64,000 nt of DNA from Herbidospora sakaeratensis. GTDB taxonomy: Bacteria > Actinomycetota > Actinomycetes > Streptosporangiales > Streptosporangiaceae. Each line of letters opens with the position of its first letter. Position 1 is the first letter of the stretch. The notes beneath the pieces are model-generated. The model was not told the origin of the DNA. It did not search any database and worked only from the letters and a program-made list of their open reading frames with translations. A program made the translations under genes and the position numbers. The stretch lies in NCBI RefSeq assembly GCF_001570525.1, contig NZ_BBXC01000011.1, positions 186,001 to 250,000 of the forward strand, in the 5' to 3' direction. Positions 1-64,000 of this stretch are shown one piece after another.

Positions 1-867
1 CAGCGCGATCAGGGCCAGCTGCGGCCACGGGACCGTCCAGAGGGTCACGTCGGCGCTCATCGGGACGCCGCCCTCGACCGAGGGGGTCACGGTGACGTTC
101 GCGGACATCGGGCCGAGGGCCCAGACGCCGCCGATCCTGGTCTCCACGGTCCGGCTGTCGCCGGGGAAGATCTCCGCCACGTCGGCCCGGCCGTCGCGGC
201 CGGCCAGCCCGGTCAGGTCGCTGACCGCCACCGCGCCCGCGCCGCTCGCCGCGACGTTGCCCTTGTTGGTCGCGGTGTACTTCACCGTGACGGTGCCGGC
301 CGAGAAGGGGTTCCACGGCTGCTCGTAGGCGGCCGACAGGCCGGTGACGCCCACTTCGGCCCTGATCGTGCCCGTGGCGCGCATCATGACGCGGAAGCCC
401 ACCCGGCTCTCCACGGCGACGGTCCCGCTGGCGCTGGTGACGGTGGCGGCGATGCCGGCGGGGTGGTCGCCGGGGGCGGCGTCCTTCGGCACGGTGACGG
501 TGAACGGCACCACCGCGGTCGCGTTGGCCCCCACCTTGACCTCGTCCTGGACGTCGATCCAGGTGCCGCCGTCCTTCGAGGTCTGGTCGGACTGGAGCAT
601 GTTGAAGCGGCCCTTGTCGGTCAGGTAGCCGTCGGCTGCCTTGAGGGCGAAGACCGCCTCGCCGTCGCTGAAGTTGCGCACCGCCAGGTGCTCGGTCACG
701 GTCTGGCCGGGGTCGAGGGACAGCTCGATCCAGCGGCGACCGTCGGGGCCGGCCGCGGACGCGGGCTGGACCGACCAGGTCAGCGTCGCGGGTTCGGCGT
801 GGGCGGCGGCGGGCGTGAGCGGCACGGTGAACAGCACCGCCACGAGGACGGCGAGGAATCGGGTCAT
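1..867 (-). CDS. DUF916-like (WxL-interacting, peptidoglycan-binding type) secreted protein, 3' end missing
   Basis: The protein starts at an ATG preceded by GAGGAGG and runs off the left edge of the window after 289 codons. It begins with a signal peptide (hydrophobic stretch ending in PAAAHAEP) and continues as beta-rich extracellular sequence: an N-terminal part with 'LSLDPGQTVTEHLAVRNFSD' and 'MLQSDQTSKDGGTWI', then Ig-like segments. This layout resembles the WxL-interacting DUF916 family, which in Firmicutes binds peptidoglycan and bridges WxL proteins. The hydrophobic residues at the cut edge (VPWPQLALIAL) suggest that the usual C-terminal membrane anchor is just beginning. A WxL-like gene lies immediately upstream in the same direction. 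The family call rests on architecture and context; there is no residue-level proof. Confidence 0.7.
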   Translation of the reverse strand, partial: MTRFLAVLVAVLFTVPLTPAAAHAEPATLTWSVQPASAAGPDGRRWIELSLDPGQTVTEHLAVRNFSDGEAVFALKAADGYLTDKGRFNMLQSDQTSKDGGTWIDVQDEVKVGANATAVVPFTVTVPKDAAPGDHPAGIAATVTSASGTVAVESRVGFRVMMRATGTIRAEVGVTGLSAAYEQPWNPFSAGTVTVKYTATNKGNVAASGAGAVAVSDLTGLAGRDGRADVAEIFPGDSRTVETRIGGVWALGPMSANVTVTPSVEGGVPMSADVTLWTVPWPQLALIAL

Positions 868-884
868 GGCGGCCTCCTCGGATG

Positions 885-912
885 GGACGGGGGGCCGGGC
901 GGCCCCCCGTCC
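885..912 (-). terminator. Perfect 12-bp intergenic stem-loop
   Basis: GGACGGGGGGCC and its exact complement GGCCCCCCGTCC are separated by four bases between the WxL-like gene and the DUF916-like gene. No T-run follows in the direction of transcription, so this is either a weak terminator or an mRNA-stabilising hairpin that sets unequal expression of the two surface proteins. Confidence 0.6.
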
Positions 913-919
913 AGGGGAC

Positions 920-1540
920 TTACTCGAACAGGGACAGGGTCAGGGTGGAGCTGTAGGAACCGGCGGCGACGTCGGCCGGGGTCTTCAGGAACAGGTCGGC
1001 GTTGACGGTGTAGGCGCCCTCGGTGACCTCGCCGGAGTCGAAGGTCGAGACGAGCAGCTCCTGGTCGACCAGGCCGACGTTGTTGCCCGGCTGGGTCGGC
1101 TCGTCGAGGACGGTCACGACCTCCTCGCCCTCGGCGACCAGGCCGGTCTCGCCGCCGTCGATCAGGTTCGGCTTCCAGCCGAGGTGCCCGGCGCTGATGG
1201 CCGCCTGACCGGCGTCGCCGGTGAAGTCGGACGCGTTGCCGAGCACGGCCCACGCCGCGCCTTCGGGGATCTCGTCGCCGGTACGGGTGTCGGTGACCGT
1301 CACGGTCGGGAGGGTGCCGGTGAACTGGCGCTCCTCCAGGGTCGAGCCCTCCTCGGCCAGGGCGACCGAGTTGGCGGCGATGGACATGGCCAGGACGCCC
1401 GGCTCCTCGATCGGGGCGATCTCGACGGTCACCGCGACGTCGGTGCTGTCACCGGGGTCGGCCGCGGCCGAGCCGGGGAAGGCGACGGCGGTGGTCATGG
1501 CGACGGCGGCCGCGAGCAGCCATTTGTGCTGGATCTTCAT
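920..1540 (-). CDS. WxL-like domain surface protein
   Basis: This is a 206-residue exported protein. The start is an ATG (MKIQHKWLLAAA) with GGAGC upstream; an in-frame extension further upstream has no ribosome site. A signal peptide ends near GSAAA|DPGD. The mature part is one small acidic beta domain: 'VTVEIAPIEEPGVLAMSI' near the N-terminus, 'LPTVTVTDTRTGDEIPEGAAWAVLGNASDF' style strands in the middle, and a C-terminal 'SSTLTLSLFE'. This pattern (TVxDxR ... W.v.... G.Y..tLtlsL) is typical of WxL/actinobacterial WxL-like domains that attach non-covalently to the wall. It sits between a secreted GH43 enzyme and a DUF916-like partner, so it probably helps to keep the glycosidases or the cell at the substrate. 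The exact ligand is unknown. Confidence 0.7.
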   Translation of the reverse strand: MKIQHKWLLAAAVAMTTAVAFPGSAAADPGDSTDVAVTVEIAPIEEPGVLAMSIAANSVALAEEGSTLEERQFTGTLPTVTVTDTRTGDEIPEGAAWAVLGNASDFTGDAGQAAISAGHLGWKPNLIDGGETGLVAEGEEVVTVLDEPTQPGNNVGLVDQELLVSTFDSGEVTEGAYTVNADLFLKTPADVAAGSYSSTLTLSLFE

Positions 1541-1572
1541 GTGTTGCTCCACTTTGGGGGGTTGCTGGAACT

Positions 1573-4500
1573 TCAGGTGCAGGAGAGAGCGGTGTAGTCC
1601 TCCGCGTGTGCGGAGGTCGTCTCCCCGTCGGTGGCGGTGACGGTGACCGAGCCGGCCGCGATCGAGGCCACGCGGGTGGTGAAGGACTGGTAGGCGTTGG
1701 CGCCCGGCGCGACGCCGGTGAACGACTTCGTGCCGAAGGCGGTCGCGACGGTGAGGTCCACCGCGGCGTCGTGGTCGTTGCGCGCCTGCACGGCGACGTA
1801 CGCCTTGCCGGCCAGGCAGCGCGGGGTGACCGTGACGCTCACGGCGAGCTCGGCGGGCTCCTCGGGAGCCGGTTCCTGGGCGAAGACCCGCCACTCCGTG
1901 ATCGCGACCGCGGAGTAGGTGGCGCCGTTGCCGTTGGCCCGGATCGTGGCCCGCACGCGGGAGGTGGTGACGGGGGTGAAGGAGACGGAGTTGAACGCGG
2001 TCGTGCTGGTGCCGTAGCCGGACGGGTTCGGCACGTCCTTCCATTCCGAGGCGGCCTCGTCCCAGTACTGGAGCAGCCAGCCGTCGGGCTGGGCGACGCC
2101 CTCGCCGGTGCCCTGGTTGGAGTCGCGCCAGAACTTCAGCTCCGAGCTGACGATCCTGACCGGGCGGGACCATTCGTACTGCGTCCACTGGGTGGCCGGG
2201 CGGGTGCCCGACCAGGTGCCCCAGAGCTGCGCCTGGCTCGGGCTGGCCGGGTCGGCGTTGTCGTTCAGGGCGGTGACCGCGTTCCAGCCCGCCGTGTACG
2301 ACGCGGTCGGCGTCGCGATCGGGGCGACGTTGCCGTTGAGCGGCGCCGACAGGTCGGCCGGGACGACGATCGTCTTGGCCGTTTCGACGTTGCCCGCCCG
2401 GTCGGCCGACCGGTACGACACCGTGTACTTGGCCGCGTCGGGCACCGAGACGACGCCCCCGGCGAGCGGGGTCCACGGGCCGGTGCCGATCGCGTACTCG
2501 ATGGCCGCGACGCCCGAGGTGACGTCGGCCGCCAGGACCTTGACCGTCCGGTTGGCGTTCAGGGTCGCGACGGAGACCGGTGCGACCGAGTCGATCTTCA
2601 CCGCCAGCGAGGCCGGGTCGGAGACGTTGCCCGCGCGGTCGGTCGCCTTGGCGGTGACGGTGTGCTCGCCCTCGCCGGTCACGGTGGCGTCGGCCACGCG
2701 GGTGTCGGTGGTCACGACGGGAGCCGCGTCGCCGACCCTGGTCTCGATGGTCATCCGGCCGCCGCTGTCGTCGACGCCGTCGACCCTGACCCTGACCGGC
2801 GACCGCCACCAGCCGTTGTTCCCGGCGCTGCCGCTCGGGGTGAGCGTCAGCGCGGGCTTGGTCACGTCGCCTTCGGTGCCCTCCGGCGACAGGACGGTGA
2901 CCTGGGCGGTCACCCGTCCCGCCGCGTACCCGAGCACGGTCCCACCGACCGGGAACGTGCCGGGCGCGGCGACCTGTCCGGCGGTCACGGCGTCCCAGAA
3001 GACCGGGATCCGCAACGTCTCGCCGCCGAAGACGACCGGGACGGTGCCGGGCAGGTCGCGCTCGCCGACCTCGACCCTGATGGCGGGCGGGGTGACGTCA
3101 GCGGGCTGGGCGGCCAGGATCTTCCACTCCTCCACCGCCACGGCCGAGTAGGTGCTGCCGTTGGTGGAGGCGTTGAAGGTCGCCCGCACCTGCGTGGTCG
3201 TGACGGGGTCGAAGTTGGTGTTCTGGAAGCCCTGCGTGCCGGTCGGGTAGCCGCTCGCGCCGGGCAGGTCGGCCCACTGGCCGGTGGCGAGGTTCCAGTA
3301 CTGGATCTTCCAGCTGGCGGGGGCCGCGACGCCCACGCCGGTGCCCTGCGCCGAGTCGTTCCAGAAGTCGATCTGCGAACCGGAGATCCGCATCGGCTGG
3401 TCCCAGGTGTACTGGGCCCACTGCTGCGGCGGGTTGCTGCCGGTCCAGGTGCCCCACATGTCCGGCGGCAGCGGGTTGGGCCGCACGATCTCGTCGTTGA
3501 GCGACTTGATCCAGTACTGGGTGGGGACGGGCTCGTTGGAGACCGCGGCCTTCGCCTCCTGCGCGATGTTCGCGCGCGGGGTGAGGTCGCGTCCCTTGAC
3601 CGGCGTCGGTGTGACGAGCTTCATGCGCGGCGGGTTCTGGGTGTCGTCCCACTCGACCGGGTCGATGGCGACCGACCGGCGGAAGTGGTTGCCGCCGACG
3701 GCGTCGGCCGTGTGGTAGGCGATGTACCACTTGCCGTCGAACTCCAGGATGCCCGGGTGGCTGGTGGTCGAGGAGACCGGCCGGAGCATGGTGCCCCGGT
3801 AGGTCCAGGGGCCCTCGGGGGCCGTGGCGGTCGCGTAGGCGATGCAGGCGTGGTAGTTCGCCGGGGTGCACTGCGAGGTCGGGCCGGCGTTGTTGCCGGC
3901 GTACGCCATGTAGTAGGTGCTGCCCCGCTTGAACGCCCAGGCCGCCTCGAAGAAGCCGGTCAGGCCGGTGACGGTGCGCTGGGTGGTGACGGGGGTCTTC
4001 ATGTCGGCGGCGAGTTCCAGCATTCTCAGGTTGCTGAACGATCCCCACCAGAGGAAGACCCGCTGACCGTCGACCAGGATCGTCGGGTCGATGTTGTGGA
4101 TGGTGTTGGCCGTGGGCACCCGCTGGGAGACCAGCGGCCCGCCCACGTGGTCGGTCCACGGGCCGGTCGGCGAGGCCGAGACGGCGACCCCGATGGCGAA
4201 CTTGTCGGAGGCCGGGCTGTCGCGCTCGTTGATCGGGACGTACCAGTAGTAACGGCCGTCGAGGCCCTTGACGACCTGGCCCGCGTAGGCGCGGCCGGGG
4301 GTGGCCCAGGAGAACACCGCTTCTGGGCGCATCAGCGAGGGGTGGTGGGTCCACTGGCCCGACTCCACGTCGGAGGTCGCGAACGCGCCCCACTCGTTCA
4401 TGATGAAGTCGTTGGTGGTGGGCCCGGCCTGGTCGTGGCCGGTGTAGATGAACAGCTGGTCGTCGACGACCAGGGGGGCCGGGTCGGCGGAGTAGTAGCT

Positions 4501-4632
4501 GCCGTCCTTCAGGATCGGGTTGACGGTGCTGGTGAAGGTGTACGAGTCGGCGGCATGGGCCGGGCCGGGGAGCCCGACCAGGCAGGCGGCCACGAGTGAG
4601 GCGGCGGCCGCCGCCCTTATGGCGATCTTCAA
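1573..4632 (-). CDS. Secreted multidomain GH43-family glycosidase
   Basis: The protein has 1019 residues if translation starts at the TTG preceded by AAGGAAGAG; a GTG eight codons earlier has no ribosome site. The signal peptide is residues 1-27 (ending AHA). A five-bladed-propeller GH43 domain occupies about 30-345, with the expected catalytic triad visible: Asp50 in YSADPAP (base), Asp182 in IDPTILVD (pKa modulator) and Glu229 in GFFEAAWAF (acid). There follow a discoidin-like (F5/8 C) domain (about 355-508), two Ig-like segments (about 520-682), a second discoidin-like domain (about 770-918) and a C-terminal beta module with one Cys near its start and one at the last-but-one residue. GH43 enzymes mostly act on arabinosides or xylosides; with GH127 next door, an arabinose-containing plant polymer is likely. 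Substrate is inference. Confidence 0.88.
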   Translation of the reverse strand: MKIAIRAAAAASLVAACLVGLPGPAHAADSYTFTSTVNPILKDGSYYSADPAPLVVDDQLFIYTGHDQAGPTTNDFIMNEWGAFATSDVESGQWTHHPSLMRPEAVFSWATPGRAYAGQVVKGLDGRYYWYVPINERDSPASDKFAIGVAVSASPTGPWTDHVGGPLVSQRVPTANTIHNIDPTILVDGQRVFLWWGSFSNLRMLELAADMKTPVTTQRTVTGLTGFFEAAWAFKRGSTYYMAYAGNNAGPTSQCTPANYHACIAYATATAPEGPWTYRGTMLRPVSSTTSHPGILEFDGKWYIAYHTADAVGGNHFRRSVAIDPVEWDDTQNPPRMKLVTPTPVKGRDLTPRANIAQEAKAAVSNEPVPTQYWIKSLNDEIVRPNPLPPDMWGTWTGSNPPQQWAQYTWDQPMRISGSQIDFWNDSAQGTGVGVAAPASWKIQYWNLATGQWADLPGASGYPTGTQGFQNTNFDPVTTTQVRATFNASTNGSTYSAVAVEEWKILAAQPADVTPPAIRVEVGERDLPGTVPVVFGGETLRIPVFWDAVTAGQVAAPGTFPVGGTVLGYAAGRVTAQVTVLSPEGTEGDVTKPALTLTPSGSAGNNGWWRSPVRVRVDGVDDSGGRMTIETRVGDAAPVVTTDTRVADATVTGEGEHTVTAKATDRAGNVSDPASLAVKIDSVAPVSVATLNANRTVKVLAADVTSGVAAIEYAIGTGPWTPLAGGVVSVPDAAKYTVSYRSADRAGNVETAKTIVVPADLSAPLNGNVAPIATPTASYTAGWNAVTALNDNADPASPSQAQLWGTWSGTRPATQWTQYEWSRPVRIVSSELKFWRDSNQGTGEGVAQPDGWLLQYWDEAASEWKDVPNPSGYGTSTTAFNSVSFTPVTTSRVRATIRANGNGATYSAVAITEWRVFAQEPAPEEPAELAVSVTVTPRCLAGKAYVAVQARNDHDAAVDLTVATAFGTKSFTGVAPGANAYQSFTTRVASIAAGSVTVTATDGETTSAHAEDYTALSCT

Positions 4633-4658
4633 GGTGCTCTTCCTTACCGTCGGCACGA

Positions 4659-4688
4659 GTGGCGGCGCCCCGTGGGGAGCGCCGCCAC
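4659..4688 (-). terminator. Strong intergenic hairpin inside the glycosidase operon
   Basis: The arms GTGGCGGCGC and GCGCCGCCAC pair perfectly over 10 bp, with an inner CCC/GGG extension, between the stop of the large glycosidase gene and the start of the GH43 gene. No T-run is seen, so it could be partial termination or an mRNA-processing/stability element dividing the operon. Confidence 0.55.
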
Positions 4689-4697
4689 CGGGGGGTG

Positions 4698-7600
4698 CTA
4701 GCCGCAGTTGTGCGCGCTGTAGGGCACCGTCGCCGTCTCGGTGACCGACTGGCCACCCACGGTTCCGGTGACCTTCACGGTCGCGGTGCCTGCCGGGATC
4801 GACTTGGCGCGGGTGTTGAACGACTGGAAGGCGTTCTTGCCCGGCGCCACGTTGGCCACGGTCTTCGATCCGTACGGCGTGATGAGCTCGATCGTGAGCG
4901 GCCCATCGCCGTCGTTGCGGACGTTGAGCGAGACGTAGGCGTTCGTGCCCGTGCACTGGGTCTTCGGCGTGGCGGTGGTCGCGAACTGCGGACCGCCCTC
5001 ACCGACGACCAGCTTCAGCGTGGTCTGGGTGGTGCCCGCCTGGCTGACGTAGGACGGCAGGACCAGGTCGCCGATGATGGTGTACGTCCCGTCGGTGTTC
5101 ACCACCGCGGGGTTGTACCGCCAGTTCACGCCGATGGCCTGGTTGTCGCGCGAGCCGTCGTTGTAGGACACCGAGACCTTGGTGGGCAGGACCGGCTGCT
5201 CACCGACGTCGACGTGCTGCTCGAACGACTCGGCGCCCTGGATCGAGATGCCGCCCTCCGACATCTCGGGACGCACGTAGACCCGCGCCTCGGCGATCAG
5301 GCCGTAGGCGTCGTTGGTGCCGTACACCACGAACGGGTCGACGTTGGTCTCGGCGACCATGTCGGCGGTGATGGGCTGCCAGTTGAAGGCCACCTGGGCG
5401 GGGTCGCCGCTCGTGTACTTGGCGTCCAGCGTCGCGGGCAGGGTCGGGATCATGCCGACGCCGGTCCGGATGAGCACCGGGGAGGCCACCGAGTCGATGG
5501 TCTCGCCGTTGGCGCGCCAGCGCAGCACGCCGGTGCCGGCGCCGCCGGTCATCAGGCCCCAGATCCGGATGCGGATGCGGCTCGTGCTGACCGGGGTGAA
5601 GTTGAACTTGTTGTAGGCGTTGGTGTTCAGGCCGGCCGCGTACGTGGAGCCTCCGGTGAGGGTGACGGGCGTCCAGGTGGTGCCGTCGTTGGAGGTCTCG
5701 ATGGCGTACGTGGTGGCCGTCGGGCGGCGGGTGCCGCCGTTGTCGTCGTACCAGTAGATGTCGGTCGAGGAGAGCCGGACCGGCGCCGTCCAGGTGTACT
5801 GGAGGTAGGCCTCGTTGGCGACGGAGGTGCCGTTGCGCGGCTGGCCCCAGTTGCCCCAGCCGTTGCCGGAGCCCGGGTTGGAGCTGCTCGGCGTGGTGGC
5901 CTCGTTGACGCGGCTCTGGTTCTCCCACGACGCGGAGCCGCTGGAGGAGATCGTGGCCGTGGAGCCGAACTCGGCGCTGACGGCCTTCTTGGCGAGGGTC
6001 ACCGCGACGGTCGTGGTCGTGCGCTTCGCGCCGTCGTCGGCGAAGAACCGGAAGACGTAGTCGCCCTCGACGGTGCCGGTCACGCGGGTGGCCAGCGCCT
6101 TGGAGTCGGTGAAGATGACGCCCGCGCCGGCCGGCGCCGAGACGGTCTCCCAGCCGTAGGCGAGCTCGTTGTCGTAGGGCACGCCGTCGTCGGAGGCGGT
6201 GCCGACGATCCGGGTCGACAGGTTGCCGTCCTGCGAGGCGTCCCGGGTGGCGGTGACGGACGGGGCCTGGTTGGTGACGTCCGGGACCTCACGGCCGGAG
6301 TCGAAGACCTGGATCTCGGCGATCGCGGTGTAGTAGCTCGGGTTGTTGGTGAAGGCGATGCGCACCTTGTCGGTGGTCACCGAGTCGAACAGCGCCTCGT
6401 TGAACTTCGCGGTGGAGACGGCCGGGTTCTTGAACTGACCCGGCACCTCCTTCCAGCCGCCGTTGCCGTCGGGCACCTGGACCCACCAGCGGGCGGGCTC
6501 GTGGTAGCCGCCGGCCTGGCGGTCGCTGACGAAGAACGCCTTGACGTTGTCGAACGACTTGGCCGAGCCCAGGTTCAGCTCGACGTAGCCGTTCTTGTCG
6601 GTGGTGCCGTAGTTGCCCCAGTAGGGCTCGTTGGCGGTCACCCCGTCGTTGACGGCCGCCAGCGCCACGGGACGCTCCAGCTCCTTGATGGCGCCGGGGG
6701 TGTAGTTCATCTGGGTGGAGCTGTAACCGGGCGTGTGGAACTGCCGCCACGAAGCCGGGCGCGCGCCCTGCTGGGTGTACGACGAGGTCAGGCTCGCGCC
6801 CTTCGCCAGGTTCGGCGAGTCCTCGGTGAGGTCGATGCCGGCCGTCTTGAGGTAGGAGACGACGCGCTCGTCCTCGATGGGGGTGTTCAGCGACGACGGG
6901 AAGTCGTCGCCCTCGGTGGCCGTGAAGGTGACGGTGACGCCGGCCCCGGGGGTGACCGTGTTGGTCTTGGGGTCGTAGGTCACCTGGCCCAGCTTGTCGA
7001 CGGCGAACTTGCGCTCACCGTTGAGGAACAGGCTGTAGCCCGAGCCCAGGCCGTAGGCGGTGCCGTCGGGGTCCCAGACGAGGGTGACGTCCTGGCCGTG
7101 GTACTTCAGGTTGTTGACCATGAAGTGCTCGTAGCCCAGGTTGATCGGCCACAGCTCGATCTTGTCGTCGGTGCGCGGCTGGATGCCGCCCATGTCCTCG
7201 ACGAAGATGTAGTTCATGTTCCCGAGCATCACGTGGTTCGGGTTGTTGCGGTTGTACGTCTTGGTGGTCGGGTTCCAGTTGGAGTAGTACTCCGACTGGT
7301 TCGGCGCCCGCATGTCACCGGCCGGGTAGATGCTCCACGCCATCCAGTCGAGCAGGCGCTTGGCGTAGGCCGGGGTGATGTACTTGCCCGCCGGGTCGTA
7401 GTGCCGCAGGGCCGACCGCACCGCGCGGTACTGCACGGTGAAGTTGATGTTGGAGAAGTTGTTCGAGCCGCCGACGCCGTAGGCCGTCTTGTCGTACTGG
7501 TTGGCGGTGTAGAACGGGAAGATCGGGAAGTTGTCGCCGTAGGTCAGGAAGCGGTAGCCGTCGACGTACTTGGAGGCCTGGTCGAAGGGGATCAGGTTCT

Positions 7601-9431
7601 CGGAGTAGACGTCGTAGAGGTTCGACTCCTTGGCCGGGATCAGCCCGCGCGAGGCGGCCGGCAGCGGGTTGGCGGTCCCGTTGGAGCTGGCGGCGCTGGT
7701 GGCGCCGTGTGAGGTGGCGGCCAGGAACATCTTCATGTCCGGGCTCCACAACTTGGTCAGGATCGCGTTCTTGATGGCGTCGGCGTTGGTCGACATCTCG
7801 TCGACCTTGGCCTGGTCGGCGCCGGCGATCGTGTAGAGCTGCCGGGCGGCGTCGAAGGCGCCCCACACGTACGCCGACTCCGGACGCTCGATGGTCCGGG
7901 CGCCCGGCGCGCCGCCGCCGCTCTTCGGGAACCCGAAGGAGATGGCGTCGGAGTCGTTGCCCGGCATGTAGTTGGTGTCGTACGCGATCAGCTTGTCGTT
8001 GTTGCCGTCGTAGTGCTCGAGCTGGCCCTTGCCGTCGCCCTCGAAGTAGTGGGCGAACTTCTGGGCGATCTCCTTGCCGCCACCGTGCACCCCGTAGGCC
8101 TCCAGGCCCGCGGTGCCGATGTACTGCGAGTAGTGGTTGTTCCAGCTGGTGTGACCCGGGCTGTCCAGGAACGCCGAGGAGCCCGAGAGCTCACCGATGT
8201 TGAGGATCTGGCCATAGGGCAGGTAGGGCGTCCGCAGCCACTTGGTGTCCTGCAGGTGCATCGGCTGCGTCAGGGCCACGGCGTTCTGGTAGAGGTTCAC
8301 GCCCTCGATCGTCGTGGGGTACTGGTAGACGTAGCCGGTCGCGTTGGCGTCGAGGCTGTTGTAGCGCTCGCCCCACCAGCGGTAGACGATGGCCTTTTCG
8401 AGCGCCGGGTCGGGCACGTCGATGTAGGGCACGTCCTTGGCCCACTGGCGGTTGAAGGCGGTGATGCCGTCCTTGACCGCTTCGGCCGGGCTCTTCTGGG
8501 CGTAGGCGTTGTATTCGGTCGTCGCCTGCGGCAGCGAGTCCTGCGTGACCGCGCCGACGACCGACAGCGAGATGGAGCCGCCCGCCGGGACGGTGACCTC
8601 ACGGTCGAGGTTGGCGCCGGTCCGGGTGAACCCGTTTCCGGTCAGGTTGACCCTGATCTGGTTCCACGGGGAGTCGATGGTGCCGTTGTTCGAACCACTC
8701 ATGATGGTCCGCGTGCCGGTCAGTTCGGCGTTGCCGCCGCCCGCCTGGGTCGCGAGCGGGGAGGCCGCGCGGACGGTGAACGTGGCCGCCGACTCGCCGG
8801 GGTTGTTGAAGGTGATCGCGGTGACCGCGACGTTCTCGTACGTGATGAACTTCGTCAGATCGGCGGTGACGCCGGTGCTGCCGACCGTGTACTGGCTCTT
8901 GGCGTGGGAGGGCGCGTTGAACCGGTTGGCGTTGACCTCGGTCACGGTCTGGCCGGGCACGGTGACCGTGTAGAAGTTGCCGAGGCTGTTCGGGCCGCCG
9001 ACGAACGCGCTGCCGGCGAAGCCCATGGTGGTGAAGTTGGCGTTGCTCGCGCCGCGCATGTAGAGCGAGCGGCCCCGGGTCATCAGCACGGCCGCCCCGA
9101 GGGGACCCTTCACGCCCAGGACGCGGTCGAGGTAGTAGTCGGTCCCGCCCGCGGCGAGGTCCTTGTCGAAGATCGACTGGTGCATGCTCGACGCGGTGAA
9201 CGGGACGCCGGGCTTCACCTGGTTGGCGACGTCGCCGACGTTGGCGTAGACCGGGTCGCCGATCTCCATCGCGTGGTTCTGGCCGTTGGTGTAGACGCCG
9301 ACGTCGCCTTCGTTTCCGGGGAGAATCGGCGACGCGGCATAGGCGGCGGGAGGCAGGCTGACCAGGCCCGCCACAGTGAGCGCAGCCAGGGCGAGCCACG
9401 TGGGCGCCCTGCCTGTGCGTCTGGTGCTCAT
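4698..9431 (-). CDS. Very large secreted (alpha/alpha)6-type glycoside hydrolase (MGH1-like) with discoidin and Ig-like modules
   Basis: This 1577-residue protein starts at an ATG directly after the TAA of the GH127 gene, with GGAGGAA overlapping that gene's end. It has a signal peptide (residues 1 to about 33, ending AYAAS). An N-terminal beta-sandwich is followed by an (alpha/alpha)6 barrel (about 310-790) containing 'YRWWGERYNSLDANATGYVY' and 'DMRAPNQSEYYSNWNP', the pattern of MGH1-like/glycogen-debranching-type glycosidases. Downstream are a discoidin-like domain, an Ig-like domain, a second discoidin-like domain, further Ig/Big_4-like segments and a C-terminal module homologous to the end of the GH43 neighbour. 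GH142-type beta-L-arabinofuranosidases have a related fold and would fit the GH127 context, but I cannot assign the family. It is exported and probably acts outside the cell on a branched arabinoside. Confidence 0.78.
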   Translation of the reverse strand: MSTRRTGRAPTWLALAALTVAGLVSLPPAAYAASPILPGNEGDVGVYTNGQNHAMEIGDPVYANVGDVANQVKPGVPFTASSMHQSIFDKDLAAGGTDYYLDRVLGVKGPLGAAVLMTRGRSLYMRGASNANFTTMGFAGSAFVGGPNSLGNFYTVTVPGQTVTEVNANRFNAPSHAKSQYTVGSTGVTADLTKFITYENVAVTAITFNNPGESAATFTVRAASPLATQAGGGNAELTGTRTIMSGSNNGTIDSPWNQIRVNLTGNGFTRTGANLDREVTVPAGGSISLSVVGAVTQDSLPQATTEYNAYAQKSPAEAVKDGITAFNRQWAKDVPYIDVPDPALEKAIVYRWWGERYNSLDANATGYVYQYPTTIEGVNLYQNAVALTQPMHLQDTKWLRTPYLPYGQILNIGELSGSSAFLDSPGHTSWNNHYSQYIGTAGLEAYGVHGGGKEIAQKFAHYFEGDGKGQLEHYDGNNDKLIAYDTNYMPGNDSDAISFGFPKSGGGAPGARTIERPESAYVWGAFDAARQLYTIAGADQAKVDEMSTNADAIKNAILTKLWSPDMKMFLAATSHGATSAASSNGTANPLPAASRGLIPAKESNLYDVYSENLIPFDQASKYVDGYRFLTYGDNFPIFPFYTANQYDKTAYGVGGSNNFSNINFTVQYRAVRSALRHYDPAGKYITPAYAKRLLDWMAWSIYPAGDMRAPNQSEYYSNWNPTTKTYNRNNPNHVMLGNMNYIFVEDMGGIQPRTDDKIELWPINLGYEHFMVNNLKYHGQDVTLVWDPDGTAYGLGSGYSLFLNGERKFAVDKLGQVTYDPKTNTVTPGAGVTVTFTATEGDDFPSSLNTPIEDERVVSYLKTAGIDLTEDSPNLAKGASLTSSYTQQGARPASWRQFHTPGYSSTQMNYTPGAIKELERPVALAAVNDGVTANEPYWGNYGTTDKNGYVELNLGSAKSFDNVKAFFVSDRQAGGYHEPARWWVQVPDGNGGWKEVPGQFKNPAVSTAKFNEALFDSVTTDKVRIAFTNNPSYYTAIAEIQVFDSGREVPDVTNQAPSVTATRDASQDGNLSTRIVGTASDDGVPYDNELAYGWETVSAPAGAGVIFTDSKALATRVTGTVEGDYVFRFFADDGAKRTTTTVAVTLAKKAVSAEFGSTATISSSGSASWENQSRVNEATTPSSSNPGSGNGWGNWGQPRNGTSVANEAYLQYTWTAPVRLSSTDIYWYDDNGGTRRPTATTYAIETSNDGTTWTPVTLTGGSTYAAGLNTNAYNKFNFTPVSTSRIRIRIWGLMTGGAGTGVLRWRANGETIDSVASPVLIRTGVGMIPTLPATLDAKYTSGDPAQVAFNWQPITADMVAETNVDPFVVYGTNDAYGLIAEARVYVRPEMSEGGISIQGAESFEQHVDVGEQPVLPTKVSVSYNDGSRDNQAIGVNWRYNPAVVNTDGTYTIIGDLVLPSYVSQAGTTQTTLKLVVGEGGPQFATTATPKTQCTGTNAYVSLNVRNDGDGPLTIELITPYGSKTVANVAPGKNAFQSFNTRAKSIPAGTATVKVTGTVGGQSVTETATVPYSAHNCG

Positions 9432-11264
9432 TTAGACTTCCTCCAGGTACCGGGATCGGGCGGTGTCGACGGGAAGCCAGACCCGCATGGTCGCGGGCCC
9501 GTGGTTGCCCCAGCGGTGGTAGGCCACCAGCCGCAGGGTGATCGGCTCCTCGTCCGGGGTTTCCTTCTCGGCCGTGTACGGCCAGCCGGTCGGCGCCCCT
9601 GAGATGAGCGCCGCTTTGACGTCCAGTTCGACGGCGCCGTCGACCACGTGCTCCACGGCCGCGTCGGGCCGGACCACGACCTCGGCCAGCGGAGGGACGT
9701 CCCCCGCCGATTCGGCGCAGTAGACCAGCGGGCCGCGCTCGATCGCGACGCTGCCCCTGAGCGCGTCGATCCGGGCGTCCGGCACCGTCCATCGGGAGAC
9801 GACGGGCAGGTCGAGGGTGATGACGTCGCCCGGACGCCACCCGCCGTCGACCTCGGCGACGGCGTAGCCGGGCGGGACCGCCCGCCGCGTCTCGCCGTAG
9901 GAGAGGGTCGCGCCTTCGGCCCACGCGGGCACCCGTAAGGAGATCGGCCCGGTCCCGCCCTCGGCCACCGTGACGGCGACCCGGCCCGACCACGGGTAGT
10001 CGGTTTCCACGTTGAGCACGAGCCCGTCGTGCCGGATCTCCGCGGGCGTGTGGTGGTGGACGCGCACGCCCGCCCCGTCGGCCGCCGCGACGTAGGCGGG
10101 CAACGAGGCGAACGTCCGGGCGATGTTGCTCGGGCAGCAGGACACCGTGAACCACGGCGAGCGCAGCCCGCCCTCGGCCGCCAGGTTGATCCCGTCGAGC
10201 GGCTCGGCCGGCACCCGGACCTGGAGGGGGTTGGCGTAGAAGAACGACTTGCCGTCGAGCGCCGGCGAGGTGGCCAGCACGTTGTAGAGCGTGCGTTCGG
10301 CCAGGTCGGCGTAGCGCACGTCGCCGGTGGCCAGCAGCAGCCGGTGGGCGAGCATGAACGAGGCGACGCCCGCGCAGGTCTCCGAGTAGGCCCGGTCGGA
10401 CGGCAGCTCGAAGTCCTCCCCGAACGACTCGCCGAAGTGGCGCGAGCCCATCCCGCCGGTGAGGTAGGTGCGCCGGGCGATCGTCGACTCCCACTGCGCC
10501 TCGACGGTCTTCAGCAGGTCGAGGTCGCCGGTCTCGACCGCGACGTCGACGACCCCGGAGGCCAGGTAGAGCGCCCGCACGGCGTGGCCGTGGAACACCC
10601 TGGCCCGCCGGACCGGGACGTCGTCCTGGAAGTAGCTCCGGCCGAACTCGATGTCGGCCAGCGCGGGCAGCCCCCGGCGGTCGACGAACCGGCGGGCCAT
10701 CTCCAGGTAACGTTCCACACCGGTCGCCCGAAAGAGCTCGACCAGGGCCATCTCGACCACCGGGTGCCCGCAGGTCTCGGTGGTCTCCATGAACCGGTCG
10801 CACACGTGGTCGGCGACCCGGCGCACGACCTGGGTGAGTTCGTCCTCGCCGTGCGTGCGCAGGCGGGCGACCCCGGCCTGGATGAGGTGGCCGTAGCAGT
10901 AGAGCTCGTGGCCCCACTCGAAGTCGGTGTAGCGGGCGTGCCTCCAGCGGGTGTTGAGGTAGCCGTCGGCCTCCTGGGCGCGGGCCACGATCCCGGCCAG
11001 TTCCGGCAGCGCCGGGTGGTCGGCCCAGGCCAGGCCCTCCAGCAGCTTGTAGATCTCCGAGTCGCTGAACTCCCGGCCGCGACGTGGCAACTCGCCCCGG
11101 AAGTTGGCGATCCAGCCCTCCTTCTCCATCCATTCCTGGCAGTGGGCCATGGTGACCTCGCGGTTCAGCACGACCCGGTCGCCCCAGAAGCCGGGCGCGA
11201 GGCGCACGGCGTCCAGGCCGAGGGGGGACAGCACGCCGGAGGAGGGCAGCACAGGACTAGCCAC
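9432..11264 (-). CDS. GH127 family beta-L-arabinofuranosidase
   Basis: This 610-residue cytoplasmic enzyme has no signal peptide. It starts at a GTG with AGGAGC upstream and overlaps the end of the permease gene by eight bases. The hallmark residues of HypBA1-type GH127 enzymes are visible: the Zn/thiolate elements 'SETCAG' (Glu and Cys) and the double Cys in 'VSCCPSNIAR', the second of which is the nucleophile in the characterised enzyme. An (alpha/alpha)6 barrel ('DADGYLNTRW'-like 'EADGYLNTRWRH', 'FHGHAVRALYL') is followed by beta domains. The family releases L-arabinose from beta-1,2-linked arabinofuranosides, for example those on hydroxyproline-rich plant glycoproteins. It would process oligosaccharides imported by the ABC transporter encoded just upstream. 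Family assignment is firm; the natural substrate is inferred. Confidence 0.92.
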   Translation of the reverse strand: MASPVLPSSGVLSPLGLDAVRLAPGFWGDRVVLNREVTMAHCQEWMEKEGWIANFRGELPRRGREFSDSEIYKLLEGLAWADHPALPELAGIVARAQEADGYLNTRWRHARYTDFEWGHELYCYGHLIQAGVARLRTHGEDELTQVVRRVADHVCDRFMETTETCGHPVVEMALVELFRATGVERYLEMARRFVDRRGLPALADIEFGRSYFQDDVPVRRARVFHGHAVRALYLASGVVDVAVETGDLDLLKTVEAQWESTIARRTYLTGGMGSRHFGESFGEDFELPSDRAYSETCAGVASFMLAHRLLLATGDVRYADLAERTLYNVLATSPALDGKSFFYANPLQVRVPAEPLDGINLAAEGGLRSPWFTVSCCPSNIARTFASLPAYVAAADGAGVRVHHHTPAEIRHDGLVLNVETDYPWSGRVAVTVAEGGTGPISLRVPAWAEGATLSYGETRRAVPPGYAVAEVDGGWRPGDVITLDLPVVSRWTVPDARIDALRGSVAIERGPLVYCAESAGDVPPLAEVVVRPDAAVEHVVDGAVELDVKAALISGAPTGWPYTAEKETPDEEPITLRLVAYHRWGNHGPATMRVWLPVDTARSRYLEEV

Positions 11265-12021
11265 GCAGAGCTCCTGACATGAATCCGCGCACGTAGTGGC
11301 GCTGGAGGACGAGGAAGAGCAGCAGACAGGGGATCGCCATGACCATGACGCCGGCCTGCAACATGCCGTAGTCGATGGCGCCGAACGTGTTCTGCGTCAT
11401 GCTGACCACCGCGACCGGCAGCGTGAAGCTGGCGCCGTCGTTGAGCAGGATCAGCGGGGCGAAGAAGTCGTTCCAGGACGCCAGGAACGCGAACAGCCCG
11501 ACGGTGACCATGGCCGGCCGCACCGCCCGGAGCAGGATGCGGACGAACGCCCGGAAGGTGGTGCAGCCGTCGACCAGCGCCGCCTCCTCCAGTTCCTTCG
11601 GCAGCGCCTCGAAGGCGTTGCGCATCATGAACAGCGCGAACGGCAACTGGAACATGACGAACACCAGGGCCACGCCGACCAGGGAGTTCTGCAGCCCGAT
11701 GTAGCCGAGCAGCACGTACAGCGGGATCAGCACGGTCGCGTACGGCACCATCAGGATCGCCAGGGTGGCCAGGAACAGCAGGTTCTTGCCGGGGAAGGCG
11801 AACCGGGCGAAGGCGTAGCCGCCGAGCGCCGAGACGACCAGGGTGCCCGCGACGGTCATCACCGAGACCAGCACGCTGTTGCTCAGGTAGGTGCCGAGCC
11901 CTTCGCCGAACCGGGCCATCTCGACGTAGTTGCCCGGCTCCTCCATGGACGCCCACCCGCTCCACACCAGGGGGAACAGGAACAGCACGGCCAGGGCCGA
12001 CATGGTGGTGTAGTACCTCAC
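11257..12021 (-). CDS. Carbohydrate ABC transporter permease (MalG type)
   Basis: This 254-residue inner-membrane protein has about six hydrophobic helices. I chose the GTG start (MRYYTTMSALAVLFLFPLVW) because AGGAGG lies five bases upstream and the GTG overlaps the previous stop as GTGA. The binding-protein-dependent transport (EAA) loop is visible as 'ALPKELEEAALVDGCTTF', the contact site for the ATPase. The position after the other permease and before GH127 makes it the second half of a heterodimeric sugar pore. The typical MalG-family C-terminus (RHYVRGFMSGALRG) is present. No ATP-binding subunit is encoded nearby, so the energising protein must be encoded elsewhere. Confidence 0.92.
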   Translation of the reverse strand: MRYYTTMSALAVLFLFPLVWSGWASMEEPGNYVEMARFGEGLGTYLSNSVLVSVMTVAGTLVVSALGGYAFARFAFPGKNLLFLATLAILMVPYATVLIPLYVLLGYIGLQNSLVGVALVFVMFQLPFALFMMRNAFEALPKELEEAALVDGCTTFRAFVRILLRAVRPAMVTVGLFAFLASWNDFFAPLILLNDGASFTLPVAVVSMTQNTFGAIDYGMLQAGVMVMAIPCLLLFLVLQRHYVRGFMSGALRG

Positions 12022-12956
12022 TCCGGCCTCCTGAGCACCCGCATCTGCAGGGCGTTGAGCGCGACGAGGGCGATGAGCAGCACGACCGACAGGGCGGCCG
12101 CGCCGCCGAGGTCGAACCGGAGGAAGGCGTCGCGATAGATGACCATGACCATCGAGACGGTGCTGTTGTCCGGGCCGCCGTTGGTGAAGATGAAGAACTG
12201 GTCGAAGGCCAGCAGCGAGCCGGTGATGCTCATGATCAGCATCAGCGCGATCGTGGGGCGCAGCAGCGGCAGCGTGATCCGGCGGAAGATCACCCAGCGG
12301 CTCGCGCCGTCGGTCCTGGCCGCTTCGTACACCGCGACCGGGATGGCCTGCAGGCCGGTGAGCAGGATGAGCATGTTGAACCCGGCGAAGCGCCAGAGCA
12401 CGAGCGTGATCGTGGAGAACAGCGCCATGTTCGGCGTGCCGATCCAGCTCACCGGTTCGTCGATGATCCCCAGGGTCCGCAGGATCGGGTCGATCGGGCC
12501 GAAGTCGCTGTTGAGCATGCCGTAGAAGAGCAGCGCCGCCGCCGCGAAGCCGACCGCCCCGGGCAGGAAGAACGCGGTGCGGAAGAACCCCACGCCGGGC
12601 CTGCGCTCCTGGACGAGCAGAGCCAGGCCCAGCGCGAACAGCGAGAGCACGACCGTGATGATCACGGTGTACTTGAGCGTGAACCACACGGCGTCGGCGA
12701 AGAGCGGGTTGTCGGCGATCTTGGTGTAGTTGGCCGGGACGTTGAGCTTGGCCTCGCCCAGCAGGGGCCACCGGTTCAGTGACATCCAGCCGACGAGGAC
12801 GAGCGGCGCCAGGAAGAGCACGACCACGATGAGGGCGGTCGGGCCGGCGTACAACCAGCCCTGTGCTCCTTGACGGCGCCACCAGGGCGGCGGCGCAGCG
12901 GCGGCGGAGGAACCGCCGCGCGCCGCACGCCCACGGGGACGTGTCAGGGTCGTCAT
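12018..12956 (-). CDS. Carbohydrate ABC transporter permease (MalF/UgpA type)
   Basis: This 312-residue integral membrane protein has a Pro/Ala-rich cytosolic N-terminus, then six predicted helices starting at WLYAGPTALIVVVLFLAPLV. The EAA loop reads 'EAARTDGASRWVIFRRITLP', a clear match to sugar-importer permeases. The gene overlaps the binding-protein gene by ATGA and the next permease gene by GTGA, so all three are translationally coupled. Together they form an importer for an oligosaccharide, most likely an arabino-oligosaccharide given the downstream glycosidases. Confidence 0.93.
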   Translation of the reverse strand: MTTLTRPRGRAARGGSSAAAAPPPWWRRQGAQGWLYAGPTALIVVVLFLAPLVLVGWMSLNRWPLLGEAKLNVPANYTKIADNPLFADAVWFTLKYTVIITVVLSLFALGLALLVQERRPGVGFFRTAFFLPGAVGFAAAALLFYGMLNSDFGPIDPILRTLGIIDEPVSWIGTPNMALFSTITLVLWRFAGFNMLILLTGLQAIPVAVYEAARTDGASRWVIFRRITLPLLRPTIALMLIMSITGSLLAFDQFFIFTNGGPDNSTVSMVMVIYRDAFLRFDLGGAAALSVVLLIALVALNALQMRVLRRPE

Positions 12957-14239
12957 GACTGCAGGGAGGCGTTGATCGCAGCGTTGAGCTCGGTCACCTT
13001 GGCGGCGTCGCCGAAGATCGCCTCACGGGCGAGGCGGAGGAAGGGCCCCTGCGGGTCGTTGAAGCTCTCGCCGAACTTCAGCGCCATCGGGGTCTGGCCC
13101 TTGCCGACCAGCGAGTTGATCAGGACCACCCGGGGGTCCTCGGCGGAGTACTTGTTGTTGGCCAGGTCGACCCGGGCGAGCACGTCCTTGTTCTTGGCCA
13201 TGACCTCGACCTGGGCCTCGTCCGAGACCGACCAGGACAGGAAGTCCCACGCGGCGTCGGCGTTCTTGCTGGTGGACGAGATGCCGACGGAGTCGCCGCC
13301 CACGAAGGTCGACTCGCCGCCGTCGGGGCCGGCGATGGGCGCGACGCCGATCTTCATGTCGGCCGGCATCGAGCCGAGCGTCGTCGACGGCATCGGCATG
13401 ACGCCGATCTCACCCTTGGGGAAGAAGCCGGTCCAGGTCGGGCCCTGCTCCTCCTTGGTGGTCGCGCCGGTGACGCCCTTCTCGAACAGGCCGCGGTAGA
13501 TCGCGAACACGTCGGTCATCGGCGACTTGTCGTTGAGGGACTCGGTGCCCTCCGGGTTGAGCGTCTGGCCGCCGGCGGCCCACACCGAGGGCCAGAAGGT
13601 GAAGACGTAGCAGCCGCCACAGTTGCCGCCGAAGAAGGTGCCGCTGACCTTGCCGTCCTTGCCGAGCTTTTCGTCGACGGCGGTGGCCTGCTCGGCGAAC
13701 TCCTTGAGGGAGGTCGGGCCCTTCTCCGGGTCGAGCCCGGCCTTCTCGTAGAGGTCCTTGTTCCAGAACCAGACCGACAGGTCGAGCGTGTGCGGGAGGG
13801 TGTAGTTCTTCCCCTCCATGGTGCCGAGCTTCATGTGCGAGGGGGCCAGGCTGTCCTTGAACGGCAGCGCCGCGACCCGGTCGGTGATGTCCATGAACAG
13901 GCCCTGCGAGGTGTAGTTGGGCACGAACACCACGTCGGAGGCGAAGATGTCGGGTAACTGGCCCGCGCCGGCCGCCGCGGCGACCCTCGGCTGGTAGTTG
14001 TCCGTCGGGATGACGGTCAGTTTCACCTGGTTCTTGTGGCTCGCGTTGTAGGCCTGGACCAACCGCTCGCTCTGGGCCTGGGTGGCCGCCCGCGTCCACA
14101 TCGTCACCTCGACGCCCGCGTCGGGGGCGGCGGACTGCCCGGCGGCCTGCTGCTGTTCGCCACCACCCGAACCGCCGCACGCCGACACCAACGACACCAA
14201 CGCGACCACGGCAGCGCTGACCAGCACACGTGACCTCAT
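12953..14239 (-). CDS. Sugar ABC transporter substrate-binding lipoprotein
   Basis: The protein has 428 residues, starting at an ATG with AAGGAG eight bases upstream; a longer in-frame start further upstream would lie inside the promoter and operator. A lipoprotein signal with lipobox LVSAC puts the lipidated Cys at about residue 21, followed by a Gly/Gln-rich tether. The mature part has the type I/II extracellular solute-binding fold ('VEVTMWTRAATQAQSERLV', 'GQLPDIFASDVVFVPNY', 'AAWDFLSWSVSDEAQ'). It is the first gene of the operon and captures the sugar outside the membrane for the two permeases. The ligand cannot be read from the sequence; the operon content suggests arabinose-containing oligosaccharides. 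Confidence 0.93.
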   Translation of the reverse strand: MRSRVLVSAAVVALVSLVSACGGSGGGEQQQAAGQSAAPDAGVEVTMWTRAATQAQSERLVQAYNASHKNQVKLTVIPTDNYQPRVAAAAGAGQLPDIFASDVVFVPNYTSQGLFMDITDRVAALPFKDSLAPSHMKLGTMEGKNYTLPHTLDLSVWFWNKDLYEKAGLDPEKGPTSLKEFAEQATAVDEKLGKDGKVSGTFFGGNCGGCYVFTFWPSVWAAGGQTLNPEGTESLNDKSPMTDVFAIYRGLFEKGVTGATTKEEQGPTWTGFFPKGEIGVMPMPSTTLGSMPADMKIGVAPIAGPDGGESTFVGGDSVGISSTSKNADAAWDFLSWSVSDEAQVEVMAKNKDVLARVDLANNKYSAEDPRVVLINSLVGKGQTPMALKFGESFNDPQGPFLRLAREAIFGDAAKVTELNAAINASLQS

Positions 14240-14282
14240 GGCCCTGCTCCTTCCGATACCCCCCGAACGAACGACCGAAATC

Positions 14283-14299
14283 ACCTAAAAGGTTTTCGT
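14283..14299. promoter_or_regulatory. Putative LacI-family operator overlapping the start of the ABC operon transcript
   Basis: ACCTAAAAGGTTTTCGT lies just downstream of the -10 box of the minus-strand promoter. Its AAAGGTTTTCG core is nearly the same as AAAGGGTTTTCG in front of the lacI-type gene 85 bases away, which suggests one regulator binds both. The position would block transcription of the transporter genes until an inducer sugar arrives. Confidence 0.5.
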
Positions 14300-14328
14300 A
14301 ACGTAGAAGAAACCTGCATCACTGTCAA
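14300..14328 (-). promoter_or_regulatory. Near-consensus sigma70-type promoter of the ABC/glycosidase operon
   Basis: Read on the minus strand there is a perfect TTGACA (-35), a spacer of exactly 17 bases and TACGTT (-10). The start would fall about 50-55 bases upstream of the binding-protein ATG, with the operator-like element right behind the -10 box. Confidence 0.7.
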
Positions 14329-14370
14329 CGGTTTGCCGGGTATGATGCCGTTTGACCAGCAAGTGTCAGG

Positions 14371-14384
14371 CGAAAGGGTTTTCG
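14371..14384. promoter_or_regulatory. Putative second operator in front of the LacI-type gene (autoregulation)
   Basis: CGAAAGGGTTTTCG has perfect 5-bp inverted arms (CGAAA/TTTCG) and ends four bases before the GTG start of the regulator gene. It shares its core with the site at 14283-14299. It also contains the only ribosome-site-like purine run for that gene, so repressor binding could shut off its own expression. Confidence 0.45.
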
Positions 14385-14387
14385 GGA

Positions 14388-15437
14388 GTGACGACGAGAC
14401 GTGCGACCATAACCGACGTGGCCGCCCTGGCGGGCGTCTCCGTCGCCACGGCGTCCAAGGCGCTCAACGGCCGCGACGACGTCAGGGCCACCACCAGGCA
14501 ACTGGTTCTCGACGCGGCGGCCCAGCTCAGCTTCCAGCCCAATCTGCTGGCTCAGGGCCTGCTCAGCGGGCAGACGCGCACCGTCGGGCTGCTCACCAGC
14601 GACATGGTCGGCCGGTTCGGCATCCCGGTCCTCCTTGGTGCGGAAAACGCTTTCGGAGCCGGGGAGATGGCGGTGCTCCTCTGCGACGCCCGGGGCGACG
14701 CCATCCGCGAGCAGCACTACATCCGCACCCTGCTGTCCCGCCGCGTCGACGGCCTCATCGTCGTCGGCGAGAGCACCAACCCCCGCCCGTCCATCACCAA
14801 GGACGTGCCGGTTCCGGTCGTGTACGCCTACGCGCCCTCCGACGATCCCGCCGACGTGTCGTTCGTGCCCGACGACGAAGGCGGCGCGCGGCTGGCCGTC
14901 CGCCACCTGATCGCGACCGGGCGCACCCGCATCGCCCACATCACCGGGCCCGTCACCTACAAGGCGGCCACCGACCGGGCGGAGGGCGTACAGGAGACGT
15001 TGGAGGAGGCCGGCCTGGCACAGGCCGGCGAGACCCTCTACGGCGCGTGGTCACAACGCTGGGGCCGGCTCGCGGCCGACATGCTGCTGCTGAACGACCC
15101 CGCGATCGACGCGGTGTTCTGCGGCAACGACCAGATCGCCGCCGGCTTCATCGAGGCCGCCAGGGAACGCGGCCGGCGGGTGCCCGACGACATCGCGGTC
15201 GTCGGCTACGACAACTGGGAGGTGCTGTCGGAGGAGACCCGGCCCACCCTCACCACGATCGACCCCGACCTGGAGCGCCTCGGCCACACGGCCGCCCAGC
15301 ACCTGTTCGCCGCCATCGACGGCAGGGCCACGCCGGGCGTGCACAGCATGCCGACCCGGCTGGTCATCCGCGATTCGACCGCGCCCGGAATTCCTGACAC
15401 GCCCTGGCAGGTATCGCGAGGAGGATCTGGCGCATGA
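14388..15437 (+). CDS. LacI-family transcriptional regulator
   Basis: This 349-residue repressor starts at a GTG (MTTRRATITDVAALAGVS) that places the helix-turn-helix at the extreme N-terminus, as is usual for the family. The DNA-binding domain (residues 3-60) is followed by a hinge helix and a periplasmic-binding-protein-like effector domain ('RTVGLLTSDMVGRFGIPVLL', 'HLIATGRTRIAHITGP', 'DAVFCGNDQIAAGFIEAA', 'VVGYDNWEVLSEETRPTLTT'). It is divergent from the arabinoside transporter/glycosidase operon and almost certainly represses it, the inducer being a released sugar. The stop overlaps the start of the VOC gene as ATGA, so the two are coupled. Confidence 0.93.
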   Translation: MTTRRATITDVAALAGVSVATASKALNGRDDVRATTRQLVLDAAAQLSFQPNLLAQGLLSGQTRTVGLLTSDMVGRFGIPVLLGAENAFGAGEMAVLLCDARGDAIREQHYIRTLLSRRVDGLIVVGESTNPRPSITKDVPVPVVYAYAPSDDPADVSFVPDDEGGARLAVRHLIATGRTRIAHITGPVTYKAATDRAEGVQETLEEAGLAQAGETLYGAWSQRWGRLAADMLLLNDPAIDAVFCGNDQIAAGFIEAARERGRRVPDDIAVVGYDNWEVLSEETRPTLTTIDPDLERLGHTAAQHLFAAIDGRATPGVHSMPTRLVIRDSTAPGIPDTPWQVSRGGSGA

Positions 15438-15793
15438 CCACGATCGCGAAACTGATCGCAGTGAACATCGACTGCGCCGAACCGAAGACCCTCGCCGAGT
15501 TCTACGCCACCATCCTCGGTTTCGAGGTCCAGCACTCCCAGGACGAGTACAGCGCCATCGGCGACGGCACCACGACCCTCTACTTCCAGCAGGTCCCCGA
15601 GCGCACCGCGGCCGCGTGGCCGGGGCCGGGCAAGCAGTTCCACTTCGACGTCCGGGTGCCCGACGTCGCCAAGGCGGTGGAGGAGTATCTCGCGCTGGGC
15701 GCCACCAAGCCCGAGTTCCAGCCGGGCGGCGACCACTGGACGGTGATCGCCGACCCGGAAGGGCACCTGATCGACGTCTGCCCCGAGCGCTAG
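15434..15793 (+). CDS. VOC-superfamily (glyoxalase-like) protein
   Basis: This 119-residue cytosolic protein has a strong GAGGAGG nine bases before its ATG, which overlaps the stop of the LacI-type gene. It contains the paired beta-alpha-beta-beta-beta units of the vicinal-oxygen-chelate fold ('VNIDCAEPKTLAEFYATILG' and 'HFDVRVPDVAKAVEEYLALG'), ending with the usual 'WTVIADPEGHLIDVCPE' in which the last metal-ligand Glu/Asp lies. Such proteins include glyoxalases, dioxygenases and antibiotic-binding proteins; the substrate cannot be told. Co-translation with the regulator is probably incidental. It converges on the thiolase gene with overlapping stop codons. Confidence 0.82.
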   Translation: MTTIAKLIAVNIDCAEPKTLAEFYATILGFEVQHSQDEYSAIGDGTTTLYFQQVPERTAAAWPGPGKQFHFDVRVPDVAKAVEEYLALGATKPEFQPGGDHWTVIADPEGHLIDVCPER

Positions 15794-16935
15794 AGCCGCT
15801 CGATGATCGTCACGTTGGCCTGACCGCCGCCCTCGCACATCGTCTGCAGGCCGTAGCGGCCGCCGGTGCGCTCCAGCTCGTGCAGCAGCTTGGCCATCAG
15901 GATCGCGCCGGTGCCGCCCAGCGGGTGACCCAGCGCGATCGCGCCGCCGTTCGGGTTGGTCTTGTCGGGGTCGGCGCCGAGCTCCTTCGTCCACGCCATC
16001 GGGACCGGCGCGAACGCCTCGTTGATCTCGACCACGTCGATGTCGCCGATGCTCAGCCCGGCCCGCTTCAGCGCCTTCTTCGTCGCCGGGATCGGCGCGG
16101 TCAGCATGTAGACCGGGTCGTCGCCGGTGAGCGCCAGGGTGACGATCCGGGCCCTGGGGGTCAGGTTGTGGTCGCGTACGGCCTGCTCCGAGGCCACCAG
16201 GATCGCGCCGGCGCCGTCGGAGATCTGCGAGGAGGTCGCGGCCGTGATCCGGCCGCCCTCGCGCAGCAGCTTCAGCGAGCCCATCTTCTCCAGCGTCGTG
16301 TCGGGGCGGGGGCCCTCGTCGTCCTCGACGCCGTTGACCGGGACGATCTGGTCGCGGAAGTAGCCGTTCGCGACGGCCTTGGCGGCGCGCTGGTGGCTCT
16401 CGTAGGCGTAGCGGTCCATGTCCTCGCGGGAGAAGCCCCACTTCTCGGCCATCAGCTCGGCGCCCCGGAACTGGGAGATCTCCTGCATGCCGTAGCGCTC
16501 GACCCACTTCTCGCCGAACGGGAACGGCATGCCCTTCTCCAGGGCCGCCGTGATGCTGGAGCCCATCGGGACGATCGACATCGACTCGACCCCGGCCGCC
16601 ACCACCAGGTCCTGCGTACCCGACATGACGCCCTGGGCGGCGAAGTGGATCGACTGCTGCGACGACCCGCACTGCCGGTCGATCGTGACGCCCGCCACGC
16701 TCTCGGGCAGGCCCGCGCTCAGCCACGCGTTCCGCGCGATGTCCATGGACTGCGGCCCGAACTGCATGACGCAGCCCATGATCACGTCGTCGACGGCGGA
16801 CGGGTCGACCCCCGTCCGGTCGACGAGCTCCTTCAGCGGATACGCGGCCAGGTCGACCGGATGGACGGCCGACAACCCGCCCTTCTTCCTGCCGACGGGA
16901 GTACGAACCGCACCGACGATGTACGCCTCTGCCAC
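15790..16935 (-). CDS. Acetyl-CoA acetyltransferase (thiolase II family)
   Basis: This 381-residue enzyme makes or cleaves 3-ketoacyl-CoA. All thiolase signatures are present: nucleophilic Cys in 'IDRQCGSSQQ', 'VVEINEAFA' with the active-site His region 'NPNGGAIALGHPLGGTGA', and the C-terminal 'QTMCEGGGQANVTIIE' holding the second Cys. I prefer the GTG at 16935 because GGAGG lies five bases upstream; a GTG four codons earlier is possible. The ' MGSSITAALEKGMP' loop is typical of the FadA/steroid-type actinobacterial thiolases. It is not in an operon with other beta-oxidation genes; its stop codon interlocks with that of the VOC gene. Confidence 0.93.
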   Translation of the reverse strand: MAEAYIVGAVRTPVGRKKGGLSAVHPVDLAAYPLKELVDRTGVDPSAVDDVIMGCVMQFGPQSMDIARNAWLSAGLPESVAGVTIDRQCGSSQQSIHFAAQGVMSGTQDLVVAAGVESMSIVPMGSSITAALEKGMPFPFGEKWVERYGMQEISQFRGAELMAEKWGFSREDMDRYAYESHQRAAKAVANGYFRDQIVPVNGVEDDEGPRPDTTLEKMGSLKLLREGGRITAATSSQISDGAGAILVASEQAVRDHNLTPRARIVTLALTGDDPVYMLTAPIPATKKALKRAGLSIGDIDVVEINEAFAPVPMAWTKELGADPDKTNPNGGAIALGHPLGGTGAILMAKLLHELERTGGRYGLQTMCEGGGQANVTIIERL

Positions 16936-17005
16936 GATGGCCTCCACCTGTTCACGAAACCGAGCAACATTCGGTCGTTACTTCGGAGGCTACAACAGTC
17001 GCTTC

Positions 17006-18097
17006 CTAGACGCTCCTGGGCGGCAGCAGATCGGCCGGTTCGAAGACCTGGAATCCCCAATGGTCGACCACGGGACCGTCAAGGGCGGTCCCGAGGGCCA
17101 GGGCGACGTTGCCGGGTTCGAGCATCCGCGCGTCACCGTCGAGCTCGTCGGTGGCGCTGACGGCGATCCTGACGACCTCGGTGGCGTAGGGCATGAGCCC
17201 GGCGACGGCGGCGGGGAACCGGTGCACGGGCGTCACCGAGACGCGGAAACCCGCGGCCTCGTAGACGCCGTCGGAGGACCAGCGCGATGTGCGCGCCGCG
17301 GCGGGGGCGGCCTGGTCCTGGTCTACTTCGCCGGCGTCGTCATCGGCATCGGCATCGGCATCGGCGGAGTCACCGGCATCGTCCACGGAAGCGGCCTTGG
17401 AGGCGTCATCGGTCTCGTCTCCGGCGTCGGCCTTGACGGCGCTGGATTCATCTCCGGCTTCCGTGACGGCGCCCTCCGGCTCGGTCGCGGCGGCTTCCGG
17501 GGAAGCGCCCTCGATGGCGCTGTCCGCGCCGTCGGCGGCGTCTGCGGCGTTCGAGGGGGCCTCGGAGAGAGTGTCGCCTTCGGGGGCTTCTGCGGCGTTC
17601 GCGGAGGTGTCGTCAAGAGTGTCGCCTTCGGGGACCTCTGCGGCGTCCTCCTCGGTGCCGAGGATCTTCTCCAGGGCCGGGGTCAGGTCCGACTCCTCGA
17701 CGGCCGGGAGGTAGACCACGTACTCCAGCTCGACGTCCTCGGCCGGGTCGTCGGCCGAGCCCTCGCACAGGCAGTAGCCGCCCAGGCGGTAGGCCAGGCC
17801 CGCCGCCAGCAGCTTGTCGTAATAGTCGACCGGCAGCGGGCGCTCGGCCACCACGCGGTGGGCCCAGAGCTTCTCCTCGCCGTCGAGGCCGAGCTTCTTC
17901 TGCAGGTCGGGAGTGAGCTCGACGCCGTCGTGGATGCGGGTCGCGGCGGCCAGCACGTCGGCGCCGTCGAGTTCCGCCTGCGGGTCGGCCAGCCGGACGA
18001 TCTCCAGGATCGCCTCGGGCTTGGTCTTGGCCGGCACCACGACCGTGGGGCCGGTGCGGAGACGGCCGGGCAGCAGCAGATTGGAGAGAAGACCCAT
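17006..18097 (-). CDS. Conserved-looking protein of unknown function with a long acidic linker
   Basis: This 363-residue protein has no signal peptide. Two ordered ends are joined by about 130 residues of Ala/Glu/Asp/Ser-rich low complexity sequence: the N-terminal 135 residues ('GPTVVVPAKTKPEAILEIVR', 'YCLCEGSADDPAEDVELEYV') and a C-terminal domain of about 90 residues ('SDGVYEAAGFRVSVTPVHRF', 'VALALGTALDGPVVDHWGFQ'). The linker contains an ADADAD run encoded by a four-fold 6-bp DNA repeat around 17341-17367. I do not recognise the family. It is monocistronic between the thiolase gene and the sortase cluster, with GAGGGG ahead of the ATG. A cytosolic scaffold or stress protein would fit, but this is a guess. 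Confidence 0.75.
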   Translation of the reverse strand: MGLLSNLLLPGRLRTGPTVVVPAKTKPEAILEIVRLADPQAELDGADVLAAATRIHDGVELTPDLQKKLGLDGEEKLWAHRVVAERPLPVDYYDKLLAAGLAYRLGGYCLCEGSADDPAEDVELEYVVYLPAVEESDLTPALEKILGTEEDAAEVPEGDTLDDTSANAAEAPEGDTLSEAPSNAADAADGADSAIEGASPEAAATEPEGAVTEAGDESSAVKADAGDETDDASKAASVDDAGDSADADADADDDAGEVDQDQAAPAAARTSRWSSDGVYEAAGFRVSVTPVHRFPAAVAGLMPYATEVVRIAVSATDELDGDARMLEPGNVALALGTALDGPVVDHWGFQVFEPADLLPPRSV

Positions 18098-18119
18098 GTG
18101 CCCCTCACTTACGTAGAAG

Positions 18120-18929
18120 TCAGGACGAGGCTAGGCCGGTCCCTGTCATCGTCGCGTAAACGATGACATTGTCCACGTAGTGACGGGTGGTGCGGTTGAA
18201 TGTTCCGGCACATGTGATCAATCTGAGCTCGGCCATGTCGCTGTCGCCGTAGACCCGCTCGGTCGGGAACGTCGTCTTGTCGGCCTGCTCGATGCCGCCG
18301 ACGGTGTAGATCGCGACGGTCCCGTCCTGCCGGACCACTTCGATGGTGTCGCCGTACTTCAGCTCGTCCAACCGGTTGAACACCGCCGGCGCGGTCGCGG
18401 TGTCCCGGTGACCCACCAGCGTGGCCGGACCGGCCGAGCCCGGGGTCGGCCCGTTCCGGTACCAGCCGACGAGGTTGGTGTTGGCCAGCGGCGGCGGCTC
18501 GATCGCGCCGGTCTTGTCGAGGCCTACCGAGCGCACCGGCGCGTCGATGTTCAGCCGCTTGACGATCAGGCGCTTCGGCGACGACGGCTGGCTCATGGGG
18601 GCGACCGGCGTCAGCGGGGGCAGCGGGGCCGGTGCCTCGGGCACGGCCTGCGGCAGCTCGGGACCCCCGCCGCGGCCCACCTCGGGCAGCATGCCGCCGG
18701 CGACCTTGAGATTGACCCGATCGGGCTCGTTGTACTCCTCCGGGTTGCCCAGGATGAACACCAGACCGAGCCCGACCGTCAGGAGACCGGCCACCGCGGC
18801 GATGATCAGCACCAACCGGACGAGCTGAGTGCCGTTCTTCCCCTCAGGCTCCGGCTGCGGCGCCGGCACCTGCTGGTAGTAGACGTAGCCCTGCGGCTGA
18901 TTCGGATCCTGCGGGTAATAGCCGGTCAC
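18120..18929 (-). CDS. Class F sortase
   Basis: This 269-residue type II membrane protein has a short Pro/Gln/Tyr-rich cytosolic tail, one transmembrane helix (about 38-60, LVRLVLIIAAVAGLLTVGLG) and an extracytoplasmic linker ahead of the sortase beta-barrel (about 115-265). Catalytic residues are visible: His in 'LVGHRDTA', Cys in 'LRLITCAGTFN' and the downstream Arg of 'NRTTRHYVDN'. Class F sortases of actinomycetes join surface proteins to the wall, and the gene directly upstream (TGA and GTG seven bases apart) encodes a candidate substrate. The GTG start has GAGG five bases upstream. Confidence 0.92.
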   Translation of the reverse strand: MTGYYPQDPNQPQGYVYYQQVPAPQPEPEGKNGTQLVRLVLIIAAVAGLLTVGLGLVFILGNPEEYNEPDRVNLKVAGGMLPEVGRGGGPELPQAVPEAPAPLPPLTPVAPMSQPSSPKRLIVKRLNIDAPVRSVGLDKTGAIEPPPLANTNLVGWYRNGPTPGSAGPATLVGHRDTATAPAVFNRLDELKYGDTIEVVRQDGTVAIYTVGGIEQADKTTFPTERVYGDSDMAELRLITCAGTFNRTTRHYVDNVIVYATMTGTGLASS

Positions 18930-18936
18930 CGGCGCC

Positions 18937-19845
18937 TCATCCCTGCTGCGGCCGTCGCCGGGAACGCAGCATCAGTCCGCCGATGCCGGCCGCCAGCACG
19001 ATCGCCGAGCCGGTCAGCACGAACACCCGGCCGTCGGGGCCGAGCATGCCGCCGCCGCCGGTGGCCACGCCGCCGTCGGGCGTCTCGACCTGGTCGTCGG
19101 GCGCGGGAGCCGTGGCCGTCTCGGTCACCGTCCGGGTGGCCCGGGGCGTCGGAGTGTTCGACGTGGACGGCGTGGGGGTCGGCGTGGGAGTGGGAGTCGG
19201 CGTCGGGGTCTGGCTGGTGCCGGCCGTCGTGACGCTCAGGGTCGCGCTGGCCGGGGTCGGGGTGACGGCCCCACCCGCCGCGGGGAGGCTGCAGACGTAC
19301 TTGCCGAGTTCGGTGTTGCCGGTGCCCACCAGGCGGATGGTGAAGTTCTTCGCCGTGAGGGTGAGCTGGGTCGTACCGGTCGAGGGGGTGATGGTGGCCG
19401 TGGTGGTCGGCAGCGGCGGGAGCGTCGCACCCGAGGAGATCTCCGCCGTCGGGATCAGCGTGGCCGTCGGGGTCACCGTCGCGGCGACCGCGGCCGCGCC
19501 GCCGTTGCCCTTGACCTCGATCTCGGTGATCACCTGGATCTGCACCGTCGTCGGGATCGCGACCGGGGCGGCCGGTCGGTCGTCGCCGCTCAACGCCACG
19601 GTCGCCGGGAATCCGGTTCCGATGGTCGCGGCCGTCGCGGCGGTCAGGTTGACGATCACGTCATAGTCGACGCCGGTTCCGATCGCGGCGCCGCCGAGCG
19701 AGGCGGCGCAGCTGTAGGTCACCGTCTTCGTGTCGGCGGTGGCGCTGCTGAGCATGGGACCGAGACCAAGAAGAAGACCAGCACTGACCACACCGGCGGC
19801 GGCGGCCTTGGTAGCGATGCGTCGCCGTGCCTTGCACTTCAGCAC
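18937..19845 (-). CDS. Wall-anchored surface protein with TPDGGVATGGGG sorting signal
   Basis: The protein has 302 residues from a GTG preceded by GGAGAG. After a signal peptide (cut near SATA|DTKT) there is a beta domain with Cys in 'TVTYSCAAS' and 'KYVCSLP', then a Thr-Pro repeat stalk (PTPTPTPTPTPTP) and a C-terminal sorting region: 'VETPDGGVATGGGG', a hydrophobic helix (VFVLTGSAIVLAAGIGGLML) and the tail RSRRRPQQG. The same arrangement is found in the next protein upstream, so both are very probably substrates of the two sortases in this cluster. Its function outside the cell is unknown; homology among the three cluster proteins suggests a shared adhesive or structural role. Confidence 0.82.
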   Translation of the reverse strand: MLKCKARRRIATKAAAAGVVSAGLLLGLGPMLSSATADTKTVTYSCAASLGGAAIGTGVDYDVIVNLTAATAATIGTGFPATVALSGDDRPAAPVAIPTTVQIQVITEIEVKGNGGAAAVAATVTPTATLIPTAEISSGATLPPLPTTTATITPSTGTTQLTLTAKNFTIRLVGTGNTELGKYVCSLPAAGGAVTPTPASATLSVTTAGTSQTPTPTPTPTPTPTPSTSNTPTPRATRTVTETATAPAPDDQVETPDGGVATGGGGMLGPDGRVFVLTGSAIVLAAGIGGLMLRSRRRPQQG

Positions 19846-19963
19846 TGACTCTCTCCGTTTCAGATTCGATGACCGTTTCATGGCGGATGGGGAGATCCTA
19901 GGGACAAAGCCTGGGAGAAGGCAGGGATAACCCCCACTCTGACGACAATCAGTCAAGATTTCG

Positions 19964-21094
19964 TCAAGAAACCACACGTCTCCTGAGCATCAGCCCTCCC
20001 ACCATCGCGGCCAGCGTGACGGTGCCTCCGGCCAGCACGAGCACCCGCCCGTCGGGCCCGAGAGAGCCTCCCCCACCGGTCGCGACGCCTCCGTCGGGGG
20101 TCTCGACCTGAGCCGTGACGGTCGCCGTCGCGGTCCGGGTGGAGCGGTCGACGGGCGTGGGCGCGGTCACCGTGGCGGTGGCGGTCACCGTGCCCCTGGG
20201 GGTCGGCGTGCCGCTGCCGGTCGGCGTGGGGGTCGGGGTCGAGCTGGGGGTCGTGGACGACGTCGGAGTCGGCGACGCCACCACGGTGATCTTCAACGCG
20301 ACCGGGGTGGCGGTGTCGGGCAGGGAGCAGTTGTAGAGCACGCTCTCGGTCGAGGCCCCCGAGGGCTTGACCCGCACCGTGAACTCACGGGCGGACACCT
20401 CGAACACCCCGGTCGCCTCGGGGGTGACGACGCCGACGAGCGGCGGGATCGGCCACACGGTGGCGCCCTGCGTGACCGGGGTGGCCACCGTCACCGTGGC
20501 GTTGGCGGTCGCACCGGCGTACACCGGGTCGTCGCCGGACTCGTCGGGGTCCTGGCTGGGAGTGGTGCTGGGGGTCCGGCTCGCGGTCTGGCTGGGGGTC
20601 GTGCTGGGCGTCCGGCTCGGCGTCTGGCTCGGCGTCGAACTGGGGGTGGTGCTGGGCGTCTGGCTGGGGGTCTGGCTGCCCGAGCCGCTGGGCGTCGTGC
20701 TCGGGGTCTGGCTGGGAGTGGGGGTCGGGGTGGGGGTCGAGCCGTCGATGGCCGGGCCGGTGGCCCGCAGCACGCCGAAGGCGGCGACCTGGTCGCCCAC
20801 GGCCAGCGGGGTCGGCAGGCTCAGGACGGGCCCGCCGCTGGCCGTCGGCGTCGCGGGGAGCAGGCTCCACAGCACCGACACGGGCGCGCTCGGGGTCGGC
20901 TGGTCGGGCCCGCCTAAAATCACCCGCACCTGGTAGGGCGTCGACGACGTCTCGGCGCCCTTGACGCAGGAGTAGGTCGTCGTGCCGTCGCTGTTCCCGG
21001 CCAGCGCGGGGAGGCCGAGTAACAGCAGGGCGGCGGCGGCCCCGGCGCCCGCTCCGCGCACGGCGAAACGGGCGCGAGTCTTCAGCATCCTCAT
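19964..21094 (-). CDS. Wall-anchored surface protein, paralogue with Ser/Thr/Pro-rich stalk
   Basis: The protein has 376 residues from an ATG with GGGGG upstream. Signal peptide residues 1 to about 33 (LLLLGLPALAG), then a domain with 'TTTYSCVKGAE' and a second Cys in 'VLYNCSLPD', like its two paralogues. It is interrupted by a TP/TPS-rich segment of about 60 residues (SQTPSTTPS-type units) and followed by a second TP stalk. The C-terminus repeats the sorting signal 'VETPDGGVATGGGG', then LGPDGRVLVLAGGTVTLAA and RRRVVS. The repeated stalk would be a target for O-glycosylation. It lies 24 bases downstream of the second sortase gene and is probably its substrate. Confidence 0.82.
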   Translation of the reverse strand: MRMLKTRARFAVRGAGAGAAAALLLLGLPALAGNSDGTTTYSCVKGAETSSTPYQVRVILGGPDQPTPSAPVSVLWSLLPATPTASGGPVLSLPTPLAVGDQVAAFGVLRATGPAIDGSTPTPTPTPSQTPSTTPSGSGSQTPSQTPSTTPSSTPSQTPSRTPSTTPSQTASRTPSTTPSQDPDESGDDPVYAGATANATVTVATPVTQGATVWPIPPLVGVVTPEATGVFEVSAREFTVRVKPSGASTESVLYNCSLPDTATPVALKITVVASPTPTSSTTPSSTPTPTPTGSGTPTPRGTVTATATVTAPTPVDRSTRTATATVTAQVETPDGGVATGGGGSLGPDGRVLVLAGGTVTLAAMVGGLMLRRRVVS

Positions 21095-21117
21095 CGCTTG
21101 CCCCCGGATAACGCCGT

Positions 21118-22617
21118 CTACCCGCGGACCTCGGTCAGGGTCGCGTAGACGACGATGTTGTCGGTGTAGTGATGGGTCTTCGCATTGTAGGCACCACCAC
21201 ACGTGATCAACCGAAGGCTCGAAGTGATGGTGTTCCCGTAGACACGCTTGGTCGGGAAGGCCTTCTTGCTGACCTGCTCGACGCCGTCGACGGTGAAGAC
21301 CGCCAGTTTACCGTCAGCGCGCAGGATGCTGATCTTGTTGCCGCGCTTGATGTCCCGCAGCCGGCTGAACACGGCCGCGCCCGAGCGGGTGTTGACGTGC
21401 CCGAGGATGACGGCCGGACCCTGGTCGCCGGGGGCGGGCCCGAACTTGTACCAGGCGGTCTCCTTGGGCTTGGCCATCGACGGGGTCGCGATCTCGCCCT
21501 TCTTGGTCACGCCCACCGTGCCGATCTTGGCCCGGTTCACGCCGACGGCCGGAATGCTGATCTTCAGCGGCTTCGACGACTTGGGCGCGGTCACCTTCGG
21601 CCCGGGACTCGCCTTCTCGGCCGGCTTCGGCACCTCGACGTTGAGCCCCACCCCGTTCGCCTGCGCCACGACCTGCGGCGACAGGGTCAGCGGGGCGACC
21701 GGCTGGGTGGCCGGCTGCGGCGGCGGCGCGGTCGGGTCGGCCGCGGTCAGCGGCACCCCGGGGCCGCCGGGGCCCACGGTCGGCGGGATGACGTAGGAGT
21801 TGCCGGCAGCCTGGATGTTGACCTCGTCGGCCGGTTCCTCGATCGGCGCCGTCGGCGAGAGCACCATCAGCAGCCCGGCCATGATCGCCGCGATGCCGCT
21901 GAAGGAGCCGCCGACCAGCAGCGCCGTGAGGGTGCGCTTGGACATGCCACCGGGCGGCGGCGCCTGCGCCGGGACCTGGATGACGGGCACGACCTGCCCG
22001 GCCGGCGTACCGGCAACCGGAACCGCCCCCACCGGAACACCCGCACCCGGAACCTGAGCACCGGGAACCTGAGCACCGGGAACCTGAGCACCGGGAACCT
22101 GAGCACCGGGAACGCCCGCCGCACCGGCCTGCGCCCCGGGCACCGCGCCCTGGACACCCGCAGCGGGAACACCCGCGCCGGGAACGGCGGCCCCCGGAAC
22201 CTGAGCACCGGGCACCTGAGCACCGGGCACGCCCGGAACACCCGCGACGGGAGCACCCGGGACCTGGTTCACCGGCACCATCACGACGGGCACCATGCCC
22301 GGCGGCACGGACCCGCTCGGGACCATGACCACACCACCCGGCGCGACCGCGCCGGGCGCGTCACCTGCGGAAGCCGCCGGAATCGCCGTGGTGTCCGCGG
22401 TGTCCGCGGTGTCCGTCGCGTCGGCGGCCTCGTCGGCCGTGGGGTTGATGGGCATGGCCGGCTTGTCGCCGCTGTCGCCCTTCACCAGCTTGTGCCCGGT
22501 CGCCTTGAGCAGCCGGTCGTAGGGGTGCTGCACGATCGCCCCGGGAGAGGCCGGCTTCGGCTGCTCCTCCTCCGGCTCGGGGTCGGGCGTCGGATAGGGG
22601 TTGCGCTTGTCCGTCAT
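21118..22617 (-). CDS. Class F sortase with a VPGAQ-repeat cytosolic tail
   Basis: The protein has 499 residues; the ATG overlaps the upstream stop (TGATG) and has GGGGAG five bases before it. The cytosolic N-terminal region (about 225 residues) is unusually long and contains pentapeptide repeats of the type VPGAQ/VPGAG, ending in PPPGGMSKR. A transmembrane helix follows (TLTALLVGGSFSGIAAIMAG), then a Pro-rich linker and the sortase domain (about 355-499) with 'VILGHVNTR' (His), 'LRLITCGGAYN' (Cys) and an 'AKTHHYTDN' segment where the first sortase has the catalytic Arg motif NRTTRHY. The Arg is not in the same place here; 'LTEVRG' at the C-terminus is the nearest candidate, so activity should be checked. 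Typical class F sortases are about half this length. Confidence 0.88.
   Translation of the reverse strand: MTDKRNPYPTPDPEPEEEQPKPASPGAIVQHPYDRLLKATGHKLVKGDSGDKPAMPINPTADEAADATDTADTADTTAIPAASAGDAPGAVAPGGVVMVPSGSVPPGMVPVVMVPVNQVPGAPVAGVPGVPGAQVPGAQVPGAAVPGAGVPAAGVQGAVPGAQAGAAGVPGAQVPGAQVPGAQVPGAQVPGAGVPVGAVPVAGTPAGQVVPVIQVPAQAPPPGGMSKRTLTALLVGGSFSGIAAIMAGLLMVLSPTAPIEEPADEVNIQAAGNSYVIPPTVGPGGPGVPLTAADPTAPPPQPATQPVAPLTLSPQVVAQANGVGLNVEVPKPAEKASPGPKVTAPKSSKPLKISIPAVGVNRAKIGTVGVTKKGEIATPSMAKPKETAWYKFGPAPGDQGPAVILGHVNTRSGAAVFSRLRDIKRGNKISILRADGKLAVFTVDGVEQVSKKAFPTKRVYGNTITSSLRLITCGGAYNAKTHHYTDNIVVYATLTEVRG
22049..22113. repeat. 15-bp tandem repeat encoding VPGAQ
   Basis: Four consecutive near-identical copies of a 15-bp unit (GGAACCTGAGCACCG) lie here, with two more related copies at about 22196-22230. 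They encode the VPGAQ pentapeptides of the sortase tail. Such arrays expand and contract by slippage, so copy number probably varies between strains. Confidence 0.85.
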
Positions 22618-24059
22618 CACCGCTCCCCGGCGTGGGCCGCGCGCCTGCGCAGCAGCTTGAATCCGCTCAGCATGCCGCCCATCAGCAGCAACGCTCCGGC
22701 CACCAGCACCGCGGCGCCGGGGTTCGACCGTTCGGGCGCCTCACCGGTCTGCGCGCCGCCCAGCGGCGTGATCGCCACCTGCGCCACGGTCGGGGTCGAG
22801 GTCAGGGTCACGGTCGTGGTCGCCGTGGGGGTCGGGGTGCCCTGCACGATCACCGACACCAGCGGCGTGAAGTTCTCCTGCGGCGCCGGCGGCCGGCTCT
22901 GGTTGCCGGTGGGCGTCGGCGAGCCGGTCGGCGGGGTCGAGGGGGTCGTCGACGGGGTGGTCGACGGCGTGACCGACGGGTTCCCGGAGGGGGTCTGCGA
23001 CGGGTCGCCGGAGGGGTCGGGCGACGGGGACTGCGTCGTGCTGCCGCCCTCGGTGACCGTCAGCGGGATGAGCGGGAACTTCGGCTCGGGGCTGCAGACC
23101 GTGCGGTAGGGCGAGGCGTTCAGGTTGTCGGCCGTGTTGGCGTACACCTTCCAGGCGTCCACGCGGGCGAACTTGTCCTGGGTCTGGTTCTTGATCTTCA
23201 CGGTGTACTTGCCGTAGGGCAGGTCGGTGGCCGCGGTGAACTTCTCCAGCACGCGGCGCTCGCCGGCCACCTGCCAGTAGGCGTTGTAGCGCTCGGAGGC
23301 CTCGTCGGGCGGGTTGCCCTGGTCGGTGACGAGCGTGAACTCGCTCATGTCGTTCTTCTTGTCGCCGAAGAGGTCGACGCCGGTGCCGACGAAGGTGAAG
23401 GTCGCCTCGTCGCCCTCGTCCTTGGCCTCGCGGAGGTCCTGCTCGTAGTGGGTCTTGCCGAAGTAGGCGTTCGGGTCGGGGATCTTGTTCCAGCCCGGGC
23501 CGTACCAGTACGAGAAGTCGCCGACCGGGGTGAAGTCGTTGTTCCACGTCGACTCGACGTCGGCGAGGTCGAGGATGATCGGCCCGACCTCGATCGACCC
23601 GGAGCCCGCCCGCTCGGCGGTCGCCAGACCCGGCGAGACCAGCCCCAGCGACAACGGCTTGCCCGTGCGCAGGTCGTCGGCCGGGACCAGGCGGGTGCCG
23701 GTCGAGTCGATCGCACCCTGGCCGGTCCACACGCCGTGGGCCGTCACCCGGGCGGTGACCGCCAGGTGACCACCCTTGTCGTGGTTGGGGTTCAACGGGT
23801 CGGGGACCTTCACGCTGCGCTGCGCGTCACCGAGCTGCCAGTTGATGACCAGCTGCTGACCGACCGTCAGTTCCTTGGACGACAGAGAGATCGACGCCGC
23901 GATCGTCTGCCCGTCGGCCAGCGGGCCGACGCACTTGAAGTAGTAGGGACCTTCTGCCGAACCCTGGCTGGTGCCGGGGAAGACGATCAGTGCGCCAGCA
24001 GTGGCAATACCCACCGCTCCCAGGGCGGCCCACCGCCGACGCATCCGTTCCCACCGCAT
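22617..24059 (-). CDS. Large wall-anchored surface protein, third sortase substrate candidate
   Basis: The protein has 480 residues from an ATG with GGAG eight bases upstream. After a signal peptide (AALGAVGIATAGALIVFPG ... GSAEG) come a domain with 'YYFKCVGPLADG', a beta-rich region of about 200 residues (aromatic 'YWYGPGWNKIPD', 'YGKYTVKIKNQTQDKF') and 'YRTVCSPEP'; the two Cys positions match the paralogues. A Ser/Thr/Pro stalk follows and then 'TPLGGAQTGEAP', a hydrophobic helix and KLLRRRAAHAGER. The signal resembles the other two (GG-x-x-TG). It is the first gene of the sortase operon and is coupled to the sortase gene by TGATG. Confidence 0.82.
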   Translation of the reverse strand: MRWERMRRRWAALGAVGIATAGALIVFPGTSQGSAEGPYYFKCVGPLADGQTIAASISLSSKELTVGQQLVINWQLGDAQRSVKVPDPLNPNHDKGGHLAVTARVTAHGVWTGQGAIDSTGTRLVPADDLRTGKPLSLGLVSPGLATAERAGSGSIEVGPIILDLADVESTWNNDFTPVGDFSYWYGPGWNKIPDPNAYFGKTHYEQDLREAKDEGDEATFTFVGTGVDLFGDKKNDMSEFTLVTDQGNPPDEASERYNAYWQVAGERRVLEKFTAATDLPYGKYTVKIKNQTQDKFARVDAWKVYANTADNLNASPYRTVCSPEPKFPLIPLTVTEGGSTTQSPSPDPSGDPSQTPSGNPSVTPSTTPSTTPSTPPTGSPTPTGNQSRPPAPQENFTPLVSVIVQGTPTPTATTTVTLTSTPTVAQVAITPLGGAQTGEAPERSNPGAAVLVAGALLLMGGMLSGFKLLRRRAAHAGER

Positions 24060-24180
24060 TGCCCACACTCCGATATCGCGGCATACCAAACCGAAGGTAG
24101 ATCTTATGGGGTTAAGGAAGAGGATTGGTGGGAACGTGGCGCACTTGTGATGCGCTCCCCAGCATGTTCCGAGGGGTAAC

Positions 24181-24193
24181 AGAATCGTATTCT
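24181..24193 (+). promoter_or_regulatory. Candidate -10 box and palindrome of a leaderless acyl-CoA dehydrogenase transcript
   Basis: AGAATCGTATTCT is a perfect inverted repeat (5-bp arms, 3-bp centre) that contains TATTCT, a good -10 box, seven bases before the ATG at 24201. No ribosome site precedes that ATG. A leaderless mRNA controlled by a repressor at the palindrome is the simplest reading. No clear -35 box is seen. Confidence 0.4.
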
Positions 24194-24200
24194 GCTTGTC

Positions 24201-25346
24201 ATGGAGCGAACCCTCTTCGAGGAGGAGCACGAGCTCTTCCGTGAGACCGTGCGCGATTTCATGAGTCGCGAAGTCATCCCGAACCACGCGCAGTGGGAGA
24301 AGGACGGCATCGTCCCCCGCGAGATCTGGAAGAAGGCCGGCGACCTGGGCATGTTCGCCATGTCGGTCCCCGAGGAACACGGCGGCATCGGGATCACCGA
24401 CTTCCGGTTCAACGTCGTCGTCATCGAGGAGATCATCCGGGCGGGCGCCAGCGGCCTGGGCTTCGGCCTGCACAACGACGTGATGGCCCCCTACTTCGTC
24501 GACCTGACCAATGACGAGCAGAAGGCCCGCTGGTTGCCGGGCTTCGTGAGCGGCGAGCTGATCACCGCCATCGCGATGACCGAGCCGGGGGCCGGCAGCG
24601 ACCTCCAGGGCATCCGGACCACCGCCGAGAAGGACGGCGACGACTACGTCCTGAACGGCCAGAAGACCTTCATCACCAACGGCATCAACTCCGACCTGGT
24701 GGTCGTGGTGGCCAAGACCGACCCGGCGGCGGGGGCGCGCGGCACCACCCTGTTCGTGGTCGAGCGCGGCATGCCCGGTTTCCAGCGGGGCCGCAACCTC
24801 GACAAGGTCGGCCTCAAGGCGCAGGACACCGCCGAGTTGTTCTTCGAGAACGTCCGCGTCCCGGCCGCCAACCGTCTCGGGCCCGACGACGGCCAGGGCT
24901 TCTTCCAGCTGATGGGCAACCTGCCGCAGGAGCGCCTGTCGATCGCGGTGGTCGCGGTCGCCGCCGCCGAGGCCGTGCTGGCCACCACGATCGACTACTG
25001 CCGCGACCGCCAGGCGTTCGGCCGGAACCTGGGCAGCTTCCAGAACACCCGGTTCGTGCTCGCGGAGCTGACCACCGAGGTCGAGATCGCCCGCCTCTAC
25101 GTCGACACCTGCGTGACCGCCCTCAACGCCGGCACCCTGACCCCGGTCGACGCCGCCAAGGCCAAGTGGTGGACCACCGAACTGCAGAACAAGGTCATCG
25201 ACCGCTGCCTGCAGCTGCACGGCGGCTACGGCTACATGACCGAGTACCCGGTGGCCAAGGCGTGGCTCGACGCCCGCGTCCAGACCATCTACGGCGGCAC
25301 CACCGAGATCATGAAGGAGATCATCGGCAGATCATTCGGGTTCTGA
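24201..25346 (+). CDS. Acyl-CoA dehydrogenase
   Basis: This 381-residue FAD enzyme carries out the first step of fatty-acyl-CoA (or related acyl-CoA) beta-oxidation. It shows the family signatures 'AIAMTEPGAGSDLQGIRTTA' (flavin binding), 'FFENVRVPAANRLG', 'QERLSIAVVAVAAAEAVL', 'RQAFGRNLGSFQNTRF' and the C-terminal 'LHGGYGYMTEYPVAKAWLDA', then 'YGGTTEIMKEIIGRS'. The length is normal and there is no signal peptide. It is divergent from the sortase operon with 141 bases between. Chain-length preference cannot be read; close relatives are FadE-type enzymes of actinomycetes. Confidence 0.94.
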   Translation: MERTLFEEEHELFRETVRDFMSREVIPNHAQWEKDGIVPREIWKKAGDLGMFAMSVPEEHGGIGITDFRFNVVVIEEIIRAGASGLGFGLHNDVMAPYFVDLTNDEQKARWLPGFVSGELITAIAMTEPGAGSDLQGIRTTAEKDGDDYVLNGQKTFITNGINSDLVVVVAKTDPAAGARGTTLFVVERGMPGFQRGRNLDKVGLKAQDTAELFFENVRVPAANRLGPDDGQGFFQLMGNLPQERLSIAVVAVAAAEAVLATTIDYCRDRQAFGRNLGSFQNTRFVLAELTTEVEIARLYVDTCVTALNAGTLTPVDAAKAKWWTTELQNKVIDRCLQLHGGYGYMTEYPVAKAWLDARVQTIYGGTTEIMKEIIGRSFGF

Positions 25347-25385
25347 ACCGATCCAAAAGCGGCGGTAAAGCTTCATACTGGCCCC

Positions 25386-25550
25386 ATGGAAATCACCGGG
25401 CTGATCCTGCTGGTCTTCCTGGCGTTCCTGGCGGCCTGGCTGCTGAACAAGGTGCGCCGGTTCTTCCGGCTGGGCGCCGTCGCCTACGGCGGCGTCATGA
25501 TCGTCTTCATCATCGCCATGCTCTTGATCTGGGGCCAGACCATCCGATGA
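25386..25550 (+). CDS. Small two-helix membrane protein
   Basis: This is a 54-residue protein starting at an ATG (MEITGLILLVFLAFLAAWLL). It consists of two hydrophobic helices flanking a basic turn (NKVRRFFRLG), ending IWGQTIR. Its stop overlaps the next start as ATGA, which supports it as a real gene co-translated with its larger membrane neighbour. No family is recognised. It may be a small accessory subunit for the 304-residue protein. Confidence 0.65.
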   Translation: MEITGLILLVFLAFLAAWLLNKVRRFFRLGAVAYGGVMIVFIIAMLLIWGQTIR

Positions 25551-26461
25551 AACCCGCGTTCGATCCGGCCCTGCCCCCCGCCGACAGGGCGCTCATGGCC
25601 GCCTCGCCCGAATACCTGCACCCGGTGCCCGGCCGCCCCCGCTGGGGCGGCCGGATCGGCGCCGACGCCTGGAAGGCGCTGCTGTCGGCTTCGTTGTGGG
25701 GGTTCCTGCCCGTCGTGATCGGCCGCCTCCACGGCCGGTGGTGGTTCCCTCTCGGCGCGACTCTCCAGGTCGTCCAGCTGATGATCTGGTTCTTTTACGG
25801 CTTCGCCCCCGCCTTCGCCATGAGCCTCGCGGTCGAGGCGGTGGCATTCCTCGTATTACTCGCCCTGTCCGGCGAATCGCCCGTCGCCAAGCTGGCCCGC
25901 GAACACCAGGGCCGCTACATCGCCGACCTGCACCTCCGCGACGCCGAGTTGCTGGAGCGCACCCAGAAGGCGGTCGCCGCCGTGCTCGAATCGAGCGTCA
26001 ACCGGGCCGGCCTGCTCGACGACATCGCCAACACCGTCACCCTCCCCCGCCAGGAGTGGGAGATCGCCGAGACCCTCGCCGAGATGACCCGGCTGCGCCG
26101 CGAACAGCGGGCCGCCCGCAAGGGCAAGGTCACCGACCGCATCAGCGAGATGCTCGCCACCCACCAGAACGCCATGAAGGTCGCCACCGACTCGCTGACC
26201 GAGCGCATCGAGGCGCTGGAGGACTACGCCCTGCGGGTGATGGCCGCCGACGACGCCTACCAGGAGTGGCAGACCCTGCAGGACCTGGCCGACGACGGCG
26301 ACGCCTACACCGAGCTGCTGGCCCGGACCGTCCGCGACCGCCTGGCCACCGAGGAGATCGACGCGTTGACCGAGAAGGCCGCCCGGGTCGAGGCCGCGCT
26401 GCGCCAGAGCGTGCGCGACGCCCGCAAGGCGGGCCTGGTCCTGCTGCCGAAGGCGGGCTGA
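25547..26461 (+). CDS. Membrane protein with a long coiled-coil cytosolic domain, unknown function
   Basis: The protein has 304 residues from the ATG that overlaps the previous stop. Two or three hydrophobic helices (ALLSASLWGFLPVVIG, WFPLGATLQVVQLMIWFF, FAMSLAVEAVAFLVLLAL) occupy residues 40-120. The remaining 185 residues are charged and helical ('QEWEIAETLAEMTRLRREQR', 'MKVATDSLTERIEALEDYAL'), with heptad-like spacing that suggests a coiled coil. I do not recognise the family. The tight packing with genes on both sides points to a small complex in the membrane. Confidence 0.7.
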   Translation: MKPAFDPALPPADRALMAASPEYLHPVPGRPRWGGRIGADAWKALLSASLWGFLPVVIGRLHGRWWFPLGATLQVVQLMIWFFYGFAPAFAMSLAVEAVAFLVLLALSGESPVAKLAREHQGRYIADLHLRDAELLERTQKAVAAVLESSVNRAGLLDDIANTVTLPRQEWEIAETLAEMTRLRREQRAARKGKVTDRISEMLATHQNAMKVATDSLTERIEALEDYALRVMAADDAYQEWQTLQDLADDGDAYTELLARTVRDRLATEEIDALTEKAARVEAALRQSVRDARKAGLVLLPKAG

Positions 26462-26462
26462 C

Positions 26463-27305
26463 ATGCCGATGGTCTCCCCCAGGGCCCGCCGCCTCTACGT
26501 CCGCGTTCCGGTGTGGGCCAACCTGCTCGGCGGCGCTCTCCTGGTCACCCAGGTGATCGCCGGCATCTCGCTGGCCGCGAACTCGGGCGAGACCCGGTCC
26601 GCGCTGCCCGACCCCGACCCGGTCACGCCGCCGACCCCGGTCGCCATGGCCACCCCCACGCCAGAGGCGACCACCCCCACGCCGACCCCGAAGCCGACCC
26701 CGTCGCCCTCGCCCGCCCTGGCGGTCGACCGCATCCCCGAAGGCGCCGTCGTCCGCCTCAAGAAGTACTCCGGCACCCCGTCCCCGGTGATCGGCGAGGT
26801 CCGCGACCGCAAGGCCCGCCTCCGCTACGCCGAGCTCGGCAAACCCTGGAACCCCGCCAAGGGCCAGCCGGAGGGCCTGTTCTCCGAGGGCCGCTACTCC
26901 ACCCGCCAGACCTTCGTCACCGAGGAGTACGGCCCCGACCTCGACAGCGAGTGGTTCGCCGACATCGACGCCCAGCGCCTGTGGAGCGACGTCGACGGAG
27001 GCGACAGCCCCTACGACGCGGCCGTCGCGATGCTCGACTACAAGCAGGAGAACAACTTCCCGCGCGGCACCAAGGGCAAGGACATCGCCTCGCAGCGGGT
27101 GCCCCGCGGCTGGCTGGTGGCCCGCGAGATGCGCATGCCGCCCAGCGAGCTGGGGCGCAAGGCGGAGCTGGAGCTGGCCGTCGCCGTCGCGGTGGAGACC
27201 GGGGCCGACCGCCCGTCGGTCCTCTGGATCACCATCCCGGAGACCCACAAACGCCTGTGGCCCGACATCACCACGGTCGTCAGTTCGCTGCGCGTGCTCC
27301 CATGA
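26463..27305 (+). CDS. Membrane-anchored Pro/Thr-rich extracytoplasmic protein, unknown function
   Basis: The protein has 280 residues. An uncleaved N-terminal helix (VWANLLGGALLVTQVIAGIS) is followed by a TPTPTPKPTPSPSP linker and a globular domain of about 190 residues outside the membrane ('SGTPSPVIGEVRDRKARLRY', 'EGRYSTRQTFVTEEYGPDLD', 'VLWITIPETHKRLWPDIT'). It begins one base after the preceding stop, forming a three-gene unit with the two membrane proteins. The last 26 bases overlap the convergent hydrolase gene. No family is recognised. Confidence 0.7.
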   Translation: MPMVSPRARRLYVRVPVWANLLGGALLVTQVIAGISLAANSGETRSALPDPDPVTPPTPVAMATPTPEATTPTPTPKPTPSPSPALAVDRIPEGAVVRLKKYSGTPSPVIGEVRDRKARLRYAELGKPWNPAKGQPEGLFSEGRYSTRQTFVTEEYGPDLDSEWFADIDAQRLWSDVDGGDSPYDAAVAMLDYKQENNFPRGTKGKDIASQRVPRGWLVAREMRMPPSELGRKAELELAVAVAVETGADRPSVLWITIPETHKRLWPDITTVVSSLRVLP

Positions 27306-28014
27306 GCAGCATCTGCGCCACCAGCTCGGGGTCGTCGGTCATCGGCACGTGCCCGCAGTCGGACAGCAGGTGCACCCGCTTCTGCGCCCACCTCCCGGCC
27401 CTGACCGCCTGCCGTTTGGGCAACAACCGGTCTTTCTCGCCCCAGGCGATCGTGACCGGCGCCTTCGGCGGCGCGGGCGGCGGCATCCAGTAGAACGCGT
27501 CGAGCGTCTCGAAGAAGCCGGGGGCCTCCTTGAGTGCCAGCCACCCGGCGTGCAGCACCTCGTCGGACACCCGTTCGGGATGGGCGACGACCAGGCCCAG
27601 GCCCTTCCGGGTGATCGGCCCCATCCGCATCGTCTTGAGCACACTGCGGAGCCAGAGCAGCTCGGTCCGTGACCAGAATCCGGCCGGGGAGATCGCGGTG
27701 GCCGTACGGCAGACCCCGCGCGAGGCCATGTCGAGGGCGAGGTAGCCGCCGAGGGAGTTGCCCGCGACGTGGGGTTCCTCGATGCCGAGGTCGTGCCAGA
27801 AGGCCTCGACGGCGTAGGCCAGCGACTCGGCGGTGGAGATCGTGCCCGGCGGCAGGGGCGGGGAGGCGCCGAACCCGGGCAGGTCGACGGCGATCACGTC
27901 GTGGTGCCGCGCGAGCAGGCCGATGACCGGCTGCCAGGCTTGCCAGTGGTGCCCGATCCCGTGCATCAGCACGAGGGGCGGGCCGGCTCCGGTGCGGCGG
28001 TAGACCAGCTCCAT
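27280..28014 (-). CDS. Alpha/beta-fold hydrolase
   Basis: This 244-residue cytosolic enzyme has the classic order of the fold: oxyanion region 'LVLMHGIGHHWQAWQP', 'VIAVDLPGFGAS', nucleophile elbow 'VAGNSLGGYLALDM' (Ser in GNSLGG), acid in 'IAWGEKDRLLPK' and catalytic His in 'LSDCGHVPMTDDPE'. This suits esterases, lipases or C-C bond hydrolases of the MhpC/BphD type; the substrate is not evident. The start is the ATG at 28014 with only a weak GAAG in front. Confidence 0.9.
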   Translation of the reverse strand: MELVYRRTGAGPPLVLMHGIGHHWQAWQPVIGLLARHHDVIAVDLPGFGASPPLPPGTISTAESLAYAVEAFWHDLGIEEPHVAGNSLGGYLALDMASRGVCRTATAISPAGFWSRTELLWLRSVLKTMRMGPITRKGLGLVVAHPERVSDEVLHAGWLALKEAPGFFETLDAFYWMPPPAPPKAPVTIAWGEKDRLLPKRQAVRAGRWAQKRVHLLSDCGHVPMTDDPELVAQMLLMGARAAN

Positions 28015-28052
28015 GGCTTCGAGTCAAACACCGAAACCATGGGAAAGCCAGC

Positions 28053-30326
28053 TCAGCGACCGCCGACCGGAATCTCGAACCAGACGGCCTTCCCGTCGGG
28101 GGTGGGCCGGGAACCCCAGCGCCGGGCCAGCTGGTCGACCAGGTAAAGCCCTCGCCCGCCTTCGTCGTTCTCCCCGGCGCTGCGGATGCGGGGCAGCCGG
28201 AGATCCTGGTCGAACACCTCGACCCAGATCGACTCCCCGCCGCGGCGCAGCCGGAGCGTGAACTTCTTCTCGGGGTCGGCCGCGGCGTTGAGGGCGGCGA
28301 TGCCCTCGCGGCCGAGGTCGAGATCGAGGTCGACTTCGAGCTCCGGGAAATCCCATGACTCGTCGAACGGCAGCGGCGGCCCGTCGAGCACGAGCTCGCG
28401 GCGCGGCGCGCTGGCCGACGCGGCGTGCAGCACGACGTTGGTGACCACCTCGGAGACGAGCAGGCAGGCCAGCTCGCCCTTCTCCTCGGGGATGTTCCAG
28501 CGCTCGAAGGCGTTGCGGGCCATGCGCCGCGCCTCACCGACCATGATCGGCTGGGCGGGGTAGTCGGACTCCTCGAACTCCAGCTCGCCGCCGCCCGACC
28601 GGACGACCAGGATCGCCATGTCGTCGTCGATCTCACCGGGCACCGCGCTGGTCGCGGCGTCGGCGATGCGCTCGACCGGCTCGTCGGTGATCTTGGAGAT
28701 CTCGTCGCAGAGCACCCGCACGGCCTCTTCGAGGTCGCGCGACGGGGTGCCCGACTCGCGGTGGGGGCGCCGGTCGACCAGGCCGTCGGTGTAGAGCAGC
28801 AGGGTGGCGCCCGGGGGCAGCACCCGCGTCTCCTCCTTGTAGACCAGGTCGGCGTGGACGCCGGTGGCCCGTACGCCCAGCGGCTTGCCGACGTCGCCGA
28901 TGTCGAGCTCGGTGACCGAGCCGTCGACGATCAGCAGGGGCGGCGAGTGGCCGGCGTTGGCGAACGACAACTCGCGCGACCAGGCGTCGTAGACCATGTA
29001 CTGGCAGGTGACGATCGGCGGGCTGGTGACGTCGGCGCCGAAGTCGTCTTCCTCCGGAGAGGCCAGTATGCGGGTCCACTCGTCGAGGCGGGCCAGGATG
29101 TCGGCCGGAGGCTTGTCGTCCTGCGCGAAGGCCCGCAGGGCGGCGCGGAGCTGGCCCATCACGGCGGCGGCCTTGGCGCCGCGGCCCTCGACGTCGCCGA
29201 TCACGATGCCGACCCGGCCGGCCGAGAGCGGGATCACGTCGTACCAGTCGCCGCCGACCTGGGTCTGGATGCCCTGGCCGTGGCTCGACAGCGGGGCGGC
29301 CGGCAGGTAGCGGACGGCGATCTCGAGCCCGTCGAGCTTGGGCAGCTCGCGCGGCAGCAGGTGCTTCTGGAACGACTCGGCGGTGTGGCGCTCCTCCTCG
29401 AACAGGAGGGCGTTGTCGACGGCGATGGCGACCCGGGTGGCGATGGCCCCCACGAAGTCGCGGTCGAAGGCGTCGTAGTGGGGCGAGCGCCGGTCGGTCA
29501 GGTTGGACATCGTCAGGTACATCAGCCCGAGGGACTCGCCGCGGGCGCACAGCGGCGCCACGATCGCCGAGGTGACCCCGACCTCGCCGTCGACCCGGGC
29601 CGCGCCCTCGCTGATGGAGGGGTAGCTGACCTGGGAGAAGTCTTCGACCAGGATGGTCTCCTGGCGGCGCATCGCGCTGTCGGCGTAGTGGCCGATGGGA
29701 TAGCGGATCTCGGCGCCGACGGGCTTCCAGGTGTCGGCCGGGGGCTGCCAGCCGCCGACGTGGGTGGAGACCTTGCGGACCAGCCGCTCGCCCTCCATCA
29801 GCTCGATGAAGCAGTGGTCGGCGAACTGCGGGACGAGCATCTCTGCGACCCGGTTGAGGGTCTCCTCGACGTAGAGCGAGCCGGCCAGCCGCTCGCCGAT
29901 GCGCTCGAGCAGGCCGAAGCGGTCTTTCTCCCGCTCGTTGCTCTTCATCGCCTCGCGCGCGGTGATCACGATGCCGGTGACCGAGCCCGAGGTGTGCCGC
30001 ATGGGCACCGCCTGGGCCCGCACGTAGATCAGCGTGCCGTCGTGGCGTACGACGTCGAAGGTGCCCTCCCACACGTTGCCCTTGAGCACGTGTTTGGCGA
30101 GCTCGACGCCCAGCGGGTGGTCACGCTCCATGATGCTGATGGAGATCGTGTCATCACGCCCGTGGGCATAGCCCGGCCGGCCGAACAGCTGCTCGGCGAA
30201 GGGGTTCCAGTAAAGGACGTTGCTGAACCTGTCGGTGACGACGACGGCCAACTCCGCCTGGTCGAGCACCGCGCCCGCGGAGAGGTGGTCGGTCGTGTCC
30301 TGCGACAGGTCCCCCCAACGCTTCAT
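28053..30326 (-). CDS. PAS-GAF-SpoIIE (PP2C) phosphatase with a C-terminal anti-sigma-type kinase domain
   Basis: This is a 757-residue soluble signalling protein. An N-terminal PAS domain (about 15-130, 'ELAVVVTDRFSNVLYWNPFA'), a GAF domain (about 145-310), a PP2C/SpoIIE phosphatase with metal-binding Asp residues in 'GGDWYD', 'GDVEGRG' and 'DDDMAILVVR' (about 325-565), and an RsbW-like HATPase with N-box 'SEVVTNVVLHA' and G-box 'EGGRGLYLVDQLA' (about 590-757). Streptomycete-type actinomycetes carry many such proteins; they dephosphorylate and phosphorylate STAS antagonists to free sigma factors. The STAS protein at 40073 is a possible but unlinked partner. The PAS/GAF sensor ligands are unknown. 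Confidence 0.92.
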   Translation of the reverse strand: MKRWGDLSQDTTDHLSAGAVLDQAELAVVVTDRFSNVLYWNPFAEQLFGRPGYAHGRDDTISISIMERDHPLGVELAKHVLKGNVWEGTFDVVRHDGTLIYVRAQAVPMRHTSGSVTGIVITAREAMKSNEREKDRFGLLERIGERLAGSLYVEETLNRVAEMLVPQFADHCFIELMEGERLVRKVSTHVGGWQPPADTWKPVGAEIRYPIGHYADSAMRRQETILVEDFSQVSYPSISEGAARVDGEVGVTSAIVAPLCARGESLGLMYLTMSNLTDRRSPHYDAFDRDFVGAIATRVAIAVDNALLFEEERHTAESFQKHLLPRELPKLDGLEIAVRYLPAAPLSSHGQGIQTQVGGDWYDVIPLSAGRVGIVIGDVEGRGAKAAAVMGQLRAALRAFAQDDKPPADILARLDEWTRILASPEEDDFGADVTSPPIVTCQYMVYDAWSRELSFANAGHSPPLLIVDGSVTELDIGDVGKPLGVRATGVHADLVYKEETRVLPPGATLLLYTDGLVDRRPHRESGTPSRDLEEAVRVLCDEISKITDEPVERIADAATSAVPGEIDDDMAILVVRSGGGELEFEESDYPAQPIMVGEARRMARNAFERWNIPEEKGELACLLVSEVVTNVVLHAASASAPRRELVLDGPPLPFDESWDFPELEVDLDLDLGREGIAALNAAADPEKKFTLRLRRGGESIWVEVFDQDLRLPRIRSAGENDEGGRGLYLVDQLARRWGSRPTPDGKAVWFEIPVGGR

Positions 30327-30368
30327 CCGACGACCACTCCTAGGAGAACAGAGCTGGACCCGTGGGGA

Positions 30369-31067
30369 TCAGCGCTTGGAGACGAAAACGTGTGCTGCGA
30401 CATCGCGCGGAAGCTCCGCGAGGTTGTTGTCAGCCTGTTCGTCACCAGTCACCCGCACACCGTCGTCGCTCGCCGCGAGCGTCACCTCGCGTCCGGGTTG
30501 TATCCCAACTTGCTTGAGTTTAAGCATCACAGCGGGATCGCTTTGCACTTGTTCGCTAATTCGGCGCACGACAACGGGTATATCTCTGGGCCCCGCGACG
30601 TCGGCCATAGGCGAGACCTGCTCAATTTCCGTCAAACCGGACGCGCCCAGTTCTTCGAGCCCCGGGATGGGGTTCCCATGGGGGCAGACGGTCGGGTTGC
30701 CGAGGAGGGCCACCAGGCGCACCTCGACCTGTTCCGACATGACGTGTTCCCAGCGGCACGCCTCGACGTGGACGTCTTCCCAGGGCATGCCGATCACCTG
30801 GGTAAGCAGGCACTCGGCGAGACGGTGCTTGCGCATGACGCGGATCGCCTGCTTGCGCCCCGCCTCGCTCAGGGTCAGGTGGCGGTCGCCCTCCACCTTG
30901 ACGAGCCCGTCGCGCTCCATGCGGGCGACGGTCTGGCTCACGGTGGGACCGCTCTGCTGCAGCCTCTCGGCGATCCGGGCGCGCAGCGGGACGATCCCTT
31001 CCTCTTCGAGCTCGAAGATCGTGCGGAGATACATCTCCGTGGTGTCGATCAGGCCGTGTGCGGTCAA
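30369..31067 (-). CDS. ideR: DtxR/IdeR-family metal-dependent repressor
   Basis: The protein has 232 residues from a TTG preceded by GGGAGG seven bases away; this gives the usual N-terminus 'GLIDTTEMYLRTIFELEEEG'. It has the winged helix (1-70, 'RLQQSGPTVSQTVARMERDG'), the metal-binding and dimerisation domain with 'ECLLTQVIGMPWEDVHVEAC', 'CRWEHVMSEQVE' and 'GNPTVCPHGNPIPG' (the last includes DtxR-type site residues), and a C-terminal SH3-like domain. The family represses iron uptake and siderophore genes with Fe2+ (IdeR, DtxR) or manganese genes (MntR). The three-domain build and length favour IdeR. I saw no iron box within the window. Confidence 0.88.
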   Translation of the reverse strand: MTAHGLIDTTEMYLRTIFELEEEGIVPLRARIAERLQQSGPTVSQTVARMERDGLVKVEGDRHLTLSEAGRKQAIRVMRKHRLAECLLTQVIGMPWEDVHVEACRWEHVMSEQVEVRLVALLGNPTVCPHGNPIPGLEELGASGLTEIEQVSPMADVAGPRDIPVVVRRISEQVQSDPAVMLKLKQVGIQPGREVTLAASDDGVRVTGDEQADNNLAELPRDVAAHVFVSKR

Positions 31068-31180
31068 CGGTCATCCTCCCGGTCCTGTTCGATGCTACGA
31101 CCCGCAAGCGCGTTCCCGCCGACCTTACTGGTCCAGAACAGCACCTTGGGCAACAGCCGGACGACCGAAAAGCTTCCACG

Positions 31181-32419
31181 CTAGGAACCGACCCGGTAGT
31201 GGCGGAACGACTTCACCGACAGCCCCACGGCGAACACGCTCACCGCGCACAGCAGACCGCCCCCGACCCAGGCCGGGACCAGCCCGAACGCCGAGGCGGT
31301 GGCTCCCGCCCTCAGGTCACCGAGGCGCGGCCCGCCGGCCACCACGACGAAGAACACGCCCTGGAGACGTCCGCGCATCTCGTCCGGCGCGTACGTCTGC
31401 AGGATGGTCTGCCGCCAGACCGCCGAGACCAGGTCGGCGAACCCACCGACGGCCAGCAGGGCCACGCACAGCCACAGGGGCTCGGCCAGGCCCGCCAGGG
31501 CCACGCTGAGGCCCCACAGGGCGATCACGACGGTGAGGGCCACCCCCTGGCGGCGTACGCGCCCCACCCAGCCGGAGAAGACGCCGCCGATGACCGAGCC
31601 GAGGGCGATCGAGGCCGACAGCGCGCCGAAGGCGAACTCCGAGCCGTCGAAGCGTTCGGCGGCCATCTGGGGGAACAGCGCCCTCGGCAGGGCGAAGGCC
31701 ATCGCCACGATGTCGACGGCGAAGCTCATCAGGACGATCGGGCTGGTCATGATGTAGCGCAGCCCCTCGACCACGGCCTTCGGGCCGGGCGCGGTCACCT
31801 CGCCGAGGGGGGCCAGGGCGGGGAGCCGGTAGGAGGCGTACAGGGTGGCGGTGAACAGGACGGCGTCGATGGCGTAGGCGACCGAGAAGTCGGTGGTGGC
31901 CAGGATCACGCCGCCGAGGAGCGGGCCGAGCACCGAGCCGAGGCTGGAGAACAGGAAGCTCAGCGTGTTGGCGGCCGGCACCAGGTCGGTCGGCACCAGC
32001 CTGGGCACGATGGCCTGCCGGGTGGGCGAGCTGACCGCGAAGCCGCTCGACTGCACGAACACCGCCGCCATGATCACCCACACGCTCTTGGCGGTGAGCG
32101 CGTTGACCAGCAGCGCGATCGTGGCCACCCAGGTGAACACGGAGCTGATCAGCAGCAGTCTGCGCCGGTCCATGGCGTCGGCGACCGCGCCGCCCCACAG
32201 CCCGAAGACGACCAGCGGGACGAGGGCGACCGGCCCCATCATGCCGACCCAGAACGACGACTTGGTGATCGAGTAGATCTCGGCCGCGACGGCGACCCCG
32301 GTGAGCTGGAACCCGATGAACCCGACGGCCTGACCGGCCAGGAGCCTGCGGTACGCGGGGATGGCCACCGGCCGGGTGTCCGCGAAGTGCCGTCCGAGTG
32401 CCGCCCTCACCTTGCTCAC
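31181..32419 (-). CDS. MFS transporter (enterobactin-exporter/EntS-like type)
   Basis: This 412-residue protein has about 12 predicted transmembrane helices and the MFS loop motif 'GAVADAMDRRRLLLISS' between helices 2 and 3. 'SPTRQAIVPRLVPTDLVPAA' is typical of the MFS_3/EntS branch that includes siderophore and macrolide exporters. Lying next to the DtxR/IdeR-type gene on the same strand, it may export a siderophore or metal-related compound, but this is only positional. The start is a GTG; no good ribosome site is seen, so the N-terminus is uncertain by a few residues. Confidence 0.88.
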   Translation of the reverse strand: MSKVRAALGRHFADTRPVAIPAYRRLLAGQAVGFIGFQLTGVAVAAEIYSITKSSFWVGMMGPVALVPLVVFGLWGGAVADAMDRRRLLLISSVFTWVATIALLVNALTAKSVWVIMAAVFVQSSGFAVSSPTRQAIVPRLVPTDLVPAANTLSFLFSSLGSVLGPLLGGVILATTDFSVAYAIDAVLFTATLYASYRLPALAPLGEVTAPGPKAVVEGLRYIMTSPIVLMSFAVDIVAMAFALPRALFPQMAAERFDGSEFAFGALSASIALGSVIGGVFSGWVGRVRRQGVALTVVIALWGLSVALAGLAEPLWLCVALLAVGGFADLVSAVWRQTILQTYAPDEMRGRLQGVFFVVVAGGPRLGDLRAGATASAFGLVPAWVGGGLLCAVSVFAVGLSVKSFRHYRVGS

Positions 32420-32620
32420 GGGGGGACACCCTACTCATGGGAGAAATATCACCTATTTCCGGGTTCGTCCCGTGACGAGCCCACCCACGAGGGCGGGCCG
32501 ATCCTCCCGCCCGGGACCGACGGTCTCACCGCCGCCGCCCCCACCCTGTGGACAACCCGGCCGATGAAACCCCGCCGTCGCCGACCGCCTGGGGCCCACC
32601 CCAGCCGAACCGACCCCGCC

Positions 32621-33259
32621 TCACGGCGCCAGGCGGTCGACCGTCCAGCCGTCGCCCGTGCGGCGGTAGCGCAGCCGGTCGTGCATGCGGTCGCCCCGGC
32701 CCTGCCAGAACTCGATCTCGCTCGGCATCACCACGAAACCGCCCCAGAAATCGGGTACCGGAGGATCTTCCGGCCATCTCTCCGCGAGTTCGTTGTAGCG
32801 GTTTTCCAGGTCCTCCCGGTCGCGCACGACGGCCGACTGCCGGGAGGCCCACGCGCCGATGCGGGAGCCGTAGGGACGCGACTGGAAATAGGCCGCGGTG
32901 TCCTCGCGGGAGAGGCGCCGGACGCGGCCCTCCACGCGAACCTGGCGGCTCATGGCATGCCACGGGAACACCAGGGCAGCACGAGGGTTCTCGGCCAGGT
33001 CGCGGCCCTTGCGGGACTCGTAGTTGGTGAAGAACGTGAAACCTTGCTCGTCGGCGCCTTTCAGCAGAACTGTCCGCGCCGAGGGTCTTCCCCCGGCCGA
33101 CGCCGTGGCGAGCACCATGGCATTGGGCTCCGGAACTTCGGCGCTCACCGCGTCGTCGAACCAGACGGCGAACTGCGTCATCGGATCGTCGGCCACGTCG
33201 AGCAGAGGTTCGCCCTGGTAGTTGCGCCGGAGCCCGGCGAGGTGCGATGCGCTGTCCAC
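32621..33259 (-). CDS. pdxH: Pyridoxamine 5'-phosphate oxidase
   Basis: This 212-residue FMN enzyme makes pyridoxal 5'-phosphate from pyridoxine or pyridoxamine phosphate. It shows the PdxH signature order: 'NAMVLATASAGGRPSARTVL' (FMN and substrate contacts), 'GFTFFTNYESRKGRDL', 'AALVFPWHAMSRQVRVEG', 'YGSRIGAWASRQSAVV' and the C-terminal 'WGGFVVMPSEIEFWQGRGDR', 'HDRLRYRR'. The GTG start has no ribosome site and lies only a few bases behind TACCGT, so the message may be leaderless. It is divergent from the citrate synthase gene. Confidence 0.95.
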   Translation of the reverse strand: MDSASHLAGLRRNYQGEPLLDVADDPMTQFAVWFDDAVSAEVPEPNAMVLATASAGGRPSARTVLLKGADEQGFTFFTNYESRKGRDLAENPRAALVFPWHAMSRQVRVEGRVRRLSREDTAAYFQSRPYGSRIGAWASRQSAVVRDREDLENRYNELAERWPEDPPVPDFWGGFVVMPSEIEFWQGRGDRMHDRLRYRRTGDGWTVDRLAP

Positions 33260-33430
33260 GGAACGGTATTCTTGCGCGCTTGACAGACGTCGGACACACC
33301 AGCCCTAACCAGGGACGACGGCGTTTGGGAGGGACCGGAGGCGACCCGCCACAACCCTGGGGGTTAAATTGACCCGCCGGTATCTCGACATCAAGGCTTT
33401 GGACTTCACAAGAGAGGGAGGCGGCCGGGA

Positions 33431-34534
33431 ATGTCCGACTTCAAACCCGGGCTCGAAGGCGTCGTAGCTTTCGAGACGGAGATCGCGGAACCGGACAAAG
33501 AAGGGGGCGCCCTGCGGTATCGGGGCGTCGACATCGAAGAACTCGTGGGCCGCGTCCCCTTTGGGAACGTGTGGGGCCTGCTGGTCGACAACGAGTTTTT
33601 GCCGGGGCTGCCCCCGGCTGAGCCGTACCCCGTTCCAGTCCACAGCGGTGACATCCGGGTCGACGTCCAGAGCGCGCTGGCCATGCTGGCCCCGGCTCTC
33701 GGCTTCCGCCCGCTGCTCGACATCTCCGACACGCAGGCCCGCGACGACCTCGCGCGCGCGTCGGTGACCGCACTGTCGTTCGTGGCCCAGTCGGCCCGCG
33801 GCCTCGGCAAGCCGATGGTGCCGCAGGCACAGGTCGACCAGGCCGAGAGCATCGTCGAACGGTTCATGATCCGTTGGCGCGGTGAGCCCGATCCGAAGCA
33901 CGTCAAGGCCATCGACGCCTACTGGACCTCGGCCGCCGAGCACGGCATGAACGCCTCGACGTTCACCGCCCGCGTCATCGCCTCCACGGGCGCCGACGTG
34001 GCCGCCTCGCTGTCGGGCGCCGTCGGCGCCATGTCGGGTCCGCTGCACGGCGGCGCCCCGGCCCGTGTGCTGCACATGATCGAAGGCGTGGAGAAGCTCG
34101 GCGACGCACGCAAGTGGGTGCAGAACGAGCTCGACTCGGGTCAGCGCCTGATGGGCTTCGGCCACCGTGTCTACCGGGCGGAAGACCCGCGCGCGCGGGT
34201 GCTCCGCCGGACCGCCAAGGAGCTGGGCGCGCCCCGCTACGAGGTCGCGGCCGCACTTGAGACGGCCGCGCTCGAGGAGCTGCACGCCCGCAAGCCCGAC
34301 CGGGTGCTCGCCACCAACGTCGAATACTGGGCCGCGGTGATCCTCGACTTCGCCGAGGTGCCCGCCTCGATGTTCACCTCGATGTTCACCTGCGCCCGCA
34401 CCGCCGGGTGGGCGGCGCACATCCTGGAGCAGAAGCGCACGGGCAGGCTCGTCCGCCCCAGCGCGACCTACACCGGGCCGGCCTCCCGCTCGATCAACGA
34501 GGTGCCGGGCGCCTCCGGGATCACCCCGGTCTGA
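33431..34534 (+). CDS. Citrate synthase (type II, short actinobacterial form)
   Basis: This 367-residue enzyme condenses acetyl-CoA and oxaloacetate. The catalytic residues are visible: His in 'SAAEHGMNAST', His in 'SGPLHGGAPARVLHM' and Asp in 'AVILDFAEVPASMF', with 'MGFGHRVYRAEDPRARVL' for the substrate arginines. The short length and the sequence 'PGLEGVVAFETEIAEPDKEG' fit the second (CitA/citrate synthase 2) type of actinomycetes. A GGGAGG precedes the ATG and a clear terminator follows the stop. Confidence 0.94.
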   Translation: MSDFKPGLEGVVAFETEIAEPDKEGGALRYRGVDIEELVGRVPFGNVWGLLVDNEFLPGLPPAEPYPVPVHSGDIRVDVQSALAMLAPALGFRPLLDISDTQARDDLARASVTALSFVAQSARGLGKPMVPQAQVDQAESIVERFMIRWRGEPDPKHVKAIDAYWTSAAEHGMNASTFTARVIASTGADVAASLSGAVGAMSGPLHGGAPARVLHMIEGVEKLGDARKWVQNELDSGQRLMGFGHRVYRAEDPRARVLRRTAKELGAPRYEVAAALETAALEELHARKPDRVLATNVEYWAAVILDFAEVPASMFTSMFTCARTAGWAAHILEQKRTGRLVRPSATYTGPASRSINEVPGASGITPV

Positions 34535-34549
34535 CCCTTCTTTTCGTGA

Positions 34550-35812
<1,263 letters not shown>

Positions 35813-35814
35813 TT

Positions 35815-36399
35815 CTAATCCGAAGGCCGCGAGGACGCCCTCGCGGCCTTCGTCATTCCGTCGACCGCCGCCACGACCGCCGCGCGGTGGCGCTCCCGCC
35901 TCGCCTCGTCGTGGGGGCCGCCCAGGGCGCGGATCGCGGGCGGGGTGAGGCTCCACGCCTGGGCCACGGCCAGCGCGATCATCAGGACGTCCATGCCGCG
36001 TTCGGCGTCGACCCCGAGGGCGGCCGCGAGCTCCCCCGACTTGTCGAGGTGGGCGGCCAGTTCGGCCGCGGAGGCGTCGGGCTTCTCCAGGGTCTTCCAC
36101 TGGGTCAGCCGCAGCAGGCCCGGGTCCTCGGCGAACCGGTCGAACAGCCGGCCGGCGTATCCCGGCAGGTCGCCGGGGGTGAACGGGATCAGGTCGGCCA
36201 GCACGCGGTAGCGGGCGTCGATGACCGCGTCGAAGAGCGCGTCCTTCGAGCCGAAGTAGGCGTAGATGGCCTGCTTGTTGGCCGAGGCGGCCGAGGCGAT
36301 GCGCTCCACGCGGGCCCCGGCGAGGCCGCGTTCGACGAACTCGTCGTAGGCGGCGTCGAGCAAACGGGCACGGGTGGCGGCGGAGTCGTAGACCATCAC
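35815..36399 (-). CDS. TetR-family transcriptional repressor
   Basis: The protein has 194 residues from a GTG (or 193 from the adjoining ATG). The N-terminal helix-turn-helix domain reads 'TRARLLDAAYDEFVERGLAG' then 'ARVERIASAASANKQAIYAYFGSK', with the usual 'YFGSKDALFDAV'. The C-terminal ligand domain is like that of the TetR_C type ('DLPGYAGRLFDRFAEDPGLL'). It is divergent from an SDR oxidoreductase gene; two related palindromes lie between them. TAGACT seven bases ahead of the GTG suggests a leaderless message. It probably represses both genes and responds to a substrate of the oxidoreductase. Confidence 0.92.
   Translation of the reverse strand: MMVYDSAATRARLLDAAYDEFVERGLAGARVERIASAASANKQAIYAYFGSKDALFDAVIDARYRVLADLIPFTPGDLPGYAGRLFDRFAEDPGLLRLTQWKTLEKPDASAAELAAHLDKSGELAAALGVDAERGMDVLMIALAVAQAWSLTPPAIRALGGPHDEARRERHRAAVVAAVDGMTKAARASSRPSD
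35821..35852. terminator. Bidirectional terminator between serC and the tetR-type gene
   Basis: CGAAGGCCGCGAGG and its exact complement form a 14-bp stem with a four-base loop. The hairpin overlaps the last codons of the convergent TetR-type gene and can serve both transcripts. Confidence 0.75.
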
Positions 36400-36411
36400 G
36401 TGCTTGAGTCT

Positions 36412-36429
36412 AAACCAACTGTTTGGTTT
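36412..36429. promoter_or_regulatory. TetR operator 1
   Basis: AAACCAACTGTTTGGTTT is a perfect inverted repeat with 7-bp arms and a 4-bp centre. It touches the -10 box of the repressor gene and is repeated in similar form 27 bases further on. Confidence 0.75.
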
Positions 36430-36438
36430 GCTATAAAT

Positions 36439-36456
36439 AAACCATCCGGTTGGATT
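36439..36456. promoter_or_regulatory. TetR operator 2
   Basis: AAACCATCCGGTTGGATT matches operator 1 in most positions (AAACCA ... TTGG ... TT). It sits just behind TATAAA (36432-36437), the likely -10 box of the oxidoreductase gene, so binding would block that promoter. Confidence 0.65.
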
Positions 36457-36479
36457 TATTGCTCAGAAGGAGATCGTCC

Positions 36480-37325
36480 ATGACGTCTGCGATCGTGACC
36501 GGCGGGGCCTCCGGCATCGGGTTCGAGACCGCACGCGGCCTGGTCGCCGCCGGGATCGACGTGACCCTCGCGGTCCGCGACCTGGACAGCGGGCGGCGCG
36601 CCGCCGCCGAGCTGGGCGGCGGCGTCGAGGTGGCCCGGCTCGACCTGGCCGACCTCGCAACGGTCCGCGCGTTCGCCGCGAAGTGGGACCGGCCGCTCGA
36701 CATCCTGGTCGACAACGCCGGGATCATGGCGCTGCCGGAGCTGACGCGCACCGGCGACGGCTGGGAGCTGCAGTTCGCCACCAACCACGTCGGCCACGCC
36801 GCGCTGACCCTGGGCCTGCACGACGCCCTGGCCGCCGCCGGCGCCGCGCGGGTCGTCGTGGTCGCCTCGGCCGCCCACCTGATGTCGCCCGTGCACTTCG
36901 ACGACATCCACTTCGAGCGGCGGCCGTACGACCCCTGGGAGGCCTACGCCCAGTCGAAGACGGCCAACATCCTGTTCGCCGTGGGAGCGGCCGAGCGGTG
37001 GAAGGGCGACGGGATCACCGTCAACGCGGTGCACCCCGGCGGCATCATGACCAATCTCCAGCGGCACCTCGACGAGGCCGCCCTGGCGTTCGTCGGCGCC
37101 AAGGACGAACACGGGAACACCCTCGCCGTGCCGCCGGGCTGGAAGACGCCGCAGCAGGGCGCCTCGACGTCTCTGCTGGTGGCCACCGGCCCGGTCGACG
37201 TGACCGGGCGCTACTTCGCCGACGACCGGGAGGTGCCGGTCGGGCCCGAATTGGCGGCCTACGCGGCCGACCCCGCACTGGCCGACCGGCTCTGGGAGGT
37301 GACCGGCCGGATGCTGGCGGCCTAG
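36480..37325 (+). CDS. Short-chain dehydrogenase/reductase (retinol-dehydrogenase-like)
   Basis: This 281-residue NAD(P)-dependent oxidoreductase has the cofactor motif 'TGGASGIGFETA', 'DNAGIMALPE', the Ser in 'VVVASAAHLM' and the YxxxK motif in 'EAYAQSKTANIL'. It belongs to the branch named for retinol dehydrogenases or WW-domain oxidoreductases, in which the long C-terminal loop follows 'HPGGIMTNLQRHL'. A canonical AAGGAG lies seven bases before the ATG. Control by the divergent TetR protein is likely from the two operators in front. Confidence 0.92.
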   Translation: MTSAIVTGGASGIGFETARGLVAAGIDVTLAVRDLDSGRRAAAELGGGVEVARLDLADLATVRAFAAKWDRPLDILVDNAGIMALPELTRTGDGWELQFATNHVGHAALTLGLHDALAAAGAARVVVVASAAHLMSPVHFDDIHFERRPYDPWEAYAQSKTANILFAVGAAERWKGDGITVNAVHPGGIMTNLQRHLDEAALAFVGAKDEHGNTLAVPPGWKTPQQGASTSLLVATGPVDVTGRYFADDREVPVGPELAAYAADPALADRLWEVTGRMLAA

Positions 37326-37330
37326 TACAC

Positions 37331-37741
37331 CTAGTCGAGGGAGGGCGGCGGAACCCAGCCGGGCGGCTGCTCCGCGGGAGCCCGTCCGGCCCGCCGGGCC
37401 AGTTCGTCGAGCAGCCGCAGGGCGTCGTCGAGGTCGACACTCTGCGCGAACCTGGACAGCACCGGAGAGCGGTCAGGGCTCTCCGCGAGGGCCGTCAGCA
37501 TCAGCTCGGTCAGGTGTTCCTCACGCGACTTCGTGGCGCCGTAGCGGAACGCCTTGCGTTCGGCGGTCCGGAACAGCAGCCGTTTTCGCACCAGCCGCTC
37601 GGCGACGGTCTGGATGGTCGTGTACGCCCACGGTTTCTCGGCCCGCTGGTTCAGCAGCGCCTGTATTTCGCGGATGAGCAGCGACTCCTTGGCGTCCCAC
37701 AGAACGTCCATGATCGCGCGCTCCAGGGGCCCCAGGTTCAC
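37331..37741 (-). CDS. BlaI/MecI/CopY-family repressor
   Basis: This 136-residue winged-helix protein ('LGPLERAIMDVLWDAKESLL', 'YTTIQTVAERLVRKRLLFRT', 'YGATKSREEHLTELMLTALA') is the standard BlaI layout. BlaI partners are usually BlaR1-type M56 metalloprotease sensors, but none is encoded next to it; its target is unknown. Start is a GTG. It follows the rhomboid gene on the same strand by 60 bases. Confidence 0.9.
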   Translation of the reverse strand: MNLGPLERAIMDVLWDAKESLLIREIQALLNQRAEKPWAYTTIQTVAERLVRKRLLFRTAERKAFRYGATKSREEHLTELMLTALAESPDRSPVLSRFAQSVDLDDALRLLDELARRAGRAPAEQPPGWVPPPSLD

Positions 37742-37801
37742 GAAATCGATTCTGTCAGGCTCTTCGCAGGTCGCGCCATGCGAACAGTGATGCGATCGTG
37801 C

Positions 37802-38434
37802 TCATTCGATGCTCGCGGTCGAGACTCGCGTAACGGGCGGCTTCCTGCGCCGCAGCACCCACGCCGCCAACACGCCGCCGATCAACCCGAACAGGTGGCC
37901 CTGCCACGAGATGCCCGTCTCGCCCGGCAGCACGCCCAGCAGGATCGACCAGTAGAGCGCGGCGACGATCACGCCGAGGACGATGTCGAGCAGCCGGAAG
38001 TCGAACAGGCCGCGCGCCACGACGTAGCCGAAGTAGCCGAAGACCAGGCCGCTGGCGCCCAGCGTGGTCGAGCCGGCCGCGCTCACCACCCAGACCCCGA
38101 GGCCGCTGACCAGGATGATGATCAGGCTGGCCCCGAGGAACCGGCCGAACCCGCGCATGGCCGCCAGCGAGCCCAGGATCAGCAGCGGCAACGAGTTGGC
38201 CATCAGGTGGGGGAATCCGACGTGCAGGAACGGCGCGGTGAAGATGTGGGCCAGCCCTTCGGGCTGGTGCGCCTCGATGCCGTAGTCGTCGAGGAAGCCG
38301 TCGCCGACGTAGTCGACGACCTCCAGCACCCACATCAGGCCCACCAGCAGCACCATCAGCAACACGGCGCCGAAGACTCCGGCCAGCAGGCCATGCACCT
38401 TCTGGGCGGTCGTGGGGGGAGTCTCGTCGCTCAT
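37802..38434 (-). CDS. Rhomboid-family intramembrane serine protease-like protein
   Basis: The protein has 210 residues from the ATG (MSDETPPTTAQKVHG) and six hydrophobic helices. The rhomboid landmarks are seen: the HxxxN of 'GFPHLMANSLPLLILGS', the catalytic Ser in 'LGASGLVFGYFGYVV' (GxSG) and the His in 'ISWQGHLFGLIGG'. So the Ser/His dyad is intact and proteolysis within the membrane is likely. Substrates are unknown. Confidence 0.92.
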   Translation of the reverse strand: MSDETPPTTAQKVHGLLAGVFGAVLLMVLLVGLMWVLEVVDYVGDGFLDDYGIEAHQPEGLAHIFTAPFLHVGFPHLMANSLPLLILGSLAAMRGFGRFLGASLIIILVSGLGVWVVSAAGSTTLGASGLVFGYFGYVVARGLFDFRLLDIVLGVIVAALYWSILLGVLPGETGISWQGHLFGLIGGVLAAWVLRRRKPPVTRVSTASIE

Positions 38435-38489
38435 GCCATAACGGTACGCAGTTCTCGTCATGAACGCGGAGTTCCCCCCAGCCGGTCGA

Positions 38490-39254
38490 TCATTCACCCC
38501 GCCATACCGGCGTCCTCTTCTCGGCGAAGGCGGCGGCGCCCTCCATGGCGTCCTTGGAGCCGAAGATCGGGTTCATGATCTCCGATTGGCGGGCGAACAT
38601 CTCGTCGAGCGGCCAGTCGACCGACTCGACGACGATCCTCTTGGTGCCCGCGAGCGACAGCGGCGCGTTCTGGGCGATCTTCCCGGCCAGCTCCTTGGCC
38701 GCCGCGACCGCCTCGCCCTCGGCCACGACCCGGTTGACCAGGCCCAGCTCGTAGAGGCGCTGCGCCGGGTAGAAGTCGCCGGTCAGGGCGATCTCCATGG
38801 CCACGTGGTAGGGGATGCGGCGGGGCAGCCGCATCACGCCGCCCGCGCCGGCGATCAGGCCGCGCTTGGGCTCGGGCAGCCCGAACTTGGCCGACTCGGC
38901 GGCCACGATCAGGTCGCACGACAGGGCCAGCTCGAACCCGCCCGCCAGGGCGTAGCCCTCGACGGCCGCGATCAGCGGCTTCTTCGGCGGCGACTCGGCC
39001 AGGCCGCCGAACCCGCGGTCGGGCACGAACGGCATGTCGCCGGTCAGGAAGCCCTTCAGGTCCATGCCGGCGCAGAAGGTGCCGCCCGCGCCGGCCAGGA
39101 CCAGGACCGACACGTCGGGGCGGGCGTCGAGCTCGTCGACGGCCGCCGCGATGCCCTGGGCGACCGCGCCGTTGACCGCGTTCTTGGCCTTCGGCCGGTT
39201 GATCGTCAGGACGGCCACGTTGCCGTCGACCTCGACCAGTACTTCATCGGACAT
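38490..39254 (-). CDS. Enoyl-CoA hydratase/isomerase (crotonase family)
   Basis: This 254-residue enzyme hydrates 2-enoyl-CoA in fatty-acid or related degradation. It shows 'VAVLTINRPKAKNAVN', the oxyanion-hole region 'GTFCAGMDLKGFL' and 'VEGYALAGGFELALSCDLIV', and 'KFGLPEPKRGLIAGAGGVMR'. Glu in 'LPEPKRG' is the conserved catalytic acid; the second Glu position is occupied by Ala/Gly (GAGGV), which is common in isomerase-like or degenerate crotonases. AAGGAG precedes the ATG, 11 bases behind the SDR stop, so the two form an operon. Confidence 0.93.
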   Translation of the reverse strand: MSDEVLVEVDGNVAVLTINRPKAKNAVNGAVAQGIAAAVDELDARPDVSVLVLAGAGGTFCAGMDLKGFLTGDMPFVPDRGFGGLAESPPKKPLIAAVEGYALAGGFELALSCDLIVAAESAKFGLPEPKRGLIAGAGGVMRLPRRIPYHVAMEIALTGDFYPAQRLYELGLVNRVVAEGEAVAAAKELAGKIAQNAPLSLAGTKRIVVESVDWPLDEMFARQSEIMNPIFGSKDAMEGAAAFAEKRTPVWRGE

Positions 39255-39265
39255 GGCGAGTCTCC

Positions 39266-40039
39266 TTACTTGGGCTGGAAGCGGATGCCGCCGTCGAAGC
39301 GGATGACCTCGCCGTTCATGTAGTCGTTCTCGATCAGCGAGCGGACCAGGTGGGCGAACTCGGCGGCGGTGCCCATGCGCTTCGGGAACGGCACCGGCGC
39401 GGCCAGGTGGGCCTTGAACGCCTCGGACTCGGGGCCGGAGCCGTAGATCGGGGTGTCGATGATGCCGGGGCAGATCGTCAGCACCCGCACCCCGATGGCG
39501 GCCAGGTCGCGGGCCGCCGGGAGGGTCATGCCGATGATGCCGCCCTTGGACGCCGAGTAGGCCACCTGACCGGTCTGCCCCTCGATGCCCGCCACCGACG
39601 CGGTGTTGATCACCACGCCGCGTGCGTTGTCGGCGTCGGCGGGCTCGGTCTTGGCCATCGCGGCGGCGCCGATGCGCATGAGGTTGAAGGTGCCGATCAG
39701 GTTGACGTCGATCACCTTCCGGTACGCCGCCAGGTCGTGCGGCGAGCCGTCACGGTTGACCGTGCGGGAGGCCCATCCGATGCCGGCGCTGTTGACCACC
39801 GCCCGCAGCGGCTTGCCCACCGCGACGGCGGCGTCGACGGCGGCCTGCACGGAGGCCTCGTCGGCGACGTCGGTGCGGACGAACAGCCCGCCCAGTTCGT
39901 CGGCCAGGGCCTTGCCGCGCTCTTCGTTGAGGTCGGCGATGACGACGGTCGCGCCGATTCCGGCCAGCTCACGGGCGGTGCCCTCACCGAGCCCGCTCGC
40001 CCCGCCGGAGATGATCGCTACACAGTTCCTCAGGTCCAT
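39266..40039 (-). CDS. SDR-family 3-hydroxyacyl-CoA dehydrogenase (HSD17B10-like)
   Basis: This 257-residue enzyme has the NAD-binding motif 'ISGGASGLGEGTARELAG', 'DLNEERGKALADEL', 'NSAGIGWASRTV', Ser in 'INTASVAGIEGQTG' and YxxxK in 'VAYSASKGGIIGMTLP'. The GIEGQTGQVAYSASK block and the C-terminal 'RMGTAAEFAHLVRSLIEN' are marks of the type II 3-hydroxyacyl-CoA dehydrogenase branch. With the hydratase gene directly downstream, it would supply two consecutive steps of acyl-CoA beta-oxidation. Confidence 0.92.
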   Translation of the reverse strand: MDLRNCVAIISGGASGLGEGTARELAGIGATVVIADLNEERGKALADELGGLFVRTDVADEASVQAAVDAAVAVGKPLRAVVNSAGIGWASRTVNRDGSPHDLAAYRKVIDVNLIGTFNLMRIGAAAMAKTEPADADNARGVVINTASVAGIEGQTGQVAYSASKGGIIGMTLPAARDLAAIGVRVLTICPGIIDTPIYGSGPESEAFKAHLAAPVPFPKRMGTAAEFAHLVRSLIENDYMNGEVIRFDGGIRFQPK

Positions 40040-40072
40040 ACGCGGACCATAACCAAAGAACCGAATGAAGTT

Positions 40073-40417
40073 CTACTCGGGGTGGCCCAAAATCGCGGTG
40101 TCGACGTCGGGATAGACCTTGATCCGCCGGTCGAGCCCGGTCGTGCGCAGAATTCGCGCCACGGGCGCCTGCGGCGCGGCGAGCGTCACGCCGCCGCCCT
40201 CGCTGGTGGCCAGCCGCCACGCCTCGATCAGCACGCTGAGGCCGCTGGAGTCCATGAACGAGAGCGACGTGAGGTCGAGCACCAGCACGGCGCCGTCCTG
40301 TTTGATCGCGTCGCGCACCTCGTCGCGCAGGAAGGGGGCGGTGAACAAGTCGAGCTCGCCCTCGACGGCCACCACCACGGCACCGGAGAGTGATCTCCGG
40401 GCAAGCCGCAGTTTCAT
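40073..40417 (-). CDS. STAS-domain anti-sigma factor antagonist
   Basis: This 114-residue single-domain protein has the SpoIIAA/RsbV motif 'LTSLSFMDSSGLSVLIEAWR', in which the second Ser of DSSG is the phosphorylated residue. AGGAGG lies seven bases ahead of the ATG. Dephosphorylated forms bind anti-sigma kinases and free a sigma factor; the phosphatase/kinase protein at 28053-30326 could be a partner, but linkage is not shown. Confidence 0.92.
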   Translation of the reverse strand: MKLRLARRSLSGAVVVAVEGELDLFTAPFLRDEVRDAIKQDGAVLVLDLTSLSFMDSSGLSVLIEAWRLATSEGGGVTLAAPQAPVARILRTTGLDRRIKVYPDVDTAILGHPE

Positions 40418-40493
40418 TGTCGAACCTCCTCCGCGAGGCCCACTTTACTGGTGCATCACCGTGAGTGAGGTCCTTGAACCGTAAGATCGCCTT

Positions 40494-41492
40494 GTGACAG
40501 ATGCCGGGATTCGGCTCCCCCAGGAACAGGTCAGCCCGCTGAGGGCCGTCCTGCGCCGGCTCTGGTACGCCCTGGCCGCCCTCGGCGCCGTGTTTCTGCT
40601 GGTCGCGTCCGACCTCGACGGATACAAGGACAGCTACGACGGCAAGGTGTCCCTGCTCGACGCGCTCTACTACGCCACGGTCACCGTCTCGACGACCGGA
40701 TACGGCGACATCACCCCGACCTCCGATCTGGCGCGGTTGATCAACATCGTGCTGGTGACCCCGCTCCGGATCGTGTTCCTGGTCATCCTGGTGGGGACCA
40801 CACTGGAAGTGCTCACCCGGCGGACCAGGGAAGATTTCCTCACCAACCGCTGGAGGTCCAAGTTGACCGGGCACACCGTCGTGGTCGGCTACGGCACCAA
40901 GGGCCGGGCCGCCGTGCGCACCCTCCTCGACAACGACCGCACCCGCGACTCGATCGTGGTGATCGACCCCAACGGCGGCGTCGTCCACGAGGCCAACGAG
41001 GACGGTTTCGTCGGCGTGGTCGGCGACGGCACCCGCAGCAGCGTGCTCCGGCGGGCCCGGATCGAGACCGCCAGCGAGGTGATCATCTCGACCCAGCGCG
41101 ACGACACCACCGCCCTGGTCGTGCTGACCGCCCGCAGCCTCAACCCGAAGGCCACGATCGTGGCGGCCGTCAGGGAGTCGGAGAACGACCCGCTCGTGCG
41201 CAGCAGCGGCGCCGACGTCGTGATCACCTCGTCGGAGGCGGCCGGGCGCATGCTCGGCGTGGCCACCCAGAGCCCCGCCGTCAGCACGATCATCGACGAC
41301 TTCCTCATGTACGGCACCGGCCTCGACCTCTACGAGCGCCCGGTCAAGCCGGGCGAGGTCGGCGGCACCTGCGACCAGGCCGAGGGCATGGTCGTGGCGG
41401 TCGTGCGCGACGGCAGGGTCATCCCCTACGCGAAGGTGCCCTCGCTGCAGGCCACCGACCGGCTGGTCGTCATCCACGTGCCGGAGGACTAG
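40494..41492 (+). CDS. Two-helix potassium channel with RCK (TrkA-N/TrkA-C) domain
   Basis: The protein has 332 residues. A first helix (WYALAALGAVFLLVASDL), a pore loop with the K+ selectivity filter 'VSTTGYGDITP' and a second helix (IVFLVILVGTTLEVL) precede a cytosolic Rossmann RCK domain ('HTVVVGYGTKGRAAVRTLLD', 'VVGDGTRSSVLRRARIETAS') and a C-terminal TrkA-C-like part. It is a tetrameric K+ channel gated by nucleotides or ions, similar to MthK/Kch. TAAGAT six bases ahead of the GTG suggests a leaderless message. Confidence 0.93.
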   Translation: MTDAGIRLPQEQVSPLRAVLRRLWYALAALGAVFLLVASDLDGYKDSYDGKVSLLDALYYATVTVSTTGYGDITPTSDLARLINIVLVTPLRIVFLVILVGTTLEVLTRRTREDFLTNRWRSKLTGHTVVVGYGTKGRAAVRTLLDNDRTRDSIVVIDPNGGVVHEANEDGFVGVVGDGTRSSVLRRARIETASEVIISTQRDDTTALVVLTARSLNPKATIVAAVRESENDPLVRSSGADVVITSSEAAGRMLGVATQSPAVSTIIDDFLMYGTGLDLYERPVKPGEVGGTCDQAEGMVVAVVRDGRVIPYAKVPSLQATDRLVVIHVPED

Positions 41493-42213
41493 GCACGGCG
41501 AAGCCGTAGGGCAGCTCCAAGCGGTGCTCGGCGAGCAGGCCGCCGTCGGCCAGGATGTCGCGGGTCGGCCCGTCGGCCGCGATCACGCCGCCGCTGAGGA
41601 TCACCGAGCGGTCGCAGAGCTCCAGGGCGTAGGGCAGGTCGTGGGTGACCATCAGGACGGTCACGTCGAGGCCGCGCAGGATCTCGGCGAGCTCGCGGCG
41701 GCTGGCCGGGTCGAGGTTTGAGGAGGGTTCGTCCAGGACCAGGATCTCGGGGTCCATGGCCAGCACGGTCGCCACCGCGACCCGGCGGCGCTGGCCGAAC
41801 GACAGGTGGTGCGGCGGCCGGTCGATCACCTCGGCCATGCCGACCTTCTCCAGAGCCGTGACGACCGCCTTCTCCAGCTCGGCGCCGCGCAGGCCCATGT
41901 TGGCCGGGCCGAAGGCGACGTCCTCGCGCACGGTGGGCATGAAGAGCTGGTCGTCGGGGTCCTGGAAGACCAGGCCGACCCGCCTGCGCACCTCCTTGAG
42001 GTTCTCCTTGCGGACCGGCAGCCCGGCCACGCTCACCTCGCCGTGCCCGGCGGTCAGGATCCCGTTCAGGTGCATGACCAGCGTGGTCTTGCCGGCCCCG
42101 TTGGGCCCCAGCAGGGCCACCCGCTCGCCCCTGGCGATCGAGAGGGTGACCCCGAAGAGGGCCTGCGTGCCGTCGGGGTAGGCGTAGGCCAGGTCGCGGA
42201 CGTCGAGGGTCAT
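41470..42213 (-). CDS. cbiO: Energy-coupling ABC ATPase (CbiO type)
   Basis: The 247-residue ATPase starts at an ATG that overlaps the cbiQ stop (ATGA). All ABC motifs are present: Walker A 'LLGPNGAGKTTL', Q-loop 'LVFQDPDDQLF' (the DPDDQ form is typical of ECF/CbiO ATPases), signature 'LSFGQRRRVAVA' (Gly to Phe variation), Walker B 'ILVLDEPSSNLD' and the switch His in 'MVTHDLPYA'. It drives cobalt or nickel import through CbiMNQ. The 3' end overlaps the convergent channel gene by 23 bases. Confidence 0.93.
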   Translation of the reverse strand: MTLDVRDLAYAYPDGTQALFGVTLSIARGERVALLGPNGAGKTTLVMHLNGILTAGHGEVSVAGLPVRKENLKEVRRRVGLVFQDPDDQLFMPTVREDVAFGPANMGLRGAELEKAVVTALEKVGMAEVIDRPPHHLSFGQRRRVAVATVLAMDPEILVLDEPSSNLDPASRRELAEILRGLDVTVLMVTHDLPYALELCDRSVILSGGVIAADGPTRDILADGGLLAEHRLELPYGFAVPSPPARG

Positions 42214-42947
42214 GACACGAACAGTACGGCCGAGGCCACCACGGGCAGCACGGCGGCCATGGCCCACTGCGCCTTCGGCGCCCGGCCGTCGGCCAGCGTG
42301 GGCATGACGCCCGTGTACCCCCGGCTGAGCATGGCCAGGTGCACCCGCTCGCCGCGTTCGTACGACCGGATGAACATCGCCCCCGCCGACTTGGCCAGCA
42401 CGGGGGCCTGCCGGAAGTCGCGAGCGGCGAAGCCCCGGGACTCGCGGGCGACCCGCATGCGGCGCATCTCGTCGAGGATGACCTCCAGGTAGCGCAGCAT
42501 GAACGTGGCGATCTGGATGAGCAGCTGGGGCACCCGCAGGCGCTGCGCGCCCAGCAGCAGGGCGCGCGGCTCGGTGGTGGCGGCCAGCAGGATCGAGGCG
42601 GCCACCCCCAGGGTGGCCTTGGCCAGGATGTTCCAGCTGGCCCAGAGCCCGGCGACGCTGAGCGGCACCCCCAGCACCTCGACCCGCTCCCCCATCCCGA
42701 TGAACGGGATGGCCACGGCGAACAGCACGAACGGCAGTTCCACCGCCAGGCGCTTGAGCACGTGTCCCGGCGGGATCCGGGCGATCAGGACGACGACCGC
42801 GAGGCTCAGGGCGTACAGGAGGAAGGCCGGGAACCTCTCCCGCGGCGTGGCCACCACCACGACGGCGAAGAGCACGACGGCGAGCAGCTTGCACTGCGGC
42901 GCGAGCCGGTGGATCGGCGAGTCGCCCGGCCGGTAGAGGCCCTTCAC
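42210..42947 (-). CDS. cbiQ: Cobalt/nickel ECF transporter T component (CbiQ)
   Basis: This 245-residue membrane protein has about five helices and the coupling motifs of T components ('RRMRVARESRGF' and 'ERGERVHLAMLSRGYTG', each an Ala-Arg-Gly/ SRG type motif that contacts the ATPase). Its start overlaps the cbiM stop and its stop overlaps the cbiO start, so all three are translationally coupled. Confidence 0.93.
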   Translation of the reverse strand: MKGLYRPGDSPIHRLAPQCKLLAVVLFAVVVVATPRERFPAFLLYALSLAVVVLIARIPPGHVLKRLAVELPFVLFAVAIPFIGMGERVEVLGVPLSVAGLWASWNILAKATLGVAASILLAATTEPRALLLGAQRLRVPQLLIQIATFMLRYLEVILDEMRRMRVARESRGFAARDFRQAPVLAKSAGAMFIRSYERGERVHLAMLSRGYTGVMPTLADGRAPKAQWAMAAVLPVVASAVLFVS

Positions 42948-43942
42948 GCCGCGGTCTTCTGGCGGACCGACCAGAGGATGGCCCCGCCGACCAGCAGGGT
43001 GATCACGACGCCGATGACCCCGGCGACCCCGACGGGGATGCCGCCGACGTCGCCGTAGTCGGCCAGGAAGAAGCCGCCGAACGAGTGGTCGGCAGCCGCG
43101 CCGATGAAACCCTCGTCCTCGGCGACCCGCTCCAGGCCGTCGGGCGAGGAGGAGGCGAAGAAGCTGACGACGCCCGCGAGGAGCAGGGCCACGATGCCGC
43201 CGCCGACGAGGAACGGCCGGACCGGCTTGGGCGTGCTCTCGGGCCGGGCCGGCTCGACGACCCGATCACCCGTGGCGGTCTTCAGGACCAGCGGCTTGGT
43301 GAGGAAACGGGCGCCGTACACGAGATCGGGACGGACCGCCAGCACGCTGCTGACGGTGACCGCGGTGATCAGCCCCTCGCCGATGCCCACGAGCACGTGG
43401 ACGCCGCCCATGGCGGCGAACACGGCGCCGGTCTCGATCGGCGCGGTGCCGCCGAGGGTGAAGAGGACGGCGAAGGTCAGCGCGGCGATCGGCACCGAGA
43501 TCAGCGCCGCCACGAACGACCCGGCGACGACCGCGGCCCGGTTCCTGGCCACCCGCGTGACCAGTTGGAAGATGCCCCAGCCGACCGCCGCCGGGATGAT
43601 CGCCATCAGCACGATGTTGATCCCGAGCGCGGTCAGCCCGCCGTCGGCGAAGAAGAAGCCCTGCACGAGCAGCACGACCGACACGCAGAGGACCGCCGTG
43701 TAGGGCCCGACGAGTATCGCCGCGAGCGCGCCTCCCAGGAGGTGCCCGGACGTGCCCGCCGCGATCGGGAAGTTGAGCATCTGGACCGCGAAGATGAACG
43801 CCGCGACCAGGCCCGCCATCGGGGCGGTGCGGTCGTCGAGTTCGGTCTTGGCCTTCCGGAGGGCCACGGCGACTCCGGCCACCGCCACGACACCGGCGCC
43901 GACGGCGACCGGGGCGGTGAAGAAGCCATCTGGAACGTGCAC
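42944..43942 (-). CDS. cbiM: Cobalt/nickel ECF transporter S component, CbiM fused to a CbiN-like PDGLE domain
   Basis: This 332-residue protein begins MHVPDGFF: the His2 of mature CbiM/NikM (MHxPDG) is a metal ligand, so the GTG start is well supported. The CbiM part ends at about residue 220; the C-terminal part has a helix, a 'SSPDGLERVAEDEGF' PDGLE motif and a final helix, i.e. a fused CbiN/NikN. 'MLNFPIAAGTSGHLLGGALA' is the conserved core. Whether Co2+ or Ni2+ is carried cannot be told; no B12 riboswitch fits in the 61 bases upstream. Confidence 0.93.
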   Translation of the reverse strand: MHVPDGFFTAPVAVGAGVVAVAGVAVALRKAKTELDDRTAPMAGLVAAFIFAVQMLNFPIAAGTSGHLLGGALAAILVGPYTAVLCVSVVLLVQGFFFADGGLTALGINIVLMAIIPAAVGWGIFQLVTRVARNRAAVVAGSFVAALISVPIAALTFAVLFTLGGTAPIETGAVFAAMGGVHVLVGIGEGLITAVTVSSVLAVRPDLVYGARFLTKPLVLKTATGDRVVEPARPESTPKPVRPFLVGGGIVALLLAGVVSFFASSSPDGLERVAEDEGFIGAAADHSFGGFFLADYGDVGGIPVGVAGVIGVVITLLVGGAILWSVRQKTAA

Positions 43943-43987
43943 GGCGTTCCTCCACTTTTGTACGAATTTTCCACAACAGTAGAGCAG

Positions 43988-44005
43988 TTGCGAGTCATTC
44001 GCATT
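43988..44005. promoter_or_regulatory. Fur-family-like metal operator upstream of cbiM
   Basis: TGCGAGTCATTCGCA (43989-44003) is a perfect inverted repeat with 5-bp arms; with flanks the minus strand reads AATGCGAATGACTCGCAA. It shares AATG..AAT.A......CA with Zur/Nur-type boxes of actinomycetes. It lies 46 bases before the cbiM start, where a metal-responsive repressor would act. It also covers the last codon and the stop of the upstream gene. Confidence 0.45.
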
Positions 44006-45092
44006 AAGAGGAGGTGTGGATCAGGCGACGCTCTTTCCGCAGGCTGAGCGTGCCCATTTGGGTCAGGTAGGGCAGCGCCACGAGGTCGTCGGTGAACCGG
44101 GCCGGCAGCGCGATGTCGCGGTCGCCTTCGAGCCGCGCCTGCCGCACGATGCCGTCGCACTCGGCGGTGACGTAGACGTCCCAAACGTCCTGCGGGTCGC
44201 CGTCCTTCAGCAGCAGCCCGATCTCGGCCTCGGGGAACCCTTCGAGCGCCGCGGTGAACTCGATGCGGAGCCGGTCGCCCTCCCAGGCGACGTTCGTGAG
44301 CGCCCGGTGCAGCGGCGCCTCGGAGATGCGCGCGAGCCGTTCGAGCCGGTGATGGTCCTGCAACGAGGCGAGCCGGGCCTGGTCGGCGGCGTCGAGCTGG
44401 GCCCGCACCCCCGGCGTCACCCAGGCGGCGCACCGGTGCGCGACCGACCTGACGATCGCGTCTCTCGCCTCGGCGTCGGCCCCCAGGAAGGGCTCGGCCA
44501 GATCGGGCAGCACGTCGCGGGTGATGTGCCGGGCGATCAGGTGATCGCGCAGCACCCCGCTGGGCAGGTGGCTCTGCACCCGGCGCACCAGCCGGTCGGG
44601 ATGGTGCCGCCGCTTCTGCTGCCGCCCCCGCACGGTCGCGATCCGCTCGGCGTGACAGTAGGCGTGGACGACGAAGTCGGCCGCGTCGGTGAAGGGGAGG
44701 CGGTCGCGGAACCCGGTCCGGAACAGCTTGGCCAGCGACAGGTCGTCGTAGATGTCGCCGAGCAGCGCGTCGTCGCTGGCCTCGGACGCGATGGCGACCA
44801 GGTCGGCGCCGGTCCGGTCGGCCGTCTCGATCATGAGGTCGAGCGGCGGCAGGGGATGGTCGCCGGCGAAATAGGTGTAACGGCCCCGCGTGGGGGCGTT
44901 CTCGGGACGGTCGACGATGCGGACGTGGCGGTGGAGGCCCGCGTAGAGCCGGGCGAGCCGCGAGTCGGCCACGAGGATCTCTTTGGAGGCCCGCAGTGCC
45001 AGCGCGTGCGTCAGCCACCTGTCCAGGTGCACGGACCCGGCGGCCGAGACGACGACGCTGACGTCAAATGGGTGGTGACGTTGCGCGTTCAT
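44004..45092 (-). CDS. Glycosyltransferase family 2-like protein, possibly degenerate
   Basis: The protein has 362 residues, no signal peptide. 'VSVVVSAAGSVHLDRWLTHA' resembles the first strand of GT-A enzymes, and 'GDHPLPPLDLMIETADRTGA' and 'AIASEASDDALLGDIYDDLS' follow in GT2-like order. However, the usual DxD and acceptor-base motifs are not evident. The middle ('LDAADQARLASLQDHHRLER') recalls the helical segment behind the catalytic domain of teichoic-acid GT2 enzymes, and the C-terminus is a beta domain. It may be an inactive or divergent cell-surface glycosyltransferase. It stands alone upstream of cbiMQO. Confidence 0.6.
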   Translation of the reverse strand: MNAQRHHPFDVSVVVSAAGSVHLDRWLTHALALRASKEILVADSRLARLYAGLHRHVRIVDRPENAPTRGRYTYFAGDHPLPPLDLMIETADRTGADLVAIASEASDDALLGDIYDDLSLAKLFRTGFRDRLPFTDAADFVVHAYCHAERIATVRGRQQKRRHHPDRLVRRVQSHLPSGVLRDHLIARHITRDVLPDLAEPFLGADAEARDAIVRSVAHRCAAWVTPGVRAQLDAADQARLASLQDHHRLERLARISEAPLHRALTNVAWEGDRLRIEFTAALEGFPEAEIGLLLKDGDPQDVWDVYVTAECDGIVRQARLEGDRDIALPARFTDDLVALPYLTQMGTLSLRKERRLIHTSS

Positions 45093-45146
45093 CGCTGGAC
45101 ATTATGTGAGCGCAGCATGGTTTCCCGGGCGCGGACGTGGGGATAT

Positions 45147-45169
45147 GGCCCGAGGTCTAGTCCCGGGCC
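45147..45169 (-). terminator. Hairpin behind the CMD gene
   Basis: GGCCCG and CGGGCC form a stem with a loop of about 11 bases, 16 bases downstream of the CMD stop. It lacks a T-run and may terminate weakly. Confidence 0.4.
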
Positions 45170-45184
45170 ACACCACGTGGGTGA

Positions 45185-45622
45185 TCAGGCCCCTGGTTCC
45201 TTGTGGGTCGTGACCGCGATGCGGTTCCAGGCGTTGATCGCCGCGATGGCGACCACGAGCGCCGCGAGCTGCGCGTCGTCGAAGTACTTGGCCGCCTCGC
45301 CCCACGCCTCGTCGCTGACGCCGGTGGAGTCGGCGAGCCGGGTCGCCTCCTCGGTCAGCGCCAGGGCCGCCCGCTCGGCCGGCGTGAACGACGGCGTCTC
45401 CCGCCAGGCCGCCACGCCCCAGATGCGTTCGTCGGGCTCCCCGGCCTTCTTCATGTCGGAGCTGTGCATGTGCACGCAGTAGGCGCACCCGTTGATCTGG
45501 CTGGCCCGCAGCTTGACCAGCTCCAGCACCTGCGACGGCAGGGCGCTGGAGTGCAGGAAGCGCTCCACGCCCAGCATCGCCTGGTACGCCTCGGGCGCCA
45601 GCGCGCCGATGTCCATCCTCAT
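45185..45622 (-). CDS. AhpD-like carboxymuconolactone decarboxylase-family protein
   Basis: This 145-residue helical protein carries the CxxC and His of alkylhydroperoxidases in 'QINGCAYCVHMHSSDMKK'. Such proteins reduce hydroperoxides with a thiol pair. Its ATG overlaps the stop of the sigma factor gene (ATGA). The association of an ECF41 sigma factor with a CMD/AhpD gene is a known conserved context, and the CMD gene is usually the main target of that sigma factor. Confidence 0.92.
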   Translation of the reverse strand: MRMDIGALAPEAYQAMLGVERFLHSSALPSQVLELVKLRASQINGCAYCVHMHSSDMKKAGEPDERIWGVAAWRETPSFTPAERAALALTEEATRLADSTGVSDEAWGEAAKYFDDAQLAALVVAIAAINAWNRIAVTTHKEPGA

Positions 45623-46434
45623 TGCAGACTCCTCAGCTTCTCTGGATTGCGGACGATGTCGACCGCGACGACTCGTCCCTCTCGGACCGCCAGCCCGTAG
45701 ACGGCCGGCGGATCGTCCCGGACCAGCCCCGGCGCGCCGTTGACCACGGCCGGCCGGAGCCCCGGTTTCGAGGTGGCGAGCAGGAACCGCGCGACCTTCC
45801 CGGCCCCCTGGATCGGCCGCAACGCGGCCTTGACCAGCCCTCCCCCGTCACTGCGCAGGACCACGTCGGGATCGAGCACCGCGAGCAGCCCCTCGATGTC
45901 CCTCCCCGCGCAGGCCGCCGCGAACGCGTCGACCACCCGTTTGTGGTCGTCGACGTCGACGTCGAACCGCGGGGCCTTCTCCTGGACGTGCCTGCGGGCC
46001 CGGGCGGCGAGCTGCCGGCAGGCGGCCGGGGTGCGCCCCACCGCCCTGGCCACCTCGTCGAAGGGCACGCCGAAGACGTCGTGCAGGACGAAGGCGGTGC
46101 GCTCGGCCGGGCTGAGGCTTTCCAGCACCACGAACATGGCCAGGCTGAGCGACTCGTCGAGGGTGACCCGATCGGCCGGGTCGGCGTCGACGACCGGCTC
46201 GGGAAGCCAGGGGCCGACGTACTCCTCCCGCCTCTTCCTGGCCGATTTGAGGACGTCGAGGGCCAGCCTGGAGACGGTGACGACCAGCCAGCCCTCCACG
46301 TCGTCGGGTTGCTCTTCCGTTCTGTTCAGGCGCAGCCAGGCGTCCTGGACGATGTCCTCGGACTCGGCCAGATCGCCCAGCAGGCCGTAGGCCAAGCGGA
46401 CGAGTCTTGGCCGGATTGCCACATACGGTTCCAC
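45619..46434 (-). CDS. ECF41-type RNA polymerase sigma factor with C-terminal SnoaL-like domain
   Basis: The protein has 271 residues from a GTG (MEPYVAIRPRLVRLAYGLLG), which matches the common N-terminus of the family; a GTG eight codons upstream is less likely. Region 2 ('AESEDIVQDAWLRLNR'), region 4 ('SPAERTAFVLHDVFGVPFDE', 'RTPAACRQLAARARRHV') and a C-terminal NTF2/SnoaL-like extension (about 165-270) replace an anti-sigma factor. In studied ECF41 proteins that extension regulates activity. It is co-transcribed with the CMD gene and divergent from a small SnoaL-like gene. Confidence 0.92.
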   Translation of the reverse strand: MEPYVAIRPRLVRLAYGLLGDLAESEDIVQDAWLRLNRTEEQPDDVEGWLVVTVSRLALDVLKSARKRREEYVGPWLPEPVVDADPADRVTLDESLSLAMFVVLESLSPAERTAFVLHDVFGVPFDEVARAVGRTPAACRQLAARARRHVQEKAPRFDVDVDDHKRVVDAFAAACAGRDIEGLLAVLDPDVVLRSDGGGLVKAALRPIQGAGKVARFLLATSKPGLRPAVVNGAPGLVRDDPPAVYGLAVREGRVVAVDIVRNPEKLRSLQ

Positions 46435-46469
46435 GCTAAGTAGGACGAGACAGGGCACAGGGATGTGAC

Positions 46470-46820
46470 ATGGACTTCATCGAACTCAGCGAACGGGCAT
46501 GGCAGGCCAACCGCGAGGGGGACGCCGCCTTCTACGACGCCTACCTGACGGACGAGCCGGTGGCGATCTCGCCGTGGGGGGTGGAGACCGACCGGGCGGC
46601 CATTCTGCGGACGTTCGCGGAGAACGAGAACCCGTACACGCGGACTGAGCAGTCGGAGCATCGGGTGGTTCACCTGAGTGCCACCTCGGTGGTCCACACG
46701 GCGCGGGTGGAGATCGACTCGGCTCGGGGGACGATGGTCGTTTACGCCACTACGACGCTGACCCTGGATTCGGCCGGGGTCTGGCGGGCGGCGGTCTTCC
46801 AGATCACGCCGGTCGGTTAG
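46470..46820 (+). CDS. SnoaL/DUF4440-like (NTF2-fold) protein
   Basis: This 116-residue protein ('IELSERAWQANREGDAAFYD', 'VVHLSATSVVHTARVEIDSA', 'GVWRAAVFQITPVG') fits the NTF2-like fold used by SnoaL cyclases and DUF4440 proteins. It lies 35 bases from the divergent ECF41 gene and may be in its regulon. Function unknown. The stop interlocks with that of the convergent secreted-protein gene. Confidence 0.8.
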   Translation: MDFIELSERAWQANREGDAAFYDAYLTDEPVAISPWGVETDRAAILRTFAENENPYTRTEQSEHRVVHLSATSVVHTARVEIDSARGTMVVYATTTLTLDSAGVWRAAVFQITPVG

Positions 46821-47140
46821 CGGACGGCCTGGCAGCTGAGACCGTCACCGGCGATCCTCGTCGCGCTTGCTATGACGTCTGTCGTGAGGTGTTTGCAGGC
46901 CAGGTAGGGGTCGCCGGTGCCTCTGAAGATCAACCCGCTGCCCTGAGGGGTGTAGCACCTGAGGCCGCTCGACTCGTAGAGGCCCAACCAGGAAGCCGAG
47001 TGGACTTTGGCGGCGCAATATTCGCCGATGCTCAGCGGGCCGAAGTTGAGGTTGACGATGACGGCTTGAGCTGGGGCGGTGAGGACCGTCGTGGCGGTGA
47101 GGGTGGCGGCGGCCAGGAGGGTCAGGGCGCGGCGGAGCAT
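46817..47140 (-). CDS. Small secreted cysteine-containing protein
   Basis: This 107-residue protein has a clear signal peptide (LRRALTLLAAATLTATTVLT, cut near APAQA|VIV) with GGAGG ahead of the ATG. The mature 80 residues have four Cys (EYCAAK, LRCYTP, LACKHL, LSCQAVR), which suits two disulfides. No family is recognised. A palindrome 40 bases upstream of the ATG may control it. Confidence 0.75.
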   Translation of the reverse strand: MLRRALTLLAAATLTATTVLTAPAQAVIVNLNFGPLSIGEYCAAKVHSASWLGLYESSGLRCYTPQGSGLIFRGTGDPYLACKHLTTDVIASATRIAGDGLSCQAVR

Positions 47141-47179
47141 GGGACCTCCGGGGGGGTGTCGTCATGCGGAGTATTTATT

Positions 47180-47192
47180 AGGAAACTTTCCT
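47180..47192. promoter_or_regulatory. Perfect palindrome AGGAAACTTTCCT, putative operator
   Basis: The site has 6-bp perfect arms about a single C, in the sequence TATTAGGAAACTTTCCTG. From memory, similar TTAGGAAA-type palindromes in front of secreted-hydrolase genes of actinomycetes have been linked to ROK-family regulators; this is unverified here. It could act on the small secreted protein (minus strand) or on the radical SAM gene (plus). The stretch 47193-47411 holds no other clear element. Confidence 0.45.
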
Positions 47193-47411
47193 GTGCAATA
47201 CCGCTTCCATACTGCGAGCACCTGCTATGCCGGACGGCGGGCCGCACTCCGCCTGATGGTCGCCTCCGGCCAAAACAGATGCGACCCCGAAATCGGCGGT
47301 CCGTTAATCCTAATTTGTGCTACCCCTTTTCTTGTTCGTGCTGCGGCCGCAGGGCCGGGGAGGGACACTGTTGATCGAGCCACGTCACCAGAAGATCTAC
47401 GGCGGAATGCG

Positions 47412-48650
47412 TTGCCCAATAAGCAAGATGCCAAGTCCCTCTTTTCTACACAGTCCTTTCCGGAGAGTCTCGATCTGACGGAACTGGCGGCCACAGGCTG
47501 GCGGCCGGTCGCCTTCCGGCAATTCATCCTGAAAGTACACAGTCGCTGCGACCTGGCCTGCCCGTCATGTTACGTATACAAAATGGCCGATCAAAGTTGG
47601 CGGTCACAGCCCCGGAAAATGAGCCCCGCCGTCATCGAAAAGGTGGCCTCTCGAATAGCGGAGCACGCCCGCGCCCATAGTCTCCAGACAGTCGACATCA
47701 TTCTCCACGGCGGAGAACCCCTGCTCGCGGGCGCGCAAGAACTCGCCACCATCGTGCGCAAGATCAGGTACGCATGCGCCGCCGTGGGTACGCGGGTCCG
47801 AGCCAGCATGCAGACCAACGCCGTCCGCCTCGACGAGGCCGCACTCGCACTCTTCGAGGAACTCGACATCCGAATCGGAGTAAGCCTCGACGGCGACCGG
47901 GAGGCCAACGATCGGATGCGCCGGTTCGCGGACGGCAGAGGTAGTTTCGACACGGTGGCGAAATCCCTCGAACTGCTCGCAACTGGCCCCTTCCACCATC
48001 TCTTCGCCGGCCTACTCTGCACGATCGACCTGAGGAACGATCCTCTGAAGACATACAGGGCGCTGCTGGAGTTCGACCCACCTGCTATCGACTTCCTGCT
48101 GCCACACGGGAACTGGGCAAGCCCTCCACCCGGCAAGGATGACGACCCCACACTCACCCCTTATGCCGACTGGCTGTTGCCCATTTTCGACCATTGGCAC
48201 GATGCACCCGCTCTCGAAACCGAGATCCGCCTTTTCCGGGAGATTCTCCGGCTGCTATCCGGGTCGCCCTCGCGAAGCGAATCCATCGGCCTTTCACCCT
48301 CATCGATGCTGGTCGTCGAGACCGACGGGACCATCGAGCAGTCGGACATCCTGAAATCCGTATCAGAAGGCGCCGCACACACCGGTCTGCATATATTCCG
48401 AGATCCATTCGATCGGGCACTCCTGCTGCCGGGAATCGTCGCCAGGCAAATCGGCGTGGCAGCCCTTTCCGACACCTGTCACAGGTGCGATATCAGAGAC
48501 GTCTGCGGGAGTGGCCTGTACGCCCACCGCCACGCTCCCACGAATGGATTCCGAAACCCGTCGGTCTACTGCGCCGACCTCTACAAACTCATCACCCACA
48601 TCAGAGATCGCTACGACCTCGACACCGCCCGTCTGAAGGGACGCATATGA
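47412..48650 (+). CDS. fxsB: FxsB-type cyclophane-forming radical SAM/SPASM peptide maturase
   Basis: The protein has 412 residues from the TTG chosen here; an in-frame ATG at 47256 would add 52 residues of poor-quality sequence, and neither has a good ribosome site. The radical SAM cluster motif is C46-x3-C50-x2-C53 in 'KVHSRCDLACPSCYVYKMAD', and the 'VHSRCDLAC..CYVY..ADQSW' block is characteristic of FxsB. 'IILHGGEPLLAG' follows. A C-terminal SPASM-like region has Cys in 'DTCHRCDIRDVCGSG' and 'PSVYCADL'. FxsB enzymes join an aromatic ring carbon to the beta-carbon of a residue two positions later (three-residue cyclophane, triceptide class). The substrate is probably the peptide encoded at 52572. 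The next gene overlaps by ATGA. Confidence 0.9.
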   Translation: MPNKQDAKSLFSTQSFPESLDLTELAATGWRPVAFRQFILKVHSRCDLACPSCYVYKMADQSWRSQPRKMSPAVIEKVASRIAEHARAHSLQTVDIILHGGEPLLAGAQELATIVRKIRYACAAVGTRVRASMQTNAVRLDEAALALFEELDIRIGVSLDGDREANDRMRRFADGRGSFDTVAKSLELLATGPFHHLFAGLLCTIDLRNDPLKTYRALLEFDPPAIDFLLPHGNWASPPPGKDDDPTLTPYADWLLPIFDHWHDAPALETEIRLFREILRLLSGSPSRSESIGLSPSSMLVVETDGTIEQSDILKSVSEGAAHTGLHIFRDPFDRALLLPGIVARQIGVAALSDTCHRCDIRDVCGSGLYAHRHAPTNGFRNPSVYCADLYKLITHIRDRYDLDTARLKGRI

Positions 48651-49906
48651 GCATCGTCTCCGCCACGACCTTCCGTTCCCTCGCGGCGGGATCCGGTGGC
48701 GCCAAGGCCGCCGCGGAGCTGTACGACCTGCAGCTCATACGGCGCCTCGCGCTCCTGCGCGGGGTGGCGGAGGAGGCGAGGCTGTCAGCCCATCCGGAGG
48801 CGTCGATCGCGTCTGCCGCCTATATGACCCTTTCGGAGCTGGGAAAAGAACACCCCGAAGCGGTCTCCCGCGTCCTCCGCCATCCAGCGGTGGCGTCGTG
48901 GGCCTGGAGCGCCTTCACGTCACTGCGATCCCACAAGCCCGTCCGGCCCGGACGACTGGGCGCGGTCGCATTGGCCGCAACGGTAGCGGCCGGCGCGGCC
49001 CGCCACATCAACGTGGTCTTGGAGGACGATGGAACGCTCATGCTGCCTTCGCTCGGGCTGCTGGCACCCACAGGAATTTCGACCGAGATCGACGTCGAAG
49101 GCAACGGGCTAAGCGCCGCGGACTGGTCGGCGGACCTCGACCTTTCGGCCGATGGTCACGGTTGGAGCGTGCTCCACCGTGTCCGCCTCGCCGAGGATTT
49201 CGAGGTGGTCGTCGACGACCTCGACCCTTACAGGTGGTCCGAATCCGATCAGGTCGCCCCACGCCTGACGCCGCAGGCCCGAGCATCATGGGAAACCAAG
49301 CTCGAGGAGGCTTGGAAGATCCTCCTCCTGCGGCACCCCACCGTCGCGGAAGAGGTCGCGACCATCATTTCGACGATCACGCCCATTCACAGTCACGGTT
49401 CCGGGGTCGCCAGTGCGTCGTCACGTCAGTCCTTCGGCACCATCGCCATGTCCACACCGAGCGGCAGACCTGCCTGGCTGGCAGAGACGTTCGCCCATGA
49501 GATCCAGCACGCGAAACTCGACGCACTCATGCAACTGATCCCGCTCATCCGCTACGAGCGGGCCGATCTGTTCTATGCGCCCTGGCGTCCCGACCCTCGC
49601 CCTGCCCACGGGCTCCTCCAAGGCGCCTACGCCTACCTCGGAGTAGTGGAGTTCTGGCGGCGCGAACACCCGATCGAGGGCCATCTGGGCAGGGTCGAGT
49701 TCGCCCGCTGGCGAGCAGGGGTTGAAGAGGTCCTCGACACCCTGATGAAGGAAAATCTGCTGACCGACAGCGGGAAGGATTTCGTCGACGGGATGCGGAC
49801 CACTCTGGCCGACGCCATCGCCACGACGATCGACGACCGCGCCCTGACAGCTGCCCAGGAGGCCGCGGCGGTGCACCGCGGCACCTGGCTGGCCCGGAAT
49901 ATGTGA
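48647..49906 (+). CDS. HExxH-motif protein, putative 2-oxoglutarate-dependent peptide beta-hydroxylase of the FxS system
   Basis: The protein has 419 residues, coupled to fxsB by ATGA, with AAGGGA ahead of the ATG. The C-terminal half has H284-E-I-Q-H288 in 'ETFAHEIQHAKLDALMQLI'. To my knowledge proteins of this type beside FxsB genes are named aKG-HExxH peptide beta-hydroxylases; the HExxH would then hold Fe(II) rather than a protease Zn. The N-terminal half is helical ('SAAYMTLSELGKEHPEAVSR'), with a beta domain in the middle. No signal peptide. It probably tailors the cyclophane peptide. Its stop touches, without a gap, the stop of the convergent FxsT-like gene (TGATCA). Confidence 0.8.
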   Translation: MSIVSATTFRSLAAGSGGAKAAAELYDLQLIRRLALLRGVAEEARLSAHPEASIASAAYMTLSELGKEHPEAVSRVLRHPAVASWAWSAFTSLRSHKPVRPGRLGAVALAATVAAGAARHINVVLEDDGTLMLPSLGLLAPTGISTEIDVEGNGLSAADWSADLDLSADGHGWSVLHRVRLAEDFEVVVDDLDPYRWSESDQVAPRLTPQARASWETKLEEAWKILLLRHPTVAEEVATIISTITPIHSHGSGVASASSRQSFGTIAMSTPSGRPAWLAETFAHEIQHAKLDALMQLIPLIRYERADLFYAPWRPDPRPAHGLLQGAYAYLGVVEFWRREHPIEGHLGRVEFARWRAGVEEVLDTLMKENLLTDSGKDFVDGMRTTLADAIATTIDDRALTAAQEAAAVHRGTWLARNM

Positions 49907-52423
49907 TCAGATCGGCAGGGGATCGAAGTCACAGTCGATGCGCACGCCTTTCGTCGCCGAGTCCGCGTCGGGCTGCCCTTGATTGAAACGCTCTCGGTAG
50001 AGGTCTACAGTCTCCCGCCGCAGTTCGTCCGCGTCGGGCGCGCCCACCGCCGTCCGGTCCAGCGCCAAGTTCGCCCCACACGACATGGTCAGGAAATGGT
50101 CACGTCCGAGCGTGGCGCGCAGGTTGGCGAAAGTCTCTTCTCCGAGGATGCGCGCCTTGCCGTGATCGCCCAGTGCGGCCAGGTCACTCTGCAGGTTGAC
50201 CGCACACGACAGGACGTAATGGTGCTGTTCGCCCAACCGCTCGGTCAGCCGGAGCCGGCAGGTCTCGTTCAAGGCCCGGGCGGTGTCGGGTTCGCCCTTG
50301 AGCCTGTACAGCACCGCGAGATTGGTCTGGCAGGCGATGGCGAACGGATGGTCGGTCCCGAGGACCAGTGGATAGGTGTATGTCATCTCGGCGGCGATTT
50401 CGAACGCCTCTTGCAGCTTTTTCTGAACGCGCAGAGTACTGGAGACGCTCAGCGCCGCTGCGATGGTGTCGGGATGGCGGGCACCGAACAGCCGAGTGAG
50501 CCTGGCATGGGTGTCGCGGGCGTTGTTGAGAGAGAGTTCGAGGGCGCCCGCGCGGCGCTGCGCGATGGCCAGATCTTTCTCTGTGATGAGGGTGGCCCAA
50601 TGATCTTTGCCGAGCTTCTGCACCCCGAAAGCCAGCGCGCTCTCCCCGGTGTCGCACGCCTCCTCGAAGTCACTCGTCAGCCGGACGAGCCGGGCCATGC
50701 TGTTCCACGAGAGGAGCACGATTTCCAGTCCCGACGGGTTGTTGGCCTCACTCTGCGCAAGGTAGACCTCGGTATGTAACGCCCTGGCCTGGGCGTAGTC
50801 GCTGTTCAAGGCATAGTCGAGCGCCAGACTGTTCTTCGCTCGCAGTGTGAGCTCGTCGTGCGGGCCCAGCACTCTCTCATGAAGCGCCACGGATTGCTTG
50901 TCATGCTCAAGAGCCTCTTTGAAGTCGCCGCGGGCCCGCAGACTTCCACCGAGGCCGTTGCTTGCGATCAGGGTTTCCTTGTGCTCGGGACCGAACCTGG
51001 CACGAACCTGTTCCAGGGTCACTCGATCGAGCTCGAAGGCCTGATCCCAGATGCCCATGCGGCGCAGGATATTGGTCTGGTGACGCCGCGCCTTCAGCAC
51101 ATCGGGATGATTGTGGCTCCCGGTAGAGCTCCACGCCTCGATGAACCTGTTCACCAGTTCCAACGAGGACTTGTAGTTGCCCGAGGCGTACAGATAGCGG
51201 ACGACGTTGAGGGCGAACTCCCGGACCCCGCCATCTTCACAAGTGACCAGGTCCGACGGCCCGACGTGTGGTACCAGATCGCGGAAGTCAGGCCACCTGG
51301 CGTCGTCGTCGGGATGCTCCGGCGCGGATCCGGCGAGCAGCAGATGGACCTCGTGGCGGACCGATTCCCGTTCAGCTCCTTTCATGTCGTCTCGAAGCAG
51401 GGCCTGGATGAGCCGGTGGACCTGGAGCGTTCGGGCCTCGGTGTCCCATCGGATGAGCGCGTGCCTGCTGAGCTCCTTCACGGCCTTGTCGAGCATGACC
51501 GGGTTGCCCAGTATCGGCTCAAGGCTGTGGGCATCGGCTTTGTTCCCCCGGCGGAAGACGTCGAACGGGATGGGCTCGGCACCGAAGAAGGCGCAGCAGC
51601 GCAGGAGGTTCTTCGCGACCGCCAGCCTCTCCTCGAGCAGGGAAACCGACACACGCCAGGCGGCCGTCATCGTAAGGGGGTAGTCGGAGGCGCGCTCGAT
51701 GCCGAGCAGTTGCCCGGCCTGCAGGTCAAGCAGCTCGATGTATTCGTCTACTGTCATCGTGCTGCTTCTCTGAAGCGCGCCTACCTGCTCCAGTGCCAGC
51801 GGCAGATCTCCGAGTTTGTCCGCCAGCCGATCGGCTTCATCAGGGGTGATCCGATCTCCCAGCCTCAGGCGCAGGAAGTCCACGCTCTCCTTGCGCGGGA
51901 AGACGTCCACACCGAGCATCCGATACTGATCGCCCCAAGCCGGGTTTCGCGATGTGACGATCACATGACCGGTCTTCTGTGGGATGTACTGCTCGATCCG
52001 GTCATCTTCAGCGTTGTCGAAGATCAACAGCCAGTTCTTGTACGGTCTCCCGTCCTCCAATGCCTTTCGCACAGAGTCGGCTGCTTCCTCCACTCCGACG
52101 ACCGATGCCGGCGGCAGCCGAAGATGGGGGGCCATCGCGGCCAAAGCCGAAGGCACCAGGTAGTACTGGTCGGCCGGGATCCACCACACGAGGCGGTAGT
52201 GACTGCGGTAACGATGGGCGTATTCGATGGCCAAGTGTGTTTTGCCCACGCCACCGTAACCCTGGAGCGCCTGCGGCCGCGGGACCAGCGCGACGACCGA
52301 CTTCGCCCCCTCACGCAGTTCCTGCAACAGGCTCTCGCGGCCGGTGAAGTTGGCATTCCGCGGCGGCACCCTTTCGAAGACCTCGGGCTCCGCACCGCTC
52401 AGAGAGTGGGACGTTTCGGCCAA
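49907..52423 (-). CDS. FxSxx-COOH-system NB-ARC/tetratricopeptide protein (FxsT-like), copy 1
   Basis: This is an 838-residue STAND ATPase. The TTG start has GGAGG six bases upstream. The N-terminal 'RVPPRNANFTGRESLLQELR' is the mark of FxsT-type proteins. NB-ARC domain (about 30-320): P-loop 'LQGYGGVGKTHLAIEYAHRY', Walker B 'WLLIFDNAEDD', 'VIVTSRNP' and 'LGDLPLALEQVGAL'. A winged-helix-like part follows, then about ten TPR repeats (about 430-800) such as 'LGGSLRARGDFKEALEHDKQ'. The end 'VRIDCDFDPLPI' is shared with copy 2. STAND proteins of this form sense a ligand with the TPR arch and oligomerise. It is divergent from the precursor/SIR2/nSTAND genes. Confidence 0.9.
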   Translation of the reverse strand: MAETSHSLSGAEPEVFERVPPRNANFTGRESLLQELREGAKSVVALVPRPQALQGYGGVGKTHLAIEYAHRYRSHYRLVWWIPADQYYLVPSALAAMAPHLRLPPASVVGVEEAADSVRKALEDGRPYKNWLLIFDNAEDDRIEQYIPQKTGHVIVTSRNPAWGDQYRMLGVDVFPRKESVDFLRLRLGDRITPDEADRLADKLGDLPLALEQVGALQRSSTMTVDEYIELLDLQAGQLLGIERASDYPLTMTAAWRVSVSLLEERLAVAKNLLRCCAFFGAEPIPFDVFRRGNKADAHSLEPILGNPVMLDKAVKELSRHALIRWDTEARTLQVHRLIQALLRDDMKGAERESVRHEVHLLLAGSAPEHPDDDARWPDFRDLVPHVGPSDLVTCEDGGVREFALNVVRYLYASGNYKSSLELVNRFIEAWSSTGSHNHPDVLKARRHQTNILRRMGIWDQAFELDRVTLEQVRARFGPEHKETLIASNGLGGSLRARGDFKEALEHDKQSVALHERVLGPHDELTLRAKNSLALDYALNSDYAQARALHTEVYLAQSEANNPSGLEIVLLSWNSMARLVRLTSDFEEACDTGESALAFGVQKLGKDHWATLITEKDLAIAQRRAGALELSLNNARDTHARLTRLFGARHPDTIAAALSVSSTLRVQKKLQEAFEIAAEMTYTYPLVLGTDHPFAIACQTNLAVLYRLKGEPDTARALNETCRLRLTERLGEQHHYVLSCAVNLQSDLAALGDHGKARILGEETFANLRATLGRDHFLTMSCGANLALDRTAVGAPDADELRRETVDLYRERFNQGQPDADSATKGVRIDCDFDPLPI

Positions 52424-52571
52424 GCCAAACCTCCGAACAAGCAGTACTCAAAACTTGCCCCCGCACCATGTTCAAAGCTCATGAAACCAGCTATACCTAC
52501 TGTGGAACACCTTCCAAGGTTTCCGGGCAAAGAAGAACCGGACAAACGGTCAGCCAGAAGCGGAGTGGTCC

Positions 52572-52724
52572 ATGATTTCGGACACCAATTTCTCGTCTGA
52601 GACTCAGGCGGCTTCGGTCCTCAATGAAGTAAACGAGATTCCATACGCGTCCCTACGAGGTCTAATCGAGGCGTTCACCGAGGCTCCGGGCACCATCTCC
52701 TCCGGATTCCAGAACTTCATGTGA
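52572..52724 (+). CDS. fxsA: Candidate FxSxx-COOH-type cyclophane RiPP precursor (FxsA-like, ends FQNFM)
   Basis: This 50-residue peptide starts at an ATG with GGAG six bases upstream. The N-terminal leader is acidic/polar ('ISDTNFSSETQAASVLNEVN'), the middle reads 'EIPYASLRGLIEAFTEAPG' and the last residues are 'ISSGFQNFM'. FxsA precursors end in F-x-S-x-x; here Ser is replaced by Asn. FQN fits the aromatic-x-Asn motif of three-residue cyclophanes, so FxsB would be expected to link Phe46 to Asn48. The gene lies between the FxsT-like and SIR2 genes, in the right size range and on the same strand as FxsB. It is short, so it is the least certain member, but its C-terminal position of the motif is hard to explain by chance. 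Confidence 0.72.
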   Translation: MISDTNFSSETQAASVLNEVNEIPYASLRGLIEAFTEAPGTISSGFQNFM

Positions 52725-52853
52725 GACCGATCCACCTGTAAAGCCGGGAGTCGAACCCAAAACCACCGGCTGATCGAAGCCACCACAAACTCCTACATCC
52801 GCATCGCCCCTTCTGGCCCTAAAGTTGTCGTCGAGTCAGGGTCGCTGAGGCAG

Positions 52854-53762
52854 GTGCGCATGCGTGAGATGGAGCAGCACGACTGGAATCAGTTGATCTA
52901 CCAGTTGAAGCGAGGGCTTTGCACTCCCTTCGTCGGAGCCGGCGCATCACTCAGCGTCCTGCCGTCAGGCCGGGCGCTGAGCCGCAAACTCGCGAAACGC
53001 CTCGGCTACAGGGGAAAGAACTCATATGATCTTCCCCACGTCGCCCAGTTCGGGGGTATGAAACAGGGCGAGTTGGGTCATGTGAAGGAAATCGTCCGCG
53101 ATGAGCTCACTCTTGGGCGGGTTCCTGATTTCGCCGACCCACACGAGCCACACGGCCTGCTCGCCGGCTTTCCCTTTCCAGTGTTCGTGACGACGAACTT
53201 CGATGACTTCATCGCCCGATCACTGGTGGCGGCCGGGAAAACACCGACCAGCGTGATATGCCCCTGGAACTCGGACATCCCGGCGGACGAGAAGCTACTG
53301 GCCAGCGAGTCAGTATGGAAACCAGAACCTGACACTCCGCTGGTGTATCACCTGCATGGCGCCCTGTCCGATCCCGCCACCCTAGTCGTCGCCCAGGACG
53401 ACTATCATGAATTCGTCCGCAACTTGGCCATGGAATCCGCTACGGGCCAGCGAAAGATGATTCCGCCTGCGGTCCTCAAAGCCCTGGCAAGGCAGCCACT
53501 CCTCTTCGTGGGGTACAGCCTGCAGGATCTGTCCTTTCGCATGCTATTCCAGGATTTGAACACATCGATTCCAGGAATCAGCCGGAGAAAGCACGTCAGT
53601 ATTCAGCTCGAAAAACCGAAGACAGACGCGGAGAAAGAAGAGAAGAAAAATCTGGAACTGCAGCTGGACTGGTATTACCGAGGATGGACGATCGCCGTCT
53701 TCTGGGGTGGCGTGGCGGCCTTCTGCGCCGAACTCCGCTCCAGAATGGGAGCCGACAAGTGA
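52854..53762 (+). CDS. SIR2-family (SIR2-like NADase type) protein, copy 1
   Basis: This 302-residue protein starts at a GTG (ATG codons at 52860 and later are alternatives). The sirtuin-like NAD site is visible: 'FVGAGASLSVLPSG' (glycine loop), Asn115 in 'FVTTNFDDFIAR' and His168 in 'LVYHLHGALSDPATLV', plus 'LLFVGYSLQDLSFRMLF'. These are the residues needed for NAD+ cleavage in defence SIR2 proteins such as ThsA. The C-terminus is 'WYYRGWTIAVFWGGVAAFCA'. It overlaps the nSTAND gene by GTGA, so both are made together. I infer a role as the NAD+-consuming effector; activity is not proved. Confidence 0.88.
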   Translation: MRMREMEQHDWNQLIYQLKRGLCTPFVGAGASLSVLPSGRALSRKLAKRLGYRGKNSYDLPHVAQFGGMKQGELGHVKEIVRDELTLGRVPDFADPHEPHGLLAGFPFPVFVTTNFDDFIARSLVAAGKTPTSVICPWNSDIPADEKLLASESVWKPEPDTPLVYHLHGALSDPATLVVAQDDYHEFVRNLAMESATGQRKMIPPAVLKALARQPLLFVGYSLQDLSFRMLFQDLNTSIPGISRRKHVSIQLEKPKTDAEKEEKKNLELQLDWYYRGWTIAVFWGGVAAFCAELRSRMGADK

Positions 53763-55681
53763 GCCGGACGTCACCTTATGTGGGGCTTCGTCCATTTTCG
53801 GGCGCGGAGAGCGGCAAGTTCTTCGGCCGCGAAAGAGAAGCACATGACGCTGCCAATTTGTGGCAATCCTGCCCACTGACCGTACTCATTGGTCCACACG
53901 GAGCAGGCAAGACGTCTCTGCTGAACGCAGGCGTCATCCCACTGATCGACAGATCGTCGAACGACATCCTTCCGATCGCGCACCTGACGACCAGCGCCGA
54001 CCCGGTCGACTCCGCAAAGCCGATGGGTGATCACACTTTCGCCCTGCTCTCCGCGTGGGCTCCACACATTCCCGCCAAGCGGATAGCCGACCTTTCTTTA
54101 GCGACTCTTTTCAAGAAGGAATTTGCGCGCTCCGACCGGTTCGGCGAGAAAATATACACGCTTGCCGCCATCGATAACTTCGAACAGATTTTCGAGGGGC
54201 CGACCGGCGGCCGCGAAAGATTGATTGATCAACTCATCGAAGTCCTGGAGACGAACCCTTACCTGCACCTCCTCGTCTCCATCACGGATGATCGATCCCC
54301 CATCCTCCTTGACGATCCCCGAATCAACCGCCTGCCCAAAGGCTTGGTTCGGCTGGGAAAGATGTCCACCTCGGCCGCTTTACGCGCTGTCACGAAGCCG
54401 CTGGAGAACGCCGGTGTCGCATTCGCCCCCGGGGCGGCGGAAATGCTGGTGAAGACCCTCCAAACACGACCCGGTGATGAGCCTGTCGATGTGGTGCGGC
54501 TGCAATTGGCTTGCACGAGCTTATGGACATCACTCCAGCCCACCGAATCAATCGTCAGTGCGCAGCATGTATCGGAATGTGGCGCACTGGACATCACACC
54601 CATGGACGTTGTAGAGCAGGTGCTCTCCAATGTGGCTGCCGCTCATTTCGGGACCGACGCGAGGTTGCTCCGCAGCTGGCTCTATGAGAACTTCTTCAGT
54701 GGCCGGAACTTCGCCTCTGTCTATCGAGGGGAAACCATCACGGCGAACATGCCCAACGAAGTGATCGACACGCTGGTAGAAGCCGGCATTCTGGCCACCC
54801 ACAGCGATCACAACGGTAATCAGTGGCATACGATATCCAACGGAATCATGGTCGGCCTGGTGGAGAGAGTCCTGACGAACGGCTCACCCGAACAGAGCCC
54901 GCCGAAAAGTTATCTCACAGCAGCCGGAACGGCGTTCCGAGACGGAAACTTCCAACTCGCCACGATACAGGCCGAGCTGGCCTTGGCGCAGACCCGAGAC
55001 GTCACAGAGAAGGGGGAAATCGAGACCTTCCTCGGCAACGTCGCCTTCAGCCAAGAACTCTACGACGCTGCGATTGAGCACTATCAGAAGGCAGCGACTC
55101 TCTTCGAACTCTTCGCCGTCGCGCCGGTCATCGGCCGACTGCTCGCCGCAATCGGCAGATCGCGGCGGGCGCAAGGTCACGCACCACTGGCCGCCGCTGA
55201 GTTCCGGGCGGCCCTTGAACGTGTGCCCACCGACTCCCTGATAAGGACAGACCTGGCCTGGGCCCTGTGGTACGGAGGGCATCCGCAGGACGCGGAGAGC
55301 ACGCTGAATGAGATTCTCCGCAAAGAGGAAGACCTCTCCGCAGCCCTCCTCGCACGGGCTCAGATTCTCGCGGATCTCAACAGACCAGGAGACTCGCTAC
55401 GCGACTTCGAGAAGGTGCTGCCCTTACGGCGGCCGCCTGCTCAGGCCGCCTACGCGTTGGCGTTGGCGTTGGCCGGCAATGTCGAGGAGGCGAAATCCGA
55501 AGTTCGCCCTATCAAGGAGCACGCCGACGGACACGGACCCGCACTCTTGAGAGTGGCGAGAATCGAGCAGCTCGTCGGCGATCACGCCGAGGCCGCCAGG
55601 CTGGCACGCGAGGCGCAAAGGGCGAAGTCGCCCGCGCTGCCGCCGCATCTCCGGGAGATCGCTCTCGGACTTCTTGACTGA
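53759..55681 (+). CDS. nSTAND1-type P-loop NTPase with C-terminal TPR repeats, copy 1
   Basis: This 640-residue protein begins at the GTG overlapping the SIR2 stop. 'SPYVGLRPFSGAESGKFFGR' is the classic N-terminus of nSTAND1 NTPases. P-loop 'LIGPHGAGKTSLLN' (45-52) and Walker B-like 'AAIDNFEQIF' (136-143) are present. The following strand reads 'LLVSITDDRS', where copy 2 has 'VLISIRDDQV', so the usual Arg is lost. A middle helical domain (about 250-380) leads to a TPR-like arch (about 390-640: 'FLGNVAFSQELYDAAIEHYQ'). It probably senses a trigger and activates the coupled SIR2 protein, as in SIR2-STAND defence proteins, here split in two chains. Confidence 0.85.
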   Translation: MSRTSPYVGLRPFSGAESGKFFGREREAHDAANLWQSCPLTVLIGPHGAGKTSLLNAGVIPLIDRSSNDILPIAHLTTSADPVDSAKPMGDHTFALLSAWAPHIPAKRIADLSLATLFKKEFARSDRFGEKIYTLAAIDNFEQIFEGPTGGRERLIDQLIEVLETNPYLHLLVSITDDRSPILLDDPRINRLPKGLVRLGKMSTSAALRAVTKPLENAGVAFAPGAAEMLVKTLQTRPGDEPVDVVRLQLACTSLWTSLQPTESIVSAQHVSECGALDITPMDVVEQVLSNVAAAHFGTDARLLRSWLYENFFSGRNFASVYRGETITANMPNEVIDTLVEAGILATHSDHNGNQWHTISNGIMVGLVERVLTNGSPEQSPPKSYLTAAGTAFRDGNFQLATIQAELALAQTRDVTEKGEIETFLGNVAFSQELYDAAIEHYQKAATLFELFAVAPVIGRLLAAIGRSRRAQGHAPLAAAEFRAALERVPTDSLIRTDLAWALWYGGHPQDAESTLNEILRKEEDLSAALLARAQILADLNRPGDSLRDFEKVLPLRRPPAQAAYALALALAGNVEEAKSEVRPIKEHADGHGPALLRVARIEQLVGDHAEAARLAREAQRAKSPALPPHLREIALGLLD

Positions 55682-55683
55682 GT

Positions 55684-58212
55684 TCATATCGGCAGGGGAT
55701 CGAAGTCGCAGTCGATCCGGATGCCCGACTCCGCGGTGACCGCATCAGGCTGCCCCAGTTCTGCCCGTTCCTGATAGAGATCCGCCACCTCGGCCTTCAT
55801 CCGCTCCGCGTCGGGCGCTCCGACGGCAGTCCGGTCTAAGGTCAGGTTGGCGGCGCAGGACATGGACAGGAAATGGTTCCTCCCGAACCGCTGGGTGAGC
55901 AAGCGGAGCGCTCCCTCACCGAGGTCTCTGGCCCGCTCACGGTCACCAAGGGCGGCCATGTCACTCGCCAGGTTCACCGCGCACAACAACGCATAGTGGT
56001 GGCCTGGGCCCAGCCGGGCGGTCAGGCTCTGTCTGGCTGCCTCGTTGAGCTCGCGGGCCTTCCCAGGGTCGCCGAGCAGACGGTGAAGGATGGCCAGGTT
56101 TGTCGGGCAGGCGAGGGTGAATGGGTGGTCGTCGCCGTAGACGTGCGGGTAGGTGCGGGTCATCTCCTCCGCCAGTTCGTAGGCCTCCGCGAGATCGCCA
56201 CGCACCCGCAGGGCGTTGGAGACGTTCACCGCCGCCGCGATCGTGTCGGGGTGGCGAGAGCCGAACAGCCGCACTAGCCGGGCATGAGTGTCTCTTGCGA
56301 TCGTGATGGAATCCTCCAGCGCGCCCGCGCGCCGCTGGGCGATCGACAGGTCCTTGGCAGTGATCAGAGTCGCCCAGTGGTCGCGGCCCAGTTTCTGAAC
56401 CCCGAACGCCAGCGCGGCCTCGCCGGTGTCGCAGGCCTCCTCGAAACCGCTTGTGAGCCGTACGGCCCTGGCCATGCTGTTCCACGACAGCAGTACGATT
56501 TCCGAGCTGGCCGGGTTGGCCGCCTCGCTCTGGGCCAGGTAGACCTCCGTGTGCAGCCGTCTGGCCAGTTCGTACTCACTGTTGAGGCCGAAGTCGAGGG
56601 CGAGGCTGTTCTTGGCCCGCAGGGTGAGGACATGGTCGTCACCAAGCAGCCGCTCATGTTGTCTGACCGACTCCTCGTCGAGTTCGAGCGCCTCCCGGAA
56701 GTCACCGTGGGCCCGCATGCTACCGCCGAGACCATTTCTGGCAATCAGCGTTTCCGGGTGTTCCGGGCCGAATACGGTGATGACATCCGCCAGAGTGGTG
56801 CGGTCGAGGTCGTACACCTGGGCGTACTCACCCATGCGGCGCAGCGTGTTCCCCTGGTGGCGGCGGGCCCGGAGCACGTCGGGGTGGTTCTCCCGCGCTC
56901 GCCCCCACTCGTCGATGGAGGCGGTGACCAGTTCCAGCGCCGAACGGTAGTTGCCCGAAGAATAGAGGTAGCGCACGACGTTGAGAGCGAATTCGCGGAC
57001 GCTGGGCTCGCTGGATTCGAGAAGCCGCGAAGGGCGGACGTGGGGCACCAGGTCGGCGAAGTCCGGCCACTTGGAGTTGTCGTCCGGAAGTTGCGGCGCG
57101 CTGCCGGCGAGAAGGCGATGCACTTCTTCGCGTTGCTGGTCCTGACGGGCTTCGTCGAGGACATCCCGCAAGAGCGCCTGAATCAGCCGGTGCACCTGGA
57201 TCGTCCGGTTGTCGGGGTCGCTCCGGATGAGAGCGTATCGGCTGAGCTCTTTCACGGACTTGTCGAACATGATCGGGTCGGACAGCAGGTTCTCCAGGCT
57301 CGGCGCATTGGCCTTGTTTCCACACCGGAAAACATCGAGTGGAATGGGGTCGGGACCGAAGAAAGCACAACAGCGCAGCAGGTTGAGCGCGATCGCCAGC
57401 CGTTCTTCCAGCAACGAGACCGAGACTCGCCAGGCGGCGGTCATCGTCAGTGGATAGTCCCTGGCTCTTTCCGCGCCCAGCAGGCGGGCCGTCTGTTTGT
57501 CGAGCAGTTCGATGTAGTCGTCAACAGTCATGGTGCCGCGCCGCTGCAACGCGCCGACCTGTTCGAGGGCCAACGGCAGATCACCCAATTTGTCGGCCAG
57601 CCGGAACGCCTCGTGTTCGGTGATCCGCCTGCCTAGCCTTTTCGTCAGGAACTCGATGCTCTCGTCTCGGGTGAACACGTCCACCTGGAGGGATCGAAAT
57701 TGATCGTCCCAATTCGGGTCGCGTGATGTGATGATCACGTGACCGGGGCCGCGCGGAATGAACCTCTCGATGCGAGAGTCTTCCGCGTTGTCGAAAATCA
57801 ACAGCCAGTTGTCGTACGGCGCCCCGTTCTCCAGCGACTCCCGCACCGACTCAGCCGCCTCCTCCACACCCACGACAGAGGCAGGAGTCAAATTGAGATG
57901 AGGCGCCAATGCGGCCAGCGCCGAAGGCACCAGATAGTACTGGTCTGCCGGAATCCACCAGACCAAGTCATAGTGGGAGCGATAGCGGTGGGCGTACTCG
58001 ATCGCCAGGTGGGTCTTCCCGACGCCGCCGTAGCCTTGCAGAGCCTGTGGCAACGGGATGACGGCGGTCACTGACCGGGTGCCCTCACGCAGCTGGTGCA
58101 GCAGGCTCTCCCGCCCCGTGAAACTGCGGTTCCTGGGCGGAACCCGCTTGAAAATCTCCGGTCGCTTGTCTCCGAGGGATTGCGGGGCGGGCAAAGCTGA
58201 TTCGCCGACCAT
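55684..58212 (-). CDS. FxSxx-COOH-system NB-ARC/tetratricopeptide protein (FxsT-like), copy 2
   Basis: This 842-residue protein is a clear paralogue of the product of 49907-52423 along its full length, with the same order: 'RVPPRNRSFTGRESLLHQLR', P-loop 'LQGYGGVGKTHLAIEYAHRY', Walker B 'WLLIFDNAEDS', 'LGDLPLALEQVGAL', TPR units ('LGGSMRAHGDFREALELDEE') and the identical C-terminal 'IRIDCDFDPLPI'. The N-terminus differs and has a longer polar lead. GGAGG lies four bases ahead of the ATG. It is divergent from the second SIR2 gene. Two copies with divergent sensor repeats suggest different ligands or partners. Confidence 0.9.
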   Translation of the reverse strand: MVGESALPAPQSLGDKRPEIFKRVPPRNRSFTGRESLLHQLREGTRSVTAVIPLPQALQGYGGVGKTHLAIEYAHRYRSHYDLVWWIPADQYYLVPSALAALAPHLNLTPASVVGVEEAAESVRESLENGAPYDNWLLIFDNAEDSRIERFIPRGPGHVIITSRDPNWDDQFRSLQVDVFTRDESIEFLTKRLGRRITEHEAFRLADKLGDLPLALEQVGALQRRGTMTVDDYIELLDKQTARLLGAERARDYPLTMTAAWRVSVSLLEERLAIALNLLRCCAFFGPDPIPLDVFRCGNKANAPSLENLLSDPIMFDKSVKELSRYALIRSDPDNRTIQVHRLIQALLRDVLDEARQDQQREEVHRLLAGSAPQLPDDNSKWPDFADLVPHVRPSRLLESSEPSVREFALNVVRYLYSSGNYRSALELVTASIDEWGRARENHPDVLRARRHQGNTLRRMGEYAQVYDLDRTTLADVITVFGPEHPETLIARNGLGGSMRAHGDFREALELDEESVRQHERLLGDDHVLTLRAKNSLALDFGLNSEYELARRLHTEVYLAQSEAANPASSEIVLLSWNSMARAVRLTSGFEEACDTGEAALAFGVQKLGRDHWATLITAKDLSIAQRRAGALEDSITIARDTHARLVRLFGSRHPDTIAAAVNVSNALRVRGDLAEAYELAEEMTRTYPHVYGDDHPFTLACPTNLAILHRLLGDPGKARELNEAARQSLTARLGPGHHYALLCAVNLASDMAALGDRERARDLGEGALRLLTQRFGRNHFLSMSCAANLTLDRTAVGAPDAERMKAEVADLYQERAELGQPDAVTAESGIRIDCDFDPLPI

Positions 58213-58401
58213 AGGACCTCCAACGCATCGACGCGAATTCTTGCCAAATGACCATCCAATCAGCAGTGCTGCTCACTAGCCCAGACGGCGAACGGCGACC
58301 AACCGTTATGCCCTTAACGGCCGCCACCAAAAGTCATCCGGCCCCCAGCAGGCCTAGCCTTACAGTCGAAACCTGATATCAGGCTGAGCAGGGGGCCAGG
58401 C

Positions 58402-59298
58402 ATGGGTGGGATGAGCGAAAAAGATTGGGAGCGGCTCATTTACCAGTTGAGGACCGGCCACTGCACCCCCTTCGTGGGCTCCGGCACCTCAATGAGCGTT
58501 CTTCCGTCTGGTCGCCAACTCAGCGAGACCCTCGCAGCCAAAGTCGATTACTCCGGCCCCGACGCCAGGGAACTGCCTCGTGTGGTGCAGTACGCCAGCT
58601 TCGAATACGGCGATCTCAGTCACGTGAAATATCTCGTCCGCGACGAACTCATCAAAGGAGACCAGACTCCAGACTTCGGCGACCAGAATGAGCCACACGC
58701 TGTGCTGGCGGATTTTCCCTTGCCGGTCTATCTGACCACCAATTACGACGATTTCATCGTACAGGCGCTGGCGACCCGCAGGAAGAAGGCCCGGGCCGCC
58801 ATCTGCCCATGGAACGACTTGATCGCGCCTGACCCGCTGTTCGAGGGCGACGAGGGGTGGAACCCAAGCCCCTCGACCCCGCTCGTCTACCACCTACACG
58901 GCGCGATGCGCGATCCGGCCTCCTTCGTCCTGGCCGAGGACGACTACATGATGTTCCTGCGCAATCTCGCCATCGAGCGCAACAACGGGGGCAACCGCAT
59001 ACTCCCGCCGTCGATTCTCGCAGCGCTGACCACACGACCGTTGTTGTTCATCGGATACAGCCTCCAGGACTGGACGTTTCGGGCGCTGTTCCAGGAACTC
59101 GGCCGGTCGATCCCCGCGATCAGCAGACGTCGCCACGTGAGTGTGCAGCTGGCCCCCGGCGAAGCCTCGGGCTGGACGGTCGACGCCCTGGAACGCCAGT
59201 TGCAGTGGTACTACCGCGAATGGCAGATATCGGTGTTCTGGGGCGGTATCGAAGATTTCTGCACTGAATTGCGCGACCGAATAGGGGCCATGCCGTGA
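58402..59298 (+). CDS. SIR2-family (SIR2-like NADase type) protein, copy 2
   Basis: This 298-residue paralogue of the 52854 protein shares the whole layout ('FVGSGTSMSVLPSG', Asn114 in 'LTTNYDDFIVQ', His166 in 'LVYHLHGAMRDPASFV', 'LLFIGYSLQDWTFRALF', 'FWGGIEDFCTEL'). The catalytic pair is intact. GGGGGCC precedes the ATG, which may be replaced by the Met four codons later. It overlaps the next gene as GTGA. No signal peptide or membrane segment is present. Confidence 0.88.
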   Translation: MGGMSEKDWERLIYQLRTGHCTPFVGSGTSMSVLPSGRQLSETLAAKVDYSGPDARELPRVVQYASFEYGDLSHVKYLVRDELIKGDQTPDFGDQNEPHAVLADFPLPVYLTTNYDDFIVQALATRRKKARAAICPWNDLIAPDPLFEGDEGWNPSPSTPLVYHLHGAMRDPASFVLAEDDYMMFLRNLAIERNNGGNRILPPSILAALTTRPLLFIGYSLQDWTFRALFQELGRSIPAISRRRHVSVQLAPGEASGWTVDALERQLQWYYREWQISVFWGGIEDFCTELRDRIGAMP

Positions 59299-61283
59299 CC
59301 GAACAAGTCCCGACCCCCGAGCCCTACGTCGGCCCGCGTGCGTTTCTCCGCCAGGACAGCGGCAAGTACTTCGGCCGAGAACGCGAAGCCCATGAGGTTT
59401 GCGACCTGTGGCGGTCGAACCAGCTCACAGTCCTCTACGGCCCTTCTGGCGCGGGCAAGACCTCGCTGATCAACGCAGGCGTCCTGCCGCTGCTCGACCC
59501 GTCACAGAACGACGTCCTGCCGGTCGGACGGGTCGCACATACCTCCACCACGCCGTCTACAGCGCTGCCCGAGCACAACCCGCACACCTACGCCTTGCTG
59601 TCCTCCTGGTCGCCGGGAGAGACCCCGTCGATGCTGGCCGGACTCACCCTGAAGCGGTTCTTCAATCGCCGGCCGCCCCGTCAGGACCCCTACGGCGATC
59701 CGGTGCTGCGTTTGGCGGCGATCGATCAAGCCGAGGAGCTCTTCCTGGAAGGCAGGGACCGGACGCCGTACCACGATTGGTTCGTCGACCAACTCGCCGA
59801 CGCCCTCGGCGCGGACCTCGACCTGCGCGTGCTGATCTCAATCAGAGACGACCAGGTCGGCGCGATCCTGCGCGACCACCGCCTGCGGGAGGTCATGACC
59901 AAGGGCCGCTTCGCGCTGGGCGCTCTGGAGCCCTCCGCCGCGACGCGGGCCGTCGTGGGTCCTCTGACAGGCACCGCCTACTCCTTCGCCGACGCCGCCG
60001 CGCAGCGTCTGGTCGACGACCTAAGCGGGGGTCGCAGCACCGAACCGGAGTCGAAGGCGATCGAGCCGCTCCAGCTCCAGGTGGTCTGCACGGCGCTGTG
60101 GAGATCACTGCCCCAGGACGTCACCCACATAACCACGGACCATGTCGTGCGGTACGCCGACGTGCGCCGATCTCTGGAGACGTACGTCGACCGCACGATC
60201 GCCGAGGTGGCACTCGAACACTTCGACGGGGAGACATCCCACTTGCGCGACTGGCTACGCGACAACTTCGTCGCCGACTCCCGCAGGATCCCCGTCTACC
60301 GCGGCGAAACCCTTACCGCAGGACTGCCAAACGAGGTGGTCGCCGCTCTGGTCACCCACCACATCCTGACCCCACGCTCAGACGTCACCGGAGACACCGC
60401 CCAGTGGTACGAACTTGGGCACGAGGGCCTGGCCCGCCTCATCCGGGCTGACGCCGGCGACGTCACCGTCGACCGACGGACTCCCCAGCAACTCCTTTGC
60501 CTCGCGCAGCACGCCCTACGCGCGGGCGACTTCGCCCGCGCTCGCAGGAACGCCAGACTCGCGCTCGACCGGACGGACTCCTCTCGGCTGAGAGCCGAAA
60601 CCGAGTCGTTCCTCGGCGATGTGGCCTTCGCCGACGCCCGATACGCCACAGCCATTGATCATTACCAGGAAGCAGCTGGGCTCTTTGAGGTGCATGGGCG
60701 GAAGGAGACCGTGGGCCGCATGCTTGCCGCCATAAGCAGGTCTCGCCGTGCGCTCGGCGAGACGCAACAGGCGATCAACCACCTGAGATCGGCAATCGAT
60801 CGGGTCCCCCACGATCAGGGCGTCCGAATCGAGCTGGCCCTCACCTACTGGTATAGGGGCCACGTGAACTCCGCCCGCGAGACGCTCGATGGTGTCCTCG
60901 ACGGAGATCCCCTGTCGTGGCCGGCCCTCCGCGCCCGAGCTGAGATCCTTCTCCACCTCGGTCTGCAGGACGAGGCCCTTCGCGATTTTGCTCAGATCAT
61001 GCCGATAAGAGAACCTTGGGCCCAAGCGGCTCATGCCTATGCCCTGGCCAAGAAAGGAAAACATCATCTGGCGCAAAGAGAAATCACAGCCGCACTCGCG
61101 ACTTCTCCAGAACAGAGCCCGGTGCTTTTGTACGCCGCGCTCGCGGCAAAGGAGGCAGGCGACTCTGGGATATGCGAACGGCTCGCCGGGTCAGCCTTTA
61201 CAGCCAGAAACCCGCTCTTACCTCTACCTTTGGCAGAGGTGCTCAATCAACTGGTTGAGAAAGAAATGAAAGACCCTTCCTGA
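59295..61283 (+). CDS. nSTAND1-type P-loop NTPase with C-terminal TPR repeats, copy 2
   Basis: This 662-residue protein starts at the GTG in the SIR2 stop. N-terminus 'EPYVGPRAFLRQDSGKYFGR', P-loop 'LYGPSGAGKTSLIN' (49-56), Walker B 'AAIDQAEELF', and an intact 'VLISIRDDQVGAIL'. 'IEPLQLQVVCTALWRSLPQD' and 'YELGHEGLARLIRADAG' are the usual nSTAND1 helical elements; the TPR arch is at about 410-655 ('FLGDVAFADARYATAIDHYQ'). It is the better-preserved of the two NTPases. Its stop lies 25 bases from the tRNA-Thr gene. Confidence 0.87.
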   Translation: MTEQVPTPEPYVGPRAFLRQDSGKYFGREREAHEVCDLWRSNQLTVLYGPSGAGKTSLINAGVLPLLDPSQNDVLPVGRVAHTSTTPSTALPEHNPHTYALLSSWSPGETPSMLAGLTLKRFFNRRPPRQDPYGDPVLRLAAIDQAEELFLEGRDRTPYHDWFVDQLADALGADLDLRVLISIRDDQVGAILRDHRLREVMTKGRFALGALEPSAATRAVVGPLTGTAYSFADAAAQRLVDDLSGGRSTEPESKAIEPLQLQVVCTALWRSLPQDVTHITTDHVVRYADVRRSLETYVDRTIAEVALEHFDGETSHLRDWLRDNFVADSRRIPVYRGETLTAGLPNEVVAALVTHHILTPRSDVTGDTAQWYELGHEGLARLIRADAGDVTVDRRTPQQLLCLAQHALRAGDFARARRNARLALDRTDSSRLRAETESFLGDVAFADARYATAIDHYQEAAGLFEVHGRKETVGRMLAAISRSRRALGETQQAINHLRSAIDRVPHDQGVRIELALTYWYRGHVNSARETLDGVLDGDPLSWPALRARAEILLHLGLQDEALRDFAQIMPIREPWAQAAHAYALAKKGKHHLAQREITAALATSPEQSPVLLYAALAAKEAGDSGICERLAGSAFTARNPLLPLPLAEVLNQLVEKEMKDPS

Positions 61284-61308
61284 TGGAGTAGGGCCAAGAC
61301 ATATAGAG

Positions 61309-61380
61309 CCGCCTTGGGGAATCGAACCCCAGACCTTCTGTTTACAAGACAGATGCTCTGCCGATTGAGCTAAGGCGGCG
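61309..61380 (-). tRNA. tRNA-Thr (anticodon TGT)
   Basis: 72 nt fold into a full cloverleaf on the minus strand: acceptor GCCGCCT/AGGCGGC, D-arm GCTC/GAGC, anticodon loop CTTGTAA with TGT, T-arm TGGGG-TTCGATT-CCCCA. TGT reads ACA (Thr). CCA is not encoded. Its 3' end faces the RiPP/STAND island, the usual geometry for an integration site. Confidence 0.95.
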
Positions 61381-61396
61381 AACGAACCAAGCCAGT

Positions 61397-62341
61397 CTAG
61401 CCTCTACGCAGCCGAGACACCTCGTAGAGCGCGATCCCAGCCGCAACCCCGGCGTTCAGCGACTCCGCCGCAGCCCCCATCGGAATGCGAACCACCTGGT
61501 CACAAGCCTCCCGCACCAACCGGGACAGCCCCTTCCCCTCAGACCCGACAACCACAACCAGTGGCTCCCCGGCGAGAGTCATGTCCCCGATGTCCGTCCG
61601 AGACTCCCCATCGAGCCCAACGACGAAGAGCCCCTCTTCGCGATACCCCTGAAGCGCCTGCGTAAGGTTCGCCCCCCGAGCCACCGGAAGCGTGGCCAAC
61701 GTCCCGGCAGACGTCTTCCAGGCCCCAGCCGTGACCCCTGCGGACCGCCGCCCCGGCACCAGTAGCCCATGAGCCCCGAACGCAGCCGCGGACCGGGCGA
61801 TAGCGCCGAGGTTACGAGGATCGGTCACCGAGTCGAGCGCCACGATCAGCGGCACCTCAGCCGCGTCTTGAGCGAACCGCACCAGGTCGATCGGATGCGC
61901 ATACTCGTAAGCGGGAATCTGCAGCGCGACCCCCTGGTGCACGCCACCCTCGGTCAACCGGTCAAGCTTCCCCCGATCGACTTCGAGCAGCGCGATCCCC
62001 TTGTCAGCGGCGATCTTGATCGACTCCCGAACCCGGTCGTCGTTCTCGATCCGCGCCGCGACATAGAGAGCAGAAGCAGGCACCCCAGCCCGCAGCGCCT
62101 CGACAACCGGGTTACGCCCCCCGATGTACTCAGGCGCGTCCTCGGACTTCCGAGCCCGTACAGGAGCCTTCCGAGGCGAGGCGCCCCCGCGCTCCTCCCG
62201 GGCGACACGCTCAGCCCGGGCCTTGTCCTTGTACCAGTGCCGAGCCTCAGCGGGCGGCGTCGGGCCCCTGCCCTCAAGAGATCGCCGAACCTTGCCCCCG
62301 GTCCCCCGAGTGGCACCCTGCCTTTTACGTCCCGCTGCCAT
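61397..62341 (-). CDS. rlmB: 23S rRNA (guanosine-2'-O-)-methyltransferase (RlmB/TrmH family)
   Basis: This 314-residue SpoU-class methyltransferase has a basic, disordered N-terminus (about 65 residues), the substrate-binding domain beginning 'YIGGRNPVVEALRAG', and the knotted SAM domain with motif 1 'ALDSVTDPRNLGAIARSAAA', motif 2 'VVVVGSEGKGLSRLV' and motif 3 'IPMGAAAESLNAGVAAGIAL'. It methylates G2251-equivalent of 23S rRNA. It is paired with cysS, as in other actinobacteria. Confidence 0.94.
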   Translation of the reverse strand: MAAGRKRQGATRGTGGKVRRSLEGRGPTPPAEARHWYKDKARAERVAREERGGASPRKAPVRARKSEDAPEYIGGRNPVVEALRAGVPASALYVAARIENDDRVRESIKIAADKGIALLEVDRGKLDRLTEGGVHQGVALQIPAYEYAHPIDLVRFAQDAAEVPLIVALDSVTDPRNLGAIARSAAAFGAHGLLVPGRRSAGVTAGAWKTSAGTLATLPVARGANLTQALQGYREEGLFVVGLDGESRTDIGDMTLAGEPLVVVVGSEGKGLSRLVREACDQVVRIPMGAAAESLNAGVAAGIALYEVSRLRRG

Positions 62342-62364
62342 AACTCAAAAGCCTATCCGTGAAA

Positions 62365-63759
<1,395 letters not shown>

Positions 63760-63816
63760 AAAGGCAAGGCTAACGCCTTCACGGGCAGCACAGGCCGAGT
63801 TAAGAAACCGTGAGCG

Positions 63817-64000
63817 TCAGCCTCGGAGATACACCTTCTCCGCGGCGATCCGCACGATCACGCGCTCGTTGTCGGGACTGCCCTCCACGAACGGTTTCCC
63901 GGCGTATTTGTGCGAAAGCTCTTGGATGAGATCGCCGTGGGGGTCGTCGAATAGCGTCACGGAGCCTCTGACCTCGGCGTACACGTAGGGGTCGGCCGGG
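63817..64000 (-). CDS. PPOX-class (F420/FMN split-barrel) protein, 5' part missing
   Basis: Only the last 60 residues are in the window: 'ADPYVYAEVRGSVTLFDDPH', 'GDLIQELSHKYAGKPFVEG' and a final strand 'ERVIVRIAAEKVYLRG'. The sequence Y.EVRG.V...DDP...I..L..KY.G is that of the C-terminal half of PPOX-class F420-dependent enzymes. The upstream part lies outside. It is on the same strand as cysS, 57 bases before it. Confidence 0.65.
   Translation of the reverse strand, partial: PADPYVYAEVRGSVTLFDDPHGDLIQELSHKYAGKPFVEGSPDNERVIVRIAAEKVYLRG

What the first reader, a model, noticed from the sequence alone, without database searches (positions are those of the whole stretch)
47412..61283. A hybrid RiPP / STAND NTPase / SIR2 island
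One co-linear block holds an FxsB-type radical SAM maturase, an HExxH putative peptide hydroxylase, a precursor ending FQNFM, two FxsT-like NB-ARC/TPR proteins and two SIR2+nSTAND1 pairs. Seen: all motifs and the translational couplings. Known: FxS loci, to my knowledge, carry a TIR-like protein FxsC along with FxsT. Inference: SIR2 has replaced (or been added in place of) the TIR-like partner; both folds consume NAD+. A modified peptide that arms or restrains NAD-depleting STAND immunity would be a new type of system.
Basis: partly seen in the sequence, partly recalled or inferred. Interest (0 to 1): 0.92.

Follow-up and report, generated by a model that had tools for sequence, protein, structure and literature searches.

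The report
Peptide-linked SIR2/STAND immune-type gene cluster
A soil bacterium carries a conserved set of genes in which the machinery that makes a small chemically stapled peptide is tied to a SIR2 enzyme predicted to destroy the cell's NAD and to immune-receptor-like proteins, which suggests an undescribed kind of peptide-controlled bacterial immune system.

Summary
Confirmed and extended. Every gene named is present at 47,412-61,283: FxsB radical SAM maturase, HExxH peptide hydroxylase, two FxsT NB-ARC/TPR proteins, a 50-aa FxsA-like precursor ending FQNFM, two SIR2-nSTAND1/TPR pairs. One correction: the FxsT genes lie on the opposite strand, divergent from fxsA-SIR2-nSTAND1.

The association is not chance. 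In 296 genomes of the class, 16 of 18 close SIR2 homologues lie within 10 kb of an FxsB (about 0.1 expected). Of 81 FxsB sites, 15 are near SIR2 only, 28 near FxsC only, none near both. The genome holds a second, diverged module. In 36 of 57 FxsT|SIR2 gaps an ORF ending FxSxx/FxNxx precedes SIR2. SIR2 keeps its catalytic residues and folds like the phage-defence NADases ThsA, KomC, DSR2 and Avs5.

Best reading: a cyclophane-RiPP-coupled STAND/SIR2 defence module, a new variant of the FxSxx 'peptide-processing' conflict systems whose described form uses TIR. 'SIR2 replaced TIR' is only partly right: nearly all nSTAND1-paired FxsT form their own clade, and some of their loci lack SIR2. NAD depletion, phage defence and the peptide's role are inferred.

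The parts
47412..48650 (+). FxsB: cyclophane-forming radical SAM/SPASM peptide maturase
   Evidence: TIGR04269 480 bits over cut-off 370; nearest solved relative ChlB 9gm3, E 1.7e-75
48647..49906 (+). stand-alone aKG-HExxH-type peptide beta-hydroxylase, ATGA overlap with FxsB
   Evidence: TIGR04267 146 bits over cut-off 40; matches 22nu (4.8e-41) and ChlH 8s5f (5.8e-10); overlap
49907..52423 (-). FxsT-1: NB-ARC + DUF7779 + TPR protein without TIR
   Evidence: NF040586 919 bits; Pfam
52572..52724 (+). FxsA-like precursor, 50 aa, ends GFQNFM-COOH
   Evidence: same position and similar sequence in L004, L005, L007, L008, L009; precursors in three pairs of relatives have dN/dS 0.17, 0.34, 0.09
52854..53762 (+). 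SIR2-1: SIR2_2 NADase-type effector (TTN, HxHG intact)
   Evidence: PF13289 4e-25; A5 alignment; AF2 model pLDDT 90.7, Foldseek to ThsA/KomC/DSR2/Avs5
53759..55681 (+). nSTAND1-TPR-1, GTGA overlap with SIR2-1
   Evidence: PF20703 9.5e-31 on the frame from 53684; start at GTG 53759 inferred from the overlap
55684..58212 (-). FxsT-2: NB-ARC + DUF7779 + TPR
   Evidence: NF040586 935 bits; 71% identical to FxsT-1
58402..59298 (+). SIR2-2: SIR2_2 NADase-type effector
   Evidence: PF13289 1.2e-26; 87-88% identical to H. yilanensis/H. cretacea SIR2
59295..61283 (+). nSTAND1-TPR-2, GTGA overlap with SIR2-2
   Evidence: PF20703 8.2e-36; AF2 model pLDDT 90.5, top Foldseek hit 6mfv, a STAND protein with TPR sensor, TM-score 0.3
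61306..61379 (-). tRNA-Thr(TGT): right-hand border of the island, conserved in relatives

Best explanation
The locus is a conserved intracellular immune-type (conflict) module that joins a cyclophane RiPP pathway to a STAND/SIR2 NADase. FxsB staples the C-terminal F-x-N/S of the FxsA peptide and the HExxH enzyme probably hydroxylates it (from family membership). FxsT, an NLR-like NB-ARC protein with kinesin-light-chain-type TPRs, is the likely reader of the finished peptide (inferred). nSTAND1-TPR is the switch and perhaps the threat sensor (inferred from domain layout). SIR2, encoded in the fxsA-sir2-nSTAND1 gene string, is the effector; on activation it should cleave NAD+ and stop infected cells, as its structural relatives do (inferred). 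The peptide would set the threshold of the STAND/SIR2 complex through FxsT; I favour restraint (safety catch) slightly over arming because fxsA is co-directional with and next to the effector. SIR2, TIR and perhaps a one-membrane-helix protein are interchangeable arms on the same FxsB/FxsT chassis.
For: Linkage: 16 of 18 SIR2 sites within 10 kb of FxsB, about 0.1 expected. 57 of 65 loci with SIR2 score >=180 carry Fxs genes. The same genome has a second diverged module. 7 of 7 genomes of the genus carry SIR2 at this site. nSTAND1 and FxsB genes are co-directional and 1-49 nt apart in four Nonomuraea-group loci. Co-divergence: r 0.87-0.92 over 52 units. Precursor: 36 of 57 gaps against 3 of 57 on the other strand. 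Fusions of FxsT-type NB-ARC to a SIR2 domain. Catalytic residues invariant in 43 of 43 aligned SIR2 rows; the 50 best PDB fold hits are ThsA, KomC/HAM-SIR2, DSR2 or Avs5 entries. Purifying selection on all six genes. SIR2 and FxsC exclude each other per FxsB site.
Against: No experiment. NAD cleavage, phage protection and direction of peptide action are inferred. Beyond the SIR2 proteins, which match ThsA-type models, no window protein gave a convincing PADLOC defence match. SIR2-nSTAND1 pairs exist without any Fxs gene in 7 of the 65 strong loci, mostly other phyla, so the pair can work without the peptide. 13 loci have FxsT+nSTAND1 without SIR2, so SIR2 is not obligatory. 15 of 57 loci with FxsT show no FxsB in the fetched stretch; some are contig ends, but L044/L048 (HExxH directly after nSTAND1) look real. 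Unit 2 of the window has no FxsA; 21 of 57 gaps lack an FxSxx/FxNxx ORF, six of which hold one ending FxAxx. The sensor role of nSTAND1 has only mixed support from rates: its TPR part has the highest dN/dS windows in only some pairs, and HExxH has a higher overall dN/dS in three of four pairs. Nearest neighbours agree for SIR2, nSTAND1 and FxsT in only 25 of 52 units, and co-divergence partly reflects host descent.
Confidence: 0.52

Rival explanations
1. SIR2-nSTAND1 is a self-sufficient two-gene defence pair that merely sits in a shared hotspot with an Fxs cluster; the peptide does something unrelated.
For: Stand-alone SIR2-nSTAND1 pairs in 7 loci without Fxs genes; the island lies beside a tRNA gene and its modules differ strongly between species at the same site.
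Against: Recurrent order precursor-sir2-nSTAND1 divergent from FxsT, nSTAND1 and FxsB co-directional 1-49 nt apart in four loci, co-divergence, NB-ARC-SIR2 fusions and exclusion with FxsC are not expected of a shared hotspot alone.
Confidence: 0.16
2. The RiPP is a diffusible toxin or signal (kin recognition or antibiotic), and FxsT/nSTAND1/SIR2 form the receiver that kills cells which sense it wrongly.
For: Kaur et al. 2020 (PMC7159879, section 24 read) predict that the processed peptide is a peptide toxin or signal; a gene that looks like an MFS transporter (by eye, not scanned) lies just downstream of the second module in this genome (L001:16112-17482).
Against: None of the eight island proteins matches a transporter family in Pfam; FxsA shows no signal peptide by eye; its gene is next to and co-directional with the effector.
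Confidence: 0.15
3. SIR2 here makes an ADP-ribose-type second messenger that activates another effector rather than depleting NAD+.
For: ThsA and KomC, close structural relatives, belong to systems with nucleotide signals (recalled).
Against: In those systems SIR2 is, to my recollection, the terminal NADase, not the messenger maker; no further enzyme or messenger-sensing family was found in the island proteins.
Confidence: 0.08
4. The HExxH protein is a peptidase that releases the C-terminal peptide, as Kaur et al. proposed, rather than a hydroxylase.
For: HExxH motif; the prediction in PMC7159879 section 24.
Against: TIGR04267 is now named aKG-HExxH-type peptide beta-hydroxylase, and the closest solved proteins are 22nu and ChlH.
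Confidence: 0.12

Closest known systems
FxSxx-COOH (Fxs) RiPP systems: FxsA, FxsB, FxsC, FxsT (NCBIfam; Haft and Basu 2011 recalled, not held)
   Same: FxsB and FxsT are over the curated cut-offs; HExxH domain present; short precursor with a C-terminal F-x-x-x-x motif
   Different: No FxsC in the island; FxsT lacks the N-terminal KGGVGR-ATPase and TIR of this genome's canonical FxsT; SIR2 and nSTAND1-TPR added; HExxH stand-alone; window motif is FxNxx
'Peptide-processing systems' coupled to TIR-AP-ATPase-TPR and VMAP ternary conflict systems (Kaur et al. 2020, PMC7159879; section 24 and found passages read)
   Same: radical SAM-SPASM, HExxH protein, rapidly diverging precursor and AP-ATPase/TPR protein; predicted conflict role
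   Different: That paper describes a TIR (and an inactive MinD/ParA) AP-ATPase; 'sir2' and 'nstand1' occur 0 times in its main text. SIR2+nSTAND1 is a different effector arm
Avs5 (SIR2-nSTAND3-repeat single protein; PMC12931631, found passages read)
   Same: SIR2_2 effector with TTNxD- and HG-type motifs, STAND NTPase, repeat domain
   Different: Separate genes, nSTAND1 not nSTAND3, plus FxsT, peptide and maturases
Thoeris ThsA, KomC (Kongming), DSR2
   Same: SIR2 fold (Foldseek E 1e-14 to 4e-9, TM-score to the query 0.57-0.72) and catalytic motifs; PADLOC ThsA model matches over the SIR2 part
   Different: Only SIR2_2 found in the 302-aa and 298-aa proteins; partners are a STAND NTPase and a RiPP pathway

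Membership tests
FxSxx-COOH (Fxs) RiPP system | FxsB-family radical SAM/SPASM maturase over curated cut-off | tested here: met
   480 bits vs 370
FxSxx-COOH (Fxs) RiPP system | FxSxx-system TPR protein FxsT over curated cut-off | tested here: met
   919 and 935 bits vs 300
FxSxx-COOH (Fxs) RiPP system | Precursor ending FxSxx-COOH | tested here: inconclusive
   Window precursor ends FQNFM (FxNxx) and hits no NCBIfam model; at the same position in relatives 36 of 57 gaps hold an ORF ending FxSxx or FxNxx
FxSxx-COOH (Fxs) RiPP system | TIR-like FxsC in the cluster | tested here: not met
   One FxsC match in the whole genome, on contig C7
Kaur 2020 peptide-processing system | AP-ATPase/TPR with N-terminal TIR | tested here: not met
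   Both window FxsT proteins: NB-ARC+DUF7779+TPR, no TIR at E 0.01; the canonical FxsT on C7 has TIR_2
Avs5 | SIR2 and STAND in one polypeptide with nSTAND3 | tested here: not met
   Separate genes, nSTAND1
Thoeris | ThsA SIR2-SLOG with ThsB TIR (definition recalled) | tested here: not met
   Only SIR2_2 in the two SIR2 proteins and no TIR in the eight island proteins
SIR2-type defence NADase | GxG, TTNxD and HG motifs; NADase fold | tested here: met
   Invariant in 43 of 43 aligned rows; Foldseek
SIR2-type defence NADase | NAD+ hydrolysis on activation | not testable with these tools
   needs an assay

The most novel reading that the evidence does not exclude
A bacterial NLR network in which a ribosomal, radical-SAM-stapled cyclophane peptide is an endogenous 'guardee' or safety catch. 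FxsT holds the finished FxsA C-terminus and keeps the nSTAND1/SIR2 NADase silent; loss of the peptide (for example through phage shut-off of translation or of SAM/Fe-S metabolism) or its displacement releases NAD+ depletion. Self-made modified peptides would then be tuning ligands of STAND immunity, with SIR2, TIR and membrane effectors as interchangeable arms.
Probability: 0.3. Interest if true: 0.93.

Novelty: new variant of a known kind. Interest (0 to 1): 0.76.

Why it matters
Fxs clusters are common in actinomycetes (FxsB in 58 of 296 class genomes; in 206 of 297 of the order sample), yet neither their products nor their role are known to me. Finding the same maturation chassis wired to SIR2 as well as to TIR, through a recurrent STAND partner, points to immunity rather than antibiosis and gives a testable reason for the conservation. 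If the peptide controls NADase activation, it would be an NLR-type immune switch set by a cyclophane RiPP, and a route to the function of a large class of orphan RiPPs.

Tried and rejected
Chance neighbourhood: rejected. tRNA-borne integrative element with att repeats: no second copy of any 12-base word of the tRNA gene in the window; none of the 7 Herbidospora genomes had an empty site, so exchange of modules in place is favoured over excision.

Own-genome specificity: 4 PF13289 hits, 3 in Fxs modules, the fourth in a 1580-aa frame on C13.

Literature searches listed no paper that I could see describing SIR2 or nSTAND1 in an Fxs cluster. Only open-licence PMC full texts were searched; Haft and Basu 2011 was not held under the DOI I tried. 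PMC8195603 (found passages only) names nSTAND1 and mentions SIR2 once, with 0 hits for FxSxx, radical SAM or peptide-processing. PMC7159879: section 24 and found passages. PMC12931631: found passages. Supplements could not be opened.

Claims weakened on checking: I first read the nSTAND1 TPR half as the fastest-evolving part and so the sensor; one search bears this out in only some of the four pairs, and HExxH has a higher overall dN/dS in three of four.

Rows dropped: one search examined 57 gaps in fetched loci (the window's own two are not among them); 15 further SIR2 sites had no divergent FxsT within 1.5 kb and are listed there; SIR2 domains fused to FxsT were skipped. One search used 52 of 74 units (all three genes present and over 60% of the window length). 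The 43-row SIR2 alignment is a selection: L040, near-duplicates and the weak loci L069-L082 are left out. One search dropped FxsT matches spanning under 600 aa; its labels use distance limits, so L043, L051 and L053 (SIR2 about 2 kb away) and L062 are labelled without SIR2, and the 6 changes counted for SIR2 are partly due to this; it is a quick tree with long branches, rooted at the midpoint. Only 20 of 28 FxsC sites were fetched. The order-level FxsB listing was truncated; one search tried a hand-picked part of it and is not used as evidence.
Full report
WHAT IS THERE. The island lies at G000:C11 (window = 186001-250000). The genome's genus is most likely Herbidospora: the flank and SIR2 places of the other six same-genus genomes match those of the named Herbidospora loci L004, L005, L007, L008, L009 and L032. 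Order along the plus strand: FxsB > HExxH >, then FxsT-1 < facing fxsA > SIR2-1 > nSTAND1-TPR-1 >, then FxsT-2 < facing SIR2-2 > nSTAND1-TPR-2 >, then tRNA-Thr. FxsB/HExxH overlap by ATGA and each SIR2/nSTAND1 pair by GTGA.

SAME GENOME, SECOND COPY. Contig C7 carries a diverged module: FxsB (62% identical to the window's), HExxH (46%), FxsT, a precursor ending FQSSY, SIR2 (54% to SIR2-2), nSTAND1-TPR (43% to nSTAND1-2). Directly beside it lies a canonical cluster: an FxsB-HExxH fusion, an acetyltransferase-like gene (AAC(3)-like by eye), TIR-like FxsC, FxsT with a KGGVGR-ATPase and a TIR domain, and a candidate FxsA ending FQASI. Each of these two clusters has its own FxsB. All 7 genomes of the genus have a C7-type SIR2 as well as one at the window's site.

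CONSERVATION ELSEWHERE. One scan with the SIR2 alignment returned 79 named loci. Of the 65 with local SIR2 score >=180, 57 carry FxsT, 50 HExxH, 42 FxsB and 63 nSTAND1 in the fetched stretch; 8 carry no Fxs gene. In a class-wide sample of 296 genomes, 18 SIR2 sites lie in 13 genomes and 16 of the 18 are within 10 kb of FxsB, against about 0.1 expected for random placement. The two exceptions are G152:C85 (cut by the contig end on the nSTAND1 side; FxsT present, no FxsB in the 12 kb fetched) and G055:C20 (an NB-ARC-SIR2 fusion in the SIR2 slot). Of 81 FxsB sites in 58 genomes (one below the curated cut-off), 28 are near FxsC only, 15 near SIR2 only, none near both, 38 near neither. Two of the 18 SIR2 sites have an FxsC about 8.5 kb away in the adjacent canonical cluster, so a wider limit would count those as 'both'. 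In four Nonomuraea-group loci nSTAND1 and FxsB are co-directional and 1-49 nt apart. Identity matrices of SIR2, nSTAND1 and adjacent FxsT correlate at r 0.87-0.92 over 52 units (none of 1000 permutations as high), though shared descent contributes; nearest neighbours agree for all three in 25 of 52.

THE PRECURSOR. In 36 of 57 FxsT|SIR2 gaps an ORF in the SIR2 direction ends F-x-[SN]-x-x; on the other strand 3 of 57 do. L021, L024, L032, L034, L039 and the second unit of L059 have one ending FxAxx instead. The window's FQNFM form recurs as FQNFI/FQNFM in Herbidospora and as FTNFI and FSNFI in L006 and L031. In three pairs of relatives the precursor has dN/dS 0.17, 0.34 and 0.09 over only 46-49 codons; SIR2 0.05-0.11 and FxsT 0.10-0.18 in four pairs. 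That FxsB-type enzymes join the aromatic ring to the third residue of F-x-N/S is recalled, not shown here; its best solved relative is ChlB.

SIR2. All 43 aligned SIR2 proteins keep GxG, TTN-x-DD and HxHG. The AF2 model (pLDDT 90.7) matches ThsA best (E 1.1e-14), and the 50 listed of 733 PDB matches are all ThsA, KomC/HAM-SIR2, DSR2 or Avs5 entries. By sequence the nearest solved chains are again ThsA and KomC types, and PADLOC's ThsA models match over the SIR2 part. NADase activity is a strong inference, not a result.

FUSIONS. In L035, L037, L038, L041 and L139 (the same place as L095) an FxsT-type NB-ARC protein carries a C-terminal SIR2 domain (Pfam on L037 and L139; local profiles on all). 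In these the catalytic Asn is replaced (TTS, TTA or TTC) and HxHG reads HLAG or HLNG. PaAvs5-1 also has NG in place of HG and is active (PMC12931631, passage), so the loss of Asn is the stronger sign of a dead domain. L035, L037, L038 and L041 also have a separate SIR2 gene beside FxsT. This ties FxsT-type NTPases physically to SIR2 and suggests a decoy or adaptor role (inference).

nSTAND1 AND EFFECTOR SWAPPING. The nSTAND1-TPR-2 model (pLDDT 90.5) has as top PDB hit 6mfv, a STAND protein with a TPR sensor (TM-score 0.3 over the full chain). Its first two 60-codon windows have dN/dS 0.00-0.12; windows from codon 361 on (TPR part) range from 0.02 to 0.66, and the middle windows up to 0.38. The part beyond the NTPase core is thus freer, but the highest window lies clearly in the TPR part in only two of four pairs, and HExxH has a higher overall dN/dS than nSTAND1 in three of four. 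A sensor role rests on domain layout more than on rates. Nine of the 38 'neither' FxsB loci, and four of 20 fetched FxsC loci, have FxsT divergent from nSTAND1 without SIR2. In 7 of these 13 a small protein with a hydrophobic N-terminus and coiled-coil-like body (by eye) follows nSTAND1, co-directional in five and convergent in two; the five and the two find each other only weakly or not at all, so they may be two families. No SIR2 locus gave a match to either. In the FxsT tree 67 of 70 nSTAND1-paired rows fall with 3 'other' rows in one clade (support 98); L057, L060 and L067 lie just outside it (82). Most FxsC-neighbouring FxsT are elsewhere, but the four of the shared loci L156, L157, L159 and L160 branch at the base of this side. 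Among FxsC-neighbouring FxsT, TIR was tested only in this genome's. So the chassis FxsB/HExxH/FxsT recurs and the arm varies: TIR, SIR2, or perhaps a membrane protein.

HISTORY OF THE WINDOW LOCUS. The flanks are conserved in 7 of 7 Herbidospora genomes searched, and all carry SIR2 between them. H. mongoliensis (L032) has the same flanks but a strongly diverged module (47% SIR2 identity), so modules appear to be exchanged in place. The window and H. solisilvae (L008) have two tandem units; in L008 both keep a precursor, in the window unit 2 has none. Against H. cretacea, dS is 1.0-1.5 for FxsB/HExxH but 0.45-0.74 for unit 2, so the window looks like a mosaic of two modules that now share one FxsB. 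Loci with two SIR2-nSTAND1 modules recur in other genera (L016/L039, L017/L040, L036/L042, L059).

MECHANISM. Shown: gene content, linkage, recurrent architecture, intact active sites, purifying selection, variable effector arms. Inferred: cyclophane formation and hydroxylation (family), peptide reading by the FxsT TPRs (kinesin-light-chain-like), threat sensing by nSTAND1-TPR, NAD+ depletion by SIR2, peptide as a gate. The direction of the gate is open; I lean to restraint because the peptide gene lies next to and co-directional with the effector.

COMPARISON. By FxsB and FxsT it belongs to the Fxs group, but it fails on FxsC and, in the window, on the exact FxSxx motif. It resembles the peptide-processing conflict systems of Kaur et al. 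(PMC7159879), whose main text describes TIR and MinD/ParA arms and does not contain 'sir2' or 'nstand1'. It works like Avs5 in effector and switch but is not Avs5 (separate genes, nSTAND1). Hence: new variant of a known kind.

Noticed in passing
L002:8866-9666 (-); also L019, L023, L026, L027, L028, L101, L102, L143, L144, L146, L148, L150, L152, L158: An acetyltransferase-like gene (AAC(3)-like by eye, no family scan run) recurs next to FxsBH in many canonical Fxs clusters; possibly a further peptide-modifying step.
   Followed up: no
L113:2409-2978 (-), L116:2477-3046 (-), L111:2270-2851 (-), L118, L121; convergent in L120 and L123: A small protein with a hydrophobic N-terminus directly after nSTAND1 in loci without SIR2: candidate alternative effector; possibly two families.
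   Followed up: partly
L035:4216-6708, L037:4256-6910, L038:4231-6822, L041:4102-6732, L139:7790-10483: NB-ARC proteins of FxsT type with a C-terminal SIR2 domain that lacks the catalytic Asn: possible decoy or adaptor.
   Followed up: partly
L054, L061, L064: In Verrucomicrobiota and Planctomycetota MAGs two tandem SIR2 genes precede one nSTAND1 gene, with no Fxs genes.
   Followed up: no
L062 (Acidobacteriaceae MAG): SIR2, nSTAND1, HExxH and FxsT together outside Actinomycetota; horizontal transfer or a binning error.
   Followed up: no
L156, L157, L159, L160: One FxsB/HExxH pair flanked on one side by FxsC + long FxsT and on the other by FxsT + nSTAND1: both kinds of arm share one maturase.
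   Followed up: partly
window 49907-52423 and 55684-58212: The two FxsT copies are 71% identical while SIR2 is 54% and nSTAND1 39%: FxsT is held back, nSTAND1 diversifies.
   Followed up: partly
L044, L048 (Microbispora): HExxH follows nSTAND1 but no FxsB is seen in the fetched stretch, although the precursor ends GFQSAI: hydroxylation without a maturase, or one in trans.
   Followed up: no
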